Source: Halanaerobium saccharolyticum subsp. saccharolyticum DSM 6643 (lineage in GTDB: Bacteria > Bacillota > Halanaerobiia > Halanaerobiales > Halanaerobiaceae). Taken from it: a stretch of DNA of 64,000 nucleotides. Position numbers and translations under genes: made by a program. Below are positions 1 through 64,000 of this stretch, one piece after another (positions within the stretch are counted from its first letter, which is position 1; each line of letters opens with the position of its first letter). The notes under the pieces were generated by a model. The model searched no databases. It worked only from the letters and a program-made list of their open reading frames with translations, and was not told where the DNA came from. The stretch covers positions 682,001 to 746,000 of the forward strand of contig NZ_CAUI01000005.1 in NCBI RefSeq assembly GCF_000350165.1, given 5' to 3'.

Positions 1-1
1 T

Positions 2-526
2 GCGGCAATGTCACTGCTGCAGTCAGAAGATTATATTATAGCCTGTGAAGGTGATGTAGAAGGCGCAATGTCAATGTTAGCTCATCAGGCCGTTGGTGCA
101 GAAACACCATTTTTGGCAGATTTATCACAAGTTGATCTCGAAGAAGACTATGCTCTTTTATGGCACTGTGGAGTAGCTCCCTGTAATTTATGGGATGGCA
201 AATGTAATATTGCTCTTGATAGTTATTTTGCTGGAGGTAGAGGAGTTACAGCAGACTTTGTAATGAAAAGTGATGATTTTTCTGTACTAAGATTTGATTC
301 TGCTCAGGGAAAATATCGAGTCTTTTTACAAAAAGGTGAAGGTATTGAAATGGAAAAAGAATTAAAAGGTACCTACTTTAAAGGTAGATTTGAAAAGAAT
401 ATTAATGAAGTCCTGGATATGGTAGTCAAAAAAGGGGTAGCACATCATATTTCTGTAGTTTATGGAGATTACACAGCAGCTTTTGAGATATTTGCAGATC
501 TTAAAAATTGGGAAGTAATTAGATAA
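2..526 (+). CDS. Sugar isomerase, L-fucose/L-arabinose isomerase-like (C-terminal part)
   Basis: The reading frame is open from the window edge, so the gene begins upstream and only about 175 C-terminal residues are visible. The piece resembles the C-terminal region of the fucose/arabinose isomerase superfamily, which interconverts aldoses and ketoses in the cytoplasm using a divalent metal. Visible signatures are CEGD near the start, a plausible metal and substrate segment, and WHCG about 40 residues later, whose histidine is the expected metal ligand. It is followed by a sodium symporter, a sulfoquinovosidase-like GH31 enzyme, a kinase and an aldolase. I therefore infer that it may isomerise sulfoquinovose to 6-deoxy-6-sulfofructose. 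Family assignment is fairly good, but substrate is inference from neighbours. The DUF4867 protein in the same cluster is a competing candidate for the isomerase step. Confidence 0.7.
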   Translation, partial: AAMSLLQSEDYIIACEGDVEGAMSMLAHQAVGAETPFLADLSQVDLEEDYALLWHCGVAPCNLWDGKCNIALDSYFAGGRGVTADFVMKSDDFSVLRFDSAQGKYRVFLQKGEGIEMEKELKGTYFKGRFEKNINEVLDMVVKKGVAHHISVVYGDYTAAFEIFADLKNWEVIR

Positions 527-561
527 CTAATATAATTTTATTATAAAACTAAAAAATACAT

Positions 562-583
562 ACAATTAATCATGATTAATTGT
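562..583. promoter_or_regulatory. Perfect 22-nt palindrome, candidate operator
   Basis: The sequence at 562-583 reads identically on both strands, centred on CATG, with 11-nt half sites. It lies about 125 nt before the symporter gene and just upstream of a TATAAT at 639-644. Its position and symmetry suit a dimeric repressor, most simply the ROK protein encoded at 7579. The link to that regulator is inference. No run of T follows, so it is not an ordinary terminator for the upstream isomerase. Confidence 0.5.
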
Positions 584-707
584 TATTAGCTTAAGTTGAA
601 AAAATTTAATTGGAAAAAAATAATAATTTAGCCCTCTCTATAATAATAATAAGAATAATACAAGATGAGAGTTCAAAAAATACTCATTATTAACAGGGGG
701 AATAAAA

Positions 708-2510
708 ATGGATATAACTTACACATTAGTAACAGCAGCGATTTTTATGGGATTGGTTGCCTGGGTTTCTTATATAAAAACAAAAGGTGAAGTTTCAGAT
801 TCAGATGGATATTTTTTAGCTGGTAGAGGTTTAACTGGAATTTTTATTGCAGGTTCATTACTTTTGACAAATTTATCGGCAGAACAATTAATTGGCTTAA
901 ATGGCCAGTCATATCGTTTAAACTTATCAAATATGGGCTGGGAAGTTACAGCTGGAGTAGCAATTATTATCTTTGCTCTTTATCTACTTCCTAAATATTT
1001 AAGAGGGGCTTTTACAACCTTACCTGGTTTTTTAAGTGATCGTTATGATGAGGGTGTAAGAAGACTTTCGGTATATTTATTTATGATGGGTTATGTTTTT
1101 GTAACTATCCCTTCAGTCTTATATTCCGGCTCACTTGCAGTCTTAAGATTATTTGATGTACCAACATTATTCAATATATCTTATGCACAATCAGTCTGGG
1201 TAGTAGTCTGGATTGTAGGAATTATCGGATCAATTTATGCAATCTTTGGAGGCCTTAAGGCGGTTGCAGTTTCTGATACAATTAACGGAATGGGACTTTT
1301 AATAATTGGTATTTTAATGCCGATCCTTGGCTTTGCCGCGCTTGGTGATGGCAGTGTGATAGAGGGTATGAAATATATTACAATTAATCACGCAGATAAG
1401 TTAAATGCAATCGGTGGTCCCAATGATTCAATTCCATTTGGAACCTTATTTACCGGGATGATTTATGCTAACTTATTTTACTGGGGTACCAACCAGTATG
1501 TAATTCAGAGAACTTTAGGTGCTAAAGATCTGGCTCAAGGTCAGAAAGGTGTTATCATTACAGGATTCTTTAAAATCTTAGTACCATTTATGATGATGAT
1601 TCCTGGAGTTATTGCCTTTCACCTTTATGGAGCCGATATGGCCTCAGTTGACTTAGCTTTTCCAACCTTAGTCAGTGATTTATTACCAACTGCCTTATCT
1701 GGTTTCTTCCTAGCTGTGCTTTTAGGAGCGGTCTTAAGTTCATTTAACTCACTTTTAAACAGTGCTGCTACAATGTTTGTTTTAGATATTTATAAACCAC
1801 ATTTTAATCCAGATGCAGATGATGCAAAGCAGATAAAAGTAAGTAAGATTTTTGGAATTATTGTTGCTCTGATTTCCTTTGTAGTTTCTCCAATGCTGAT
1901 GCACGCCCCAGATGGAGTTTGGGATTTAATTAGAAGTTTCACCGGTTTTTTCAATATCCCAATTATAGTTCTTGTAATGGTTGGAGTTTTAACCAGAAAA
2001 GTTCCTGCAAAAGCAGCTAAAATCGTTGTCTATTTCCACGTAGTTACATATTATATGCTGGTTTGGGGTCTGGAATCATTATTTGGCTGGTCAGTACCAA
2101 TTCACTTTGTTCATGTTTACTTTATTCTTTTCTGGACAGAGGTTGCAATGATGCTTGCTATAGGTAAAATGTCACCTAAAAAAGAAGGCTGGAGCTATCA
2201 GAGTAAAGCTAGGGTTGATATGAAACCATGGAAATATTCACTATTAACATCAGTTGTTTTAGGATCAGCAATTATCTTTACTTACCTATTATTCTCTAAA
2301 ATAGGGCTTGCTTACCCACATGCAACAGTTTCTCCAAATTTCTGGAAATCAATAGTCATATTACTTGGTTTTACAGGAGTTGCAGCTTATTTAAGTGTTA
2401 ATACTTTATATGATAAATATAAAAATTATATCTTAGAACAGCAGCGAAAAGAAGTTATCGATTCCGAATCTGAGGTCTACGAAGATGTTCTTGAGCAGGA
2501 GGCATTATAA
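708..2510 (+). CDS. Sodium/solute symporter (SSS family), probable sulfoquinovose or glycoside importer
   Basis: This 600-aa protein has many hydrophobic segments across its whole length and belongs to the sodium:solute symporter family, whose members import sugars, anions or amino acids with sodium. The N-terminal helix is followed by a GYFLAGRGLTG segment and an unwound NLSAEQLIG region typical of SGLT-like proteins. A short acidic tail ends the protein. The start is ATG after a clear GGGGG ribosome site. Its stop codon overlaps the start of the GH31 gene by one base, so the two are translationally coupled. Being fused into a glycosidase, kinase and aldolase operon, it is probably the substrate importer. 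The specific substrate, sulfoquinovose or its glyceryl glycoside, is inferred from the GH31 enzyme. Sodium coupling fits a halophile. Confidence 0.85.
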   Translation: MDITYTLVTAAIFMGLVAWVSYIKTKGEVSDSDGYFLAGRGLTGIFIAGSLLLTNLSAEQLIGLNGQSYRLNLSNMGWEVTAGVAIIIFALYLLPKYLRGAFTTLPGFLSDRYDEGVRRLSVYLFMMGYVFVTIPSVLYSGSLAVLRLFDVPTLFNISYAQSVWVVVWIVGIIGSIYAIFGGLKAVAVSDTINGMGLLIIGILMPILGFAALGDGSVIEGMKYITINHADKLNAIGGPNDSIPFGTLFTGMIYANLFYWGTNQYVIQRTLGAKDLAQGQKGVIITGFFKILVPFMMMIPGVIAFHLYGADMASVDLAFPTLVSDLLPTALSGFFLAVLLGAVLSSFNSLLNSAATMFVLDIYKPHFNPDADDAKQIKVSKIFGIIVALISFVVSPMLMHAPDGVWDLIRSFTGFFNIPIIVLVMVGVLTRKVPAKAAKIVVYFHVVTYYMLVWGLESLFGWSVPIHFVHVYFILFWTEVAMMLAIGKMSPKKEGWSYQSKARVDMKPWKYSLLTSVVLGSAIIFTYLLFSKIGLAYPHATVSPNFWKSIVILLGFTGVAAYLSVNTLYDKYKNYILEQQRKEVIDSESEVYEDVLEQEAL

Positions 2511-4519
2511 TGAAGATTATAGAAGAAAAAAATTCATTTAAAATTGAATATAATTCCAAAATTTTAATTGAACACAGCCAGCAATCTCCTTTTGCTTTTG
2601 CCGGCTCAGGTGATGCTGAATATAAAATGTATAGAGGTAATTTTGAGATAGAAGATTATTTAGAAAGCAGAGTACCACTGAAATATTTTCAAATAGAAGA
2701 AGAAGCCAATTATTCTCTAATCACCTTAAAAAGCAGCAGAGAAGGAGGGCTCAGCCTTAAGATTAAGGCTGGGCTTGTAGCTGGCAGGTTAAAACTTGAG
2801 TTTTTAGAAAGCTCCAGTGGGATTAATCGACTCTGGTTGAGATTAGCTGCAGATCAAGAAGAAAAAATATATGGTTGTGGTGAACAGCTTTCATATTTTA
2901 ATCTGAGAGGAAAAAACTTTCCCATCTGGACCTCTGAGCCTGGAGTTGGCAGAAATAAAGAAACATATACAACCTGGCAGGCAGATGTCAAAGATAAAGC
3001 GGGTGGTGACTATTATACTACCAATTATCCGCAGCCAACTTTTATTTCTACCAAAAAATATTACTGTCATTTAGAAAGTACAGCTTATCAGGACTTTAAC
3101 TTTAAAAATGATGATTTTCATGAACTGGAAGTCTGGAACATTCCTGATTATCTGCTTTTTGAAACAGGTGAAAGTTATTTAGAATTAGTAGAAAAACTGA
3201 CAGCTTATCTAGGCAGACAGCCTGAACTACCAGAATGGGTCTATAATGGACTTATACTGGGTATCCAGGGAGGTACAGATTTTGTATTAGAACAGAAAGA
3301 AAAATTAAAAGAAAATGGAGTTGAGTTATCAGCTCTCTGGTGTCAGGACTGGCAGGGTGTAAAGCATACATCTTTTGGTAAAAGATTAAGCTGGAACTGG
3401 GAATGGAACCAGGAGCTATATCCTGAACTTGATCAGAAACTAAAAGAATTAAAAGATGAAGATATTCGTTTTATGGGTTATATTAATCCTTATGTCTTAG
3501 AAGGTAAAAGCCTTTATCAGGAGGCAGCAGCCAACGATTATCTGGCCTATGACAGTGAGGGTGAGATTTATTTAGTAGACTTCGGTGAATTTTACTGTGG
3601 AGTTGTTGATTTCACCAACCAAGATGCTTTTAACTGGTATAAAGAAGTAATTAAGGAAAATTTAATAGATTTTGGTCTTGACGGTTGGATGGCTGACTTT
3701 GGAGAATATCTACCAACTGACTGTGTTTTAAGTAATGGTAAGAGTGCAGAAATTATGCATAATGCCTGGCCTGCAATCTGGGCCCAAGTTAATTATGAGG
3801 CGGTAAAAGAAGCAGGTAAATTAGAGGAAGTTCTCTACTTTATGAGAGCTGGTTTTACAGGCAATCAAAAATACTGCACCTTAATGTGGGCCGGAGATCA
3901 GAGTGTCAATTGGAGTCTTGATGATGGTCTGGCCTCAGTAATTCCTGCAGCTTTATCAATGGGAATGACAGGTTGTGGTCTGCACCATAGTGATATAGGT
4001 GGTTATACAAGTCTGCACGGCAATATTAGAACTAAAGAGTTATTTATGCGCTGGGCAGAAATGGGAGCCTTTACTCCAGTTATGAGAACTCATGAGGGTA
4101 ATAGACCTTCAGAAAACTTCCAGGTCTATAATGATCAAGAAGCAATTAATCATTTAGCTCGAATGACTAAAATCTATAAAAAACTAAGTAAATATATTAA
4201 AGCAGCAGTTAAAGAAAATACCGAAAAAGGAATACCAGTTCAGCGACCTCTTTTTATGCATTACGAAGCTGATCAAAAATGCTATGATCTTAAATATCAA
4301 TATTTGTTGGGAAGAGATCTATTAGTAGCACCCGTTTATCAAAAAGAAAAAGACGAATGGGAAGTATATTTACCCGAAGATAAGTGGATTCATCTCTGGA
4401 GCGGCAAAGAATTTAATGGAGGCGAAATTAAAGTTAAAGCTCCCCTGGGCCAACCCCCAGTATTTTATAGAAAAGATTCCGAATCCAGGCAGCTTTTTGA
4501 GGAGGTAGCTGAAATCTAA
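2510..4519 (+). CDS. Sulfoquinovosidase, GH31 (YihQ-like)
   Basis: This 669-aa GH31 alpha-glycosidase would release sulfoquinovose from sulfoquinovosyl glycerol, a breakdown product of plant and algal sulfolipid. From memory it aligns closely with E. coli YihQ from the catalytic barrel to the C-terminus, with a constant offset of nine residues. The nucleophile is D396 in WMADFGEYLPTD and the acid/base is D463 in MWAGDQ. The residues that contact the sulfonate in YihQ (Q288, R301, W304, Y508) correspond to Q279, R292, W295 and Y499 here, all identical. Those residues separate sulfoquinovosidases from ordinary alpha-glucosidases. There is no signal peptide, so it acts in the cytoplasm after uptake. 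The ATG overlaps the symporter stop codon, and its own stop overlaps the next gene. I am confident of the family and fairly confident of the specificity. Confidence 0.88.
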   Translation: MKIIEEKNSFKIEYNSKILIEHSQQSPFAFAGSGDAEYKMYRGNFEIEDYLESRVPLKYFQIEEEANYSLITLKSSREGGLSLKIKAGLVAGRLKLEFLESSSGINRLWLRLAADQEEKIYGCGEQLSYFNLRGKNFPIWTSEPGVGRNKETYTTWQADVKDKAGGDYYTTNYPQPTFISTKKYYCHLESTAYQDFNFKNDDFHELEVWNIPDYLLFETGESYLELVEKLTAYLGRQPELPEWVYNGLILGIQGGTDFVLEQKEKLKENGVELSALWCQDWQGVKHTSFGKRLSWNWEWNQELYPELDQKLKELKDEDIRFMGYINPYVLEGKSLYQEAAANDYLAYDSEGEIYLVDFGEFYCGVVDFTNQDAFNWYKEVIKENLIDFGLDGWMADFGEYLPTDCVLSNGKSAEIMHNAWPAIWAQVNYEAVKEAGKLEEVLYFMRAGFTGNQKYCTLMWAGDQSVNWSLDDGLASVIPAALSMGMTGCGLHHSDIGGYTSLHGNIRTKELFMRWAEMGAFTPVMRTHEGNRPSENFQVYNDQEAINHLARMTKIYKKLSKYIKAAVKENTEKGIPVQRPLFMHYEADQKCYDLKYQYLLGRDLLVAPVYQKEKDEWEVYLPEDKWIHLWSGKEFNGGEIKVKAPLGQPPVFYRKDSESRQLFEEVAEI

Positions 4520-5232
4520 TGACAATTACAAAAGAAAATGAATTAAAAGTTAGAGATTTAATCAGCCCTAAAGGCAGTCGCCTGGCGGAATTGAATAAAT
4601 TGAATCCCGGTCTGAATATCAAAGATGTTAGAGAAAATTCTTTTATTAAATACGGTAGATTAATTGAAAATTATGATCTGTCTGTAATAAGCAATTACCT
4701 GAAAGAAAAGACTGAAATTCCTGAAAGAGGAAATACTTATCAGCCAGATTTAGCTGCATTAGCAGGATCTCAAATAAAAAAAGATCTCGAAAATGATTTT
4801 TATGGTGAAATGCCGATAGAAATAGGATACTGTAATGGGAAAAACCAACATTTAGGTGCACTAGAATATCATAAAGGTGCAGAAATAAATATTGCAGTTA
4901 CAGATCTAATTTTACTTTTAGGAAAAGTTCAGGATATTGAAAATGGCAAATATAATTCCGAAAATGTTGAGGCTTTTTATCTTAAAAAAGGTACGATAGT
5001 AGAAATTTATGGAACAACACTGCATTTTGCTCCCTGCAAAGTAGAAAAAGCAGGTTTTAAGTGTGCAGTTATTTTACCTGATCAGACTAATTTAGCCCTA
5101 GAGAAAAGTAAAAATGATGATTTTTTATTTGCTAAAAACAAATGGCTTTTAGCACATCCTGAAAATAAAAGAATGATTGAAAAAGGGGCTAAAGCAGCAA
5201 TTTATGGCCCGAATATTAAAATTGAAATTTAA
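4519..5232 (+). CDS. DUF4867 family protein, possible cupin-type sugar isomerase
   Basis: This 237-aa soluble protein belongs, by my reading, to DUF4867. The C-terminal half looks cupin-like. It has an EYHKGAEIN segment that could give a histidine and a glutamate to a metal, and about 60 residues later a TTLHFAPC segment with another histidine. Cupin proteins of this layout include sugar isomerases such as lyxose isomerase. The gene is coupled to the sulfoquinovosidase gene by a one-base overlap and precedes the kinase and aldolase genes. I recall DUF4867 proteins in reported Firmicutes sulfoquinovose clusters but cannot verify it here. A role as sulfoquinovose/sulfofructose isomerase or mutarotase is inference. 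The fucose-isomerase-like gene at the window start is the alternative isomerase. Confidence 0.6.
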   Translation: MTITKENELKVRDLISPKGSRLAELNKLNPGLNIKDVRENSFIKYGRLIENYDLSVISNYLKEKTEIPERGNTYQPDLAALAGSQIKKDLENDFYGEMPIEIGYCNGKNQHLGALEYHKGAEINIAVTDLILLLGKVQDIENGKYNSENVEAFYLKKGTIVEIYGTTLHFAPCKVEKAGFKCAVILPDQTNLALEKSKNDDFLFAKNKWLLAHPENKRMIEKGAKAAIYGPNIKIEI

Positions 5233-5272
5233 GAAATTATTAATAAGCTTATTTGCTGAGGAGTGATAGTAA

Positions 5273-6406
5273 ATGCCTTTAGAAAAAAATAGAGTAAGTT
5301 ATACTCAAAAAGCAAAAAATAGATTAGATAAAATTGAAACTAAAAATTTAAATCAGAATGTACTTTTTGGTTTTGATGGATTTATAGATAATATTTGGAC
5401 TCTTGTATCAGAAAGAAATTCAGTTGAGGATTATAAAGTTATGAATTCAATGCTGACTTTAAATCAAAGGATTAAAGATTCAGCTGGAGGCGGCCTCAGC
5501 ACAGAAATTTTAAAAAAAGATAAGAGAGCAGGGGGATTTAATGCCAATACTGCCCGAGTTTTAAATTATCTGGGGATTAATACAACCTTACTTTCGCTTT
5601 TTGGAGAAAAAGAAAATGATGAGGTTTTTAAAGATCTTGTCAAAGATTCGGAAATAATAAGTTTAGGAGATCCCTGCTCAGCTCAAATCTTTGAGTTTGA
5701 AGATGGTAAGCTGATGTTTCCAAATAATGAAAATATACGTAAAATGAACTGGAATCAGCTTAAAAATAAAGTTGGTTTAACTAAATTAATAGAAATTATA
5801 GATCAAGCTGATCTCCTTGCTTTTGGCTACTGGTCAAATATGCCTTATTATGACACAATAATTAAGGGAATTATAGAAGAAGTTATTCCAAAAATTAAAG
5901 ATAAGAAGAGAAAAATGTTTATGGATTTTGGCAATGTAAAAAAAAGAAGTAATTATGATCTGGCAGAATTTTCAAGGAGTCTGGGAGCTTTAGAAAAATA
6001 TTTTGAACTAACAGTAAGTTTAAATAGAACTGAAACTATTGATACTGCCGCTGCCTTAGGAATTGAAACTGAACTAGAAAAAAATAATTATATTAATATT
6101 GCTCAAGAAATCAGAAAAGAAATGGGAATCTCAAACTTTGTGGTTCATACCAATAATTTTGCTTTAAGTGTTAATGATTCAGGTGCTCAAAAGTTAGAAC
6201 AGCCTTACTGTGAAAATCCTGTTGTGACAACCGGAGCAGGAGATACTTTTAATGGTGGTTATATTTCGGCAATGATTATTTCTGATGACCCAGAAATCAG
6301 ATTGGCAGCAGCCAGTTCAACAGCAGGCTATTTTATCAGAAATGCTGAGCCACCTACTTTAGAACAGTTAAAGACTTTTTTAAAAGGCTATGAATCATTA
6401 TTTTAA
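5273..6406 (+). CDS. PfkB/ribokinase-family sugar kinase, candidate sulfofructose kinase
   Basis: This 377-aa protein is a carbohydrate kinase of the PfkB family. It shows the N-terminal GGFNANTARVLNYLG motif that closes on the sugar and the C-terminal TTGAGDTFNGG motif with the catalytic aspartate and anion hole. It is longer than the usual 300-340 residues, mainly through an extended N-terminus and a middle insertion. Its start is an ATG seven bases after a GAGGAG site. In the cluster it sits between the DUF4867 protein and the class II aldolase, as expected for a kinase that phosphorylates a ketose at C1 before cleavage. With the upstream sulfoquinovosidase, 6-deoxy-6-sulfofructose is the likely substrate. 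E. coli uses YihV, also of this superfamily, for that step. Family is secure, substrate is inferred. Confidence 0.75.
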   Translation: MPLEKNRVSYTQKAKNRLDKIETKNLNQNVLFGFDGFIDNIWTLVSERNSVEDYKVMNSMLTLNQRIKDSAGGGLSTEILKKDKRAGGFNANTARVLNYLGINTTLLSLFGEKENDEVFKDLVKDSEIISLGDPCSAQIFEFEDGKLMFPNNENIRKMNWNQLKNKVGLTKLIEIIDQADLLAFGYWSNMPYYDTIIKGIIEEVIPKIKDKKRKMFMDFGNVKKRSNYDLAEFSRSLGALEKYFELTVSLNRTETIDTAAALGIETELEKNNYINIAQEIRKEMGISNFVVHTNNFALSVNDSGAQKLEQPYCENPVVTTGAGDTFNGGYISAMIISDDPEIRLAAASSTAGYFIRNAEPPTLEQLKTFLKGYESLF

Positions 6407-6466
6407 TTTAACATAGAAAGTTATTTAATTTTAGAATTATATTTGATAATAATTAGGAGAGATAAA

Positions 6467-7300
6467 ATGATTACTTTAAAAGAAATTTTAGCAGGAACAG
6501 AAAAGGGCTATGCAATCGGCAATTTTAACGTACATAATATGGAATATGTTCAGGGCGTTGTTGAAGCTGCAGAAGCAGCTCAATCACCTGTAATAATTGC
6601 AATTACCGAAAGACCACTTAAATATTATGGTATTGATTATTTAATTAATACAGTTAAAGCAGCAGAAAAAAATTGCTCAGTACCACTCTGTCTGCATTTA
6701 GATCACGGTGACAATTTGGATATTGTATTTAAGTGTATCGAAGCAGGTTTTTCTTCCGTAATGTATGATGGATCTCATCTGCCAATTGAAGAAAATATAG
6801 CCAACACAAAAAAAGTAGTAGAGAAAGCAGCAGAATATGGTATTTATCCAGAAGCAGAATTAGGTAAGCTGCAGGGTATTGAAGATGGAAAAGAATCAAC
6901 AGAAAGTGCTTTAACTGATCCAGAAGAAGCAAAACGATTTGTTGACGAAACAGGAATTGCAGTTCTGGCAGTTGCAGTAGGAACAGCACATGGCTTTTAC
7001 GATGGAGAACCCAAATTAGATTTTGAAAGACTTAAAGCAATTAGAGAAAAAGTTGAGGTGCCGCTTGTACTGCACGGAGGGTCTGGAGTACCTGCTAAAA
7101 GTGTAAAAAAAGCTATAGATATTGGTATTTCTAAGGTTAATGTTGGTACAGAGTTAAAAGTTGCTTTTAACCAGGGAATCAAGGGAGTCTGGGAGGAAAA
7201 TCCAGATGAAATAGAATGTACAGCAATCATGGGAGCAGCAAGAGAAGGAATAAAAAATAAAGTTATAGAAAAAATTGATTTATTCCGTTCAAATCTGTAA
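6467..7300 (+). CDS. Class II (zinc) ketose-bisphosphate aldolase, candidate sulfofructose-phosphate aldolase
   Basis: This 277-aa protein is a class II aldolase of the fructose/tagatose-bisphosphate type. Visible motifs are LHLDHGD with a zinc histidine and the catalytic aspartate, a PEAELG segment, VGTAHG with another zinc histidine, and LHGGSG for phosphate binding with the third zinc histidine. I chose the ATG at 6467, six bases after AGGAGA, rather than an in-frame TTG at 6443. It closes the kinase and isomerase series, so it likely splits a sulfofructose phosphate into dihydroxyacetone phosphate and sulfolactaldehyde. E. coli uses YihT, a class I aldolase, for that reaction, so this would be a non-homologous replacement. 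A plain fructose or tagatose bisphosphate activity cannot be excluded. A terminator follows at 7362. Confidence 0.75.
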   Translation: MITLKEILAGTEKGYAIGNFNVHNMEYVQGVVEAAEAAQSPVIIAITERPLKYYGIDYLINTVKAAEKNCSVPLCLHLDHGDNLDIVFKCIEAGFSSVMYDGSHLPIEENIANTKKVVEKAAEYGIYPEAELGKLQGIEDGKESTESALTDPEEAKRFVDETGIAVLAVAVGTAHGFYDGEPKLDFERLKAIREKVEVPLVLHGGSGVPAKSVKKAIDIGISKVNVGTELKVAFNQGIKGVWEENPDEIECTAIMGAAREGIKNKVIEKIDLFRSNL

Positions 7301-7361
7301 TTAGAAATTTTGCTTACAATTCTTAATTTTTTAAAACACTAAAAATTAAATAATCAAATTC

Positions 7362-7392
7362 GGGGCTGTTTTATCTGGACAGCCTCTTTTTC
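7362..7392 (+). terminator. Rho-independent terminator after the aldolase gene
   Basis: An eight-base stem (GGGGCTGT with ACAGCCTC, one wobble pair) encloses a nine-base loop and is followed by a T-rich run. It ends the catabolic operon before the ROK gene, which therefore has its own promoter. Confidence 0.75.
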
Positions 7393-7422
7393 TTATTTAA
7401 AAAATATCTATATAAATAATTA

Positions 7423-7451
7423 ACATAAAAGAGGATTAAAAACTTTTATGT
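7423..7451. promoter_or_regulatory. Inverted repeat upstream of the ROK gene
   Basis: Nine-base perfect arms, ACATAAAAG and CTTTTATGT, are separated by 11 bases about 130 nt before the ROK start. No T run follows. It may be an autoregulatory operator. It is unlike the palindrome at 562-583, so the same protein need not bind both. Confidence 0.35.
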
Positions 7452-7578
7452 CTAATATATTATTAACAGTAAAGATTATTAAAAAAACATAAAAACATAA
7501 AAAATATAAAATAGGAGAAAGTTTAATTTATAATAAATTAAACTCTTTAATCTAACTGTATTTTCAAGGGGGAGAATA

Positions 7579-8775
7579 ATGTCAGGTATTAATATGTCAA
7601 ATGTTAAATTAAAAAATCGAAGTTCTATTCTTAAACTATTAAGAAATCAGGGTTCAATGTCCAGAAAAGATATATCTGAGAAAATTGGCCTTACAGCTGC
7701 AGCAGTAAGTAATTTAATCAGTGATCTGATTGCAGAAGATTTAGTTAGCGAAATAGGGGAAGTTGATAATGGAGTTAAAAAATCAGGAAGACGAGAAATT
7801 CTAATTGATGTAAATTATGATAAATACAGTGTAGTTGCTATTGATATTGGTATAGATTTCACTAAAATTGCAATTGGTAATCTAGCCGGGGAAATAAAGG
7901 ATTCAACTTTTGTAAAAACTAATAAGGAGATTTCTCCAGCAGAATTTTTAAAAGAGTTGGCCCAAAAAGTTATTACTTTTCTCTGGGAAAATAATCAGGT
8001 TAAAGATGATATACTTGGTTTTGGAGTTGGTATGATTGGTCTGGTTGATTCAAAAAAAGGTTTGAGCAAACATGCCTATGGCCTCTGGGATCAAGAAGTT
8101 AAAATCAAAGAAAAGCTAGAAGAACTTTTAGAAATGAAAGTTGTAGTAGACAATAATGTGCGAGCGCTAGCTTTAGCAGAAATCAATCGGAATGATCAAG
8201 TAACAGGAGATAATATATTATTTATTAAATATGGGCCGGGGATAGGTTCTGCAATTATTTTAAATAATGAAATATATTATGGTAGTAATAATATGGCTGG
8301 AGAAATTGGTCATATGATTATTGATAATCAGGGAGAAAAATGCCGCTGTGGGCGCAGAGGTTGTTTGGAGACAAAAATATCGCAGAAGGCAATAATTAAA
8401 TATATTGCAGATAATTGTTCAATAAAAATCGATAAAAATGGAAAAAATAAAGAGCTTGATTTAGAAAAAGTATTTACAGATTTAAAAAGCAGCTGTCAGC
8501 AGGAAATTTTAAATAATATCTCATTCAATTTAGCTTTATCTGTTGCAAATGTAATAGCTCTTTATGATCCCTGTAAAATAATTTTGCACGGTAAGCCTTT
8601 TGAATATCCTGACTTTCTAGAATCTTTAAAAACAAACTTTAATAAAATAATTCCTGAGATAGATTTACAAAACTTCATTATTGCAAGTAAGCTTAATGCT
8701 GGTTATATTAGTGGAATTTCTTTGGCAGTTGAAAGACTGTTTTATGATTTTGGAGGAAAAGTTATTAAAGAATAG
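7579..8775 (+). CDS. ROK-family transcriptional regulator
   Basis: This 398-aa protein has an N-terminal winged helix-turn-helix (about residues 10-60, with the SRKDISEKIGLTAAAVSNLI recognition region) and a ROK sugar-kinase-like domain. The ROK part shows the AIDIGIDFTKIAIG phosphate motif and the zinc motif CRCGRRGCLE near residue 260. Proteins of this type (NagC, XylR, Mlc) repress sugar genes and let go when they bind the sugar or its phosphate. It follows the sulfoquinovose-type operon after a terminator, in the same direction, so it is probably the local repressor. The start follows a GGGGGAG ribosome site by five bases. An in-frame ATG at 7594 is less well placed. The ligand is not deducible from the sequence. 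Confidence 0.88.
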   Translation: MSGINMSNVKLKNRSSILKLLRNQGSMSRKDISEKIGLTAAAVSNLISDLIAEDLVSEIGEVDNGVKKSGRREILIDVNYDKYSVVAIDIGIDFTKIAIGNLAGEIKDSTFVKTNKEISPAEFLKELAQKVITFLWENNQVKDDILGFGVGMIGLVDSKKGLSKHAYGLWDQEVKIKEKLEELLEMKVVVDNNVRALALAEINRNDQVTGDNILFIKYGPGIGSAIILNNEIYYGSNNMAGEIGHMIIDNQGEKCRCGRRGCLETKISQKAIIKYIADNCSIKIDKNGKNKELDLEKVFTDLKSSCQQEILNNISFNLALSVANVIALYDPCKIILHGKPFEYPDFLESLKTNFNKIIPEIDLQNFIIASKLNAGYISGISLAVERLFYDFGGKVIKE

Positions 8776-8799
8776 ATTAAATTAAAAGAAGGGATTATT

Positions 8800-9558
8800 A
8801 TTAAAACTATAAAATTAAGATTTTATGCCTATTTAAATAATTTTTTAGATGCTGATCAGAAGAAGCTGCAGATTGTTGACGATCACTGTTATCTGAGTCA
8901 TTACCGTGGCAGACAAACTATTAAAGATATAATTGAAAGTATAGGAGTACCTCATCCTGAGGTATCTCTGATTTTAAAAAATTCTGAGCCGGTTGATTTT
9001 TCTTATCTTGTCCAGCCGGGTGATTTCTTTTCAGTTTATCCCTATTTATATAATCTTAAATTGCCGGCAGCTAAATCGCTGCGGCCTGAATATCCAGCTA
9101 AGCCCAAATTTATTCTTGATGTTCATCTGGGCAAACTGGCCCGCTATCTTCGACGTTTCAGCTTTGATACGGCCTACAGAAATGATTATCAGGACCAGGA
9201 AATTGTTGAGCAAGCAGTCAAAGAAAAAAGAATAATTTTAAGTAGAGACTTAGGGCTTTTGATGCGAAAAAAAGTTAAATGGGCTAAATTCATCTGGAAT
9301 GATGACCCAAAAAAACAGCTCAAAGAAGTTTTTCGGCGCTATCAACTTTCAGAATACTATAAAGGAGAAAGCCGCTGTGTTAACTGCAACAGTAAATTAG
9401 TAGATGTAGATAAAGAAGATATTATTGAGCGCCTGGAGCCCAAAACAAAAAAGTATTTTAAAGAATTTAAATACTGCAGGAAGTGTGACAAAATATACTG
9501 GCAGGGTTCTCATTATGATAAAACAGAAAAATTACTGGACCAGCTTAAAAATCTTTAA
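8800..9558 (+). CDS. Mut7-C RNase domain protein with N-terminal ubiquitin-like domain, apparent AUU start
   Basis: The frame from 8800 encodes about 252 residues in two parts. The first 85 or so resemble the ubiquitin/MoaD-like domain that precedes Mut7-C domains, with a VSLILKNSEPVDFSYLVQPG segment. The rest is a Mut7-C RNase domain of the PIN-like fold with FILDVHLGKLARYLR, ILSRD acidic positions and a C-terminal zinc ribbon made of CVNC and CRKC. Its biological substrate is unknown to me, though the family is predicted to cut RNA. No ATG, GTG or TTG lies between the ROK stop codon and the start of the homologous sequence. The best start is ATT at 8800, five bases after AAGAAGGGA. An internal TTG at 9061 would delete the first domain. 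See the finding on AUU starts. Confidence 0.7.
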   Translation: MKTIKLRFYAYLNNFLDADQKKLQIVDDHCYLSHYRGRQTIKDIIESIGVPHPEVSLILKNSEPVDFSYLVQPGDFFSVYPYLYNLKLPAAKSLRPEYPAKPKFILDVHLGKLARYLRRFSFDTAYRNDYQDQEIVEQAVKEKRIILSRDLGLLMRKKVKWAKFIWNDDPKKQLKEVFRRYQLSEYYKGESRCVNCNSKLVDVDKEDIIERLEPKTKKYFKEFKYCRKCDKIYWQGSHYDKTEKLLDQLKNL

Positions 9559-9695
9559 ACTTATATTTTAAAAACTGCAGTTAACTCAATCTGACAGCAT
9601 TAATTAAAGCAGCTTTTAAACTGGCTTCAAACAATTAAAATTTAACTTTATTTATGTTATAATTAGTTAAAGTGAGAAGCTAGGAGGTGGCTGAT

Positions 9696-10346
9696 ATGGC
9701 TCAATATGTCATTGGTGATATTCATGGAGAAATTGATGAACTTGAGCAGATAATTGAAAAAATAAATTATGACTCCAGTCAGGATAAGCTAATATTTTTA
9801 GGAGATTATATTGATCGTGGTGCTGAATCTTATCAGGTTTATAAATACATTAGAGAACTTGATAATGGAAAAAATATTTTTTTAAGAGGTAACCATGAGG
9901 AAATGATGATTGATGCTGTTTTAAATGAGAATCAGATAAATCTCTGGTATCAAAATGGAGGCCAAAAAACAGAAGCAAGTTTTCCCAATAATTCAGAACT
10001 CGAAAAAGCCGCTAATTTTTTTGATTCACTTCCCTATTATCATACAGACGAGGACTATATATTTGTCCATGCAGGTCTTAATCCTGCTAAAACTTTAGAA
10101 GAACAGACAAAACATGATTTAGTCTGGATTAGGTATCAATTTTTAGAAGCAAAAAGTGAAGATTTTAAAGAAAAAAGAACAATAGTGGCTGGCCACACAC
10201 CTGTTGCAGAAGTTAAATTTGATAATAATAAAATTTTGCTGGATACAGGAGCCGGTAAAGGCGGAATTTTAAGTGCGATAGATTTAGAAACTAAAGAAGT
10301 TTACAGCACCAGTAATAATAATCCAATAGCATCCTTTTTGTTTTAA
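9696..10346 (+). CDS. Calcineurin-like phosphoesterase (serine/threonine phosphatase or Ap4A hydrolase type)
   Basis: This 216-aa enzyme has the metallophosphoesterase motifs in order: GDIHG at the N-terminus, GDYIDRG near residue 40, GNHE near 66, and later VHAG and GHTP. The three-part signature places it with PP2A-like bacterial phosphatases such as PrpE and the lambda phosphatase group, which remove phosphate from proteins or cleave diadenosine tetraphosphate. I prefer the ATG at 9696, eight bases after AGGAGG, over a GTG at 9687 that overlaps the ribosome site. It stands alone and ends at a shared terminator with the convergent antiporter gene. Substrate is not predictable from the sequence. 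Confidence 0.85.
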   Translation: MAQYVIGDIHGEIDELEQIIEKINYDSSQDKLIFLGDYIDRGAESYQVYKYIRELDNGKNIFLRGNHEEMMIDAVLNENQINLWYQNGGQKTEASFPNNSELEKAANFFDSLPYYHTDEDYIFVHAGLNPAKTLEEQTKHDLVWIRYQFLEAKSEDFKEKRTIVAGHTPVAEVKFDNNKILLDTGAGKGGILSAIDLETKEVYSTSNNNPIASFLF

Positions 10347-10383
10347 AAAATTTGAATAAAATTTAATAATATATCAATACAAA

Positions 10384-10418
10384 AAAGCGCTGACCAAAAT
10401 TTAAAAGGTCAGCGCTTT
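10384..10418. terminator. Bidirectional terminator between convergent genes
   Basis: Perfect 12-bp arms, AAAGCGCTGACC and GGTCAGCGCTTT, are flanked by A on the left and T on the right. It lies between the phosphatase gene on + and the antiporter gene on -, so it can serve both. Confidence 0.85.
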
Positions 10419-10435
10419 AAATAATCATTATTATC

Positions 10436-11812
10436 TTATTTGCTCTTAAAAATAAACTTGCCGCTGAAAGCATAAATTACAGCAATAACTGGAGCTAAGA
10501 AAGATAAAAATGTATAAGGAATATAGCTAAAACCAATATCCATTACATTTTGAATATAAACTGAAACAACTCCCCAGGGTAAAATAGAACAGCCTAAAGT
10601 AGAAGCGGTTTCTAAAGAACGGGAAAGCACACTAGTATCAATATCCATTTCTTGATAAGCGGGCGCCAGTGTCCGTCCTGGAATCACGATTGAAACAAAC
10701 ATTTCTCCGGTTGCTAAAAGCATAACATAGGCTGAAGTTAGAGAAATTAAAATTAGATCTCTTGGTTTTTTTACTATCGTTAACATCGATTCCAGTATTG
10801 CCTCCAGAATTCGTGATTTTTCCAAAATTCCACCCATGGCAGTACCAGCCATAATAATTGCTACGGTACTCATCATATTATTAATTCCACCCTGGGTTAA
10901 AAGCCCATCTAAAAGTTCCATTCCTGTATCTGCCTGATAACCATTAGCGGCTGCATTTAAAACTTCAGCAAAAGAAGCTCCTTGAGTTAAAACTGCAAAA
11001 ATAGAAGCAGTAATAAAGCTGATGGATAGGGAAGCGATTGCAGGCATCTTAAATAAGGAAAGCAGCAGCATTAATGCTGGTGGAATTAAAGTCCATAAAG
11101 AAATATTAAAATTATTACTTAAATTATCCATAATAATTGAAATTTGGCTCAGATTAGCTCCACCATCAAGATAAGAAGCTCCCAGAATAGAATAAAGAAT
11201 CAAACTAATTAAAGCTGCTGGAACCGATATATAAAGCATTGATTTAATATGTTCAAATAAGTCTGTACTGCTCATGGCAGCAGTTAAATTTGTTGAATCC
11301 GACATGGGAGATATTTTATCACCCAACATGGCGCCAGAGACTATTGCCCCAACAGTTATTGCTTTGGGAACTCCAAGTCCTTCAGCAACTCCAATTAAAA
11401 CTATTCCCATTGTAGCAATTGTCCCAAAAGAACTTCCTATTAAAATAGAAGTAATAGCTGCTAAAATGAAAGCTGCTGGCAGGAAAATACTGGGACTTAA
11501 AAAATTGAGTCCGTAGTAGATCATTGTCTGAATAGTACCAGATAAAATCCAGCTTCCAATTACCATTCCAATTATGATCAAAATCAAAGAGGCTCCAATG
11601 GCATTTTTAATCCCCGAAATCATTCCTTTTTCGATCTGATGCCAGCTTAAGCCCATAAAAAGAGCAAAAACGGCAGCTGTCATGGCCCCTAAAACAAGAG
11701 CACTCTCTAAAACTAAAATTGTTCTAATAGAAATTAAAATAACTGCAATAACTGTCAATAAAGCAATTATAGCAATTCTTAGTGTAGGCTTTTTTATTTC
11801 TTTTTTCTCCAT
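10436..11812 (-). CDS. NhaC family sodium/proton antiporter or transporter
   Basis: This 458-aa membrane protein is built of about 11-12 hydrophobic segments and belongs to the NhaC ion transporter superfamily. Typical parts are the GSWILSGTIQTMIYYGL segment and the GAMLGDKISPMSDSTNL motif, where charged residues sit in a membrane helix. NhaC proteins expel sodium in exchange for protons, and some relatives move organic acids or amino acids. It resembles the T-box-controlled NhaC protein at 44878, and the two share GDKISP, STNL-like and LFEHI segments. The start is ATG preceded on its own strand by AAAGGTGG. It faces away from the ferredoxin gene. In a presumed halophile, sodium extrusion is reasonable, but no substrate can be assigned. 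Confidence 0.85.
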   Translation of the reverse strand: MEKKEIKKPTLRIAIIALLTVIAVILISIRTILVLESALVLGAMTAAVFALFMGLSWHQIEKGMISGIKNAIGASLILIIIGMVIGSWILSGTIQTMIYYGLNFLSPSIFLPAAFILAAITSILIGSSFGTIATMGIVLIGVAEGLGVPKAITVGAIVSGAMLGDKISPMSDSTNLTAAMSSTDLFEHIKSMLYISVPAALISLILYSILGASYLDGGANLSQISIIMDNLSNNFNISLWTLIPPALMLLLSLFKMPAIASLSISFITASIFAVLTQGASFAEVLNAAANGYQADTGMELLDGLLTQGGINNMMSTVAIIMAGTAMGGILEKSRILEAILESMLTIVKKPRDLILISLTSAYVMLLATGEMFVSIVIPGRTLAPAYQEMDIDTSVLSRSLETASTLGCSILPWGVVSVYIQNVMDIGFSYIPYTFLSFLAPVIAVIYAFSGKFIFKSK

Positions 11813-11983
11813 TTTTTGTCCACCTTTATTATTTATTTATCAAATTAGTTAAAATTTACACTAAATATATGATATCTTTTAAGCAGATTAAAATCAAGGG
11901 CTTATTTAATATTATAATTAGCTAAATATTAAGAATTAAGCTGCTTTAAATTCTGAAAAGTATTCTAAAATAGGAGTTATATT

Positions 11984-12012
11984 TTGACAAATATTCTGAA
12001 AAATCCTATAAT
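11984..12012 (+). promoter_or_regulatory. Consensus sigma-A promoter for the ferredoxin gene
   Basis: TTGACA at 11984 and TATAAT at 12007 are both perfect and are separated by 17 bases. The ferredoxin start lies about 40 nt beyond. Such a consensus promoter suggests strong constitutive expression. Confidence 0.8.
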
Positions 12013-12053
12013 TAATTTAGACTAAATTTTTAAGATTAAAAGGAGTGGTACTA

Positions 12054-12278
12054 ATGGCAGATGTAGAAAATCGGGTTTCGGAAAATGTTGCTGGTGATTA
12101 TTATGTTGATGATCAATGTATCGCCTGTGGAATTTGTGTTGGAGAAGCTCCAGATAATTTTGAAATGGGTGCTGACTATGCTTATGTCTATAAACAGCCT
12201 GAAAACGAAGCTGAAAAAACAGCGTGTGAGAGTGCTCTAGAAGCTTGTCCAGTCGATGCAATTGGCAGTGACGGTTAA
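12054..12278 (+). CDS. Small ferredoxin with a single [4Fe-4S] cluster
   Basis: This 74-aa acidic protein has CIACGIC near residue 22 and a later EACPVDAI, which is the four-cysteine set of a single-cluster ferredoxin. It would carry low-potential electrons in the cytoplasm, for example between pyruvate ferredoxin oxidoreductase and hydrogenase in a fermenter. The chosen ATG at 12054 follows AGGAG by eight bases. It is a single-gene unit with its own consensus promoter at 11984 and a terminator at 12298. The strong acidity fits a halophilic cytoplasm, though ferredoxins are acidic in general. Confidence 0.9.
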   Translation: MADVENRVSENVAGDYYVDDQCIACGICVGEAPDNFEMGADYAYVYKQPENEAEKTACESALEACPVDAIGSDG

Positions 12279-12297
12279 AATAAAAAAGTACTTATTG

Positions 12298-12324
12298 TGG
12301 AGGGTTAAATCCCTCCATTTTTTT
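12298..12324 (+). terminator. Terminator after the ferredoxin gene
   Basis: TGGAGGG pairs with CCCTCCA around a short loop and is followed by seven T. It isolates the ferredoxin gene as a single transcription unit. Confidence 0.85.
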
Positions 12325-12385
12325 ATTTGAGCAGATAGAGATAATTATTATTGGTTTACTAAATAGTTATATTTTATCGCTAATC

Positions 12386-12414
12386 TTGACAAAATAAATA
12401 TGTTTAGTTATAAT
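12386..12414 (+). promoter_or_regulatory. Consensus promoter of the siderophore-uptake operon
   Basis: TTGACA at 12386 and TATAAT at 12409 are separated by exactly 17 bases. It lies 108 nt before the binding-protein gene. An inverted repeat directly downstream suggests repression at this promoter. Confidence 0.8.
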
Positions 12415-12420
12415 TAAAAA

Positions 12421-12449
12421 CGATTGAACTTGATAATTAGTCTCAATCG
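12421..12449. promoter_or_regulatory. Inverted repeat after the siderophore operon promoter, candidate operator
   Basis: CGATTGA and TCAATCG form seven-base arms 15 bases apart, starting seven bases after the -10 box. Transcription would begin inside it, so a repressor bound here would block initiation. An iron regulator is a natural guess, but I do not see a clean Fur or DtxR box. Confidence 0.4.
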
Positions 12450-12521
12450 ATAACAATTTTTACTTGTATCAAATTTTTAAATCAGAAAAAATAACTAAAA
12501 AGTCTTCAAGGAGGATTTATT

Positions 12522-13451
12522 TTGTTAAATAAAAAGAATTACATAGCTGTTTTGGTAATGGTTTTATTGTTAATTATAACTTTAAGTATTTCGGTGATGG
12601 CAGAGAAAAGGGTTGTAGAGCATGCAATAGGAAAAACTGAAATCGAAGGTACTCCACAGAGAGTTATAACTCTTTATCAGGGTGCAAATGATGCTGCTTA
12701 TGCTCTTGGAATACCTCTAACTGGTATTGTGGAATCCTGGGTTGAAAAGCCGGTTTATAAGTATTTGCGGAATAGTTTGAGTGATGTTAAACAGGTTGGT
12801 CTGGAAACCCAGCCTAATCTGGAGGAAATTAATAAATTAAATCCGGATTTAATTATTGCTTCCAAGATGAGACATGAGGATATTTATAACCTGCTTTCCC
12901 AGATTGCTCCAACAGTAATGGAAGAAAATGTGTTCCGCTATCGGGAAACTGTTAAATTAATAGGTAAAGCTGCAGGTAGAGAAGAAAAGGCAGCAGAAGT
13001 CTTAAATAATTGGGATCAGCGAGTTGCAGATTTTAGAGAAAAAATTGAAGATAAAATTGGTGGCAAGTGGCCGATTGAAGTTGCTGTTTTAAACTTTAGA
13101 GCAGACCATGCCCGTATTTATTACAGTGGTTATGCTGGAAGAATTCTAAATGAACTTGGTTTTGAGAGGCCTGAAGACCATAAAAAAGATACCTGGGGAG
13201 TTAAATTAACTTCTAAAGAAAGTATCCCGGAAATGAATGCAGAAGCCTTCTTCATCTTTATGTCAGATGATCAGGCGGTAGAAAACACCTATCAGGAATG
13301 GACTAAACATCCACTCTGGAAAAACTTAGATGCTGTTCAAAATGAGCAGGTGTTTAGAGTTGATCAGGTTGCCTGGAATATGGCTGGAGGAATTGAATCA
13401 GCCCATATTATGTTAGATCAATTATATGAACATTTTGAATTGGAAGAATAA
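12522..13451 (+). CDS. Iron-siderophore ABC transporter substrate-binding protein
   Basis: This 309-aa protein starts with an export signal of about 27 residues (a basic MLNKKN start, a long hydrophobic stretch, then a cleavage region around VMA). The mature part is a class III binding protein of the FecB/FhuD type, with the PQRVITLYQGANDAAYALGI opening and an NPDLIIAS motif before the rigid helix. It would capture ferric siderophore, haem or cobalamin outside the membrane. No lipobox cysteine is evident. A periplasmic location would fit a diderm. The start is TTG, six bases after AGGAGG. It heads an operon with two FecCD permeases and an ATPase. The exact ligand is unknown. Confidence 0.88.
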   Translation: MLNKKNYIAVLVMVLLLIITLSISVMAEKRVVEHAIGKTEIEGTPQRVITLYQGANDAAYALGIPLTGIVESWVEKPVYKYLRNSLSDVKQVGLETQPNLEEINKLNPDLIIASKMRHEDIYNLLSQIAPTVMEENVFRYRETVKLIGKAAGREEKAAEVLNNWDQRVADFREKIEDKIGGKWPIEVAVLNFRADHARIYYSGYAGRILNELGFERPEDHKKDTWGVKLTSKESIPEMNAEAFFIFMSDDQAVENTYQEWTKHPLWKNLDAVQNEQVFRVDQVAWNMAGGIESAHIMLDQLYEHFELEE

Positions 13452-13456
13452 ATTAA

Positions 13457-14473
13457 ATGACTCATCTTTTGCGTAAACCAAAGACAAAATTGAAAATGTT
13501 GATGTTCTTAACTTTCTTGTTACTGACAGCAGCAGTTTTTAGTCTAGCTGTTGGTCAGCACTTTGTTTCCTTAACGAGTGTTTACAGGGCACTATTTAGT
13601 TTTGATCAGCAGTCAACAAGACATATAATAGTCCGCTCAACCAGATTGAGCAGAACTGTGATTGCTCTAGCAGCAGGGGGAAGTCTTGCTGTTGCTGGGG
13701 CTTTAATGCAGGCGCTGACCGGTAATCCGCTTGCTGCTCCCGGAATTTTTGGGCTTAACTCAGGTGCAGTTTTCCTACTGGTAATTGCAGCTACATTATT
13801 TGGAGTAACTTCGATGGAGATCAGCATTTGGCTTGCTTTTTTTGGTTCAATGCTGGCCGGGTTGCTGGTTTATTTTATTGCTTCTCTGGGTAGAAGTGGG
13901 CTTTCCTCTCTAAAAATGATTCTTGCTGGAGCTGCAGTGACTGCTCTTTTCCATTCTTTTACTCAGGGACTTTTGGTAATTAACCAGGAGAGTTTAGAAA
14001 GTGTTCTTTTCTGGCTCTCTGGTTCAACTGCCGGTAGAGATCTGGAAATGATTATGCCGCTGCTTCCTTTTATATTAGGAGCGATAATTCTGGCTTTGTT
14101 TTTGGCCAAAGATATTAATGTTTTACTAATTGGAGAAGAAATGGCAGCAGGCTTGGGTCAAAAAACTATAATCATTAAACTTTTACTCGGTTTGAGCATT
14201 GTTATTCTGGCCGGTAGCTCAGTGGCTGCAGCAGGCGCAATATCTTTTATTGGTTTAGTAGTTCCTCATATCAGCCGCTTTTTTGTCGGGAATAACTACC
14301 ACTGGCTGATAATTTATTCTTTTATTATTGGAGCAGGCTTGCTTTTAATTGCAGATATTGTAGCCAGGATTATCATTATGCCTCAGGAAGTACCGATTGG
14401 AGTAATGACAGCTTTTATGGGAGCACCACTTTTTGTTTACATTGTCAGGCGGGGGTTTAAAGTTAATGCTTAA
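13457..14473 (+). CDS. FecCD-type ABC permease (first)
   Basis: This 338-aa membrane protein is a BtuC/FecCD permease with about ten helices. The conserved start of the core, RLSRTVIALAAGGSLAVAGA, and the later GNPLAAPGIFGLNSGA loop are plain, as is the GAISFIGLVVPHISR segment that docks the ATPase. It forms a half of the membrane channel for ferric siderophore uptake. The gene begins five bases after the binding-protein gene and overlaps the second permease gene by eight bases, so the four genes form one operon. Two different permease genes imply a heterodimeric channel. Confidence 0.9.
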   Translation: MTHLLRKPKTKLKMLMFLTFLLLTAAVFSLAVGQHFVSLTSVYRALFSFDQQSTRHIIVRSTRLSRTVIALAAGGSLAVAGALMQALTGNPLAAPGIFGLNSGAVFLLVIAATLFGVTSMEISIWLAFFGSMLAGLLVYFIASLGRSGLSSLKMILAGAAVTALFHSFTQGLLVINQESLESVLFWLSGSTAGRDLEMIMPLLPFILGAIILALFLAKDINVLLIGEEMAAGLGQKTIIIKLLLGLSIVILAGSSVAAAGAISFIGLVVPHISRFFVGNNYHWLIIYSFIIGAGLLLIADIVARIIIMPQEVPIGVMTAFMGAPLFVYIVRRGFKVNA

Positions 14474-15473
14474 AAATTTAAAAATTTCACAGGAGCTTAT
14501 CTTAATTTTTGGACTCATTCTGCTAGCAGGATTAATTTTTATTCTTTCTTTATCCTTTGGCAGCAGCTATATCTCACCAGTGACTGTGATCAGTCACTTT
14601 TTGGGACTGGAAGCTGGATCTTATAATTTCACAATTAATATTTTACGCTTACCCCGTACACTTATGGCTTTTTTAGTTGGGGCAGCTCTCTCAGTTTCAG
14701 GACTTATTCTGCAGGCGAATATTAAAAATCCCCTGGCTTCTCCGGATATAATTGGAATCACAGGTGGGGCTTCTGCTGGAGCAGTCATCTACTTAAGTTT
14801 TTTTAGTGCTGATTATGGGATTGCCGGTTTGCCTTTTGCTGCCATTTTGGGAGCAGCAGTGGTTTCGACTTTGATCTATTTTCTGGCCTGGCAGAAGGGT
14901 GTCAGCTCAATCAGGCTGGTTTTGATTGGAATTGGGATTGCAGCAGCTGTCGATGCTCTGGTAACAATGATTATTGTCTTCAGTCCAATTAGTACTACAG
15001 TTCAGTCCTATGTCTGGCTGACAGGGAGTATTTATGGTACAAACTGGGAGGAGCTTTTTCAATTTTTGCCCTGGGTTATAATTTTTATCCCACTGGCTTT
15101 TGCTTTTTACAAAAGTTTAAATCTGCTGGCCTTAGGTGATAAGGTGGCTGCAGGTCTTGGTTTGAATATTCAGCTTAATCGCTTTCTCTTAATGGCAATC
15201 AGTGTAGCTCTGGCTGGTTCTGCTGTATCCTATGCTGGAGGAGTTGCCTTTATTGGGCTGATTGCACCTCATATAGCCCGAAAAATGGGAGGGAAATCTT
15301 ATTCAATCTTAATTATTTATTCAGTTTTATCTGGGGGAATGATTTTTATGGCAGCAGATTTACTTGCCAGAACTGCCTTTTTACCACTTGACTTACCTGC
15401 AGGAGTCTTTGTTTCCGGAATCGGAGCCCCATTTTTTATTTATTTACTTTACAGAAATCGCAACCAATTCTAA
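14466..15473 (+). CDS. FecCD-type ABC permease (second)
   Basis: This 335-aa permease is a paralogue of the preceding one. It contains RLPRTLMAFLVGAALSVSGL, the NPLASPDIIGITGGASAGA loop and GGVAFIGLIAPHIARK. I place the start at the ATG at 14466, which overlaps the end of the first permease gene by eight bases; an in-frame upstream ATG at 14433 would overlap more and lacks a better ribosome site. Together with the first permease it should form the membrane core of the importer. Confidence 0.9.
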   Translation: MLKNLKISQELILIFGLILLAGLIFILSLSFGSSYISPVTVISHFLGLEAGSYNFTINILRLPRTLMAFLVGAALSVSGLILQANIKNPLASPDIIGITGGASAGAVIYLSFFSADYGIAGLPFAAILGAAVVSTLIYFLAWQKGVSSIRLVLIGIGIAAAVDALVTMIIVFSPISTTVQSYVWLTGSIYGTNWEELFQFLPWVIIFIPLAFAFYKSLNLLALGDKVAAGLGLNIQLNRFLLMAISVALAGSAVSYAGGVAFIGLIAPHIARKMGGKSYSILIIYSVLSGGMIFMAADLLARTAFLPLDLPAGVFVSGIGAPFFIYLLYRNRNQF

Positions 15474-15486
15474 AGGAGGTAGAACT

Positions 15487-16296
15487 TTGAGTATTTTAGA
15501 AACTAAAAATTTATCACTGGCCTATGACAAAGATAAAATAATTGATAACCTTGACTTAAAGATACCAGAAGGCGAAATTACTATTTTTATTGGTGGTAAT
15601 GGTTCTGGTAAATCAACCCTACTTAATTCTATGGCCCGACTTTTAAAACCCGTGGAGGGTTCTGTAGAACTGAAGGGAGAAGATATTAATCAGCTTTCAA
15701 CCAAAAAAGTGGCAAAAAAGCTTGCATTTTTACCTCAAAGCTCTACTATTCCAGAGGGAATTACCGTCCGTAAACTTGTTGAACAGGGAAGATATCCCTA
15801 TCAAAAATGGTATCAAGCCTCAAGCAGTGAGGATCATAAGATAGTTGAAAAGGTTTTAAAAGACACAGGTCTTTTAGAATTTGCCAACCGAGATTTAAGT
15901 TCACTCTCTGGTGGGCAGCGTCAGAGGGCCTGGTTGGCAATGGTCCTGGCTCAGGACACAGAAATAATTTTACTAGATGAGCCAACTACCTATCTTGATC
16001 TCTCCCATCAGGTTGATCTGCTTGACTTACTCTATGAATTAAACAAGAAAGATCAGCGGACAATTATTATGGTCCTGCATGATTTAAACTTAGCCTGCCG
16101 CTATGCCGATCATATAGTGGCTATTAAAGATAAAGGAGTTTTTGCTCAGGGAAAACCGGAAGAAGTTATTGATGAAGAAGTGATTAAAGAAGTTTTTGAT
16201 TTAAACTGTCAGATTGTTTCTGACCCTGTATTTGGAACACCTCTCTGTATTCCAACTGGAAAGAACAAAAAGAACAAATTGAATCGAGCAATATAA
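15487..16296 (+). CDS. Iron-siderophore ABC transporter ATPase (FhuC/FecE type)
   Basis: This 269-aa ATPase has Walker A GGNGSGKST, the signature LSGGQRQRAW, Walker B IILLDEPTTYLD and a switch histidine in VLHDLN. It powers the preceding FecCD importer from the cytoplasm. The start is TTG at 15487, seven bases after AAAGGAGGT. Longer in-frame versions would reach back into the second permease gene and contain no homologous sequence. A terminator 9 bases after the stop ends the four-gene operon. Confidence 0.92.
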   Translation: MSILETKNLSLAYDKDKIIDNLDLKIPEGEITIFIGGNGSGKSTLLNSMARLLKPVEGSVELKGEDINQLSTKKVAKKLAFLPQSSTIPEGITVRKLVEQGRYPYQKWYQASSSEDHKIVEKVLKDTGLLEFANRDLSSLSGGQRQRAWLAMVLAQDTEIILLDEPTTYLDLSHQVDLLDLLYELNKKDQRTIIMVLHDLNLACRYADHIVAIKDKGVFAQGKPEEVIDEEVIKEVFDLNCQIVSDPVFGTPLCIPTGKNKKNKLNRAI

Positions 16297-16304
16297 ATTT
16301 TAGG

Positions 16305-16332
16305 CTGCTGTTTATAAAAACAGCAGTTTTAA
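16305..16332 (+). terminator. Terminator of the siderophore-uptake operon
   Basis: CTGCTGTTT pairs with AAACAGCAG around a four-base loop, followed by TTTT. Confidence 0.8.
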
Positions 16333-16365
16333 TAATTTAAGAAATTTTTGAAAAACATTTATTTA

Positions 16366-16394
16366 TTGACTTATGCTCAAAAACTGCATATAAT
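16366..16394 (+). promoter_or_regulatory. Promoter of the DUF89 gene
   Basis: TTGACT at 16366 and TATAAT at 16389 are 17 bases apart. The gene starts only 20 nt after the -10 box, so the mRNA leader must be very short. Confidence 0.7.
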
Positions 16395-16413
16395 TTTATT
16401 GAGGTGATTTATA

Positions 16414-17265
16414 GTGAAAATAAAATATGGCTGTTACCCCTGTATCTTAAGACAGAGTATTGAATCAGCTGAAATGATTGAAGTTAATGAGAAGGAAATG
16501 AAGCAGATTATTAAACATTTTGGAGAAATATTGACTCCTGCTCTCGAAAATGATTTTACGGCTCCGATGCTTGCTGCTGAAATTCAGAAATATATTAAAA
16601 ATTTAACTGAGGTGGAAGATCCATATTTTGATTTAAAAGAGAAAAATTTAAAAGAGGCTCAGAGGCTGCTGCCGCTCGTAGAAGCTGAAATTAAGAAAGC
16701 TGAAGATTCATTGCTGGCTTCTTTATTGATGTCAGCAATGGGGAATTCAATTGATGCCGGAGTTTCTTTAAATGTTAATATTAAAGAAAATATTGATCAG
16801 GCAATTAAAGATTCATTTGCTCACAGTGATTATAAATGCTTTAAAGAAAAAATTAAAAAAGCAGATAGTTTATTAATAATTGCAGACAACACAGGTGAAG
16901 CTCTTTTTGATCGTCTACTTCTTAAAGAATTAAAACCATATAACTTAAATATTACATATGCAGTTAGAGAGATTCCTATTTTAAATGATATAACCGCAGA
17001 AAAAGCTGCAGAATTAGGAATTGGAGAATATGCAGAAATAATTAAGAGCGGCACTACTGCTCCTGGAATGTTAATGGAAGAGGCTTCTCAAGAATTTTTA
17101 GAAGCCTATAAAAATGCTGATTTAGTAATTTCTAAAGGCCAGGGTAATTTAGAAGGTTTGTTGGATATTGAAGAAGATATCTATTTTTTACTTAAGGCAA
17201 AATGTGAAATAATTGCTGAAGTCTTGGGTGTAGAATTAAATGATTTTGTATTTCTTTATAGATAA
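16414..17265 (+). CDS. DUF89 family damage-control phosphatase
   Basis: This 283-aa protein belongs to the DUF89 (ARMT1-like) family, whose studied members are metal-dependent phosphatases that remove damaged or surplus phosphorylated sugars and cofactors. The N-terminal GCYPCILRQ pair of cysteines marks one DUF89 subfamily. The catalytic region shows ADNTGEALFDRLLLKEL, with the aspartate and asparagine that bind metal, and SKGQGNLEGL near the C-terminus. The start is GTG at 16414, preceded by GAGGTG. It is a single-gene unit with its own promoter. The natural substrate cannot be read from the sequence. Confidence 0.85.
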   Translation: MKIKYGCYPCILRQSIESAEMIEVNEKEMKQIIKHFGEILTPALENDFTAPMLAAEIQKYIKNLTEVEDPYFDLKEKNLKEAQRLLPLVEAEIKKAEDSLLASLLMSAMGNSIDAGVSLNVNIKENIDQAIKDSFAHSDYKCFKEKIKKADSLLIIADNTGEALFDRLLLKELKPYNLNITYAVREIPILNDITAEKAAELGIGEYAEIIKSGTTAPGMLMEEASQEFLEAYKNADLVISKGQGNLEGLLDIEEDIYFLLKAKCEIIAEVLGVELNDFVFLYR

Positions 17266-17396
17266 TATTTAGTTAAAACTGAAAGGTAAATTCAATCTTG
17301 AGTAATCTACTTACTATTATTTATTAGTAATTAATATTATTATATTTATAGCAAGGCAGGATATTATATCTTTTAAATAAATAGGAGGTAGATTTA

Positions 17397-18599
17397 ATGG
17401 ATTATTTACTTGTATTTTCAATTATATTATTGACAGTTTTTACACTAAATTCTAGTGTATTTGCTCAAACAGAGATTCCCTATGATCAAAAAATGAATGA
17501 AGTTGATACTGAAACAGCCACTTTTGCTTTAGGCTGCTTTTGGGGACCCGACGCTTCCTTTGGAGCTTTAGAAGGTGTTGTTAGAACTCGAGTTGGTTAT
17601 GCTGGTGGCGATAAAAATAACCCAACTTATAAGATGATTGGTGATCACACTGAAACAATAGAAATTGATTATGATCCAGAAGTTATTTCTTACAGTGAAT
17701 TACTTGAAATCTTTTTTGCCAGTCATGACCCTTACAGACCGGCTTATTCGAGACAGTACGCCTCTTTAATTTTATATAATAATTCTAAGCAGCAGGATTT
17801 AGCTCTGGAAATGAAGAGAAAATTAGAAGCTGAAAGTGGTAGAGAAATCAAGACCGAAATTAAAAAACTGGATAAATTCTATTTTGCTGAAGATTATCAT
17901 CAGAAATTTAGATTACAGCAGGCTCAGGATTTTAAAAATCATTATTTGTCCCAGCTATCTATGGAGGAATTTATTAATTCTCCAGCAGTAACTAAAGCTA
18001 ATGGCTATTTTACTGGTAATGGTGAGCGTGATAATATTATTCAGAATATCGGTGAACTTGGTTTAAGTACTGAGCTGCAGGAAAGACTTTTAGAAAGAAA
18101 TAGTATTGATCCGGCTGAATGTGTTACTTTCTGTAAGACTGAAGATGCTGACAGTGTAGTGATTAATGAAGAAGAAAGTGATCAGGAATTGAGAGAGCGT
18201 TTAACTGATCTGCAGTACAAGGTAACTCAGCTTGATGCTACAGAACCTGCTTTTAATAATAAATACTGGGATAATAAAGAACCTGGTATCTATGTTGATG
18301 TAGTTTCTGGTGAACCACTTTTTTCCTCAACTGATAAATTCGAATCAGGATCAGGCTGGCCCAGTTTTACTAAGCCACTGGTTGAAGAAAATATTGTTGA
18401 AGTTGAGGATAAATCACTCTGGATGACCAGAATAGAGATTAGAAGTAAAAATGCTGATTCTCATTTGGGTCATGTATTTGAAGATGGTCCTAAACCAACA
18501 GGTTTAAGATACTGCATGAATTCAGCCGCTCTAAGATTTATCCCAGCTGAAGATCTAGCTGAAGAAGGTTATGAGGAATTTGAATATTTATTTGAATAA
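17397..18599 (+). CDS. msrAB: Exported peptide methionine sulfoxide reductase, MsrA-MsrB fusion
   Basis: This 400-aa protein joins two methionine sulfoxide reductases behind an export signal of about 24 residues ending near SVFAQ. The MsrA part follows, with catalytic GCFWG near residue 46 and the YHQKFRLQ end. A linker leads to MsrB, with [11 protein letters not shown] and the catalytic [11 protein letters not shown] near the C-terminus. MsrB proteins often hold zinc with two CxxC pairs; the first is replaced here ([13 protein letters not shown]), so this is the zinc-free form. It would repair both S- and R-methionine sulfoxides in exported proteins outside the cytoplasm. The electron donor is not encoded nearby. 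The start is ATG after AGGAGGT. A terminator follows at 18631. Confidence 0.92.
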
Positions 18600-18630
18600 A
18601 ATGACTACTAACTGAATATATTAAATACTA

Positions 18631-18657
18631 AAAGGGCTGGAATCATTCCAGCCCTTT
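18631..18657 (+). terminator. Terminator after msrAB
   Basis: Perfect 13-base arms, from AAAGGGCTGGAAT to ATTCCAGCCCTTT, with almost no loop. Only a weak T run follows. Confidence 0.7.
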
Positions 18658-18844
18658 AAATAGTTTAAATCAACCTGACTAATTTTGATAATTTTTTAAT
18701 ATTATTTTGCTTTTTAATCAAATTTGAGATCTTAAAAAAGGTAAATAACACTTCTTATAGAATTATATAATTGATAAGAAAAATTAACTTAATTTTGTTT
18801 TCTAAAGTTATTTAATTTGAGAGCGTTACCGAGGAGGGTTTTTA

Positions 18845-19381
18845 ATGAAATTTAAACTAGCTAAGCTTGAACTACAGTTAATTAAAGGAGATATATCAGC
18901 TCAAACAGATATTGAAGCTGTGGTTAATGCTGCAAATGCTCAGCTAAAAACTGGCGGTGGAGTTGCTGGAGCAATTCATCGAGCTGCTGGTCCTGAGCTG
19001 GAAGAAGCCTGTAGAGATTTGGCACCAATTCAGGTAGGAGAGGCAGTGATTACTTCTGCTTTTAAGCTTCCTAATCAATATGTAATTCACACATTGGGTC
19101 CAGTATATGGTGAGGACAAACCTGAGGCTGAGCTGCTTGCTAGATGCTATCAAAATTCACTACATCTGGTTGAAGAATGTCAGTTGAAAAGTGTTGCTTT
19201 TCCTGCAATTTCAACTGGTGCTTTTGCTTATCCAATTAAAGAAGCTGCACAAATTTCATTAAAAACCATCAAAGAAATGGCAGCAGATCTAAAAAAGATT
19301 AAGCTGATACGCTTTGTATTATACAGTTCTAAAGATTTAGAAGTATATAAAAATGAGGCTAAGAAAATCTTAAAAAAATAA
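18845..19381 (+). CDS. Macrodomain protein (ADP-ribose hydrolase type)
   Basis: This 178-aa protein is a macrodomain of the YmdB/MacroD-like type. It has GDI at residues 15-17, the VVNAAN segment, the glycine loop GGGVAGAIHRAAG that cradles the distal ribose, and the FPAISTGAFAYP loop near residue 120. Family members bind ADP-ribose, deacetylate O-acetyl-ADP-ribose or remove ADP-ribose from proteins. The start is ATG after GAGGAGG. It leads a run of three + genes with a HAD-like protein and a metal-dependent cyclase. No ADP-ribosyltransferase was seen nearby. Confidence 0.9.
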   Translation: MKFKLAKLELQLIKGDISAQTDIEAVVNAANAQLKTGGGVAGAIHRAAGPELEEACRDLAPIQVGEAVITSAFKLPNQYVIHTLGPVYGEDKPEAELLARCYQNSLHLVEECQLKSVAFPAISTGAFAYPIKEAAQISLKTIKEMAADLKKIKLIRFVLYSSKDLEVYKNEAKKILKK

Positions 19382-19402
19382 CTTAAAGAAGGAGTAACTA
19401 GC

Positions 19403-19870
19403 TTGAATTTGAATATACCAGATTATAAAAAAATTGAAATTGACAAAATAGTTTTTGACCTGAATGGTACCATAGCCTGTGATGGTAGTTTGATTAGAGG
19501 AGTTAAAGCAGGAATTAACAGTTTAGCTGCAGATTTTGATATATATATTTTAACTGCAGATACTTTTGGAACAGCGGCTGAATTGTTAAAAGATTTAAAA
19601 GCAGAACTGGTTATAATTGACAGCAGTGATGGAAGCAAGTTTAAAGCTGATTTTATAAAAAAATTAGGCTGCAAAAATGTTATTGCAGTTGGTAATGGTA
19701 ACAATGATGCACTGATGCTTAAAAAAGCAGAATTAGGTATTGCAGTAATTGGGCCTGAAGGAACAGCCGCTGGTGCTCTTAGGGAAGCAGATCTGATTAG
19801 TAGAGAGATTAATGATGTTTTAGCAATACTGTCTAAACCAAAAAGGCTAAAAGCTACTTTAAGAAAATAG
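19403..19870 (+). CDS. HAD-superfamily hydrolase (soluble P-type ATPase-like)
   Basis: This 155-aa protein is a minimal HAD domain. The catalytic motif is FDLNGTIACDG, with the nucleophile aspartate in the usual DxNGT form seen in P-type-ATPase-like soluble proteins. The later VGNGNNDALML supplies the acidic residues that hold magnesium. No cap domain is present, which suggests a protein or large substrate, or a small one with an open site. The start is TTG, ten bases after AAGGAG. It follows the macrodomain gene by 21 bases and precedes the cyclase gene, probably in one operon. Its substrate is not known. Confidence 0.8.
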   Translation: MNLNIPDYKKIEIDKIVFDLNGTIACDGSLIRGVKAGINSLAADFDIYILTADTFGTAAELLKDLKAELVIIDSSDGSKFKADFIKKLGCKNVIAVGNGNNDALMLKKAELGIAVIGPEGTAAGALREADLISREINDVLAILSKPKRLKATLRK

Positions 19871-19903
19871 TTGGGCTTTTTAACTAAATTAGGGAGGTAT
19901 AAA

Positions 19904-20521
19904 GTGGCAGATCTAATTGATTTAAGTTACGAAATTTACTCTAAGATGCCTGTTTATCCGGGTGATTTAGAAGTTGAACTCGAAAATGACAAAAAGCTTA
20001 GTCGAGATGCCTATGCCAATCATAATCTCAAAATGGGAATGCATGCCGGAACTCATCTTGATCTACCGGCACATATGTTAAATGATCAGCGCCATATTTC
20101 CGATATAGATCTAGCATATTTAAACGGCAGAGCCAAACTTTTAAATGCAGTTGGCGAAAAAGTAATAACTGTAAAAGATAAATATAAAAAACTAATTGAA
20201 AAAGATGATATTATAATTATTTATACAGGCTTTGCTACAAAATATGGTACAAAAGAATATTATACAGAGCATCCAGTTATTTCAGAGGAGCTGGCAGATT
20301 TACTTATTAAAAAAGAAATTAAAATTTTAGGGTTTGATCTTCCATCACCTGACAGAAATCCCTATCAGATTCATCAAAAACTATTTAGGAATAATATTTT
20401 TATTTTAGAAAATCTCTGTAATTTAGATCAACTACCAGAATTTAAATCTTTTAAATTTTTTCTGTTTCCGCTAAAAGTTAGAGCTGAAGCGGCTCCCTGC
20501 AGAGCAGCAGCAGAAATTTAG
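19904..20521 (+). CDS. Cyclase family protein (kynurenine formamidase-like metal hydrolase)
   Basis: This 205-aa protein belongs to the cyclase family (PF04199), with metal-dependent amidases such as KynB. The metal motif HAGTHLDLPAH is intact, and PVYPGD and LGFDLPSPDR follow family patterns. I take GTG at 19904 as start, six bases after AGGGAGG. Upstream in-frame TTG at 19871 directly abuts the HAD stop codon and has no ribosome site. No other tryptophan-degradation genes are near, so a formamidase role is only one possibility. Confidence 0.85.
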   Translation: MADLIDLSYEIYSKMPVYPGDLEVELENDKKLSRDAYANHNLKMGMHAGTHLDLPAHMLNDQRHISDIDLAYLNGRAKLLNAVGEKVITVKDKYKKLIEKDDIIIIYTGFATKYGTKEYYTEHPVISEELADLLIKKEIKILGFDLPSPDRNPYQIHQKLFRNNIFILENLCNLDQLPEFKSFKFFLFPLKVRAEAAPCRAAAEI

Positions 20522-20563
20522 CTAGAAATTGACAGTTAAAATTCAGATTCAACTATTTTTAAT

Positions 20564-20592
20564 TTGACAGTTCCAAAACTATTTGCTAGTAT
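20564..20592 (+). promoter_or_regulatory. Promoter driving the ZTP riboswitch transcript
   Basis: TTGACA at 20564 is followed after 17 bases by TAGTAT at 20587. The riboswitch begins about 30 nt further on, at the expected distance. Confidence 0.65.
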
Positions 20593-20619
20593 ATAAAGTG
20601 TAATTAAAATTTGAATAAA

Positions 20620-20698
20620 TGGATTATATGACTGGCGGATAAATATGGGTTTAACCATAGGGGAATATAATCTTTAATGAATCGCCCGCCTGGATATT
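20620..20698 (+). ncRNA. ZTP (pfl) riboswitch upstream of pflB
   Basis: The leader has the features of the pfl motif that binds ZTP or ZMP, signals of low one-carbon folate. GATTATAT at 20622 pairs with ATATAATC at 20665 to form P1. GACTGGCG at 20630-20637 is the conserved first half of the core. A small hairpin (TATGG with CCATA) is followed by GGGGAA. CCGCCTGG at 20686-20693 is the conserved second half, whose CGCC can pair with GGCG as the pseudoknot. Its last part is also the left arm of a terminator, so ligand binding should block termination and turn expression on. Pyruvate formate-lyase makes formate, which feeds one-carbon metabolism, and this RNA class was first noted upstream of such genes. 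Confidence 0.88.
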
Positions 20699-20729
20699 GA
20701 ATAAAACATATCCGGGGGGCGATTTTTTT
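20681..20729 (+). terminator. Riboswitch-controlled terminator
   Basis: ATCGCCC at 20681 pairs with GGGCGAT at 20717, with further pairing of GGATAT to ATATCC, and seven T follow. The left arm overlaps the CCGCC half of the riboswitch core, so the two structures exclude each other. Confidence 0.88.
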
Positions 20730-20820
20730 GTTTAGTTACATATTTTAGTCTTAAAGACAGCAAATGTAATCTAATTTACAATAAGCAGGTAATTTGAAAA
20801 CATAGTAAAGCACTCAGGAT

Positions 20821-20849
20821 TTGACGTTGGAAAAATATTCTGCTAAAAT
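20821..20849 (+). promoter_or_regulatory. Second promoter of pflB, downstream of the riboswitch
   Basis: TTGACG at 20821 and TAAAAT at 20844 are 17 bases apart and lie after the riboswitch terminator. This promoter would transcribe pflB without riboswitch control. Confidence 0.55.
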
Positions 20850-20958
20850 TAGAGTAGAATTCAGCTTAACTGATATATTAGTAAAATTAAGTTCTTAACT
20901 CACAAAATATATTTTTAAGCAACCAATAAGCTTATAAGACTAAAAGGGAGGATTTTAA

Positions 20959-23187
20959 ATGAAATTCGATACTTTAAAAATGAAGGGTCAAAGATGGAAA
21001 GAAGAAGTTGATGTGAGAGATTTTGTTCAGCAAAATTATACTCCTTATACTGGTGGAGCTGATTTTTTAGAAGGTCCCACCAAAAGAACGGAAGCAATCT
21101 GGAATCAGAGTTCAGAGCTTCTTAAACAAGAAAGAGAAAATGATGGTGTACTCGCTATAGATACAGAAACAGTTGCAGATATTAATGCTTATGATGCTGG
21201 TTATATAGATCAGGATAAAGAAATAATTGTTGGTCTACAGACGGACCAACCTTTAAAAAGAACTTTAAATCCCTATGGTGGGATTAGAATGGCTCGTCAG
21301 GCAGCAGAAGCTTATGGCGAAGAAGTAGATCCCGAAATAGATGAGATTTTTACTAAATATAGAAAGACACATAATGATGGTGTTTATGATGCCTATACAC
21401 CAAAAATTAGAGAAATTAGACGCTCAGGTGTAATTACCGGTCTGCCTGATGCTTACGGCCGCGGCAGAATTATTGGTGATTATAGAAGAGTTGCACTTTA
21501 TGGTATAGATAGATTAATTGAAGCTAAAAAAGAAGATAAGGCAAATTTAAAGAGTCCAATGACCGAAGAAACTATTCGCTTAAGAGAAGAAGTTAGCGAT
21601 CAAATCAAAGCTCTTAAAAGGTTGAAGGGACTTGGAGAAACATATGGCTGTGATCTTTCGCGACCTGCTAAAAATGCTGAAGAAGCAGTACAGTGGACTT
21701 ATCTTGCTTATCTTGGCGCAATTCAGGAAAACAATGGAGCGGCAATGTCCTTTGGTCGAGTTGCAGAGTTCTTTGATATTTATTTTGAAAAAGATATTGA
21801 AGCTGGCTTACTAACTGAAAAAGAAGCACAGGAGATAATAGATGATTTTGTAATTAAATTGAGACTTGCCAGACAGCTGAGAACTCCAGCTTATAACGAA
21901 CTATTCAGTGGAGATCCACTCTGGGTAACAATTGTTTTAGGTGGAATTGGAATTGATACCAGACCACTTGTTACAAAAACTAGTTATAGAATTTTAAATA
22001 CTTTATATAACTTAGGTCCTGCTCCAGAACCAAATTTAACAGTGCTCTGGTCAGAACAGCTGCCTGAAAGCTTTAAAAACTACTGCACTAAAGTTTCAAA
22101 AGACACAAGTTCACTGCAGTATGAAAATGATGATCTAATGCGCCTTAACTTTTCTGATGATTACGGGATCGCCTGCTGTGTTTCAGCAATGACACCCGGT
22201 AAAGATATTCAGTACTTTGGTGCTAGATGTAATCTTCCTAAAACACTGCTTTATTCCTTAAATGGTGGTAAAGATGAGGTCAGCGGAACCCAGGTAGGAC
22301 CGGAGTTTAAAGCTTATGAGGGTGATGTTTTAGAATATGATAAAGTTATGGAGAATTTTGACCGCTTCCTTGACTGGTTAAGCGAAAAATATGTAGATGC
22401 TTTAAATATAATTCACTTTATGCACGATAAATATGCTTATGAGGCAGTACAGATGGCCCTGCACGATACTGAAGTTCAGAGGATTATGGGTTTTGGTGTA
22501 GCTGGTCTTTCAATTATTGCCGACTCCTTAAGTGCAATAAAATATGCAGAAGTTAAACCAATCAGAAATGAAGAGGGTCTAATTGTTGATTTTGAGATCA
22601 ATGGAGATTTCCCTAAGTACGGTAATGATGATGATCGTGTAGATAAGTTGGCTGTAGAAGTAGTTAAACTATTTATTAATAAGCTAAAACAGCATCAGCT
22701 CTACAGAGATGCGGTTCATTCCATGTCAGTACTGACAATTACTTCGAATGTTGTTTATGGTAAGAAAACAGGTGCTACACCCGATGGACGTAAAGCAGGA
22801 GAAGCCTTTGCACCTGGAGCAAATCCAATGCACGGTAGAGATACATCTGGTGCATTAGCTTCACTTAACTCGGTTGCTAAAATACCTTATGAGTACTGCC
22901 AGGATGGTATTTCTAATACATTTTCTATTGTGCCAGAAGCTCTTGGTAAAACTGAAACTGCTCAGCAGAATAATTTAACTTCAATATTGGACGGTTATTT
23001 TGATCAGGGTGCACATCATTTAAATGTTAATGTTTTAAGACGAGAAACTTTACTTGATGCAGTTGAGCATCCTGAAGAATATCCTCAGCTGACAATCAGA
23101 GTTTCCGGTTATGCTGTTAACTTTATTAAATTAACAGCAGAACAGCAGCAGGAAGTTATAGCAAGAACATTCCATAAGTCAATATAA
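20959..23187 (+). CDS. pflB: Pyruvate formate-lyase (formate C-acetyltransferase)
   Basis: This 742-aa glycyl radical enzyme converts pyruvate and CoA into acetyl-CoA and formate in fermentation. The adjacent catalytic cysteines are C406 and C407 in the [11 protein letters not shown] segment; such a pair is a mark of pyruvate formate-lyase rather than the dehydratase or sulfonate lyase members. The radical-bearing glycine is G717 in RVSGYAVNF close to the C-terminus. The length fits the family, which is about 740-760. The start is ATG after GGGAGG. It is transcribed from behind a ZTP riboswitch and from a second promoter, and is followed by its activase gene. Confidence 0.96.
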
Positions 23188-23201
23188 ATAAGATGTTGTG
23201 T

Positions 23202-23259
23202 TTTTGTTCACTATAACCTGGTACTAATTATTTTGTTCACTATAACCCGGTACCAATCA
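23202..23259 (+). repeat. Two tandem 29-nt direct repeats between pflB and pflA
   Basis: Units 23202-23230 and 23231-23259 differ at only three positions, each a T-to-C change, and are joined head to tail. Each has TTTTGTTCACTATAACC followed by a GGTAC core. The second unit abuts the pflA ribosome site. Function is unknown. It could be a protein site or the result of a slipped duplication. Confidence 0.8.
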
Positions 23260-23272
23260 AAAGGAGGTCATT

Positions 23273-24001
23273 ATGACTGAAGGATATATTCATTCTACAG
23301 AAAGTATGGGGACAGTTGATGGCCCCGGAATTCGCTTTGTTGTTTTTACTCAAGGCTGTCCACTGCGCTGTCAGTATTGTCACAATCCAGACACCTGGAA
23401 ATTAAAAGAAGGTAAAAAGACTACAACTGAAGAATTGATGAAAAAAATAGTAAAAATTAAACCTTATATAGAGCGTTCAGGTGGTGGAATTACAATTTCA
23501 GGTGGAGAACCTACTATGCAGCTTGAATTTACTTTGGATCTCTTAAAAAAAGCTAAGGCTGAAGGTCTGCATACGGCAGTGGATACTTCCGGCTATGTAG
23601 ATCCAGAAAAGTTTAAAAAGCTGCTTCCGTATTTGGATCTAGTTCTTTTAGATATCAAAACTATGGATAATTTAAAACACCAGGATCTGACTGGAGTCAG
23701 CAACGAAAAAACTCTTAATATTGTAGAACTTTTGGAGTTAGAGAAACAGCCTTACTGGGTCAGACAGGTTATTGTTCCTGGAATTACAGATGATCTAGCA
23801 GAAATGCAGCAGTTTGCTAATTATCTTAAAGATAAAAAGTATTTAGAAAAGATAGAACTACTTCCATATCACGAATTAGGAAAGCATAAATGGGAGAATT
23901 TAGGACTTGAATATAAGCTGGCTGCTGTTGATCCACCTTCTGCAAAAAAAATGGCAGAGTTAAATTCTATTTTCAAAAATTATAAAATAAATATAGCCTA
24001 A
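23273..24001 (+). CDS. pflA: Pyruvate formate-lyase activating enzyme
   Basis: This 242-aa radical SAM enzyme installs the glycyl radical on pyruvate formate-lyase. The iron-sulfur motif is CPLRCQYC near residue 30, and GGEPTMQ near residue 82 contacts S-adenosylmethionine. There is no extra ferredoxin-like cluster insertion, which fits the pyruvate formate-lyase activases and argues against the activases of dehydratase-type enzymes. It lies 85 bases after pflB, the gap being filled by the tandem repeat. The start is ATG after AAGGAGGT. A terminator follows at 24026. Confidence 0.95.
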   Translation: MTEGYIHSTESMGTVDGPGIRFVVFTQGCPLRCQYCHNPDTWKLKEGKKTTTEELMKKIVKIKPYIERSGGGITISGGEPTMQLEFTLDLLKKAKAEGLHTAVDTSGYVDPEKFKKLLPYLDLVLLDIKTMDNLKHQDLTGVSNEKTLNIVELLELEKQPYWVRQVIVPGITDDLAEMQQFANYLKDKKYLEKIELLPYHELGKHKWENLGLEYKLAAVDPPSAKKMAELNSIFKNYKINIA

Positions 24002-24025
24002 GTATAGTTGATATTTAACAGGAAT

Positions 24026-24063
24026 CCCAATCAAATTCGTTTTGGTTGGGGCTTTCTGTTTTT
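24026..24063 (+). terminator. Terminator after pflA
   Basis: CCCAATCAAA pairs with TTTGGTTGGG around a TTCG-containing loop, and a T-rich run follows. Confidence 0.75.
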
Positions 24064-24157
24064 ATGTCGAAAAATATGGTATAATAAATAATACTGATAA
24101 TTATTATTAGAAAATAAGAGTATTAAAAATAAATGATTTATTAATAGGAGATATAAT

Positions 24158-25255
24158 ATGTTGATACTTCAGGCTTTTTATTGGAACTGTCTTGATAACT
24201 GGTGGGAAGAAATAAATTCAATTGCAGATGAAATAGCAGTTAAAGGATTTGATACAGTCTGGCTGCCACCACCATCAAAGGGTATGGACGGAAAAAATTC
24301 AATGGGTTATGATATTAAAGAACACTATAATTTAGATTCTAAATTTGGCAACAAAAAAACCTTAAAAAAACTAATTAATAAATTTCATGAAAATAATATA
24401 GATGTTATGGCAGATTTAGTTTTAGGACATATGCTCGGTGGTAAAAAAGAATGGAATCCTCATTTTGAAAAGAAAACTTATACTAGATTTAAGGAAAAAA
24501 ACTTTCCTAAAAATCATATGCATTTTTGTCATGAATGTGGTGGCTGCAGCAGCCGTAACAGTTTTGGTGAAACAATTTGCTATTACTCTGATCAAGAATA
24601 TATGAAAAATGAATTAATTAAATGGGCGGACTGGCTCAAAAAGGACATTGGTTTTGACAGTTTTCGTCTCGACAATTTAAAAGATATGCGCTGGGATTTT
24701 ACTAAGGAATTTGTAGATCAATTTAGGGATAATACATTTATGGTTGGTGAATACTGGAATGGCGATGATCGAACATTACAGGAATTTATTGATCACAGTC
24801 AAATTAATTTATTCAATTTCCCACTTTATTACAGTATTAAGGAAATGTGTATGGATCCATTTTTTCCGATGCAGAGTATAGAAGGCATCTCTAAAGAAAA
24901 TAAAGTTAATTTTCTTTCAAATCATGATATAGAAAGAGAAGAACGGGATTTTAATAAAGATGCAATTATCACAAATAAGGAATTAGGTTATGCCTATATC
25001 CTTTTTCAGGATAATCCGGCAGTTATCTATTGGAATGATTATTTTAAATATGATCTAAAAGATAAGTTAGATGAATTGATAAATTTAAGGAAAAACTCCA
25101 GTCACCAGCCGCTTGAAATAGTGAATTTAAATGATGATATTTATCATGCTAGACGCGGCAGATATAATTTAATCATTAATAATGGTTATGACGAATATTC
25201 TTACTCAACTCTAAAAGTTAAGGGAAGAGATTATGAAATATTTATAGAAGATTAA
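24158..25255 (+). CDS. Small alpha-amylase family protein (GH13)
   Basis: This 365-aa protein is a compact GH13 enzyme that lacks a signal peptide, so it would hydrolyse or transfer alpha-glucosides in the cytoplasm. The barrel motifs are ADLVLGH (first region), GFDSFRLDNLKD with the nucleophile aspartate, VGEYW with the acid/base glutamate, and FLSNHD with the third acid. An insertion around residues 121-145 carries several cysteines (FCHECGGC and later TICYY), which might hold a metal. At 365 residues it is shorter than most amylases (450 or more), and the C-terminal beta domain is small. The start is ATG after AGGAGAT. Exact specificity is not clear. Confidence 0.85.
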   Translation: MLILQAFYWNCLDNWWEEINSIADEIAVKGFDTVWLPPPSKGMDGKNSMGYDIKEHYNLDSKFGNKKTLKKLINKFHENNIDVMADLVLGHMLGGKKEWNPHFEKKTYTRFKEKNFPKNHMHFCHECGGCSSRNSFGETICYYSDQEYMKNELIKWADWLKKDIGFDSFRLDNLKDMRWDFTKEFVDQFRDNTFMVGEYWNGDDRTLQEFIDHSQINLFNFPLYYSIKEMCMDPFFPMQSIEGISKENKVNFLSNHDIEREERDFNKDAIITNKELGYAYILFQDNPAVIYWNDYFKYDLKDKLDELINLRKNSSHQPLEIVNLNDDIYHARRGRYNLIINNGYDEYSYSTLKVKGRDYEIFIED

Positions 25256-25328
25256 AAAAGAGAAAAATTAAACTGTATAAAAAAAATTAATTAGATAATT
25301 AAAATTAAAGCAGCAGAAAGGATTTTTT

Positions 25329-27104
25329 ATGCTTGCAGAAATAGAAAATATTGAAGGAATTTTAAAAAAATATTACGGTTATAATACTTTTAGAAAAGGA
25401 CAGAAAAAGGTTATAGAAAGTATTTTAGCTGGTAGAGATACAGCTGCAGTAATGCCAACCGGTTCTGGTAAGTCGCTCTGTTACCAGATTCCGGCCCTAA
25501 TTTTCGAAGGACTGACAATTGTAATTTCACCGCTTATTTCACTGATGAAAGACCAGGTGGATGCACTTACAGAAATGGGAATTAAGGCCAGCTATATTAA
25601 CAGCTCAATCAGCAGTAAAGAGATGAAAAAAAGATTGGATGCAGCTGCAGCAGGAAAATATAAGCTGCTCTATATAGCTCCAGAACGATTAAATTCATTT
25701 CGATTTATTAATTTACTGAGAGAGCTTGATATAGCAATGGTTGCTGTAGATGAGGCCCACTGTGTTTCGCACTGGGGGCATGATTTTAGACCTAGTTATT
25801 TAAATATTGCTCAGATTGTAGAAAGATTAAATAAAAAAGTAATCTTAACTGCTTTTACTGCTACGGCAACTCCACAGGTCAAAAGGGATATTAGTATTCA
25901 GTTAAAAATGAACAACCCGCTAATTTATACAAGTGGTTTTGATAGACCTAATTTGAGCTTTAGAATTAGAAAGGGTATCGATAAAGATCAGTTTTTAAAA
26001 GATTATTTAAAAGTTAATTCGGATCAGCCAGGTATAATTTATGCAGCAACCAGAAAAGAAGTTAACAGAATCTATCAGCTGCTGAATAAATTAGATTATC
26101 AGGTAGCCCGCTATCATGCCGGATTATCAGATCAAGAAAGAACAGAGGCTCAGGAAGATTTTATTTATGATAAAATAAAAATAGTTGTAGCTACAAATGC
26201 TTTTGGGATGGGAATTGATAAATCAAATGTCCGCTTTGTAATTCATTATAATATGCCTAAAAATATGGAATCATACTATCAAGAAGCCGGTAGAGCTGGG
26301 AGAGATGGTGAGCCAGCTGACTGTTTTCTGCTTTATGCACCAGGTGATAAACATATCCAGAAATTTTTAATCGATCAGGTGGGAACTGATGCTGATCGAA
26401 AAGAAGAACAGTTAAAGAAACTGCAGCAGATGGTAGATTATTGTCACACCAGCAAATGTCTGCGGGCTTATATCTTAAAATATTTTGGTGAAAAAGATGT
26501 TGCTAAAAAATGCGGCAGCTGCAGCAGCTGTAATGATCAACGTCAGCTGCAGGATATAACTGTTGAGGCTCAAAAAATATTATCCTGTGTTTATAGATTA
26601 GATGAAGGCTGGGGGATTACAGTAACTGCAAAAGTACTTGCTGGATCTAAGAGTAAGAAAATTTTAGATTCAAAATTTGATCAGCTTTCAACATATGGGA
26701 TTATGGCTGATTATACAATTAAAGAAATTAAAAATTTAATCAATCTTTTAATAGCAGATGATTATCTCAGTCAGGCGGGAGCTAAATATCCCCTTTTAAA
26801 ATTAAATAAAAAATCATATCAAATTATGAATGCTGAATTAGATGTTGAAAGAAGAATAGAAAAAGAACAGCAGCGGATTAGTGAAGATAGTGAATTATTT
26901 ATAATTTTAAAAGAATTGAGGAAAGAAATATCTAAAAAAGAAGGAGTACCACCATACATTATTTTTCACGACAGCAGTCTTAAGGATATGTGCAGAGTTC
27001 TGCCCCAGAATAAGACAGAGATGCTCCAGGTAAGTGGAGTTGGGGAAGTTAAGTATTCTCGGTATGGAAAAGATTTCTTGACTGCAGTTAAAAATTATGC
27101 TTAA
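25329..27104 (+). CDS. recQ: ATP-dependent DNA helicase RecQ
   Basis: This 591-aa protein is a RecQ helicase, which unwinds DNA 3' to 5' in recombination repair. In order it shows the Q motif region FRKGQ, Walker A MPTGSGKSLCYQIPAL, DEAHC, TATATPQV, and QEAGRAGRDG. A zinc site of four cysteines follows near residues 370-400 (CHTSKC, then CGSCSSC), then a winged-helix part and a C-terminal HRDC domain. The length matches the short bacterial RecQ. The start is ATG at 25329 with only a weak AAAGGA site. It is not obviously in an operon with its neighbours. Confidence 0.94.
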   Translation: MLAEIENIEGILKKYYGYNTFRKGQKKVIESILAGRDTAAVMPTGSGKSLCYQIPALIFEGLTIVISPLISLMKDQVDALTEMGIKASYINSSISSKEMKKRLDAAAAGKYKLLYIAPERLNSFRFINLLRELDIAMVAVDEAHCVSHWGHDFRPSYLNIAQIVERLNKKVILTAFTATATPQVKRDISIQLKMNNPLIYTSGFDRPNLSFRIRKGIDKDQFLKDYLKVNSDQPGIIYAATRKEVNRIYQLLNKLDYQVARYHAGLSDQERTEAQEDFIYDKIKIVVATNAFGMGIDKSNVRFVIHYNMPKNMESYYQEAGRAGRDGEPADCFLLYAPGDKHIQKFLIDQVGTDADRKEEQLKKLQQMVDYCHTSKCLRAYILKYFGEKDVAKKCGSCSSCNDQRQLQDITVEAQKILSCVYRLDEGWGITVTAKVLAGSKSKKILDSKFDQLSTYGIMADYTIKEIKNLINLLIADDYLSQAGAKYPLLKLNKKSYQIMNAELDVERRIEKEQQRISEDSELFIILKELRKEISKKEGVPPYIIFHDSSLKDMCRVLPQNKTEMLQVSGVGEVKYSRYGKDFLTAVKNYA

Positions 27105-27207
27105 ATTAAAGAAAATGTATAAATTAAAAAAGTATAAATTTAGAAAAAGTATCACAATTATAATTAATATCGGAAAAATATAATTATACTATAATGAGGT
27201 GAGAACT

Positions 27208-28269
27208 TTGGATTTAGATAAAATACTTGCAAAAGGAAATCTGCCAGATTTTATACTACGTAGAGGTGTCAAAAGACTTGTCAAAAAAAGGGCAAAGAAA
27301 CAGAATAAGTTATCAGTTGAAGCAAGATATGACTATCTAAATGATTTTATTCAAGAACTCAAAAAGCAGCCAATTGCAGTTCAAACAGATGCTGCAAACG
27401 AACAGCACTATGAATTACCACCTGAATTTTTTGAGAAAATTTTAGGAAGGAATTTAAAATACAGCTGCTGTTATTGGTCAGACGATTTAAGTTATCAGAA
27501 ATTAAAAAAACAAAATAATCTAGAACAAAGATTAGACCAGGCAGAAGATCAAATGTTAAAGTTAAGTGCAGAACGAGCAGAGATAGAAAATGGTCAAAAC
27601 ATATTGGAATTAGGCTGTGGTTGGGGGTCTTTTTCATTTTATCTTGCCCGTAAATTTCCTGATTCAAGAATAATTTCAATGTCCAACTCCAAAGACCAGA
27701 TAAATTATATTAACAAACTGGCTGCAGCAAATAAGGTTGATAATTTGAGAGCAGTTAAAGCAGATATTAATAATTTTAAGACAGAGGCCAAATTTGATCG
27801 GATTGTTTCTGTTGAAATGTTTGAACATATGCGTAATTATCAAAAGCTAATGCAGAAGATAAGCAGTTTTTTATTAGCTGATGGAAAATTATTTGTGCAT
27901 ATTTTTTCGCATAAATTTTATCCATTTATTTATCAAGATCAGAAAAAAAGTGATTGGATGAGCCGCTACTTTTTTAGTGGAGGTACTATGCCAAGCCAGG
28001 ATCTGCTTCATTATTTTAGTAATGATTTTAGTCTGGAAAAACAGTGGGCTCTTTCAGGCAGACATTATCAAAAGACTTTAGAAGCCTGGTTAGAGAACAT
28101 GGATCAGAAAAAGGATGAGATCTATCCAATTTTAGAATCAACTTATGGAGTAGAAGCTGCTGAAAAATGGTGGAATTACTGGCGTTTATTTTTTATTTCT
28201 TCAGCGGAATTTTTTGGTTATAATAACGGAAATGATTGGTTTATCAGCCATTATCTCTTTCAAAAATAA
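27208..28269 (+). CDS. Cyclopropane-fatty-acyl-phospholipid synthase family methyltransferase
   Basis: This 353-aa protein belongs to the CFA/mycolic acid synthase family. The S-adenosylmethionine site is LELGCGWGSFSFYLA near residue 130, preceded by an N-terminal domain with the YELPPEFFEKILG segment. The family adds a methylene bridge to unsaturated acyl chains of membrane lipids, which helps membranes against salt and acid stress. The length is close to the usual 380. I take the TTG at 27208, six bases after GAGGTG. A GTG at 27199 overlaps that site. Some homologues of this size have other methyl acceptors, so the exact reaction is probable rather than certain. Confidence 0.85.
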   Translation: MDLDKILAKGNLPDFILRRGVKRLVKKRAKKQNKLSVEARYDYLNDFIQELKKQPIAVQTDAANEQHYELPPEFFEKILGRNLKYSCCYWSDDLSYQKLKKQNNLEQRLDQAEDQMLKLSAERAEIENGQNILELGCGWGSFSFYLARKFPDSRIISMSNSKDQINYINKLAAANKVDNLRAVKADINNFKTEAKFDRIVSVEMFEHMRNYQKLMQKISSFLLADGKLFVHIFSHKFYPFIYQDQKKSDWMSRYFFSGGTMPSQDLLHYFSNDFSLEKQWALSGRHYQKTLEAWLENMDQKKDEIYPILESTYGVEAAEKWWNYWRLFFISSAEFFGYNNGNDWFISHYLFQK

Positions 28270-28295
28270 AAATGTAAGGTAATAGAAAAAAATAG

Positions 28296-28324
28296 ACCCA
28301 TACACGATTTAAAAGTGTATGGGT
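28296..28324. terminator. Bidirectional terminator between cfa-like and mscS genes
   Basis: ACCCATACAC and GTGTATGGGT form ten-base perfect arms around a nine-base loop between convergent genes. A and T runs flank it on the respective sides. Confidence 0.75.
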
Positions 28325-28350
28325 TTAGTGTATTTTTATATATTTTTGCG

Positions 28351-29367
28351 TTACTGACTTTCTGGAAATTCAACTCTTGTTTTTGGTAAACTTTCGGGAT
28401 AGTTGTCCTGGATAAATTTAATTAATTTTTCTCTTAAAAAGACTCTTAGTTCCCAGGCAGTTGGAGAATCATCTGCACTAACTAAAATTCTTAACTCCAT
28501 TGTTTTTTCACTGGCATCAGTCACCTGTACCACTTTAACTTTACCATCCCAGAGTTTATTGTCTTCTAAAAGACGATCTAATTCTTCTCTTATTGCATCA
28601 ACCGAAATTGTGTAATCTGTATAGAGAAAAACAGTGCCTAAGATAAAAGAAGATTTTCTTGTCCAGTTTTGAAAAATATTATCAATGAAATAGGTTGTAG
28701 GAACAACAAGCCGTCTGCGGTCCCAAACTTTTACAACCACATAAGTTAAATTAATTTCTTCGATCCAACCCCATTCTCCATTAACTATTACCACATCCTG
28801 AACTCGAATTGGCTGGGCAATTGCTAATTGAATTCCTGCAATAATAGACGCTATAATTTTTTGAGCAGAAAAACCAATAATAATACTTGCCACACCGGCT
28901 GAAGCAAAAAGACTGATTCCAACTCTTTTAATTGAATCAAAAGTCATTAAGGCAGCTGCCACTGCTATAAAAATAATTAGAACTTTAATAACTCTCTCTA
29001 AAATTCTATATTGAGTATGTATTTTTCTAGCTCTAAGATTATTACTGCTGTCAATCCGATGCGTATCATCAAGATAAAGTCTGATTAAACGCATTAATTT
29101 AATAATAAACCAGCTAATTAAAAAGATTAAAGTAATTTTTAAAAAATGATTAAAGAAATTTAAAATGTTATTACTTTTTGTTAAATAGTAGAAAGGAATA
29201 AGTAATGAAATATTTAGCATTGTCAGCAGTAGAGGGATCTTAAGATTTTCTCTTATTTGTTTATATCTTTTTTCACTCAGATCTTTTAAGATAAATCTAG
29301 TTGAATATAAAAGTATAAAATATATAATAGTAAATGCGGTTACAGAAATAATAAAATCAATGTACAT
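28351..29367 (-). CDS. MscS-family mechanosensitive ion channel
   Basis: This 338-aa protein has four or five membrane segments followed by the conserved MscS pore helix and beta domain. The pore region reads AGVASIIIGFSAQKIIASIIAG, after which IRVQDVVIVNGEWGWIEEI and an FIDNIFQNWTR segment continue the cytoplasmic part. Channels of this family open when membrane tension rises and release solutes after dilution, which matters for a halophile. The start is ATG on the minus strand after AGAGGTG. It is longer at the N-terminus than E. coli MscS (286 aa). Confidence 0.9.
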   Translation of the reverse strand: MYIDFIISVTAFTIIYFILLYSTRFILKDLSEKRYKQIRENLKIPLLLTMLNISLLIPFYYLTKSNNILNFFNHFLKITLIFLISWFIIKLMRLIRLYLDDTHRIDSSNNLRARKIHTQYRILERVIKVLIIFIAVAAALMTFDSIKRVGISLFASAGVASIIIGFSAQKIIASIIAGIQLAIAQPIRVQDVVIVNGEWGWIEEINLTYVVVKVWDRRRLVVPTTYFIDNIFQNWTRKSSFILGTVFLYTDYTISVDAIREELDRLLEDNKLWDGKVKVVQVTDASEKTMELRILVSADDSPTAWELRVFLREKLIKFIQDNYPESLPKTRVEFPESQ

Positions 29368-29565
29368 TGATTATCACCTCTTTCAAATATATAAATTAAA
29401 AATTTAAATATTTAGTATTATGTAATTAATAGTAACATATAGCTTGAAAATTTCAACTTTAACTGAATTTTTGATATAATTTAAATAATAAATAGAATAA
29501 AAATTTACTTGAGGCAGGTTTTTAATTAAAGACAAAGAACTATTACAGATGAGGAGGCTGAAAAT

Positions 29566-30171
29566 ATGGATATTACATGTGATCAAAGTTGTGATATGGG
29601 ATATATTTATTTACAACAGTTTAAACAACACCAAAAAGAAAATTTTGATAAAAGCAAGTTAATTGCATCCGCTCAGCCAATTGAAGTGATTGATAATATT
29701 TATCTTAAATTAAATAAGCTTAACTGGCCTAATAAAAAATATATTGATGCTTTAATGGATGGAGATTTCATAGAAGAATTCCAGAATGATCTTGATGATA
29801 ATGCCTATTTAAAAGGTATTGAGCTAGAGCTAAATCAAAAAAGACTGGAAAGTATAATTGAGAATTATAAGCTTGCAACCTTTGAATTTAATGAAAATCA
29901 GTTTTATTATATTGCGTTTGCCAAAGATGAAAAAGTTTTTAATTCTAAAAATTATGTTTATGCATTATCAGATAAAGAGGATGCCTTTGTAATTATCAGC
30001 CGCAGTCAGAATAGACGCTATCAAATTACTTTAGGGGAAAATAAAAAATCAGAAAAATCTTTAAGTCCTAAAATAGCTTATATTAGAGCTTTAATGTTTA
30101 AAGATGATTCTCCTTATGATATTGATTATCTTAAAAAATTAAAATTATATATCAGCAATGATGATTATTAA
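29566..30171 (+). CDS. Hypothetical protein, 201 aa
   Basis: I do not recognise this protein. It is acidic and soluble, with no signal peptide or membrane segment. The first 16 residues, with ITCDQSCDMGYIYL, loosely recall the DUF2283 pattern, but the rest does not follow that short family. A strong ribosome site, GAGGAGG, precedes the ATG by eight bases, so it is very likely expressed. It stands between mscS (divergent) and a convergent ADP-glucose pyrophosphorylase-like gene, and shares a terminator with the latter at 30190. No function is assigned. Confidence 0.75.
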   Translation: MDITCDQSCDMGYIYLQQFKQHQKENFDKSKLIASAQPIEVIDNIYLKLNKLNWPNKKYIDALMDGDFIEEFQNDLDDNAYLKGIELELNQKRLESIIENYKLATFEFNENQFYYIAFAKDEKVFNSKNYVYALSDKEDAFVIISRSQNRRYQITLGENKKSEKSLSPKIAYIRALMFKDDSPYDIDYLKKLKLYISNDDY

Positions 30172-30189
30172 TTTATATTTTTATATATT

Positions 30190-30216
30190 AAAGCCGGGCA
30201 GTTAAAGCCCGGCTTT
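30190..30216. terminator. Bidirectional terminator between convergent genes
   Basis: AAAGCCGGGC pairs perfectly with GCCCGGCTTT around a seven-base loop, between a + gene and a - gene. Confidence 0.8.
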
Positions 30217-30246
30217 AGTTATAATTTATAAATCCATTTAAGTAAA

Positions 30247-31488
30247 CTATTCAACTGTTGTGCCACTTAAAACTTCATTATTTTCAAATTCATCAGCAGT
30301 TATATCTCTGTTAATGCGACAATTTCTGTGGACTCTAATATTTTTTGCAATAGTAATATCTTTTGCAATTAAATTCAAACCATTTTCTAGAGTGTTTTCA
30401 GCATCTGAATTAATAGTGAAGTCACTGCCGGAGCCTATCTGAACATTTTCTTTAATTTCTACATTTTTATCAATTATAGTTTTATTAACCATGGCGTTTT
30501 TTCTAATAATACAATCATTTAAAATAACTGAATTTTTAACAAAAGCACCTTCTTCAATATACACACCTGGAGAGATAACAGAATCCTCAACTCGGCCATT
30601 AACAATTGCTCCATTTGCTATTAAAGATTTAGTACTGCAGCTTTTAGCTCCAAATTTAACGGGAGGTTTTTCTTCACTGCGGGTATAAATTGGCCATTGA
30701 TCATCATAAAGGTTTATTTCAGGTATGTTTTCAGTTGTTTCAATATTTGCTTTCCAGTAGTCCTGAACAGTTCTAATATTTCTCCAATAGCCATCAAATT
30801 TAGAAACAAAAATATCTTTATTATCAGCAATTAAATTAGGGATTATTTCTGAATGGAAATCTACTGCTCCCTGACTGCAGTATTTTTTTAAGGCTTTTAT
30901 TAAAACTTCTTTTTTGAAAACAAAAATTCCCATTGAAACTAGATTTTTAGAAGGCTCATCTTCCTGCTTGATATCTAAAAGTCTATAATTATCATCATAA
31001 TCTAAAGTCGATAGACCCTGAGCATCAGCATAGGGAATGTTATTAGCAGCAATTGTAAGATCAGCATTATTGTCTCTATGTTCTTTTAGTATTTTTTGAT
31101 AATCCATCTTATAGACTAAATGTCCTGGTAAAAGTATTATTTCCTCAGGTGCTTTATTTTCAATGTAGCTTATGTTTTTATAAATAGAGTGGGCATCACC
31201 AAGATACCAATCTTCTCCCGCCTTTCCTTTATAGGGTTGTAAAATAGTTATTCCACCATTTTCGCGATCTAGATCCCACGGTTTACCTATTCCTAAATGT
31301 TCTCGTAATGAATAAGGCATATATTGAGTAACTACTCCGATATTTTCTAAACCAGAATCAATACAGTTACTTAAAGTAAAATCAATCAGCCTAAACTTAC
31401 CAGCAAAGGGCAGGGCTGCTTTTGAGCGAGTTTCAGATAAAAGGTCAAGTTTTCCACCAGCTTTGATTAATGCAATTGTTTTGTCCAT
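30247..31488 (-). CDS. Glucose-1-phosphate adenylyltransferase homologue, GlgD-like, probably regulatory
   Basis: This 413-aa protein follows ADP-glucose pyrophosphorylase from end to end: LPFAGKFRLIDFTLSNC, GKPWDLDRENGGITILQPY, GEDWYLGDAHSIYKNI and a C-terminal left-handed beta helix of hexapeptide repeats. Key catalytic parts are altered. The loop after AGG has lost about three residues, including the GxGxR part of the nucleotide site, and the GDH catalytic aspartate is missing (LPGHLVYK). That suggests a GlgD-type regulatory subunit or a protein with a new role. No glgC partner was seen in the window. I place the start at the ATG at 31488 after a GGGGGG site, not 14 codons upstream. Confidence 0.8.
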   Translation of the reverse strand: MDKTIALIKAGGKLDLLSETRSKAALPFAGKFRLIDFTLSNCIDSGLENIGVVTQYMPYSLREHLGIGKPWDLDRENGGITILQPYKGKAGEDWYLGDAHSIYKNISYIENKAPEEIILLPGHLVYKMDYQKILKEHRDNNADLTIAANNIPYADAQGLSTLDYDDNYRLLDIKQEDEPSKNLVSMGIFVFKKEVLIKALKKYCSQGAVDFHSEIIPNLIADNKDIFVSKFDGYWRNIRTVQDYWKANIETTENIPEINLYDDQWPIYTRSEEKPPVKFGAKSCSTKSLIANGAIVNGRVEDSVISPGVYIEEGAFVKNSVILNDCIIRKNAMVNKTIIDKNVEIKENVQIGSGSDFTINSDAENTLENGLNLIAKDITIAKNIRVHRNCRINRDITADEFENNEVLSGTTVE

Positions 31489-31591
31489 TTGAATCCCCCC
31501 AAATATAGAATAATTTCTAATATTATACATATTATTATAACAGAATTGATGTCAAATGTCATATTTAAGAAGGCATTTTTTGAGATATATC

Positions 31592-31620
31592 TTGACTTTT
31601 AAAATTCTATAATCTACAAT
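31592..31620 (+). promoter_or_regulatory. Promoter of the L-serine dehydratase operon
   Basis: TTGACT at 31592 and TACAAT at 31615 are 17 bases apart, 65 nt before sdaAB. Confidence 0.6.
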
Positions 31621-31684
31621 ATTATTGTAAGGCTTAAACAAAAATTTTAAAATATAAAAATTTTTATAACTAGGTGGTGGTTAA

Positions 31685-32356
31685 ATGGATAATTTAAGTG
31701 CTTTCGATATTATAGGTCCAGTAATGATTGGACCATCCAGTTCCCATACTGCAGGTGCTTGTAGAATAGGAAATTTAGCTAAAGAAATAGTAGATAATAA
31801 GCTAAAGGATGTTAAAATATATTTTCATGGTTCATTTAAAGAAACTTACAGAGGCCATGGTACTGATAAAGCGATTATTGGAGGTCTGCTGGGTCTTAAA
31901 ACCGATGACAGCAGAATAAAAAAATCTTTTCAGCTGGCAGAAAAAGAGGGGTTCAGCTTTGATTTTTTACCAGTTGATCTGGATGATGTTCATCCAAACA
32001 CAATGAAGTTAGAAATTATAGATCAAAATGATGTTAAAACAACTATAGTTGCTTCTTCAATCGGCGGCGGAAATATAATTGTGACTGAATTAAATGGAAC
32101 TGAGGTTAAACTAAAAGGAGAATATTATACTTTAATAACTTTTCATAATGATCAGCCCGGATTAATTGCTAAGATTTCAGAAGTTTTACAGATATATAAT
32201 TTAAATATAGCTGAAATGGAAGTATTAAGAAAGGAAAAAGGACGTCAGGCAACTGCAATTATTAATTTAGATCAAAAGGTAGAAAAAAATATACTGCAGC
32301 TGCTTCGAGATATACCTGGTATTCAAAGTTTAAAACTGGTTAAACCATTAGTCTAA
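31685..32356 (+). CDS. sdaAB: L-serine dehydratase, beta subunit
   Basis: This 223-aa protein is the beta subunit of the iron-sulfur L-serine dehydratase, which turns serine into pyruvate and ammonia. The N-terminal DIIGPVMIGPSSSHTAGACRIG motif is diagnostic. An ACT-like regulatory domain occupies roughly residues 147-220, with YTLITFHNDQPGLIAKISEVL. The start is ATG after AGGTGG. Twelve bases separate it from the alpha subunit gene. Two-subunit enzymes of this kind are usual in Firmicutes. Confidence 0.95.
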   Translation: MDNLSAFDIIGPVMIGPSSSHTAGACRIGNLAKEIVDNKLKDVKIYFHGSFKETYRGHGTDKAIIGGLLGLKTDDSRIKKSFQLAEKEGFSFDFLPVDLDDVHPNTMKLEIIDQNDVKTTIVASSIGGGNIIVTELNGTEVKLKGEYYTLITFHNDQPGLIAKISEVLQIYNLNIAEMEVLRKEKGRQATAIINLDQKVEKNILQLLRDIPGIQSLKLVKPLV

Positions 32357-32368
32357 GGAGGTTTTGTA

Positions 32369-33253
32369 ATGGAAGATTTTCATAAGATAGAAGAATTAAT
32401 TGAAATAGCCGAAAAAAATGAGATTACGCTGGCTCAGGTAGTTATCAATAGAGAAAAAGATTTAACTGAAAAAACTGAAGCAGAAGTTAGAGATCAGATG
32501 CGTTATTCACTTCAGGTAATGCGAGAATCTATCGAAAAAGGTTTAAATGAAGATGTTAAGTCGATGAGTGGTTTAACCGGTGGTGATGCCAAAAAAGTTG
32601 AAAAGGCCAGAAAAGAAGGTAAAAGTATTACAGGAGATCTTTTTTCTAGAATTCTTTCCCATACTTTAGCTGTTTCGGAATTGAATGCTGCTATGGGTAA
32701 AATAGTTGCCTGTCCAACAGCTGGTTCATGTGGCATTTTACCTGGTTCGTTAATCACGATTGCTGATGAAAATAATTTTACAGATGATGAAATTATAGAT
32801 GCCTTATTTGTGGCATCAGGCTTTGGAGTTGTAATTGCCAAACAGGCTTCAGTTTCTGGTGCTGAAGGTGGCTGTCAGGCTGAATGTGGATCAGCATCAA
32901 GTATGACTGCTGCAGCTATTACATATTTAATGGGAGGCACAAAACAGGAAGTTGCAGCTGCTGCAGCTATAGCCCTTAAAAACTTGCTTGGTTTGGTCTG
33001 TGATCCTGTAGCTGGATTGGTAGAAGTTCCCTGTATTAAAAGAAATACTATTGGAAGCAGTAATGCTGTAACTGCTGCCGAAATGGCTCTAGCTGGAGTA
33101 GAAAGTGTAATTCCGGTTGATGAGGTTATAGTTGCTATGAAAAAAGTTGGTGATGCTCTTCCTGATTCACTTAAAGAGACTTCACTGGGTGGTTTAGCTG
33201 CTACTCCAACTGCCTGCAGAATAAAAGAAGAACTGCTTGAGAATTCGTTATAA
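32369..33253 (+). CDS. sdaAA: L-serine dehydratase, alpha subunit
   Basis: This 294-aa catalytic subunit holds the [4Fe-4S] cluster that removes the serine hydroxyl. Family motifs include KIVACPTAGSCGILPGSL, GAEGGCQAECGSASSM and NLLGLVCDPVAGLVEVPC, which supply the cysteines. It functions with the beta subunit encoded immediately upstream. The start is ATG eight bases after AAGGAGG. A terminator follows at 33320. Confidence 0.95.
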   Translation: MEDFHKIEELIEIAEKNEITLAQVVINREKDLTEKTEAEVRDQMRYSLQVMRESIEKGLNEDVKSMSGLTGGDAKKVEKARKEGKSITGDLFSRILSHTLAVSELNAAMGKIVACPTAGSCGILPGSLITIADENNFTDDEIIDALFVASGFGVVIAKQASVSGAEGGCQAECGSASSMTAAAITYLMGGTKQEVAAAAAIALKNLLGLVCDPVAGLVEVPCIKRNTIGSSNAVTAAEMALAGVESVIPVDEVIVAMKKVGDALPDSLKETSLGGLAATPTACRIKEELLENSL

Positions 33254-33319
33254 TCTAATTTTTTAACATCTTGCTAATAACTTTGATTCAAGATATAATT
33301 AAATAATGACATATGTTCT

Positions 33320-33359
33320 AAAAACCAGTTGAAGAGTTGTGCTTTGACTGGTTTTTACT
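33320..33359 (+). terminator. Terminator of the serine dehydratase operon
   Basis: AAAACCAGT pairs with ACTGGTTTT around an 18-base spacer, followed by T. Confidence 0.65.
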
Positions 33360-33389
33360 TTTTGCTGTAATTTAGGAGGTGTACAGAAA

Positions 33390-34934
33390 ATTAAAAATAA
33401 TAAAAAAACAAAACCCATTAGAAATATAGTCGTCTCTTACGCTATTTTTGGTATACTTTGGATTTTATTTTCGGATATTTTAGCAGTGTTTTTTACTAGT
33501 AATCTGGGTATTTATCAAAAATTTCAATCAGTTAAAGGTATTATCTTTATCTTTGTAACGGGTATATTTTTATTTTTTTTATTAAAGAAAAATTTAAGAA
33601 AGCTGGAAGAAGAAGAGGAAAAATTAATTAGACAGGCTCATTTTGACAGTTTAACTTCTCTGCCAAATAAAAGGTCATTGTATGAGGATTTAGAGGTTAA
33701 AATTAATTCCTATTCTATTAAAGACCGAGCTGCAGCTTCTTTTTCCGTATTTTATCTGAACTTAAACAACATCGATAATCTAAATGAAATTAAAGGATAT
33801 AGTCAAGGTAGTGGTTTGATTAAAAAAATTGCTGTACACCTAAAAGCTAATTTCGACAGCCAAAACTGCAATATCTACATCTATAATTATGACCAGTTTA
33901 TTTTGGTTTTTGATAATAAAATTGATGATCAGTCTTTAAAAGAACAGGCAAATACTATTTTGGCTTCAATTAATGATCTCTGGGAGCAGGGAAAAACTGA
34001 TTATTATCTGGATTTAGATATAGGAATTTCAAAATTTCCTGGCTCGGGTGGAGATGCAGAAGAACTAATTTCAGCTGCCCAACTGGCGGCTAGTAATATT
34101 TTTCTTGATGATCTGAGTTTTCAAATATATAATAAGCAGATGTATCTCGACAAATTAGAATACGAAAACTTAAAAAGAGATTTAAGAAGTGCAGTAAAAA
34201 AAGAGGAGTTTAAATTATATTATCAACCTAAAATTAATATTAATGAAAATCAGAATAAAATAAGTGGGGTAGAAGCTCTAATCAGATGGAATCATCCGAC
34301 TCTTGGACTGGTTTCTCCACAGAAATTTATCAAAATTGCCGAAGAAAGCTTTTTAATTAGAGAAATTGGAGATTGGGTTATTGAAGAAGCATTTAAACAG
34401 CTTTCAAGCTGGCAGAATAAATATGATAGAGACCTAGGTATTTCTGTTAATTTATCGCCACTGGAATTATGTGATAAAAATAAAGCTGCTAGAATTAAAA
34501 AACTAAGCCAAAAATATCAGATAAGAAGAGAATTAATAGAATTTGAAATAACAGAAAACGCTCTGCTTGATAATCGCAGTGATACTATAAAAATTTTGAA
34601 GGAACTTAAAAACTTAGATTTTTCAATTGCTCTTGATGATTTCGGTATTGGTTATTCTTCTTTCAGTTATTTAAGTAGGCTCCCAATTGATACTCTCAAA
34701 ATAGATAAGTCTTTCATTGGAAAACTTTCTGATTCCAAAAATATGATATTAATTGATTCTTTAATTGAGCTGTCCCATAAAATGAATTTAAAGGTTATTG
34801 CTGAAGGAATTGAAAGCTCTGAACAGCTAAAAACAATGAAAAAACTAAAATGTGATGAAATTCAGGGTTATTATTTTTACAAACCACTGCCTGTAGATCA
34901 ATTTGAAAAAATTATTGAGAAAAATTATTATTAG
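33390..34934 (+). CDS. Cyclic-di-GMP phosphodiesterase with degenerate GGDEF and intact EAL domain; apparent AUU start
   Basis: The frame from 33390 encodes about 514 residues: an N-terminal basic stretch, two membrane segments with YAIFGILWILFSDIL, a GGDEF-like domain and an EAL domain. The GGDEF signature is replaced by a YNYDQF segment, so cyclase activity is unlikely. The EAL domain keeps its catalytic set: EALIRW, a conserved asparagine in NLSP, EITE, DDFG, the KIDKSF lysine and EGIE. It should therefore hydrolyse cyclic-di-GMP. The first ATG/GTG/TTG in frame, at 33486, would remove the first membrane segment. ATT at 33390 lies nine bases after AGGAGGT and restores a normal N-terminus. 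A frameshift in the A7 run at 33402 is the alternative explanation. Confidence 0.82.
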   Translation: MKNNKKTKPIRNIVVSYAIFGILWILFSDILAVFFTSNLGIYQKFQSVKGIIFIFVTGIFLFFLLKKNLRKLEEEEEKLIRQAHFDSLTSLPNKRSLYEDLEVKINSYSIKDRAAASFSVFYLNLNNIDNLNEIKGYSQGSGLIKKIAVHLKANFDSQNCNIYIYNYDQFILVFDNKIDDQSLKEQANTILASINDLWEQGKTDYYLDLDIGISKFPGSGGDAEELISAAQLAASNIFLDDLSFQIYNKQMYLDKLEYENLKRDLRSAVKKEEFKLYYQPKININENQNKISGVEALIRWNHPTLGLVSPQKFIKIAEESFLIREIGDWVIEEAFKQLSSWQNKYDRDLGISVNLSPLELCDKNKAARIKKLSQKYQIRRELIEFEITENALLDNRSDTIKILKELKNLDFSIALDDFGIGYSSFSYLSRLPIDTLKIDKSFIGKLSDSKNMILIDSLIELSHKMNLKVIAEGIESSEQLKTMKKLKCDEIQGYYFYKPLPVDQFEKIIEKNYY

Positions 34935-34940
34935 AATTTC

Positions 34941-34971
34941 TACTCAAAATATAAGTTGAATATTTTGAGTA
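34941..34971. promoter_or_regulatory. Twelve-base inverted repeat overlapping the gldA promoter
   Basis: TACTCAAAATAT and ATATTTTGAGTA are perfect complements separated by seven bases. The right arm covers the -35 box of the downstream promoter. It may be an operator for glycerol dehydrogenase expression. No T run follows, so it is a poor terminator. Confidence 0.5.
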
Positions 34972-34984
34972 AGAGGAGTATAAT
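34956..34984 (+). promoter_or_regulatory. Promoter of the glycerol dehydrogenase gene
   Basis: TTGAAT at 34956 and a perfect TATAAT at 34979 are separated by 17 bases, 38 nt before the start codon. Confidence 0.7.
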
Positions 34985-35021
34985 TAAATTGTGAAAAAAA
35001 TATTAATGAGGAGTGGTTCTA

Positions 35022-36092
35022 ATGATAAAAGTTTTAACATCACCAGGAAAATATGTTCAGGGCAAGAATGTTATTATGGAAATGGGAGAATATATCAAAG
35101 ATCTTGGAGATAAGGCTTTAATAATTGCTGATCCTATTGTTGAAGAATTATTCTTAGACGATTTAAAAGCTGGTCTAGAAGAACTTAATTATCAAATTGA
35201 ATTTTTCAACGGTGAATGCTCTAAAATAGAAATAGAAAGATTAAAGAAAAAAGCCGCTGCAGAAGACGCTGAAATAATTATTGGGATGGGTGGAGGTAAG
35301 ACTTTAGATACCTCTAAAGCTGTTGCTCATTATTCGGATTTACCTGTAGTTATTGTTCCTACAATTGCAGCTACAGATGCTCCCTGCAGTGCTTTATCTG
35401 TTATCTACACTGAAGAAGGAGTTTTTGAAGAATATTTATTCTTACCTAAAAACCCTGATGTAGTAATGATTGATACTGAAATAGTAGCTAATGCTCCTGT
35501 TAGATTTTTAGTTTCAGGAATGGGAGATGCTCTGGCAACTTATTTTGAGGCTGCCGCTTCTGCTTTAACCAGAGCCACTGCAATGTCAGGTGGTGCGCCA
35601 ACAATGACAGCCCAAAATTTAGCTGAACTCTGCTATAATACATTATTAGAATATGGGGTCAGTGCTAAAAAAGCCGCTGAAGCTGGTGTGGTAACTGAAG
35701 CTTTAGAAAAAATTGTAGAAGCAAATACACTGTTAAGTGGACTTGGCTTTGAAAGTGGTGGACTGGCTGCCGCTCATGCAATTCATAATGGTTTTACTGT
35801 TTTAGAGGAAACACACTCCAAAACTCATGGTGAAAAAGTTGCTTATTCTACCTTAGTGCAGATGGTTCTTGAAGATAGAGATCCAGCTGAAATTGAAATG
35901 GTAATGGATTTCTGTAAAGAAGTTGGACTACCTACTACTCTTGCTGACCTAGGAATTACTGATGTCAGCGATGAAAAGATTCTTAAAGTAGCAGAAGCAA
36001 GCTGTGCTGAAGGAGAAACTATCCATAATATGCCTTTTGCAGTTGATGCAGAAATGGTCAAAGATGCAATTTTAGCAGTTGATGTGCTTTAA
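35022..36092 (+). CDS. gldA: Glycerol dehydrogenase (GldA family)
   Basis: This 356-aa protein is an iron- or zinc-type alcohol dehydrogenase of the glycerol dehydrogenase group, oxidising glycerol to dihydroxyacetone with NAD+. The nucleotide region has IGMGGGKTLDTSKA and VPTIAATDAPCSALSVIY. Metal ligands appear as the aspartate in SGMGDALATYFE, H in LAAAHAIHNGF and H in KTHGEKVAY. I choose ATG at 35022, nine bases after GAGGAG, over GTG at 35013. Halophilic algae make large amounts of glycerol, so this substrate is plausible in brine. The divergent function of hydroxyacetone or methylglyoxal reduction cannot be excluded. Confidence 0.9.
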   Translation: MIKVLTSPGKYVQGKNVIMEMGEYIKDLGDKALIIADPIVEELFLDDLKAGLEELNYQIEFFNGECSKIEIERLKKKAAAEDAEIIIGMGGGKTLDTSKAVAHYSDLPVVIVPTIAATDAPCSALSVIYTEEGVFEEYLFLPKNPDVVMIDTEIVANAPVRFLVSGMGDALATYFEAAASALTRATAMSGGAPTMTAQNLAELCYNTLLEYGVSAKKAAEAGVVTEALEKIVEANTLLSGLGFESGGLAAAHAIHNGFTVLEETHSKTHGEKVAYSTLVQMVLEDRDPAEIEMVMDFCKEVGLPTTLADLGITDVSDEKILKVAEASCAEGETIHNMPFAVDAEMVKDAILAVDVL

Positions 36093-36163
36093 TAATAAGA
36101 GAAAATTAGAAGAAAAATTAAAAGCTGAGCGACTTTAATTTCTAAAAAACAGCTTTAATTTAA

Positions 36164-36203
36164 GTCCCTTTGTGAGTTTTATGGCTCATAAAGGGATTTT
36201 TTT
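36164..36203 (+). terminator. Terminator after gldA
   Basis: GTCCCTTTGTGAG and CTCATAAAGGGAT form arms of about 12 bases around an eight-base loop, followed by seven T. Confidence 0.8.
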
Positions 36204-36292
36204 AATTTAGTTTAATCTGGTCATATGTTAATTAACTACTTTCATTAATAAGAAAATTATGATAATATTAAAAAAATTAAGGAGGAATATTT

Positions 36293-36820
36293 ATGAAAAA
36301 ATTTTATTCAATATTCTTTGCTTTACTTTTAATTTTGACAGCTGCAGTTCCAGCTTCTTTTGTTGGTGCTCAAAGTAGTTCTCAATTTGATGAAATTATT
36401 CAAAAACTATCTAGTTCAGAAACTTTGACTTCTCAGGAAAAAGATGAAATTATGGATGAGGCCATAGCTTTATATTATGATGAAGGAGTAAATTTAGATC
36501 AGATCTCTGAAGTATTAGAGCAAAATGATAATTATAATGAAATAGGAAATCAATTTATGAGCTTAGATAGTGACTTCGATGATGACCGAGATGACATGGA
36601 TGATGAAGATGACTACGACGATGACGAATATGATGATAACGATGACATGGATGATGAAGATGACTACGACGATGACGAATATGATGATGACGATGACTAT
36701 GATGATGACGATGACTATGATGATGACGATGATGACGATGATGACGATGATAATAATGATGACGATGACGATGATAATGATGACGATGATAATGATGACA
36801 ATGAAGAAGATGATGATTAA
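36293..36820 (+). CDS. Exported Asp-rich repetitive protein
   Basis: This 175-aa protein begins with a clear export signal of about 26 residues that ends near FVGAQ. A helical segment of around 60 residues follows. The last 80 or so residues are almost only Asp, with Glu, Tyr, Asn and Met. Within this tail a unit of about 16 residues built on DDMDDEDDYDDDEYDD occurs twice in near-identical copies, mirrored as a DNA repeat at about 36592-36690. The tail would bind calcium, other cations or cell-wall surfaces, or may be a spacer; no enzyme is evident. The start is ATG after AAGGAGG. Frames read from the same DNA in other phases give Met/Thr runs and are shadows. Confidence 0.8.
   Translation: MKKFYSIFFALLLILTAAVPASFVGAQSSSQFDEIIQKLSSSETLTSQEKDEIMDEAIALYYDEGVNLDQISEVLEQNDNYNEIGNQFMSLDSDFDDDRDDMDDEDDYDDDEYDDNDDMDDEDDYDDDEYDDDDDYDDDDDYDDDDDDDDDDDNNDDDDDDNDDDDNDDNEEDDD
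36592..36690 (+). repeat. Tandem duplication within the Asp-rich gene
   Basis: A stretch of about 48 bases starting GATGACATGGATGATGAAGA occurs at about 36590 and again at about 36641 with one or two differences. Shorter GATGAC units continue downstream to the end of the gene. The array is in frame, so slippage would change the tail length by whole codons. Confidence 0.75.
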
Positions 36821-36849
36821 AATTTAAATAAATTATTTTAAAATATATT

Positions 36850-36912
36850 AATCCCCCTCTTAATTCAGATAAATTATTTACTTAATTTGTTCTGTAAAGG
36901 GGGATTTTTTTT
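36850..36912 (+). terminator. Terminator after the Asp-rich gene
   Basis: AATCCCCCT pairs with AGGGGGATT across a 39-base AT-rich loop, followed by a T run. Confidence 0.65.
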
Positions 36913-36952
36913 ATTAAATTTGAACATTAAGAAAATTAAAATAAAATTATTA

Positions 36953-36981
36953 TTGACAAAAATCACCAATAAGAATATCAT
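36953..36981 (+). promoter_or_regulatory. Promoter upstream of the small exported protein gene
   Basis: TTGACA at 36953 and TATCAT at 36976 are separated by 17 bases, about 105 nt before the start codon. Confidence 0.55.
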
Positions 36982-37085
36982 TAATAATAGAGAGAAAGCG
37001 AAATCTTTTAATTTAATCCATTTTTTAGTTTTTGTTCGCGTTTGCTGGCTATATTAAGGCTAAATTTACAAAGGGGCTGCCAGTT

Positions 37086-37586
37086 ATGAAGAAAAAAATT
37101 ATTTTAGAGATAGCTGTTATTATATTTTTGATTTTGACTTTTACAATTTCGGCAGCAGAGGAAAAGCAGGTCTACAGGGGAATTTATTTTGGAATGTCTG
37201 TTCAGGAATTTCACGAAAACTTAAGAAAAGATGAGAAAATGACTTTGAGTGTTGGTCTTCCAGAAATTGAAATTGAAAATACAATCTATAATATTTTTGC
37301 TCTCTATAATGATCAAGATCAGCTTTATGAAATATATTTTGAAAGTCCAAATTATATAGCAGATTATTATGTTAAAAAGCGATTAAATGAACTTTCTCAA
37401 ATTATCGAATCAGAATATGGAGCTGCAGATAATATTAATAATTTTAAACTATCTGAAGTTAAAAAAGAGATACTATGGCAAAAAATATGGGGTTTTGGTG
37501 ATAAAGTTATAGAACTTGGTGTTGGTAAAATGGATACAGAAAAATATGTTTCACTGCATATGTTTTACTATCCATATGGCCCTTAA
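37086..37586 (+). CDS. Hypothetical exported protein, 166 aa
   Basis: I do not recognise this protein beyond its export signal: MKKK, a long hydrophobic stretch and a likely cleavage near ISAAE. The mature part of about 140 residues starts with YRGIYFGMSVQEF, similar to the short repeat found in many small exported proteins that begin with a GI.FGMS-type strand and helix. No cysteines or catalytic motifs are evident. I choose the ATG at 37086, where the export signal begins and AAAGGGG lies upstream. A longer reading from 37032 would add residues before the signal. Confidence 0.7.
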   Translation: MKKKIILEIAVIIFLILTFTISAAEEKQVYRGIYFGMSVQEFHENLRKDEKMTLSVGLPEIEIENTIYNIFALYNDQDQLYEIYFESPNYIADYYVKKRLNELSQIIESEYGAADNINNFKLSEVKKEILWQKIWGFGDKVIELGVGKMDTEKYVSLHMFYYPYGP

Positions 37587-37676
37587 TTTTTTCTTAAGTT
37601 AGAAAAGTTCGACCAAAATAGTCAGAAAATTTACTCAAATTATAAATTTATTAATAATCGAGGGGGAGGGATTATA

Positions 37677-38888
37677 TTGAGTAAAATAGTCATAGTTGGG
37701 ACCCTGGATACTAAAGGGGCAGAGTTTAAGTATGTCAAAGATATTATTGAGGGAGAAGGATTAGAAACTATTGTCATTGATGCTGGAGTGTTGGGAGAGG
37801 CCTATTTTGAACCTGATATTAGTAGAAGCGAGGTTGCTGATGCTGGTGGTCAAAGTATTGAAGAACTGGTCGAGGCCAAAGATAGAGGAGAATCAATGGA
37901 AGTTATGTCAGATGGAGCAGCGAAAATAGTTGAAAAACTTTATTCAGAGGGTAAAATTGCTGGCATAATTAGCTTAGGTGGTTCAGCTGGAACAACAATT
38001 GGAACTACAGCCATGAAAACATTGCCGGTTGGAATTCCTAAAGTTATGGTGTCTACCCTTGCTTCTGGAGACACCAGGCCATATGTCGGGACAAAAGATA
38101 TTACAATGATGTACTCAGTTGTTGATATTTTGGGTGTTAATAGTTTATCATCTGAAATTTTATCCAATGCTGCCTTTGCAGTAGCAGGAATGGTAAAAGG
38201 TAAAAAACCAGAACCGAAAGAGAAACGGCCTTTAATCGCAGCAACTATGTTTGGTGTCACAACACCCTGTGTAGAAAAAGCAAGAGAATATTTAGAAGAA
38301 CATGGTTATGAAGTGCTGGTCTTTCATGCCACTGGTACAGGTGGTAAGGCGATGGAAAATTTGGTTGAAGAAGGATTTATTAGTGGTGTGCTTGATATTA
38401 CAACTACTGAACTCTGTGATGAACTAGTAGGAGGAGTACTTTCTGCAGGACCTGATCGTTTGGAAGCGGCTGGAAAAGAAGGTGTACCACAGGTTGTTTC
38501 AACTGGGGCCTTAGATATGGTTAATTTTGGTCCTCTAGATACAGTTCCTAAAGAATTTGAAAATAGAAATCTATATAAGCATAATCCTACAGTGACCTTA
38601 ATGAGAACAACAGTGGCAGAAAACAAAAAACTGGCTGAAATTATTTCAGAAAAACTTAATAAAGCTGAATCTAAAACAACATTATTCTTGCCGCTTAAAG
38701 GTGTTTCAATGATTGATGCAGAGGGACAAGCTTTTTATGGTGCAGAAGAAGATAAAATGCTTTTTGAAACATTAAGAAAAAATATTGATCAAGATAAGGT
38801 AGAACTAATCGAAAAAGACCTGCATATTAATGATGAAGAATATGCACTTGCTCTTGCAAAAAAAATGATTGAATTAATTGAAGGTTGA
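37677..38888 (+). CDS. Tm-1-like ATP-binding protein (UPF0261)
   Basis: This 403-aa protein is of the UPF0261/Tm-1-like family. It opens with IVIVGTLDTKGAEFKYVKDI and has LGGSAGTTIGTTAMKTLPVG and a GAEEDKMLFETL end. Plant Tm-1, a tomato resistance protein, has this domain at its N-terminus and a TIM-barrel domain at its C-terminus. In this window the second half is a separate gene, 80 bases downstream. Biochemical function in bacteria is unknown to me. The start is TTG after GAGGGGGAGGG. No structural role in the neighbouring metabolism can be deduced. Confidence 0.85.
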   Translation: MSKIVIVGTLDTKGAEFKYVKDIIEGEGLETIVIDAGVLGEAYFEPDISRSEVADAGGQSIEELVEAKDRGESMEVMSDGAAKIVEKLYSEGKIAGIISLGGSAGTTIGTTAMKTLPVGIPKVMVSTLASGDTRPYVGTKDITMMYSVVDILGVNSLSSEILSNAAFAVAGMVKGKKPEPKEKRPLIAATMFGVTTPCVEKAREYLEEHGYEVLVFHATGTGGKAMENLVEEGFISGVLDITTTELCDELVGGVLSAGPDRLEAAGKEGVPQVVSTGALDMVNFGPLDTVPKEFENRNLYKHNPTVTLMRTTVAENKKLAEIISEKLNKAESKTTLFLPLKGVSMIDAEGQAFYGAEEDKMLFETLRKNIDQDKVELIEKDLHINDEEYALALAKKMIELIEG

Positions 38889-38968
38889 GCTTAAATTAAA
38901 GTTCAACATAATTGAATAACGAAGGCTGAATATTAAGGTTAATTTCAAAATATAAAGGGGGACTAAAA

Positions 38969-39802
38969 ATGGCATTTACACGTCAAGAGGTTCGAAAGAA
39001 ATTAGAACAGGAAATAGCAAAAGGAAAAAGTGTAGTTGGAGCTGGTGCAGGAACTGGTATTTCTGCTAAATTTGCCCAAAAAGGTGGAGTAGATTTAATA
39101 ATTATCTACAATTCTGGTAGATATAGAATGGCAGGAAGAGGTTCTCTTGCCGGATTGCTGCCCTATGGTGATGCAAATGGGATAGTTGTAGAAATGGCAG
39201 ATGAAGTGCTGCCGGTAGCCAAAGAAACTCCAGTCCTGGCTGGTGTCTGTGGTACAGACCCATTTAGATTAATGGATAATTTCTTAAAAGATCTTAAGGA
39301 TATGGGTTTTTCTGGGGTGCAGAATTTTCCTACTGTAGGTTTAATTGATGGTGTTTTCAGACAAAATTTAGAAGAAACAGGAATGGGCTATGATTTAGAA
39401 ATAGAAATGATCAGAAAAGCTCATCAACTTGATCTGTTTACTGCACCATATGTATTTGATGAAGAAGATGCTAAAGCAATGGCAGAAGCTGGAGCTGACG
39501 TTCTGGTAGCACATATGGGTTTAACAACCAGCGGCAGTATTGGTGCAGAAACTGCGCTGACTCTGGAAGAAAGTGCGAAAAAGGTTCAAAGAATTGCAGA
39601 TGCAGGACATAGTGTAAACAAAGATCTAATGGTGATCTGTCATGGTGGTCCAATTGCAATGCCAGATGATGCGAAATATGTTCTAGAAAATACAGAAAAT
39701 GTAGTTGGATTCTTTGGTGCTTCCAGTATTGAAAGACTTCCCACTGAAACAGCTATTAAAAAACAAACTGAAGACTTCAAAAAATTAGTAATCAACAAAT
39801 AA
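38969..39802 (+). CDS. Phosphoenolpyruvate hydrolase family / Tm-1 C-terminal-type TIM-barrel protein
   Basis: This 277-aa protein is a TIM-barrel of the phosphoenolpyruvate hydrolase-like family, which is related to phosphoenolpyruvate mutase and isocitrate lyase folds and matches the C-terminal half of plant Tm-1. Characteristic segments are [37 protein letters not shown] and [15 protein letters not shown]-like ends. It is paired with the UPF0261 gene upstream, so the two proteins likely act together. The start is ATG after AAAGGGGG. The reaction is not established for this group as far as I know. A terminator follows at 39844. Confidence 0.85.
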
Positions 39803-39843
39803 GTAAATTTTTTCAACACATTCTAAGTGTAATTTAAACAATT

Positions 39844-39873
39844 AGCCGTCCTTTAAAAGGGACGGCTTTAATT
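39844..39873 (+). terminator. Terminator after the Tm-1-like pair
   Basis: AGCCGTCC pairs with GGACGGCT around TTTAAAAG, followed by TTAATTTG. The T run is weak. Confidence 0.65.
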
Positions 39874-39977
39874 TGTTAAAATATTTAATAAATCAAAAAT
39901 AATATCTTTAAGCAGGAAATTGGCTTTTTATCTAAAATCTATATACAAGGCAAAAGAATTTGAGGAGGAAAGAATTA

Positions 39978-42900
39978 ATGCCAAAAAGAAAAGATTTAAA
40001 TAAGATTTTGATTATTGGATCTGGCCCGATAGTAATTGGTCAGGCATGTGAATTTGATTATTCTGGAACTCAGGCTTGTAAGGCTTTGATGGAAGAAAAT
40101 TATGAAATAGTACTTGTTAATTCGAATCCAGCAACAATTATGACAGACCCCGAGATGGCAGATCGAACCTATATTGAACCGCTGACAGCAGAAAGTATTG
40201 AGAGGATTATAAAAAAAGAAAAACCTGATGCGCTTTTATCTAACTTAGGTGGTCAGACAGCACTTAACCTGGCTTCAGAACTTTATGAATCAGGAGTTTT
40301 AGCAAAAAATGAGGTAGAAATTATAGGAATTCAGCCCGAAGCAATTGAACGGGGAGAAGATAGGATTCTCTTTAAAGAAGAAATGGAAAAATTGGGGGTT
40401 CCAATGCCCAAAAGTTTACCGGCCTATAATGTGGAGGAAGCAGTGAAGATTGCAAAGGAAATGGGTTTTCCTGTAGTTGTTAGACCCGCATACACTATGG
40501 GAGGTAGCGGTGGTGGTTTGGTCTATAATTTAGAAGAACTTAAAAACATTGCTGAAAATGGAATAGCAGCCAGTATGATTGACCAAATCTTAATTGAAGA
40601 AGCTGTATTGGGCTGGCAGGAGCTTGAACTTGAGCTAGTTAGAGATCAGAAAGAAAAGAAAATTTCTATTTGTTTTATCGAAAATGTTGACCCAATGGGA
40701 GTGCATACAGGAGATAGTTTCTGTGTTGCACCAATGCTGACAATAGATGAAGATGTACAACAAAGAATTGAAGATTACAGCTACAAAATAGCAGATGCAA
40801 TTGGAGTAATCGGAGGTGCTAACTTTCAGTTTGCATATAACAGGGAAGAAGATAGACTTGTAATTATAGAGATGAATCCCAGAACTTCTCGTTCATCTGC
40901 GCTGGCCTCTAAGGCAACTGGTTTTCCAATAGCCAGAATATCCACTAAATTATCTGTAGGGATTAATTTAGATGAATTACCATATTATAATGGGAAAAAT
41001 CTAGCTGAGTATAAGCCGGGTGGAGATTATGTAGTAGTTAAATATGCTCGCTGGTCTTTCGAAAAATTTCCTGGAGCCGAAGATAAACTGGGAACTCAGA
41101 TGAAGGCTGTAGGTGAGGCAATGAGTATCGGTAAAACTTATGCTGAGGCTGCTCAAAAGGCAATTAGGTCACTGGAAATTAAAAGATCCGGATTTGGAAA
41201 TATAGCAGAATTTAAAAAACTAGAAAAAGCAGAAATTTTAGACCGCTTAAGAACACCTTCTAGTGAAAGGCATTTTTTGATATATGAGGCAATGAAAAAA
41301 GGAGCATCAATTTCAGATATTCAGAAAATAACGCATATTTCAAGCTGGTTTTTAGAAGAAATGGAAGCATTAGTAGAACTAGAGAATAGGCTGCTAAAAT
41401 ATAAAGGTAAGCGGCTGCCTTCAGAAATATTAGTAGAAGCAAAGGAAAAAGGGTTTTCAGATAAATATTTATCTGAGCTCTTAAATTATGACGAAAAGAA
41501 GTTTAGAAAAGCTCGCAAATATGCGGTTGAAAATGACAACTTTGATTTAGTTAAAGTAAGTGGGGCCGAAGGAGAGTATTATTATTCTTCTTATAATTTA
41601 GCTGAGGAGAAGATTCCTACCTCAGACTCTAAAAAAGTTATGATCTTAGGTGGAGGTCCCAATAGAATTGGCCAGGGTATAGAATTTGATTATGCCTGTG
41701 TTCATGCATCTTTTACCTTAGATGAATTAGGTTATGATTCGGTTATGGTTAACTGTAATCCAGAGACGGTTTCTACAGACTATGATATTTCTTCAAAACT
41801 ATATTTTGAACCGCTAACTGCTGAAGATGTTTTGCGAATCTACGAAAAAGAAAAACCAGAAGGTGTCATCGTTCAGTTTGGTGGTCAGACTCCACTTAAT
41901 ATAGCCGAAGAATTGGAAGAGGCAGGAGTTAATATTTTAGGAACCTCACCGGCAAGTATTGATTTTGCTGAAAATAGAGAAGAATTTAGAAGGTTAATGA
42001 ATGAGTTAGAGATTCCACAGCCGGAAAGTGATATTGCAAGATCAGCTGCCGAAGCTCACAAAATTGCAGAACAGATTGGTTATCCCCTGATGCTCAGACC
42101 TTCCTATGTTCTGGGAGGAAGAGGAATGGAAATAGTTTATGATCAAAAAAGTCTGGAAAACTATTTAGAATCACAGGTGGCAGAAGTTTCAGCCGAGCAT
42201 CCTGTTTTAATAGATAAATTTTTAGAAGATGCATTAGAAGCTGAAGTTGATGCTCTAACAGATGGTGAGGATACTTTTGTGGCTGCAGTAATGGAGCATA
42301 TAGAAGAAGCAGGAATCCATTCAGGTGATAGTGCCTGTGCCATTCCTTCTTTAGAAATTACTGAGCACCAGCTTGAAACCATTAAAGATTATACTGCAAA
42401 AATAGCATCTGCTCTTGATGTTGTAGGTTTAATGAATATTCAATTTGCAATCTATGAAGGAAAAGTCTATATTATTGAGGCCAATCCAAGAGCTTCCAGA
42501 ACTGTGCCTCTTGTCAGTAAGGTGACCGGAATCAATATGGCAAAACTTGCCACTAGATTGATGCTGGGAGAATCACTTGCATCTTTAAATCTAAAAGAAA
42601 AAGACGTTCCATATACTGGAGTTAAAGAGGCTGTTTTTCCTTTTGATAAATTTGAGCATGTGGATGCTGTTTTAGGACCTGAAATGAAAGCAACTGGTGA
42701 GGTAATGGGCATTGCCAGCACTTATGCGCAGGCTTTCTATAAAGCTCAGACAGCAGCCGGATTGGAACTTCCTACTTCAGGCAAAGTTTTAATTACAGTT
42801 AATGATAAGGATAAAGAGAAAATAGTGGACACAGCTCAGAAATTAAAAGACCTGGATTTCGAAATTCTGACAACTGAGGGTACAGGAGAATTTCTGAATC

Positions 42901-43181
42901 GGCAGGGGATAGAAAGTGAGCTGATCAACAAATTGGGTCATGGTCGTCCCAATATTGTAGATGCTATAAAAAATGGCGAGATTCAGCTGATAATCAATAC
43001 CCCCATTGGCAAAGAAGGAATTGAAAATGACAGTTATATTCGTTCAGCAGCTATTAAGTATAAGATACCATATATAACAACAACAAATGCTGCTAGAGCC
43101 AGTGCAGCAGGTATTGAAGCTGAAATTAACAGTGATTATGAGCTGAAAGCAATCCAGGATTATCACAAATTATTAAAGTAA
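39978..43181 (+). CDS. carB: Carbamoyl-phosphate synthase, large subunit
   Basis: This 1067-aa protein makes carbamoyl phosphate for arginine and pyrimidine synthesis from ammonia delivered by the small subunit. It has the two homologous ATP-grasp halves; GSGPIVIGQACEFDYSG opens the first and GGGPNRIGQGIEFDYAC the second, near residue 550. The C-terminal MGS-like regulatory domain starts at about residue 935 with GKVLITVND. Length equals that of other CarB proteins. I take ATG at 39978, eight bases after GAGGAGG, over a TTG at 39960. No carA and no pyrimidine or arginine genes adjoin it. A terminator follows at 43190. Confidence 0.96.
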   Translation: MPKRKDLNKILIIGSGPIVIGQACEFDYSGTQACKALMEENYEIVLVNSNPATIMTDPEMADRTYIEPLTAESIERIIKKEKPDALLSNLGGQTALNLASELYESGVLAKNEVEIIGIQPEAIERGEDRILFKEEMEKLGVPMPKSLPAYNVEEAVKIAKEMGFPVVVRPAYTMGGSGGGLVYNLEELKNIAENGIAASMIDQILIEEAVLGWQELELELVRDQKEKKISICFIENVDPMGVHTGDSFCVAPMLTIDEDVQQRIEDYSYKIADAIGVIGGANFQFAYNREEDRLVIIEMNPRTSRSSALASKATGFPIARISTKLSVGINLDELPYYNGKNLAEYKPGGDYVVVKYARWSFEKFPGAEDKLGTQMKAVGEAMSIGKTYAEAAQKAIRSLEIKRSGFGNIAEFKKLEKAEILDRLRTPSSERHFLIYEAMKKGASISDIQKITHISSWFLEEMEALVELENRLLKYKGKRLPSEILVEAKEKGFSDKYLSELLNYDEKKFRKARKYAVENDNFDLVKVSGAEGEYYYSSYNLAEEKIPTSDSKKVMILGGGPNRIGQGIEFDYACVHASFTLDELGYDSVMVNCNPETVSTDYDISSKLYFEPLTAEDVLRIYEKEKPEGVIVQFGGQTPLNIAEELEEAGVNILGTSPASIDFAENREEFRRLMNELEIPQPESDIARSAAEAHKIAEQIGYPLMLRPSYVLGGRGMEIVYDQKSLENYLESQVAEVSAEHPVLIDKFLEDALEAEVDALTDGEDTFVAAVMEHIEEAGIHSGDSACAIPSLEITEHQLETIKDYTAKIASALDVVGLMNIQFAIYEGKVYIIEANPRASRTVPLVSKVTGINMAKLATRLMLGESLASLNLKEKDVPYTGVKEAVFPFDKFEHVDAVLGPEMKATGEVMGIASTYAQAFYKAQTAAGLELPTSGKVLITVNDKDKEKIVDTAQKLKDLDFEILTTEGTGEFLNRQGIESELINKLGHGRPNIVDAIKNGEIQLIINTPIGKEGIENDSYIRSAAIKYKIPYITTTNAARASAAGIEAEINSDYELKAIQDYHKLLK

Positions 43182-43189
43182 ATTTCAGT

Positions 43190-43226
43190 TCCCTGGTTGG
43201 CATTTAAGCTCAGCCAGGGATTTTTT
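43190..43226 (+). terminator. Terminator after carB
   Basis: TCCCTGGTTGG pairs with CAGCCAGGGA around a ten-base loop, followed by six T. The rest of the 300-base gap up to ilvE holds only a possible remnant coding fragment and AT-rich sequence. Confidence 0.8.
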
Positions 43227-43507
43227 AATTGCTTTAAGAGTCTAATTTTTTATCTAGAATTATATAATAGGTTTAAATTAAATTGGTAATTTTAGTGAGC
43301 TGGAATTGATCGATGATTTAGTTAAAGAAAAGATAGAGTATGATTACTAAAATTTAAAAGAACAATATTTTGTCTTTTTTTTGCAATAACAGCTAAAAAA
43401 ATGTTATGATAATAGTAATAAATTTAAAACTGAAGGTGATTAATTTGTCTCATCTGACCAAGTTTTAATTTAGTTTTATAAAATAAGAAGTAGGGAGTAG
43501 ATAGTAG

Positions 43508-44533
43508 ATGACTAAAAAAAATTTAGATTGGAAAAACATAGGATTTCAGTATCATGAGACTGATAAGAGGTACATAGCAAATTATAAGGACGGCAGCTGG
43601 GGTGAGGGGCAGTTGATTTCTGACCCCAATATAGTAATCAATGAGAGTGCAGGAGTTTTACAGTACTGCCAGCAGGTATTTGAAGGTTTAAAAGCTTATA
43701 CAGCTAAAGATGGCAGTATAGTTACCTTTAGACCGGATTTAAATGCAGAGCGGATGGTCCAGTCTGCAAAAGGTTTAAGAATTCCACCTTTTCCAGAAGA
43801 GAGATTTTTAGAAGCTGTAGATCAGGTAGTAGAAGCCAATCAGGACTGGGTACCTCCATATGGAACAGGGGCTTCTTTATATTTAAGACCTTATATCTTT
43901 GCATCAACCCCGGTAATTGGGATTAAACCTGCTACTGAATATCAGTTTAGACTTTATTCAACTCCAGTTGGCCCTTATTTTAAGGGAGGAGCAAAACCAA
44001 TAACTCTAACTGTCAGTGAATACGATCGAGCCGCGCCTAAGGGGACCGGACATTTAAAAGCAGGTCTCAATTATGCCATGAGCTTAAACACGACTGTTAA
44101 GGCCCATGAAGATGGTTTTGATGAAAATCTATTTTTAGATGCAGCAACCAGAAGCTATATTGAAGAAAGTGGAGGTGCCAATATTATTCTGATTACAGAT
44201 GATAATAAATTGGTGACTCCGAAATCTAATTCAATTTTACCTTCAATCACCAAAAGATCAATTATCTATCTAGCTAAAAATTACCTGGATCTAGAAGTAA
44301 TTGAAAGAAAGGTCAGATTTGAAGAGTTAGAAGACTTTACAGAAGCAGGTCTCTGTGGAACGGCTGCAGTTATTTCACCAATTGGAAAAGTGGTTAATGG
44401 TCAAGAAGAAGTAGAATTTTCAAATGGAATGAATAACGTTGGTCCGGTTATTAAAAAGATATATGAAATCCTAACCAAAATGCAGCTGGGAGTTATTGAG
44501 GCTCCAGAGGGCTGGATTAGAAAAATTAAATAA
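43508..44533 (+). CDS. ilvE: Branched-chain amino acid aminotransferase
   Basis: This 341-aa PLP enzyme exchanges amino groups between glutamate and the keto acids of leucine, isoleucine and valine. The PLP lysine lies in GTGHLKAGLNYAMSL. Further fold type IV features are YCQQVFEGLKAY near residue 58, RPYIFAS and the SGGANI and GTAAVISPIG segments of the cofactor pocket. It is of the longer eukaryote-like subtype by length and by the VFEGLKAY motif. The start is ATG preceded by GGGAG. It is transcribed alone, and the next unit begins with its own T-box. Confidence 0.92.
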   Translation: MTKKNLDWKNIGFQYHETDKRYIANYKDGSWGEGQLISDPNIVINESAGVLQYCQQVFEGLKAYTAKDGSIVTFRPDLNAERMVQSAKGLRIPPFPEERFLEAVDQVVEANQDWVPPYGTGASLYLRPYIFASTPVIGIKPATEYQFRLYSTPVGPYFKGGAKPITLTVSEYDRAAPKGTGHLKAGLNYAMSLNTTVKAHEDGFDENLFLDAATRSYIEESGGANIILITDDNKLVTPKSNSILPSITKRSIIYLAKNYLDLEVIERKVRFEELEDFTEAGLCGTAAVISPIGKVVNGQEEVEFSNGMNNVGPVIKKIYEILTKMQLGVIEAPEGWIRKIK

Positions 44534-44587
44534 TCAAAAAGCAGTGTTCATTTTTAGCTATAATTTAAAAATTTGGAAAAATAAATC

Positions 44588-44617
44588 TTGACAATGTTTA
44601 AAATAATGAGATATACT
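44588..44617 (+). promoter_or_regulatory. Promoter of the T-box transcript
   Basis: TTGACA at 44588 and TATACT at 44612 are separated by 18 bases. The T-box Stem I begins about 35 nt later. Confidence 0.6.
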
Positions 44618-44651
44618 TTTAATAATAAAATTAAATTAAATTAAAAACTTT

Positions 44652-44843
44652 GATAAGGATCCAGTAAGCCTAAAAGGCTGAATTACACCTTTGAGTTTCG
44701 GACTGAATTTTTAGTAAGTCTTGACGTTATCCCACGTTAGAGGGTGAGGAAGTTATTGCTTCCAAGAGAGTGAATCTGTTTTGCAGATTAATTCAGGTGG
44801 TACCGCGAAATTAAGTCGTCCTGTTTAAGGGGCGGCTTTTTTA
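44652..44843 (+). ncRNA. T-box leader with minimal Stem I and a tyrosine (UAC) specifier
   Basis: The leader shows the T-box core AGGTGGTACCGCG at 44795-44807 followed by a terminator. Upstream, AAGG (44655) pairs with CCTT (44688), AGTA at 44663 and GAA at 44680 make the loop E motif, and AGCC/GGCT (44667, 44676) close a five-base loop. The next triplet after GAA and one base is TAC at 44684-44686, followed by a purine, which is where the specifier lies in B. subtilis tyrS as I remember it. TAC reads tyrosine. The antiterminator bulge TGGT at 44798 would pair with ACCA, which suits tRNA-Tyr with discriminator A. Stem I lacks the usual long distal arm. It would switch on the downstream NhaC gene when tyrosine is scarce. 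Confidence 0.88.
44813..44843 (+). terminator. T-box-controlled terminator
   Basis: AAGTCGTCC pairs with GGGCGGCTT, including two wobble pairs, and six T follow. Its left arm lies just after the conserved ACCGCG, so it competes with the antiterminator. Confidence 0.8.
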
Positions 44844-44877
44844 TATTTAAAACCAAAAAAATCAAGGAGGAATTATA

Positions 44878-46308
44878 ATGAGTAACGAGGATAAGAGTAA
44901 GCAGATTTCTTTTGCAGCAGCATTAATACCGGTATTTGTCCTTTTAACAGCCGGAGCTTTATCAGTATTTATCTGGAAAGTAGGGATGCTAATTCCCCTG
45001 CTCAGCGGCACAGCTGCAGCAGCCTTTGTCGGTGCCTATTATGGAAAGAGTTGGAATGAACTAGAAAATGGATTAAAAAAAGGAGTCAGTCAGGCACTAC
45101 AGCCTGTATTTATTTTAATTATTGTTGGTTCAATAATTGGAACCTGGATTTTAAGTGGAATTATACCTTCACTAATCTATTATGGACTTAAAATTATTAA
45201 TCCATCTATTTTTCTGCCTTTAGCAGCACTAATTACCGCAGTGGTTTCAACAAGTACTGGAACTTCTTTCACCTCAATTGCAACAGTTGGAATAGCACTA
45301 ATGGCAGTTGGAAATGGGATGGGTTTTCCCGCAGCAATTTCGGCTGCAGCTGTTATTTCAGGAGCTTTTTTTGGAGATAAAATATCTCCACTCTCTGATA
45401 CAACAAATATTGCACCAGCAATAGCAGAATGTGATCTTTTTGAACATATAGAGCATATGTTCTGGGATACAATTCCAGCCTTTTTAATTTCTTTAGTACT
45501 ATATTATTTTTTAGGAATTAATCAGATGGCCTCAAATAGTTCTGGAATTAATGAAATTAACAGTTTAATTAACGGACTGGAGACTATTTTTAATATCTCA
45601 CCAGTACTCCTGTTAGTTCCCGTATTAACAATCATACTGGCTGTAAAGAAGATTCCGGCAATTCCTGCCTTAATTTCAGTCTCTTTTATCGGGGGATTAT
45701 TTGCCTTAGTTTTTCAGGGCTCCACAATTAAAGAAGTATTTTCCGCTTTCAGTTTTGGTTATCGGGGCAGTACAGGCCAGCAAATGCTGGATAGTCTTTT
45801 AAATCGCGGCGGCATATCATCTATGGGAGGAACTATTATTCTCTTAATTATTGCCACAGCTCTAGGTGGTATAATGCGGGAAGTAGGAATTTTAGATGCA
45901 ATTTTAAATAAGTTTATCTCATTGATTAAAAATGAAAAGCAATTAGGTTTAACTGCTATTATTTCTACTTTTTTAATTGGTTTCAGTACCGGGGCCCAGA
46001 TTTTGGCGATAATTATCCCAGCCAGTCTGTTTAAGGAAAGCTACAATAAATTTGGACTACATACTAAAAATTTAAGTAGAACAGTCGAAGCAGCTGGAAC
46101 TGTTGGAATTACTTTAGTCCCCTGGAGTGTACCTGCTATTTTTGCTGCCAATATGCTGGGAGCTGAAGCAACAGCTTTTATACCTTATTTATTTTTTCCG
46201 ATCTTAGTTATTTTAATTAATATTATTTACAGCATTACAGGTTTTAGTATTGCCAGAGCAGATAAAAAAACAGATGCTGATTTAGAAAGGAGTACAATGA
46301 TTGGATAA
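44878..46308 (+). CDS. NhaC-family transporter under T-box control, probable tyrosine transporter
   Basis: This 476-aa protein has about 12 hydrophobic segments and the NhaC motif GAFFGDKISPLSDTTNIAPAI. It resembles the NhaC protein at 10436. The key point is its leader, a T-box with a tyrosine specifier. A sodium/proton antiporter has no reason to respond to uncharged tRNA-Tyr, so I infer that it imports tyrosine, as proposed for YheL-type NhaC proteins in other Firmicutes. The start is ATG seven bases after AAGGAGG. It overlaps the MBL-fold gene by eight bases. Confidence 0.85.
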   Translation: MSNEDKSKQISFAAALIPVFVLLTAGALSVFIWKVGMLIPLLSGTAAAAFVGAYYGKSWNELENGLKKGVSQALQPVFILIIVGSIIGTWILSGIIPSLIYYGLKIINPSIFLPLAALITAVVSTSTGTSFTSIATVGIALMAVGNGMGFPAAISAAAVISGAFFGDKISPLSDTTNIAPAIAECDLFEHIEHMFWDTIPAFLISLVLYYFLGINQMASNSSGINEINSLINGLETIFNISPVLLLVPVLTIILAVKKIPAIPALISVSFIGGLFALVFQGSTIKEVFSAFSFGYRGSTGQQMLDSLLNRGGISSMGGTIILLIIATALGGIMREVGILDAILNKFISLIKNEKQLGLTAIISTFLIGFSTGAQILAIIIPASLFKESYNKFGLHTKNLSRTVEAAGTVGITLVPWSVPAIFAANMLGAEATAFIPYLFFPILVILINIIYSITGFSIARADKKTDADLERSTMIG

Positions 46309-47185
46309 TTCAACTTTAATTAAAGTGCTTGGTACAGCTCAGGATGCAGGTTATCCACAGTTGAACTGCAGCTGTGTTCACTGTAAGGCAGCCAGAAATG
46401 ACAGGTCTATAAAGCGTCTTCAGAGCTCAATTGCAGTTGTGGATAAAATCGAGAAAAAGACTTTTATGCTTGATGCCACGCCTTCTTTTTCGGAGCAGTT
46501 AGATAACTTGAATCTGTTGGCTGAAGCAGATAAATTAGGAACTAAACACCTGAGCGGTATTTTATTGACACATGCTCATCTTGGCCATTATACAGGGCTA
46601 ATGTATCTGGGGAAAGAAGCTTTAAATATTTCTAATTTTCCTCTTTATTTAAGCCAAAAAATGTATAATTTTCTAAAAAATAATGCCCCCTGGTCCGATT
46701 TATTTAAAAATAATAATTTAAAAGCAGTAGTTTTTGAATTTGAAGAAAAATATCAGCTCAGTGAAAATATTTCGTTTACAGCAGTGGAAGTTGAACACCG
46801 TAATGAACACGCTGATACAGCAGCCTTTATTGTAACTGCTGGCAGCAAAAGATTTTTGTACCTGCCTGATTTTGACAGCTGGTCAAACTTTGAGCAGAAG
46901 TTTAGAAAGATTATTAAAAGGGTTGATTATGCTTTTATTGATGGAACATTTTTTGACAAAGAGGAATTAGGAGAAATTAGAGGTCGAGATCTAGCTCAGG
47001 TTCCCCATCCCCCGATCAAAGAGACTATCAAATTGCTGTCAGATTTAGATGAGTCAGAGAAAAATAAGATATATTTCACTCATTTTAACCATACTAATAG
47101 AATCTTAGATCAGGATAAAATTAAGGAAAAATTAGTTAGGAAAAATGGTTTTAATATTTTAAATGAGGGAGAAACATTGAAATAA
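46301..47185 (+). CDS. PqqB-like metallo-beta-lactamase-fold protein
   Basis: This 294-aa protein is of the MBL fold and follows PqqB from the N-terminal GTAQDAGYPQLNCSCVHC, with a cysteine cluster that can hold zinc, to TRHL-type ends. The usual HxHxDH metal motif is HAHLGH, with the aspartate replaced by glycine as in PqqB. The start is TTG at 46301, eight bases after GAAAGGAG, and overlaps the NhaC stop. Pyrroloquinoline quinone synthesis genes are absent, so a PQQ role is unlikely. Sharing the tyrosine T-box operon is notable because PQQ is made from glutamate and tyrosine, but I draw no firm link. Its activity is unknown. Confidence 0.8.
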   Translation: MDNSTLIKVLGTAQDAGYPQLNCSCVHCKAARNDRSIKRLQSSIAVVDKIEKKTFMLDATPSFSEQLDNLNLLAEADKLGTKHLSGILLTHAHLGHYTGLMYLGKEALNISNFPLYLSQKMYNFLKNNAPWSDLFKNNNLKAVVFEFEEKYQLSENISFTAVEVEHRNEHADTAAFIVTAGSKRFLYLPDFDSWSNFEQKFRKIIKRVDYAFIDGTFFDKEELGEIRGRDLAQVPHPPIKETIKLLSDLDESEKNKIYFTHFNHTNRILDQDKIKEKLVRKNGFNILNEGETLK

Positions 47186-47253
47186 ATTTATTTTTAAATA
47201 ATTTCAAAAAGGTTCAAAACTATGTCAAAGTATATTCAAAACCGTCTAGAAGC

Positions 47254-47282
47254 TTGAAAAATTAAATTATAAATGTTATAAT
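47254..47282 (+). promoter_or_regulatory. Promoter upstream of the small excisionase-like gene
   Basis: TTGAAA at 47254 and TATAAT at 47277 are separated by 17 bases, 28 nt before the start codon. Confidence 0.65.
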
Positions 47283-47309
47283 TTAATTATAGAGAAAGGA
47301 GAGGATTAG

Positions 47310-47480
47310 ATGAAGGTTTATACAACAGATGAGGTAGCTAGTATGCTAAAAATCTCCCGGGATTCAGTAGTAAAGTTGATTAATCAAAAAGAATTAAAGG
47401 CCAAGAAAATTGCCAGGAAATGGAGAATAACCGAAGGTCATCTTCAGGATTTTTTTCACGAAGAAAATAATAGTAATTAA
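47310..47480 (+). CDS. Helix-turn-helix (excisionase/MerR-like) DNA-binding protein, 56 aa
   Basis: This small gene encodes MKVYTTDEVASMLKISRDSV and continues to a RKWRITEGHLQDFF end. That is the typical layout of an excisionase-family domain: a TxxEVAxxLxxS helix-turn-helix, then a KxxRKWRI wing that reads DNA. A GGAGAGGA site precedes the ATG. A promoter at 47254 drives it. It is followed after 48 bases by another small MerR-like gene, suggesting co-transcription. No integrase or phage gene is nearby, so it is more likely a housekeeping or regulatory protein than a phage excisionase. Confidence 0.85.
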   Translation: MKVYTTDEVASMLKISRDSVVKLINQKELKAKKIARKWRITEGHLQDFFHEENNSN

Positions 47481-47528
47481 AAATTATTTTTAAAGCAGTG
47501 TTAGAAGCACAGGAAAGGGTTTGATATT

Positions 47529-48035
47529 ATGATTTCCTTGAGTAGTGCTCGACATCTGGTAGAAGAAGTTATTGGGGAAAAAATCCCATTAGTTTATACT
47601 GATCTGACTCTGCGTGATTGGGCTAGAGAAGGGGTTATCTCTCGTATTAAAGTTGAAAATGGAAATGCTCTGTATCCAGATATAGTACCTACAGAAATTT
47701 TAACCGCTTTAAAACTTAAAGAAAAATATAAGCTTTCCGAAATTGCTGAAGCCAGAAGATGCCTTGAGCTAGAGGGGGATCATCTTAATCAAATTAGTGA
47801 AGAAGAAATAGTACATTTTGTTAATTGCAGAAAACTTTTAAGTGATAAAAAACTTGTGACTAAACTTTCCTTGGATAAGATAGAATCTTTAGCTAGAATA
47901 AAAGAATTAATAGATGATTTAATTGAAGAATCTAAGCATTTAGAAGTAGTAGGAGACTATTTAAAAGAATTTCTTAATTCCGAAAAAGAGCTAAAAAAAA
48001 TTGACGATAAAAAAAATAAAGCTTATATTTCATAA
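47529..48035 (+). CDS. MerR-like DNA-binding protein, 168 aa
   Basis: This 168-aa protein has an N-terminal part with TLRDWAREGVISRIKVENGNALYPD, reminiscent of the wing of MerR-type proteins, followed by EILTALKLKEKYKLSEIAEA, similar to the second helix pair of MerR. The C-terminal 60 residues are charged and could form a coiled coil. No metal-binding cysteines are seen beyond isolated ones. The gene follows the small excisionase-like gene. The start is ATG after AGGAAAGGG. The target is unknown. I assign the family with moderate confidence. Confidence 0.65.
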   Translation: MISLSSARHLVEEVIGEKIPLVYTDLTLRDWAREGVISRIKVENGNALYPDIVPTEILTALKLKEKYKLSEIAEARRCLELEGDHLNQISEEEIVHFVNCRKLLSDKKLVTKLSLDKIESLARIKELIDDLIEESKHLEVVGDYLKEFLNSEKELKKIDDKKNKAYIS

Positions 48036-48041
48036 ATAGAT

Positions 48042-48074
48042 TGAAGGCCAATAGCAATATTGGTCTTTTTTTTT
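48042..48074 (+). terminator. Terminator after the MerR-like gene
   Basis: AAGGCCAATA pairs with TATTGGTCTT around a GCAA loop, followed by ten T. Confidence 0.85.
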
Positions 48075-48138
48075 TGCAATTAGATAATAGAAAATGGTAT
48101 GATTAGAGAAAGATTGACTGAGAGTGGGAGGAATCAGA

Positions 48139-48579
48139 TTGGATAGACCAGATTGGGATGAATATTTTATGAAAATGGCAGAACTGGCTGCTACAAGAGC
48201 AAGCTGTTTGAGGCGGGAAGTTGGTGCAGTTTTAGTCAAAAATAAAAAAATTCTGGCAACTGGCTATAATGGGGCACCTAAAGATATTACTCACTGTGAA
48301 GTAACAGGCTGTTTGCGAGAAGAAATGGGGGTTGCAAGTGGTCAAAGACATGAAATTTGCAGAGGTGTTCATGCGGAACAGAATTTAGTTGCTCAGGCTG
48401 CATTTCATGGTGTTAAAACTGAAGGGGCAGCAGTTTACTGCACTCATCAACCCTGTATAATTTGCACTAAAATTTTGATTAATGCTGGTGTTGATAAAAT
48501 CTATTATAAAAATGCTTATTCCGATGAATTTGCTGAAAAATTATTGGAAGAATCAAAAATTAAATTAATAAAGTATTAG
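48139..48579 (+). CDS. Deoxycytidylate (dCMP) deaminase
   Basis: This 146-aa zinc enzyme is of the ComEB/dCMP deaminase type and converts dCMP to dUMP for thymidylate synthesis. Motifs are the GYNGAPKDITHCEV loop, the zinc/catalytic GVHAEQN with the histidine and glutamate, and the zinc CTHQPCIIC near residue 110. The start is TTG at 48139, seven bases after GGGAGG; an earlier GTG at 48124 is in the ribosome site. It is followed after 33 bases by the pfkB gene. Confidence 0.92.
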   Translation: MDRPDWDEYFMKMAELAATRASCLRREVGAVLVKNKKILATGYNGAPKDITHCEVTGCLREEMGVASGQRHEICRGVHAEQNLVAQAAFHGVKTEGAAVYCTHQPCIICTKILINAGVDKIYYKNAYSDEFAEKLLEESKIKLIKY

Positions 48580-48612
48580 TTTTTCGGACTCTAGTTAGAG
48601 GAAAGGAGAAAT

Positions 48613-49560
48613 ATGAATAATATAGTTACTTTTACTTTAAATCCAACCATTGATAAAAATTCGAGTGTTGATCATGTTAAGGCAGAAGATAAATTATATT
48701 GTGATAAACCAGTTTTTGAGCCTGGTGGAGGCGGAATAAATGTTTCCAGGGCAATTAAAAAATTGGGTGAAGATTCTCTGTTACTCTATACATCCGGTGG
48801 TTTTACAGGCCGAAAATTAGATAAACTGCTGGCAGACGAAAATTTAAACAAAGAGGCTGTAAAAATTGAAGCTGAGACTAGAGAAAATCTAATCATTAGT
48901 GAAAAAGCTTCTAATTTACAGTATAGATTTGGGATGCCCGGCCCTGAGATTAGTGATCAGGAATATAAAAAAATATTCAAGATATTAAATCAATTAAAAC
49001 CTTTTCCAGATTATCTAGTTATCAGCGGCAGTATTCCTGAGGGAGTTAGTGATGACATTTATGCAGAAATGGCAGCTGCTGCTAAAAAAAGAGGGGCAAA
49101 AGTAATAGTTGATGTTTCTGGACCACCTTTGAAATTAGCTATAGAAGAAGGGGTATTTTTAATCAAACCAAACCTTGGAGAATTTCAGGATTTAATAGGT
49201 AAAGAATTAAAAGATGAAGATCAAATAATTAAAGAAGCACAAAAACTTGTAAATAATAAAGCATGTCAGGCAATTGTAATTTCTATTGGTGCTGGAGGAG
49301 CGCTATTGGTCAGTGAACAGCAAACAGAATTTATGCGTCCTCCAACTGTTCCCATCAAAAGCAAAGTTGGTGCTGGAGACAGTATGGTAGCCGGGATAGT
49401 TTTAAGTTTGGCTAGAGGCGATAGTTTAAAAGACTCCTTTTATTACGGTCTGGCAGCTGGATCTGCTGCAGTTATGACTCCTGGAACTGAATTATGTACT
49501 AAAGAAGATACTGATAGACTATATCAGCAGATGACTGCCAGAAATCTTAGAAATTATTAG
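48613..49560 (+). CDS. pfkB: 6-phosphofructokinase, PfkB type (Pfk-2)
   Basis: This 315-aa sugar kinase closely follows E. coli Pfk-2 as I remember it. Shared features are the start TFTLNPTIDKN, PVFEPGGGGINVSRAI, the RFGMPGP segment and the anion-hole motif GAGDSMVAGI near residue 255, followed by GLAAGSAAVMTPGTELC. It makes fructose 1,6-bisphosphate in glycolysis. The related 1-phosphofructokinase FruK lacks the GGGGINV form, so Pfk-2 fits better. The start is ATG after AGGAAAGGAG. A terminator follows at 49597. It is separate from the kinase at 5273 in sequence and context. Confidence 0.88.
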   Translation: MNNIVTFTLNPTIDKNSSVDHVKAEDKLYCDKPVFEPGGGGINVSRAIKKLGEDSLLLYTSGGFTGRKLDKLLADENLNKEAVKIEAETRENLIISEKASNLQYRFGMPGPEISDQEYKKIFKILNQLKPFPDYLVISGSIPEGVSDDIYAEMAAAAKKRGAKVIVDVSGPPLKLAIEEGVFLIKPNLGEFQDLIGKELKDEDQIIKEAQKLVNNKACQAIVISIGAGGALLVSEQQTEFMRPPTVPIKSKVGAGDSMVAGIVLSLARGDSLKDSFYYGLAAGSAAVMTPGTELCTKEDTDRLYQQMTARNLRNY

Positions 49561-49596
49561 CTGGTAAACTTCAAAAAAGAATAAAGCAGATATTTT

Positions 49597-49628
49597 ACAG
49601 CCTCTATCTGGGGGCTGTTTTTTTTATC
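49597..49628 (+). terminator. Terminator after pfkB
   Basis: ACAGCC pairs with GGCTGT around a ten-base loop, followed by eight T. Confidence 0.8.
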
Positions 49629-49754
49629 TTAGATTAAGTAAAATGCTAAATATGAGCAATTAGGTTTTAATTATTGTCTATTATGTTATATAATCAATTC
49701 GAATTTGTTTAAAAATCGATTAATAGTTTTAATAGTAAGGAGGCAGGTTAAGAA

Positions 49755-50786
49755 ATGAATGAAGATCTAAATAACAAGAACTTAGATAAAAATGATTTAA
49801 AAGAGCAGCTAAATAATTTTAAATCATCTATGCAAAAATATCTGGGAGGAATTAACATCTGGATAATTGTATTTGCAATTATAGCTCTCTGGGCTGCACA
49901 GGGGTTACACACTATTGATGAACCAGAAGTCGGACTTGTCAAACGATTTGGCAAGCATGTGAGGACTGTTGGACCAGGTCTCCATTATCATATTCCTGCA
50001 CCAGTAGAAACAGTAATACCAGTTGATGTCAAGTCGGTTCGTAAAATCGAAGTGGGGTATGAAACAATCTCACCTCCACCTAATCCTAGGTACGAATCAA
50101 ATAAGGAAGAGGCATTGATGCTGACAGCTGATAACAATATAGTCCATATTGAATTTGCTGTACAGTATAAAATTCAGGATGCTGAAAATTATGCCTTTAA
50201 TGTTATAGACGCCAGGACTCTCTTAAAAGAAATGGCTGAGGCAGTAATGAGAGAAGAAGTAGCAAAAACTAATTTTGAGGATATTATAACTACTTCCAGG
50301 GGAGAAATAGCTCAACAGGTTCACTCTGGACTGCAGAAATTGGTAAATATTTATGATACAGGTATGATGGTGGAAAATGTTAAATTGCAGGATGCAAATC
50401 CACCCCAGCCCGTAACAGCAGCCTTTGATGATGTAAATAGTGCCAAAGAAAATAAAGAAAATTATATTAATCAGGCCACTGCATATGCTAATGAGGTCAT
50501 CCCTCAGGCAGAAGGAAAAGCTGCGCATGTGGTAAATAAGGCTGAAGCATATAAAGAGGAAAAAGTTGCTCGAGCCGAAGGTGATGTTGCTAAATTCAAA
50601 AACGTTTTAACTGAATATCGGATGGGAAGTAAAGAAGTTACCAGAACCAGACTTTATATTGAAGCATTAGAAGATGTTTTACCAAAAACAGATAAAATTA
50701 TTTTACCTAAAAGTGAAGATGGTAATTCTGTTTTAAAATTACTTGATTTAAATAAATTAAGAAATACCGGAGGTGAAAGTAAATGA
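49755..50786 (+). CDS. hflK: HflK, SPFH-domain protease modulator
   Basis: This 343-aa membrane protein has a cytoplasmic N-terminal tail of around 35 residues, one membrane segment near residues 37-55, and the SPFH/band 7 domain with HTIDEPEVGLVKRFGKHV and VGPGLHYHIPAPVE. The charged coiled segment near residue 230 carries ANEVIPQAEGKAAHVV. HflK and HflC form a large cage that regulates the FtsH membrane protease. The start is ATG after AAGGAGG. It overlaps hflC by four bases. The absence of the glycine-rich N-terminus of E. coli HflK is a difference. Confidence 0.93.
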   Translation: MNEDLNNKNLDKNDLKEQLNNFKSSMQKYLGGINIWIIVFAIIALWAAQGLHTIDEPEVGLVKRFGKHVRTVGPGLHYHIPAPVETVIPVDVKSVRKIEVGYETISPPPNPRYESNKEEALMLTADNNIVHIEFAVQYKIQDAENYAFNVIDARTLLKEMAEAVMREEVAKTNFEDIITTSRGEIAQQVHSGLQKLVNIYDTGMMVENVKLQDANPPQPVTAAFDDVNSAKENKENYINQATAYANEVIPQAEGKAAHVVNKAEAYKEEKVARAEGDVAKFKNVLTEYRMGSKEVTRTRLYIEALEDVLPKTDKIILPKSEDGNSVLKLLDLNKLRNTGGESK

Positions 50787-51646
50787 AAAAATTACTAACA
50801 TTTCTAATGGTGATTTTAGTTATCGTAATGGCTTACAACTTTTTTACTTTTACCGTTGATGAAACCAAAACAGCAGTTGTAAAACAGTTCGGTGAGGTAG
50901 TAAAGATTTCTAAGGAACCGGGGCTGCATTTTAAAATGCCCTTTGTTCAAAATGTTATTTATCTTGAAGATAGAATTTTATCTTATGATATAGAGCCGCG
51001 AAAGCTGATTACCTCTGATAAAAAACACTTACTGGTTAATAATTATGCACTTTGGAAAATTGATGATCCGCTTAAATTTGTGCAGTCAATGAGTGGACAG
51101 CGGACTTTAGCTCAGACCAGGATTGATGATATTGTTTATTCCAACCTCCGTAATAAATTGGCTTCAGAAACTTTTGATAATATTGTTTCTGAAAAAAGAA
51201 TTACTTATCTTAATTCTATAACTGAAAAAAGTAGAAAACAGCTAAAAGATTATGGAATTCATTTGATAGATGTCAAAATTAAGAGAGCTGATTTACCTGA
51301 AGCTAACGAAGAAGCTGTTTATGAGAGAATGTCTTCAGAAAGAAAACAGCGCGCTAAACAAATAAGAGCTCAAGGTCAAAGAGAATCTGAAATAATTAAG
51401 GCAGAAGCTGATAAGGAATCTGAAATCATTGGTGCTCAGGCTGAAAAGAAAGCACAGGAACTTCGGGGTCAGGGAGATGCCCAAGCCCTTAAGGTTTATA
51501 GTGATGTTTACAGTCAGGACACAGAATTTTATCAATTCTGGCGCAGTCTACAGTCTTATAAGAATTCTCTTAAAGAAAGGACAACTATAATTCTTTCAGA
51601 GGATATGAAATATTTAAAATATCTGAATCCTGCCAATGCAAATTAA
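50783..51646 (+). CDS. hflC: HflC, SPFH-domain protease modulator
   Basis: This 287-aa partner of HflK has one N-terminal membrane segment followed by the SPFH domain, with TVDETKTAVVKQFGEVVK and KEPGLHFKMPFVQNVIYLEDR. The C-terminal part has a charged coil, QRESEIIKAEADKESEIIG. Residues RERTTIILSEDMKYL-like near the end are typical. It overlaps the hflK stop and is coupled to it. A terminator follows at 51670. Confidence 0.93.
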   Translation: MKKLLTFLMVILVIVMAYNFFTFTVDETKTAVVKQFGEVVKISKEPGLHFKMPFVQNVIYLEDRILSYDIEPRKLITSDKKHLLVNNYALWKIDDPLKFVQSMSGQRTLAQTRIDDIVYSNLRNKLASETFDNIVSEKRITYLNSITEKSRKQLKDYGIHLIDVKIKRADLPEANEEAVYERMSSERKQRAKQIRAQGQRESEIIKAEADKESEIIGAQAEKKAQELRGQGDAQALKVYSDVYSQDTEFYQFWRSLQSYKNSLKERTTIILSEDMKYLKYLNPANAN

Positions 51647-51669
51647 AAATTAGCTATGATTCATTAATT

Positions 51670-51707
51670 TCCTTAGTGAGAGATTTTTCTGTCACTAAGG
51701 ATTTTTT
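51670..51707 (+). terminator. Terminator of the hflKC operon
   Basis: TCCTTAGTGA pairs with TCACTAAGGA around a 12-base loop, followed by six T. Confidence 0.85.
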
Positions 51708-51867
51708 CATATCAGCTTATCTTATAGAATATTTTTTCACAAAAAGGTTTAATAGCTTTGACGAAGAAAATAAACTAATAGGACAAAAAAAGACTGAAAA
51801 AATAAATTAATTAGTAAAAACATTTAATTCAAAAAATAAAATTAAATCATTAAAAGAGGTGTAAAAA

Positions 51868-51966
51868 ATGAAAAATAACATGAAAGAATCAATGGAAGAA
51901 TTACCGAATTTAGCCGAGAAAGCCTCGCTTATGTCAATGGGCGGGGATGAATCGGCTAATTTATAG
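51868..51966 (+). pseudogene. Short reading frame ending in the left hairpin of the TnpB element, possible truncated gene start
   Basis: A GAGGTG ribosome site precedes an ATG that opens a 32-codon frame (MKNNMKESMEELPNLAEKAS...). The first 14 or so codons are flanking DNA, and the remainder runs through the left hairpin of the TnpB element to a stop. It may be the 5' end of the gene that the element interrupted, possibly the PgpA/YutG gene on the far side, or just a spurious frame. The good ribosome site favours the first view. Confidence 0.4.
51910..51959 (+). repeat. Left-end hairpin of the TnpB element
   Basis: TTAGCCGA at 51910 pairs with TCGGCTAA at 51952, and inside it CCTCGC at 51923 pairs with GCGGGG at 51941. 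This is a two-tier hairpin near the expected left end. Confidence 0.65.
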
Positions 51967-52089
51967 TTAAAAAGCTTTATATTTGTTGAACGTTTGTTCT
52001 TTTAGTGGTATAATATACTTAGTAATAAAGTTTTTTGCATTGTCTTAAAATATCATTGATATTAATAATTAGTGAAAAAGGTGATTAAT

Positions 52090-53178
52090 ATGCAAATAAC
52101 ATATGTGCTGGAGTTATTAAAACCAACTAAAAGAAAAGAAAATATATTCTTAAATAATATTGCAGAAGTAGTTAAGAATCGTCAGGCTATCGCTGCCAAA
52201 CTTAAAGCAGGAGAAACTAAATTGAGTTCTTCTGATTTTAAAGAGATTAGCCTCCCCTCTGCTGTTAAAAATCAGAATATTAGAGAAGTTAAAGCTCTCT
52301 ATAAACGGTTTTTAAAGTCTAACTCTAAAAAAGAAAATATAGAGTTTAAAGAGAATCAACCTATCTGCTATAATAATCAAAATTATGAAATTGATCACCA
52401 TATTATTTCAATCCCTCTTTATACTACTAAATGTCAGAGATTTGCCTTCCCTGTTAAGCAGACTGAAAGATTTGAAAAACTGCAGCAGCATATCGAGAGT
52501 GGCTGCAAATTGGGTAAAGCCAGTCTCTTCTACAAAAGAGGCAAGTGGTATTTTGCTGTAACAATTAAAATTGCAGCTAAAAAAACCAATAACTCTAATC
52601 TAATGGGAATTGACATAGGGCTTCGTCAACTAGCGGTTGCCAGTGTTAAAAATCCCCAAGGCAAAGAAATTAATCGCCAATTCCACAATGGTAAACAAGC
52701 AGGTTTTATCCGCAAAAAGTATCGTATGTTAAGAAGAAAACTGGGTCAATCTAAAAAAGTTAAAGCTATTAAAAATATTAATGACAAAGAGCAGAGATGG
52801 ATGACTGATTTAAACCATAAAATTAGTCGCCAATTAGTCAATCTTGCTGTGCAGGAGAAAGTTGGCACTATAATTATGGAAAATCTAGAGAATATCCGAA
52901 ATACTGCTAAGAGTCTTAATAGAGCAGACAGAAACCTCCATAGCTGGACTTTCTATCAACTGCAACAGTTTATTGAATATAAGGCTGAATTAGCTGGGAT
53001 CAAGGTAGAATATATAAATCCTAAATATACCTCCCAGAGTTGTTCTAAATGCAACAAAATTAAAAAATCTAATCGCAAAGCTAATCTATACTCTTGTGAG
53101 TGTGGTAATCATATCCACTCTGATTTAAATGCAAGTAGAAACATAGCTAATAAATATTTAGAGCAACAATCTGCTTAG
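52090..53178 (+). CDS. tnpB: RNA-guided nuclease TnpB (IS200/IS605 OrfB)
   Basis: This 362-aa protein is a TnpB, the RNA-guided nuclease of IS605-type elements and ancestor of Cas12. The RuvC catalytic acids are present: D175 in MGIDIG, E264 in IIMENLENI and D345 in HSDLNASRNIANKY. A zinc finger of CSKC and CEC lies between the last two. The gene therefore looks active. I choose the ATG at 52090, five bases after AAGGTGA, rather than a GTG at 52072. The 3' end and downstream sequence likely supply the guide RNA. Confidence 0.92.
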   Translation: MQITYVLELLKPTKRKENIFLNNIAEVVKNRQAIAAKLKAGETKLSSSDFKEISLPSAVKNQNIREVKALYKRFLKSNSKKENIEFKENQPICYNNQNYEIDHHIISIPLYTTKCQRFAFPVKQTERFEKLQQHIESGCKLGKASLFYKRGKWYFAVTIKIAAKKTNNSNLMGIDIGLRQLAVASVKNPQGKEINRQFHNGKQAGFIRKKYRMLRRKLGQSKKVKAIKNINDKEQRWMTDLNHKISRQLVNLAVQEKVGTIIMENLENIRNTAKSLNRADRNLHSWTFYQLQQFIEYKAELAGIKVEYINPKYTSQSCSKCNKIKKSNRKANLYSCECGNHIHSDLNASRNIANKYLEQQSA

Positions 53179-53460
53179 ATGGTAATAGTCTAAGTGCCTG
53201 AGTGCCTATATTAGCATAATGCTAGGATTATACTATTGAAATGTATAGTCGGCTATCTCAGGAGGGCTGATGGCACAGCCTAAAGTCGAAGTCGAATTGG
53301 GCTACTAGAAATAGACTGTCTTCTAATCATTCGACAACCTCGTGACGGCCTCGATGGCCTAATATCGAAACTAGCTTTTCGTAATACAAAAGAGAGTTTC
53401 GGTGAAAGTTTCTTTTAGGAATCCTCGTTTGTGAGTGTTAACGAACGGGCGGGGAGGATG
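53150..53460 (+). ncRNA. Probable omega RNA (reRNA) of the TnpB element
   Basis: About 280 bases without a gene separate the tnpB stop from the next gene. TnpB guide RNAs are made from the 3' end of tnpB through the right end, with the guide taken from flanking DNA. This stretch is rich in potential hairpins (for example ATCCTC with GAGGAT at 53421 and 53454) and is otherwise non-coding. The guide would then be the first 15-20 bases beyond 53460, i.e. inside the PgpA gene. Exact limits are not visible. Confidence 0.55.
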
Positions 53461-53856
53461 TCAAAAAAACCTTATAATCCTGATATAAGTTTGGAAATTT
53501 GTCTTGAAAACGTTGATGCTGTTTTAAAAAAGCGTGAGGTGGCCCATGCAATTTTAAAAGGAGTTGCTCTGGATCAGCTGGCCGAGAAAAAGCAGCTGCC
53601 AGACCCTATTCAGAGTATCATAGATACTGATGAAGGACTTTATGGGATAGATGAGATTATTCCACTTTCAATTGTAAATCTTTATGGGACTATTGGCTTG
53701 ACTAGTTATGGATTTTTAGATAAAAAGAAATTTGGAATAATAAAAAAACTTGATACTAAAAAAGATGGAAAAGTTAACACTTTTTTAGATGATCTTGTTG
53801 CCGGTATTGCTGCAGCAGCTGCCAGCCGTTATGCTCATGGAGATGGAACAGAATAA
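53458..53856 (+). CDS. Phosphatidylglycerophosphatase A-like protein (YutG family), possibly N-terminally truncated
   Basis: This 132-aa protein matches the YutG/PgpA-like family, remembered from B. subtilis, from YNPDISLEICLENVDAVL through DEGLYGIDEI and NLYGTIGLTSYGFLDK to FLDDLVAGIAAAAASR. YutG is about 165 residues, so about 30 N-terminal residues are absent. The TnpB element ends right at the start, and the ribosome site GGGAGG abuts the ATG with no spacer, which is abnormal. The gene may have lost its start to the insertion. The family is thought to dephosphorylate phosphatidylglycerol phosphate in lipid synthesis. It may also be expressed from another start. Confidence 0.65.
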   Translation: MSKKPYNPDISLEICLENVDAVLKKREVAHAILKGVALDQLAEKKQLPDPIQSIIDTDEGLYGIDEIIPLSIVNLYGTIGLTSYGFLDKKKFGIIKKLDTKKDGKVNTFLDDLVAGIAAAAASRYAHGDGTE

Positions 53857-53969
53857 TCAGCTTAGTTTATTTACTATTTTTAATTTTTGGATCAAAATGA
53901 TATAATTGATTCAATATTTTATTATACACAAAAAAATTAACTATTATAAAAGTGGTAGGAGGACTGCAG

Positions 53970-55442
53970 TTGAAGTTAAACAAAAGATTTATTTTTCTTT
54001 TTTTATTACTTATTATATTTATTGTTTCCATAAATACAGCAGTTTTAGCAGAGAAAATTATAATTAATGAAATAATGGCCTCAAACCAAGCAACTATTCA
54101 AGACAGTGATTCTGATTTTGAAGACTGGATAGAATTAAAAAATATTAGTGATCAACCAGTAAATCTTTCCGGTTATTATTTATCTGATAAAACAGATAAT
54201 CTAAATCGCTGGCAGTTTAATCCAAATCAAGATTTTATAATAGAACCAGGTGGTCTTTTATTAATTTGGACCGATGACGAAACCGATGAAGGTCAACTGC
54301 ATACAAATTTTAAACTAAGCAATAATGGAGAAACTATTAGTTTAGTTGCAACTGATGGAACTGAGATTATTGACCAACTTCAATATCCTCAATTAATGAC
54401 TGATATCTCATATGGCAGAAATATAAATAATCAATCGCAGCTGCTGTATTTTGTTTTTCCAACTCCTGAGCAAGAAAATAGTTTTGGAATATCCAGTTAT
54501 TATTGGACTGAAAAGGCAAAATTTTTAATTGATAATAAGTTTATAAGTGCTTTCTTTTTTGTTTTTTTGTTGAGTATTTTAATATTATTAGTCAGCTATT
54601 ATAAGCTGAGCAAGAAATTAAAAACAAGTAAAAGCAAATATGAAAAATTATTTAAAAACAGTCCAGTTGGCTTATTAACCTGTGACATCAAAGGTAATAT
54701 AATAGATGTAAATCAAGATATGGTTGAGTTGTTAGGAGCTCCAAATAAAGAGGAAGTAAAGAAATTTAACTTAAATAATATTAACAAAGTTAAAGAAATC
54801 TGGAATGATGAATTTTTAGCATCTGATTATCAGGAAGTTCTAGAAGGCGAAATTAATTATACTACCCACTGGAATAAAGATGTTTATCTAAAATACAAGG
54901 TTGAAATCATTTTAGCGGCTGGAGCTGTTTCAGAGGTAATTATAGCAGCAAATGATATCAGTAAAGAAAAAGAAATAGAAATAGAACTTAAATACCTTTC
55001 TTTTCATGATGAATTGACAGGGCTTTATAATCGAAGATATTTCGAGAAAGAATTGGAAAGACTTAATCAATCAAGAAATATACCAATTTCTATAATAATT
55101 GGTGACTTAGATGATTTAAAATACATAAATGATAATTTCGGTCATAAAATTGGAGACAAATATATTATCAAAGCGGCTGAAATCATAAAAAATAATTTTC
55201 GCGATGAGGATATAGTTGCCAGAATTGGTGGAGATGAATTTGCGATTTTACTTCCAGAAACGCCTAAAGAAATCGCAGCTGAAATTAGTGAAAGAATAAA
55301 AGAAAAAGCTAGAGAACAAAAAGAATATAAAAATTTGGGTATTTCGATTGGTTTTGCTGCTAAAGAAAATCATTCTGATAATTTAGAAGAAGTATTTATT
55401 AAGGCAGATAAAGAGCTATATAAGGATAAAGAAAACAAATAA
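53970..55442 (+). CDS. Exported LTD domain - membrane - PAS - GGDEF diguanylate cyclase
   Basis: This 490-aa protein starts with an export signal or anchor, followed by a lamin-tail-like (LTD) domain with INEIMASNQATI near residue 30 and LSGYYLSDKTDN and an NNGETISL segment. A membrane helix near residue 200 leads to a PAS domain with GLLTCDIKGNIIDVN, then a GGDEF domain with LSFHDELTGLYNRRYFEKEL and IGGDEFAILLPE. It should make cyclic-di-GMP in response to a signal outside or at the PAS domain. An LTD domain in a diguanylate cyclase is unusual. The start is TTG at 53970, eight bases after AGGAGG. Confidence 0.85.
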   Translation: MKLNKRFIFLFLLLIIFIVSINTAVLAEKIIINEIMASNQATIQDSDSDFEDWIELKNISDQPVNLSGYYLSDKTDNLNRWQFNPNQDFIIEPGGLLLIWTDDETDEGQLHTNFKLSNNGETISLVATDGTEIIDQLQYPQLMTDISYGRNINNQSQLLYFVFPTPEQENSFGISSYYWTEKAKFLIDNKFISAFFFVFLLSILILLVSYYKLSKKLKTSKSKYEKLFKNSPVGLLTCDIKGNIIDVNQDMVELLGAPNKEEVKKFNLNNINKVKEIWNDEFLASDYQEVLEGEINYTTHWNKDVYLKYKVEIILAAGAVSEVIIAANDISKEKEIEIELKYLSFHDELTGLYNRRYFEKELERLNQSRNIPISIIIGDLDDLKYINDNFGHKIGDKYIIKAAEIIKNNFRDEDIVARIGGDEFAILLPETPKEIAAEISERIKEKAREQKEYKNLGISIGFAAKENHSDNLEEVFIKADKELYKDKENK

Positions 55443-55529
55443 TTTCTAACTTTAAATAATTATTTTTTTAAAAAAAGGAAAATCTTATATAATCTTGAAT
55501 TATTAAAATAGTTAGAATATTTGAAATAA

Positions 55530-57332
<1,803 letters not shown>

Positions 57333-57359
57333 AATATATAATTATATTGGAGGATATAT

Positions 57360-57839
57360 ATGCTACTGATGTTCAATGTAGACAATATAACTAATGAACA
57401 GGTTCCTTTTGTAATAGAAAAATTGATGAAAAAAGGAGCAAAAAATGTTCATGTAATACCTTCTATTACTAAAAAGGGTAGACAAGAGCATATTTTTCTA
57501 GTTGACTTACCAAAAGCTAATGTTGAATCTGTCAGCAATGAAATAGTCAGAGAAACTGGAACCATTGGAATTAGAATTTTAAAAGAAGATCATATATCTT
57601 ATAATTATGAATTTAAAAAAGTAAAAGTTGAACTTGATTCTAAAAAATATGATCTAAAGGTTAAATTAATATTTAATAAAAATCAAGAATTTCTTGCTCT
57701 GAAAGCAGAATATGAAGATATAAGATTAATAGCAAACCAAAGTGATATATATTCTTTTAATGAATTAAAAACAATTGTTGAAAGCGAGGTGACAAAAAAA
57801 ATAATAAATCAAAATATAAAAGTGAATTTAGAAATTTAA
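57360..57839 (+). CDS. LarC C-terminal domain-like protein (nickel insertion family), free-standing
   Basis: This 159-aa protein corresponds to the C-terminal part of LarC, the CTP-dependent protein that inserts nickel into the pincer cofactor of lactate racemase. Shared features, as I recall them, are a start like FNVDNITNEQVPFVIEKLMK, a KKGRQEHIFLVDLP segment, ETGTIGIRI and KAEYEDIRLIAN. The N-terminal LarC part is absent. In Lactobacillus LarC is made from two frames joined by a frameshift; here the tail is a gene of its own. No larA, larB or larE was seen. A terminator follows at 57883, so it forms an operon with the 592-aa protein. The start is ATG after TTGGAGG. Confidence 0.8.
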   Translation: MLLMFNVDNITNEQVPFVIEKLMKKGAKNVHVIPSITKKGRQEHIFLVDLPKANVESVSNEIVRETGTIGIRILKEDHISYNYEFKKVKVELDSKKYDLKVKLIFNKNQEFLALKAEYEDIRLIANQSDIYSFNELKTIVESEVTKKIINQNIKVNLEI

Positions 57840-57882
57840 ACTACACTCAATTAACTATACTTGTAAAATCTTTCATCTAAGA

Positions 57883-57919
57883 AATGAGCCAGCAATAAAT
57901 TAGCCTGGCTCATTTTTTA
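57883..57919 (+). terminator. Terminator after the LarC-like gene
   Basis: AATGAGCCAG pairs with CTGGCTCATT around a 12-base loop, followed by six T. Confidence 0.85.
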
Positions 57920-58080
57920 ATTTTTTTGCTAAAACTATCTTGATTAACTATTATAACTTAAAAGGACTTTTTTCATCTTTGTTGAATTTAAGTAGTATAA
58001 AATAATTTATATAACTAAGATATTAACATTTTGAAATTGGTTTATTAAAAATATTTTCCAAATATAAGGGAGTGACTAAA

Positions 58081-60027
58081 TTGGCAGCTTTTAATCATCT
58101 GAAAAATGAAACTAGTCCTTATTTAAAACAACATGCCGATAATCCAGTTGACTGGTATCCCTGGGGTGAAGAAGCTTTTAATGAAGCTGAAAGACGTGGT
58201 GTTCCAATATTTTTATCTATTGGCTATTCGACCTGTCATTGGTGTCATGTAATGGAAAGAGAATCATTCACCGATCAAGAAACAGCAGCTTTGATAAATA
58301 AATATTTTGTGGCAGTAAAGGTAGATAGAGAAGAAAGACCGGATATAGACCAGGTTTATATGGATGTTTGTAAAGCGATGACCGGCAGTGGTGGCTGGCC
58401 TTTAAGCATTTTTATGACAGCTGATAAAAAACCTTTTTTTGCTGCAACCTATATACCAAGAGAAGATAAATATGGTCGTAAAGGACTTTTAAGTTTGTTA
58501 CCACAAATTTATGACTTGTGGATGAATGATCGAGGAGAATTATTAAACAGCTCTCAAAATGTTATTAATCATCTTAAAAAAGAACAAAATAATAGTCAGC
58601 AAAATTTAGAACTTGATCAGGAAATAATAACTGAGACACTAAATATTTTAAGCAAAATTTATGATGAAGAATATGCTGGTTTTGGCAGTGAACCTAAATT
58701 TCCAATGCCTCATTATTTGATTTTTTTATTAGATCAATGGCAAGAAAATTCTGAAAATAAATATTTAGAGATGACGGAAACAAGTTTAGATTCAATGCGA
58801 GCTGGAGGAATATTTGATCAGCTTGGGGGTGGCTTTCACCGTTATTCAACCGACCGCGAATGGGATATTCCCCATTTCGAAAAAATGCTTTATGATCAAG
58901 CCTTATTAATTTACAGTTATGCTGAAGCCTATCAAATAACAAACAAAAATATTTATCTAGAAACAATAAATAAAACAGCTGCTTATTTAAAAAGAGAGAT
59001 GAGAGACGAAAATGGTTGTTTTTATTCTGCAGAAGATGCTGATAGTGAAGGAATTGAAGGTGAATTTTATTTTTGGGAAAAAGAAGAAATAGAAAATATC
59101 CTTTCGGAAACGGAGTATCAAGAATTTTTAGAAGTATTTAAAGTCCAGAATCAAAAAAGGATTACCCTAAGCCTCAAGCAGGCTCAAGATTTTGCTAAGC
59201 TACCAGAAATAAAGGCCAAACTTTTTGAAAAGCGAAAAAAAAGAATAAGGCCGGCTAAAGATAAAAAAATATTGACTGATTGGAATGGCTTAGCTGTCGC
59301 CGGCTTAGCAAAGGCAGGTTTTGTAACTAATAATCCCGAATATATTTCGATGGCCGAAAAAAATGCTGATTTTATTTTTGAAAATATGAGAGATCAATCT
59401 GGCAATTTAATTCATAGTTATTATCAGGATAGTTTTTCTAAAGTTGATAATCTCAATGATTATGCATATTTATTGTGGGCTTTTGTAGAGTTATATCAGG
59501 CAACATTAAAAAATAAGTATTTAATTAGGGCAGAAAAAATAGTCAATAAAATGATTGATAGATTTTGGGATCAAAAATCTGGCGGCTTTTATTTTACTGC
59601 AGTTGAAAATGATGAACTGTTTTTGAGACAGAAAAAAAATGAAGATAGTGCCATACCCTCAGCTAATTCAATCGCCTCTTATAATATGCTAAAACTTTCT
59701 CACTTATTAGATAATTATGATTTAAGAGAAAAGGTTGATCAGATGCTAAGTTCTTTTGCTTCGGAAATAATGAGATCACCGGTCAGCCATATTTATATGC
59801 TGCTATCATTAAAATATTTAGAAAATCCTTTTAAAAAAATTAATATATATGGAAGTTTAGATGATCCTCAAGTTAAGGAATTGTTAGCTTATCTGCGTCA
59901 TAATTATAATCCTAAAATACTGTTGAATTCTAGTTTAGCGTCTGATAAAAGTGGTTTTTCTTTATGCAGTAATTTTGTCTGTGGTGAAATAACTGATGAT
60001 TTAAATGATATAATTTCAGATATTTAA
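58081..60027 (+). CDS. DUF255/YyaL family protein with thioredoxin-like domain
   Basis: This 648-aa protein is of the YyaL/SPATA20 group. The N-terminal thioredoxin-like domain opens with [22 protein letters not shown] and has the STCHWCHVM active-site motif. It is followed by a large alpha-barrel-like domain resembling N-acylglucosamine 2-epimerase, with [20 protein letters not shown] and the [11 protein letters not shown] segment. Its biochemical role is unknown. The start is TTG at 58081, seven bases after GGGAGTG. The length is a little under the usual 680. Confidence 0.9.
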
Positions 60028-60110
60028 GCAGAGTTTAGCAGCTGAAAAAGTAATTTTTTAAAATATTTGAGATTATCATTTTAGATTAAAAGTTACTGAA
60101 GCCCGCAAAA

Positions 60111-61763
60111 ATGGGGGTGATTAGAATTAAACCATTGATTATAATTTTAATATTAATTTTTTTATTTATGATCTTAAGCTCAGATGTTTTTGCACAGAAA
60201 AAAATTCTTGTACTGCATTCTTATCATCAGGGTTTAGAATGGACAGATCAAATTTCGGAAGGGATAAGATCGGTTTTTCCTTATAATGATAAAGTTAAAA
60301 TATTTTATGAATATCTAGATGCAAAAAGAAATTATAGTGAAAAATACTATGATAAATTAATCTCTCTCTACAGGGAAAAAGCTAAAATTATTAATTTTGA
60401 TGTAATAATTGTTTCAGATAATGCAGCTTTTAATTTTATTCTAGAATATGGTGAAGAATTATATCCTAAAACACCGATAGTATTTTGTGGTGTCAATAAT
60501 TTTAATAGTAATTTTTTAGTAAATAAAGAAGATATCTGCGGAATCGTTGAAAATGCCGACCACAGAAAAATTATTGATTTAATTTTAAAACTGCATCCTA
60601 ATTTGAATGAGTTGATTATTATTAATGATCAAACTCTGACCGGTAAAAACATTCAGGAAGAACTGAAAGTTGTTTTAAAAGATTATAAAAATAAAATAGA
60701 GTATGAAATCTGGGATACTTTTACACTTAATGACCTACAAAATAGATTAATTAGTTTAGATCAAAATGATGTTATTTATTTATTAGTTTTTAATAGAGAT
60801 AGAGCTGGTAATTTTATTTCGTATAATCAGGGTATAGATATAATTAAATCAGTGAGTAAAAATCCTATTTATGGTGCCTGGGATTTTTATCTGGGCAAAG
60901 GGATATTAGGAGGTAAGTTGATTTCTGCTCAAGCTCAGGGTAAAGAAGCTGCATTAATGGCAAAAAAAATTATTAACGGTCAACAAGATTTCCGTGAAAA
61001 AATAGTATTTGACAAAGGTAGTAATTTTTATTTCGATTATCTAGAATTAAAAAAATATAATATAACAGAAAATGATCTGCCTGCAGGAAGCAGAATAGTT
61101 AATCAACCTGATTCTTTTTTTAAAAAAAATAATAGATATCTACTGTGGGGACTAGCATTTTTGATTTTTATAATTTTAATTCTAATAATTATATATTATT
61201 TAAAAAATAAAGAGAAAGAGAAATTGGATAAGTTAAATCTAGAACTTGAACAGAAAGTCAAGCAAAGAACTAGAGAATTAGAAAAGATGACTATCACAGA
61301 TGAACTAACAGATTTATTTAATAGAAGACATATTTTAGATCTGCTTGAGATTGAAATAAAAAAGGCAAGCAGATACAATAGAAATCTTTCCGTAATAATG
61401 ATCGATATAGACTTTTTTAAAAAAGTTAATGATAATCATGGACATCAGTTTGGAGATAAAGTATTAAAAATATTAAGTGATATATTACAACAAAATACAA
61501 GAAATATAGATTTTGTAGGTAGATATGGTGGAGAAGAATTTTTAATAATTTTACCAGAAACAGATTTAGATCAGGCATATTTAGTAGCGGAAAAATTACG
61601 AAAAACAGTAAAAGAAACTCAAATTAGTGGCTTAGAATCAGGTATAACAATAAGCTGTGGAGCAGCTCAATTTGAAGATGATCTAGGTCATCAGCTTATA
61701 AAAAGAGCGGATGATTTATTATATAAAGCTAAGGCAAAGGGTAGAGATCGAGTAGAAATCTAG
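60111..61763 (+). CDS. Periplasmic-binding (ABC_sub_bind) domain - GGDEF diguanylate cyclase
   Basis: This protein of about 550 residues has an export signal of around 20 residues, an extracytoplasmic ABC_sub_bind-type domain with KKILVLHSYHQGLEWTDQI, a membrane helix near residue 345, a short coil, and a GGDEF domain with ITDELTDLFNRRHIL and YGGEEFLIILPE. It likely makes cyclic-di-GMP upon ligand binding. The ATG at 60111 has no upstream ribosome site; GGGGGTGA lies just inside, and ATT at 60126, five bases later, would give MKPLIIILIL, a better export signal. So the start may be 60126. It is followed by a hydrolase gene. Confidence 0.88.
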   Translation: MGVIRIKPLIIILILIFLFMILSSDVFAQKKILVLHSYHQGLEWTDQISEGIRSVFPYNDKVKIFYEYLDAKRNYSEKYYDKLISLYREKAKIINFDVIIVSDNAAFNFILEYGEELYPKTPIVFCGVNNFNSNFLVNKEDICGIVENADHRKIIDLILKLHPNLNELIIINDQTLTGKNIQEELKVVLKDYKNKIEYEIWDTFTLNDLQNRLISLDQNDVIYLLVFNRDRAGNFISYNQGIDIIKSVSKNPIYGAWDFYLGKGILGGKLISAQAQGKEAALMAKKIINGQQDFREKIVFDKGSNFYFDYLELKKYNITENDLPAGSRIVNQPDSFFKKNNRYLLWGLAFLIFIILILIIIYYLKNKEKEKLDKLNLELEQKVKQRTRELEKMTITDELTDLFNRRHILDLLEIEIKKASRYNRNLSVIMIDIDFFKKVNDNHGHQFGDKVLKILSDILQQNTRNIDFVGRYGGEEFLIILPETDLDQAYLVAEKLRKTVKETQISGLESGITISCGAAQFEDDLGHQLIKRADDLLYKAKAKGRDRVEI

Positions 61764-61774
61764 GAGGGTAAAAA

Positions 61775-62590
61775 ATGCATAATAGTGAATATGTTGATAC
61801 TTTTGATTCCGAAAAAATGTTTTTACGCAGGGATTTAATTGAAAGTCCTAAGGCAGTAATAATTGTTGTTCATGGTTTAGATGAACATCAGGGAAGGTAT
61901 GATTATGCAGCTGGAAGGTTAAATGGAGAAGGCTTTTCTGTGTACCGATTTGACAATAGAGGTCATGGTAGATCTGATGGTGCTCAGGCCTATATTGACG
62001 ATTTTAATACTTATCTTGATGATGCTGATACAGTTTATGAAATTGCTAAAAAAGAGAATCCAGAACTTCCAATTTTTATGCTAGGCCACAGCATGGGCGG
62101 TTTTATTGCAGCAGGCTATGGTGTTAAATATCCGGCTAAGTTAGATGGACAAATTTTATCCGGTGGGTGGACTAATCAAACTGATGCTTTTAAAGAAATT
62201 GAGCAGTTAAGTTTAAAAGAAAATCCCGATATGAAGCTGCCAAATGAATTAGGAGATTTAATTTCGCGTTCAGCATATGTAGTAGAAGATTATGCAGCTG
62301 ATCCTTATGTATCAGAATATACTACTCTCAAACTGATGAAAATAATGTTGGAGGAGGGAATTCCCTGGTTAGTCGATAATTTAGAAACATATAACTATCC
62401 AGTTCTTATTTTACACGGGGGAAATGATCAGATAGTAGATCCCAGTTGTTCTAAAAAGTTAAATCAGCTGATTGCTTCCAAAGATAAAGAGCTTAAAATC
62501 TATCCAGAATTATATCACGAAATATTGAATGCGCCAGAAAAAGAAGAGGTTTTTAAAGATATAGTTCATTGGATTGAGGATCGAATTTAA
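61775..62590 (+). CDS. Alpha/beta hydrolase (monoacylglycerol lipase / lysophospholipase type)
   Basis: This 271-aa protein is an alpha/beta hydrolase of the monoacylglycerol lipase type. The nucleophile elbow is GHSMGG near residue 105, the oxyanion part is VVHGLDEHQGRYDY, and the histidine lies in YHEILN near the C-terminus, with GHGRSDG in the early strand. It probably cleaves monoglycerides or lysophospholipids in the cytoplasm. The start is ATG after AGGAGG, 11 bases after the GGDEF gene, suggesting one transcript. A terminator follows at 62622. Confidence 0.9.
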   Translation: MHNSEYVDTFDSEKMFLRRDLIESPKAVIIVVHGLDEHQGRYDYAAGRLNGEGFSVYRFDNRGHGRSDGAQAYIDDFNTYLDDADTVYEIAKKENPELPIFMLGHSMGGFIAAGYGVKYPAKLDGQILSGGWTNQTDAFKEIEQLSLKENPDMKLPNELGDLISRSAYVVEDYAADPYVSEYTTLKLMKIMLEEGIPWLVDNLETYNYPVLILHGGNDQIVDPSCSKKLNQLIASKDKELKIYPELYHEILNAPEKEEVFKDIVHWIEDRI

Positions 62591-62621
62591 GCAGATAATT
62601 GAATCTAAAGTATAGCTGAGT

Positions 62622-62652
62622 AGCTCTTCTCTTAATTGAGGGGAGCTTTTTT
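62622..62652 (+). terminator. Terminator after the lipase-like gene
   Basis: AGCTC with inner CTC pairs with GAG and GAGCT around a short loop with a small internal bulge, followed by six T. Confidence 0.7.
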
Positions 62653-62782
62653 AATTTAATACTAATTTTTACCAATAAGGCTTTATCAGAAAAAATTCGA
62701 TATTTTTTAGATATCCAATCCAGCAATATTAGAGATTATTTTGATATGCTTAATGTATGAAAGATATTAAGGAGGAGAGTTT

Positions 62783-63244
62783 ATGAATCAAAAAGCAGAT
62801 CTTTTTCCACGTATATTAGCATTTATGATTGATGGTTTAATTTCCTGGCTGCCTGTATTTATTCCTTTTGTAGGTGCAATTTTTGGTTCTCTCTATTTAT
62901 TATTTAAAGATGGTCTGATGTATCAGATAACTCAAAAAGATGAATGGAAAAATAAAAGTATTGGCAAAAAAATTATGAATTTAGAAATAGTAACTTTTGA
63001 TGAGCAGCCAATAGATCTCTCAATTTCAGCAAAAAGAAATCTGCCGTTAACAGTTGGAAATTTCATAGCAATTATCCCTGTAATTGGTTGGGTTATTGGT
63101 CCCACTCTTGCTTTGATTTTGGCCTTAGTAGAGCTAATTGTTTTTCTGACAGACGAAGATGGACGCAGATTAGGCGATAAATGGGCTAACACCCAGGTAA
63201 TTAAGCTTAAATCTACAGAATTAGAGGAAAAAATAATCACTTAA
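62783..63244 (+). CDS. RDD family membrane protein
   Basis: This 153-aa protein is of the RDD family. The family motif, a pair of charged residues in the first helix, appears as PRILAFMIDGLISWLPVF. Two or three more hydrophobic segments follow, with a SIGKKIMNLEIVTFDEQPIDL loop typical of the family. RDD proteins are poorly defined; some act in sodium transport under stress. The start is ATG after AAGGAGGAG. It is followed by a nitrilase gene with its own ribosome site. Confidence 0.85.
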   Translation: MNQKADLFPRILAFMIDGLISWLPVFIPFVGAIFGSLYLLFKDGLMYQITQKDEWKNKSIGKKIMNLEIVTFDEQPIDLSISAKRNLPLTVGNFIAIIPVIGWVIGPTLALILALVELIVFLTDEDGRRLGDKWANTQVIKLKSTELEEKIIT

Positions 63245-63404
63245 AATTATAATTTCAATATTTTTAGGTAAGAGCGGTTTTAAAAGCAGCCGGAGCAAAA
63301 TAATTATATAATACAATAAATTCCTATGTTTCATTTTTAAACTATTTTATGATATACTCTAGATATTACAAGATTGATCTTAATATCAAGGGGGATTATA
63401 GTAA

Positions 63405-64000
63405 ATGACTAAAGTTAATAATGATCAGGTTCGGGTTGCTGTTATACAGGCAGCACCAGTTATAATGAATAAGGAAGCCACTGTAGAAAAAGTAATTTCC
63501 TTAACTAATCAAGCTGCAGCAGATGGTGCAGAAATTGTTGTGTTTCCAGAAGCTTTTATTCCAGCTTATCCTCGCGGACTGAGCTTTAAAACAACAGTTG
63601 GCAGTCGTTCCAAAGAGGGAAAAGAAGATTGGTTTCGTTACTGGAAAAATTCAGTTCAGGTACCCGGTAATACAACTGAAAAATTAGCAAAGTTAGCAAA
63701 AGAAAATAATATTTATTTAGTAATTGGAGTTATCGAAAAAGAAGATTCCGTTACAAACACATTATATTGTACTGTTTTATATTTTAGCCCGGAAGGGAAA
63801 TTAATTGGCAAACACCAAAAATTAAAACCTACCGGTTCTGAAAGATATATCTGGGGAGAAGGAGATGGCAGTACTTTAACAGTAGTTGATACTCCTTATG
63901 GTAAAATGGGAGGCTTAATCTGCTGGGAAAATTACATGCCGCTGGCAAGAGCTGCTATTTATGCTAAGGGGACCCAAATATATGTTGCTCCTACTGCTGA
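63405..64000 (+). CDS. Nitrilase (C-terminal part beyond window)
   Basis: The first 198 residues are visible; the gene runs off the window. It is a carbon-nitrogen hydrolase of the nitrilase branch. The catalytic triad is seen as E in VVFPEAFIPAYPRGLSF, K in GKHQKLKPTGSERYIWGEGDG and C in GGLICWENYMPLARAAIY. The YPRG and CWENYMP forms are typical of true nitrilases, which hydrolyse nitriles to acids and ammonia, rather than of amidases. The start is ATG at 63405 after AAGGGGGA. Confidence 0.9.
   Translation, partial: MTKVNNDQVRVAVIQAAPVIMNKEATVEKVISLTNQAAADGAEIVVFPEAFIPAYPRGLSFKTTVGSRSKEGKEDWFRYWKNSVQVPGNTTEKLAKLAKENNIYLVIGVIEKEDSVTNTLYCTVLYFSPEGKLIGKHQKLKPTGSERYIWGEGDGSTLTVVDTPYGKMGGLICWENYMPLARAAIYAKGTQIYVAPTA

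Follow-up and report, generated by a model that had tools for sequence, protein, structure and literature searches.

A predicted sulfo-EMP2-like sulfoquinovose operon in Halanaerobium with a kinase of the prokaryotic ketohexokinase family

Few organosulfur compounds are as abundant as sulfoquinovose (SQ), the sulfur sugar of plants and algae. SQ routes running through anaerobic fermenters set the supply of DHPS to sulfonate-respiring, sulfide-producing bacteria. The described system closest to the locus reported here is sulfo-EMP2 of Bacillus urumqiensis and Megamonas rupellensis, in which the isomerase SqvD belongs to PF02952, SqvB to DUF4867, the kinase SqiK to PF00365, and the aldolase SqiA to PF01116 (PMC9594981). 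When sulfo-EMP2 operates in anaerobes, sulfolactaldehyde is reduced to DHPS (PMC9594981, PMC12890257). A link between Halanaerobium and SQ degradation was not found in the open-access literature.

The window, meaning the whole stretch of 64,000 nucleotides that was analysed, comes from a 2.87-Mb Halanaerobium genome and opens within a gene cluster that appeared to form a self-contained, sulfo-EMP2-like SQ operon with a non-orthologous kinase and with an isomerase and an aldolase that branch separately. A probability of roughly 0.8 was assigned to this reading. The beginning of the cluster was read from a 20-kb upstream piece of the same contig (L003; window coordinate = L003 position - 17500). 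Annotation of the cluster proteins with Pfam and NCBIfam profiles gave mutually consistent results, and the features are as follows.

L003:14534-15442, upstream of the window: AEC-family carrier (PF03547)
L003:15769-16632, upstream of the window: reductase of the YihU superfamily (PF03446 and PF14833)
L003:16692-18026, start ~808 bases upstream of the window: complete isomerase gene, 444 aa (PF02952, SqvD/SftI-like)
2..526, + strand: 3' part of the isomerase gene (last 174 residues), the window's first ORF (PF02952)
708..2510, + strand: SSS-family sodium:solute symporter, PRK10484 type (Pfam/NCBIfam)
2510..4519, + strand: GH31 sulfoquinovosidase, YihQ (NCBI YihQ model, contact and catalytic residues)
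4519..5232, + strand: DUF4867 protein (SqvB/SftX), putative SQ or SF mutarotase or ring-opening metalloprotein (PF16161)
5273..6406, + strand: ketohexokinase-family kinase, predicted sulfofructose 1-kinase with a ribokinase fold (PF25270)
6467..7300, + strand: class II aldolase, predicted SF-1-phosphate aldolase (PF01116)
7362..7386, + strand: terminator-like hairpin (10 pairs and a T tract) at the end of the catabolic operon, the strongest such match, of a kind equally frequent in shuffled sequence
7534..7554: palindrome TTAATTAAA-N3-TTTAATTAA in a degenerate form with 3 mismatches, ahead of the ROK gene, weak by itself
7579..8775, + strand: ROK-family regulator, predicted repressor of the cluster (Pfam/NCBIfam)

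The gene order is exporter, reductase, isomerase, Na+ symporter, YihQ, DUF4867 (SqvB), kinase, class II aldolase, and then the ROK gene. All genes, positions, and strands listed for this region in a first-pass annotation were recovered from the ORFs and the Pfam and NCBIfam matches. Its suggestion that a C3 sulfonate reductase and an exporter might lie upstream was borne out once the upstream sequence was read, both genes being located directly before the isomerase gene. The fucose-isomerase-like gene that it had placed before the GH31 gene is present, with the window holding only the C terminus of the 444-residue product. Stop and start codons overlap at the symporter/YihQ and YihQ/DUF4867 junctions, a pattern expected of a single operon. 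For the aldolase, an ATG at 6467 with a ribosome-binding site was taken as the start in preference to a TTG further upstream. Neither a transaldolase or transketolase nor a glycyl-radical DHPS enzyme was found among the cluster ORFs of the window and the upstream piece. Base composition gave no sign of recent horizontal transfer, the GC content being 33.2% for the cluster and 33.3% for the remaining window. Shortly 5' of the cluster, a spermidine/putrescine-like ABC importer is followed by genes resembling those for adenine deaminase and nucleoside phosphorylase (L003:6147-12423), with no evident link to the cluster.

The same enzyme set was found in H. kushneri (L015) and in G005, a genome from another Halanaerobiales family (L016). 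These sister clusters contain ROK, reductase, exporter, isomerase, importer, YihQ, SqvB, kinase, and aldolase genes; the order of exporter and reductase varies, and ROK is the first gene in both. Identities of the cluster proteins to the two relatives were 59 to 92%, with 53 to 55% for ROK. YihQ and the kinase occurred together in 2/12 Halanaerobium genomes and in 3/38 genomes of the order Halanaerobiales, so the trait is patchy. A contig search with a single kinase returned no match, and a search with a 4-sequence alignment, in which two patterns were used, returned H. kushneri and one MAG at 39%; the narrowness of this search means that absence elsewhere is weakly supported. The G005 yihQ gene (L016:10200-12238) encodes 624 aa, and the expected C-terminal ~50 residues follow directly in another frame, which is a frameshift or a sequencing error.

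The GH31 protein scored 1027 bits against the NCBI YihQ model (cut-off 553) and aligned over its full length to the solved sulfoquinovosidases 8r56 and 6pnr and to YihQ (5aed). In the alignment to 5aed, Q279, R292, W295, and Y499 correspond to YihQ residues 288, 301, 304, and 508, the sulfonate contacts of that enzyme, at an offset of 9 that is constant in gap-free blocks. The catalytic residues D396 and D463 (nucleophile and acid/base) are conserved. Three control GH31 proteins from other clusters, 27 to 29% identical, have the catalytic residues and lack the Q/R/W set. The earlier statement that all four contacts are kept at offset 9 was therefore confirmed by the alignment, with the controls in support. 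Another Halanaerobiales YihQ (46-47%), in G007 (L017:1546-12844), has Gln replacing the contact Arg; its neighbors are an MFS_2 importer, an ABC importer, a PfkB kinase, a xylose-isomerase-like protein, and a DRL-type oxidoreductase, and the pathway differs.

The DUF4867 protein matched PF16161 (E = 3.8e-75) and PDB entry 9gyy (E = 3e-64). Its metal-ligand motifs, E-x-H-x3-E at 116-122 and TTLH at 166-169, match those reported for the solved B. megaterium protein. The sole NCBIfam match of the isomerase was the sulfoquinovose isomerase SftI (NF048012; E = 1.3e-62), at 212 bits against a cut-off of 700, and a phmmer comparison with the PDB gave no match. The acidic residue, Asp, and His that are the metal ligands of the FucI family are kept at the places conserved in SqvD, at an identity to sulfo-EMP2 SqvD of 27 to 28%. 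In the tree, which like that of the aldolase was built from a small sample (14-17 sequences) and midpoint-rooted, the isomerase formed a clade (100/100) with one protein of genome G314, apart from the YihQ-linked Firmicutes SqvD. Lineages without YihQ linkage lay between the Halanaerobiales isomerase and Firmicutes SqvD. The G314 protein is the nearest outside relative, at 54% identity, and its gene adjoins an MFS_2 importer gene and a YihQ gene split across two contigs (whole locus L090:1159-3917 and L105:13966-15003), which supports SQ as the substrate of the G314 isomerase. No ketohexokinase-family kinase was found in the G314 genome. Isomerase relatives also occur in GH31 clusters whose GH31 enzyme lacks the sulfonate contacts. 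Two other Firmicutes (L091:2646-11725, L093:2371-11176) have a conserved cluster of a GH31 gene of this kind, a class II aldolase, a kinase, ROK, an SqvD-like isomerase, and an ABC importer.

For the aldolase, the best PDB sequence matches were the SFP aldolases YaSqiA of Yersinia aldovae and HpSqiA of Hafnia paralvei (8q57, 8q58). Identity was 47 to 48% to the FBA and GatY-type aldolase of its own genome versus 37 to 43% to Firmicutes SqiA. In the tree it fell on the FBA/tagatose-bisphosphate side of the family, apart from YaSqiA and HpSqiA and also outside a clade (100/100) of five YihQ-linked Firmicutes SqiA. An FBA above the equivalog cut-off, a GatY-type aldolase, and two PfkA genes are present elsewhere in the genome, and hence the cluster aldolase and kinase are not the housekeeping enzymes.

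The kinase matched PF25270, "prokaryotic ketohexokinase," with an E value of 6.1e-75 over positions 27-373 of 377, far above its match to PF00294. Among the Pfam profiles these were its two matches, with none to PF00365, the SqiK family, and phmmer gave no match to YihV at a threshold of 0.001. The catalytic GAGD motif is present (TTGAGDTFNGG at 319). A fairly confident structural model (pLDDT 83) had a ribokinase fold and superposed on YihV with Z 26.7 and rmsd 3.0 over 285 residues, a result tied with many ribokinase-like rows. The fold search did not single out YihV among the tied rows. Phylogenetically, the kinase fell in one clade (86/86) with its counterparts from both sister clusters, within a small PF25270 subfamily; these copies, at the same place in the two other SQ clusters, were 62 to 63% identical. 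Plasmid-borne relatives were all haloarchaeal, at 29 to 34% identity, and PF00365 kinases were found in two other Firmicutes YihQ clusters (L047 and L050). The earlier label "PfkB-family" thus holds for the superfamily and was refined to the Khk family PF25270, the unusual part of the cluster. A second ketohexokinase-family kinase lies in an operon of ROK, ABC importer, kinase, and SIS-domain genes in the window's genome and in G005 (L020:4821-11503, L021:8128-14849), probably for another sugar.

A haloarchaeal ketohexokinase makes fructose-1-phosphate and is required for growth on mannitol and sorbitol (PMC11519228). It belongs by relatedness to the same PF25270 family and carries out ATP-dependent C1 phosphorylation of a ketohexose; the substrate of the characterised enzyme is fructose rather than sulfofructose (PMC11519228), and its gene lies outside any SQ cluster. 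Its activity on fructose C1 may serve as an analogue of the step needed from the cluster kinase. C1 phosphorylation of 6-sulfo-fructose is the ketohexokinase reaction with another C6 group, so recruitment would be chemically easy. What appears new here, as far as sequence can indicate, is a kinase drawn from the prokaryotic ketohexokinase family that is neither a PfkA-type SqiK nor a YihV. If true, SF phosphorylation by a ketohexokinase-family enzyme would represent a lineage new to this step. Pipelines searching for homologues of SqiK or YihV would miss it, and it would offer a natural test of a fructose C1-kinase accommodating a C6 sulfonate. The separate branching of both isomerase and aldolase from the YihQ-linked SqvD and SqiA of Firmicutes would apparently be a new aspect beside the kinase.

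One account of these differences is that Halanaerobiales built a sulfo-Embden-Meyerhof route independently, with isomerase, kinase, and aldolase each recruited in events distinct from those that supplied sulfo-EMP, sulfo-EMP2, and the hybrids; with YihQ and SqvB shared, this would be a third convergent version. Because the trees are small and midpoint-rooted, it is put forward tentatively, at just short of an even chance. A possible but less likely explanation is that the cluster is diverged sulfo-EMP2 of the published kind, in which the kinase was replaced once and the remaining differences reflect fast divergence, a matter of ancestry that leaves the metabolic reading the same. The families of the isomerase, SqvB, aldolase, and reductase are indeed those of sulfo-EMP2 (PMC9594981, PMC11968277), and hybrids with exchanged enzymes are known, but in the trees (14-17 sequences, midpoint roots) neither the isomerase nor the aldolase falls within the YihQ-linked Firmicutes clades, and for the isomerase non-YihQ lineages lie in between.

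Against the SLA reductase model, the reductase scored 175 bits (cut-off 348), with a higher score for the tartronate-semialdehyde reductase model, and it matched 6sm7 of the YihU superfamily at E = 4e-38. A Lys aligns with Arg123 of YihU, a residue that contacts the sulfonate; four further family members in the alignment have no basic residue there, and a Lys at the same position is also found in the reductase of L050, a Firmicutes cluster whose genes are those published for sulfo-EMP2. The SSS symporter is the probable importer of SQ or an SQ-glycoside, and in H. kushneri an ABC importer (binding protein and permeases) stands in its place. The genome encodes two glycyl radical enzymes, one a pyruvate formate-lyase and the other, of PFL2 type, below the HpsG/HpfG cut-offs of the NCBI models. 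Further DHPS breakdown by a lyase or dehydratase was thus unsupported, neither enzyme being HpsG or HpfG by cut-off. A pyruvate formate-lyase gene at 21001-22761 of the window (TIGR01255, 1192 bits) fits a fermenter.

An exporter and a reductase also bear on the idea that YihQ frees SQ while the steps after it serve a different, or a non-sulfonated, sugar (e.g., a route on glucosides from aldose to ketose to ketose-1-phosphate) and the GH31 enzyme is promiscuous. They would hardly be sensible for a non-sulfonated sugar, because the second triose would then be fully usable. Although the isomerase, kinase, and aldolase stand apart from YihQ-linked Firmicutes SqvD/SqiA, and isomerase relatives accompany GH31 enzymes without sulfonate contacts, the GH31 enzyme is of YihQ type with all contacts, the DUF4867 protein is of SqvB type, the genes are co-conserved in three genomes, and YihQ adjoins the closest outside relative of the isomerase; such a route was judged unlikely. 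A route for another sulfosugar, for example from sulfofucose or sulforhamnose glycosides, was considered very improbable: the isomerase is in the fucose-isomerase family and the exact sulfosugar is not readable from sequence, but the contact residues of YihQ are the ones that serve SQ glycosides, and proteins of the SqvB/SqvD type accompany SQ pathways.

With at most one mismatch, the palindrome TTAATTAAA-N3-TTTAATTAA occurs at three sites in the 2.87-Mb genome, two of them before cluster genes. These two, at L003:14447 and 15676, precede the exporter and the reductase and include the only perfect copy in the genome. A copy with two mismatches at L003:15539 directly follows a perfect TTGACA-17-TATAAT promoter (12/12; 15501-15529). 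At two mismatches the palindrome is as common across the genome as its control, and weight was therefore placed only on the close copies and their repeated position. In H. kushneri, similar palindromes were found before the ROK gene and before the reductase gene, and in G005 before the reductase gene; since the palindrome was discovered by viewing these upstream regions, recurrence across species is the fairer test. Since each of the three clusters has a ROK gene and the palindromes recur, repression from the palindromes would be the simplest reading. Control of the cluster by ROK via the palindrome is likely on this motif evidence, and the predicted operator makes regulation directly testable.

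For the preferred reading, an SQ operon of sulfo-EMP2-like design, a scheme was drawn up in which substrates, transport direction, inducer, and redox partner are predicted from gene content, family membership, conserved residues, synteny, and motif placement. The Na+ symporter would import SQ or sulfoquinovosyl-glycerol, and YihQ would release SQ from SQ glycosides. SqvB (DUF4867) would probably aid ring opening or mutarotation, the SqvD-like metal-dependent isomerase would convert SQ to sulfofructose, and the ketohexokinase-family kinase would phosphorylate this at C1 to sulfofructose-1-phosphate. The class II aldolase would yield DHAP, kept for fermentation, and sulfolactaldehyde, which the YihU-like reductase with NADH would turn into DHPS, rebalancing redox, and the AEC-family carrier would export DHPS. 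The ROK repressor would bind TTAATTAAA-N3-TTTAATTAA next to two promoters, that of the reductase/isomerase operon and that of the exporter, until an SQ-derived inducer relieves the repression. The first-pass annotation had proposed a sulfo-Embden-Meyerhof route assembled from non-E. coli families in a fermentative halophile, and the upstream reductase and exporter, the genus Halanaerobium, and the recurrence in two genomes all lend this support at the sequence level.

Sulfo-EMP of E. coli (the yih cassette) shares with the cluster its intermediates, YihQ, a YihU-superfamily reductase, and a kinase of ribokinase-like fold, as in YihV. It differs in using a YihS-type isomerase and a class I YihT aldolase where the cluster has a PF02952 isomerase and a PF01116 aldolase, and by sequence YihV and the cluster kinase appear to be of different families. 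The first-pass contrast with E. coli in isomerase and aldolase classes was therefore right, but the combination is not new, having been published as sulfo-EMP2 (PMC9594981). The hybrid sulfo-EMP of Yersinia, Hafnia, and Vibrio (PDB 8q57-8q5a; PMC13372026) has a class II SqiA, likewise on the FBA/tagatose-bisphosphate side, but this aldolase is 43 to 44% identical and on a separate branch, and other isomerase/kinase sets are used there. Sulfo-TAL/SFT and sulfo-TK have SqvD and SqvB in common with the cluster, which is without transaldolase or transketolase. Sulfo-EMP2 shares YihQ, the PF02952 isomerase, DUF4867 SqvB, the class II PF01116 aldolase, and, in anaerobes, a DHPS-yielding reductase. 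It differs in its PF00365 SqiK, as opposed to PF25270 in the cluster, and in an isomerase (27-28%) and aldolase (37-43% identical) on separate branches; the cluster has an AEC exporter and a ROK regulator. The cluster would thus fall outside a strict definition of sulfo-EMP2 at the kinase, while being predicted to work like sulfo-EMP2.
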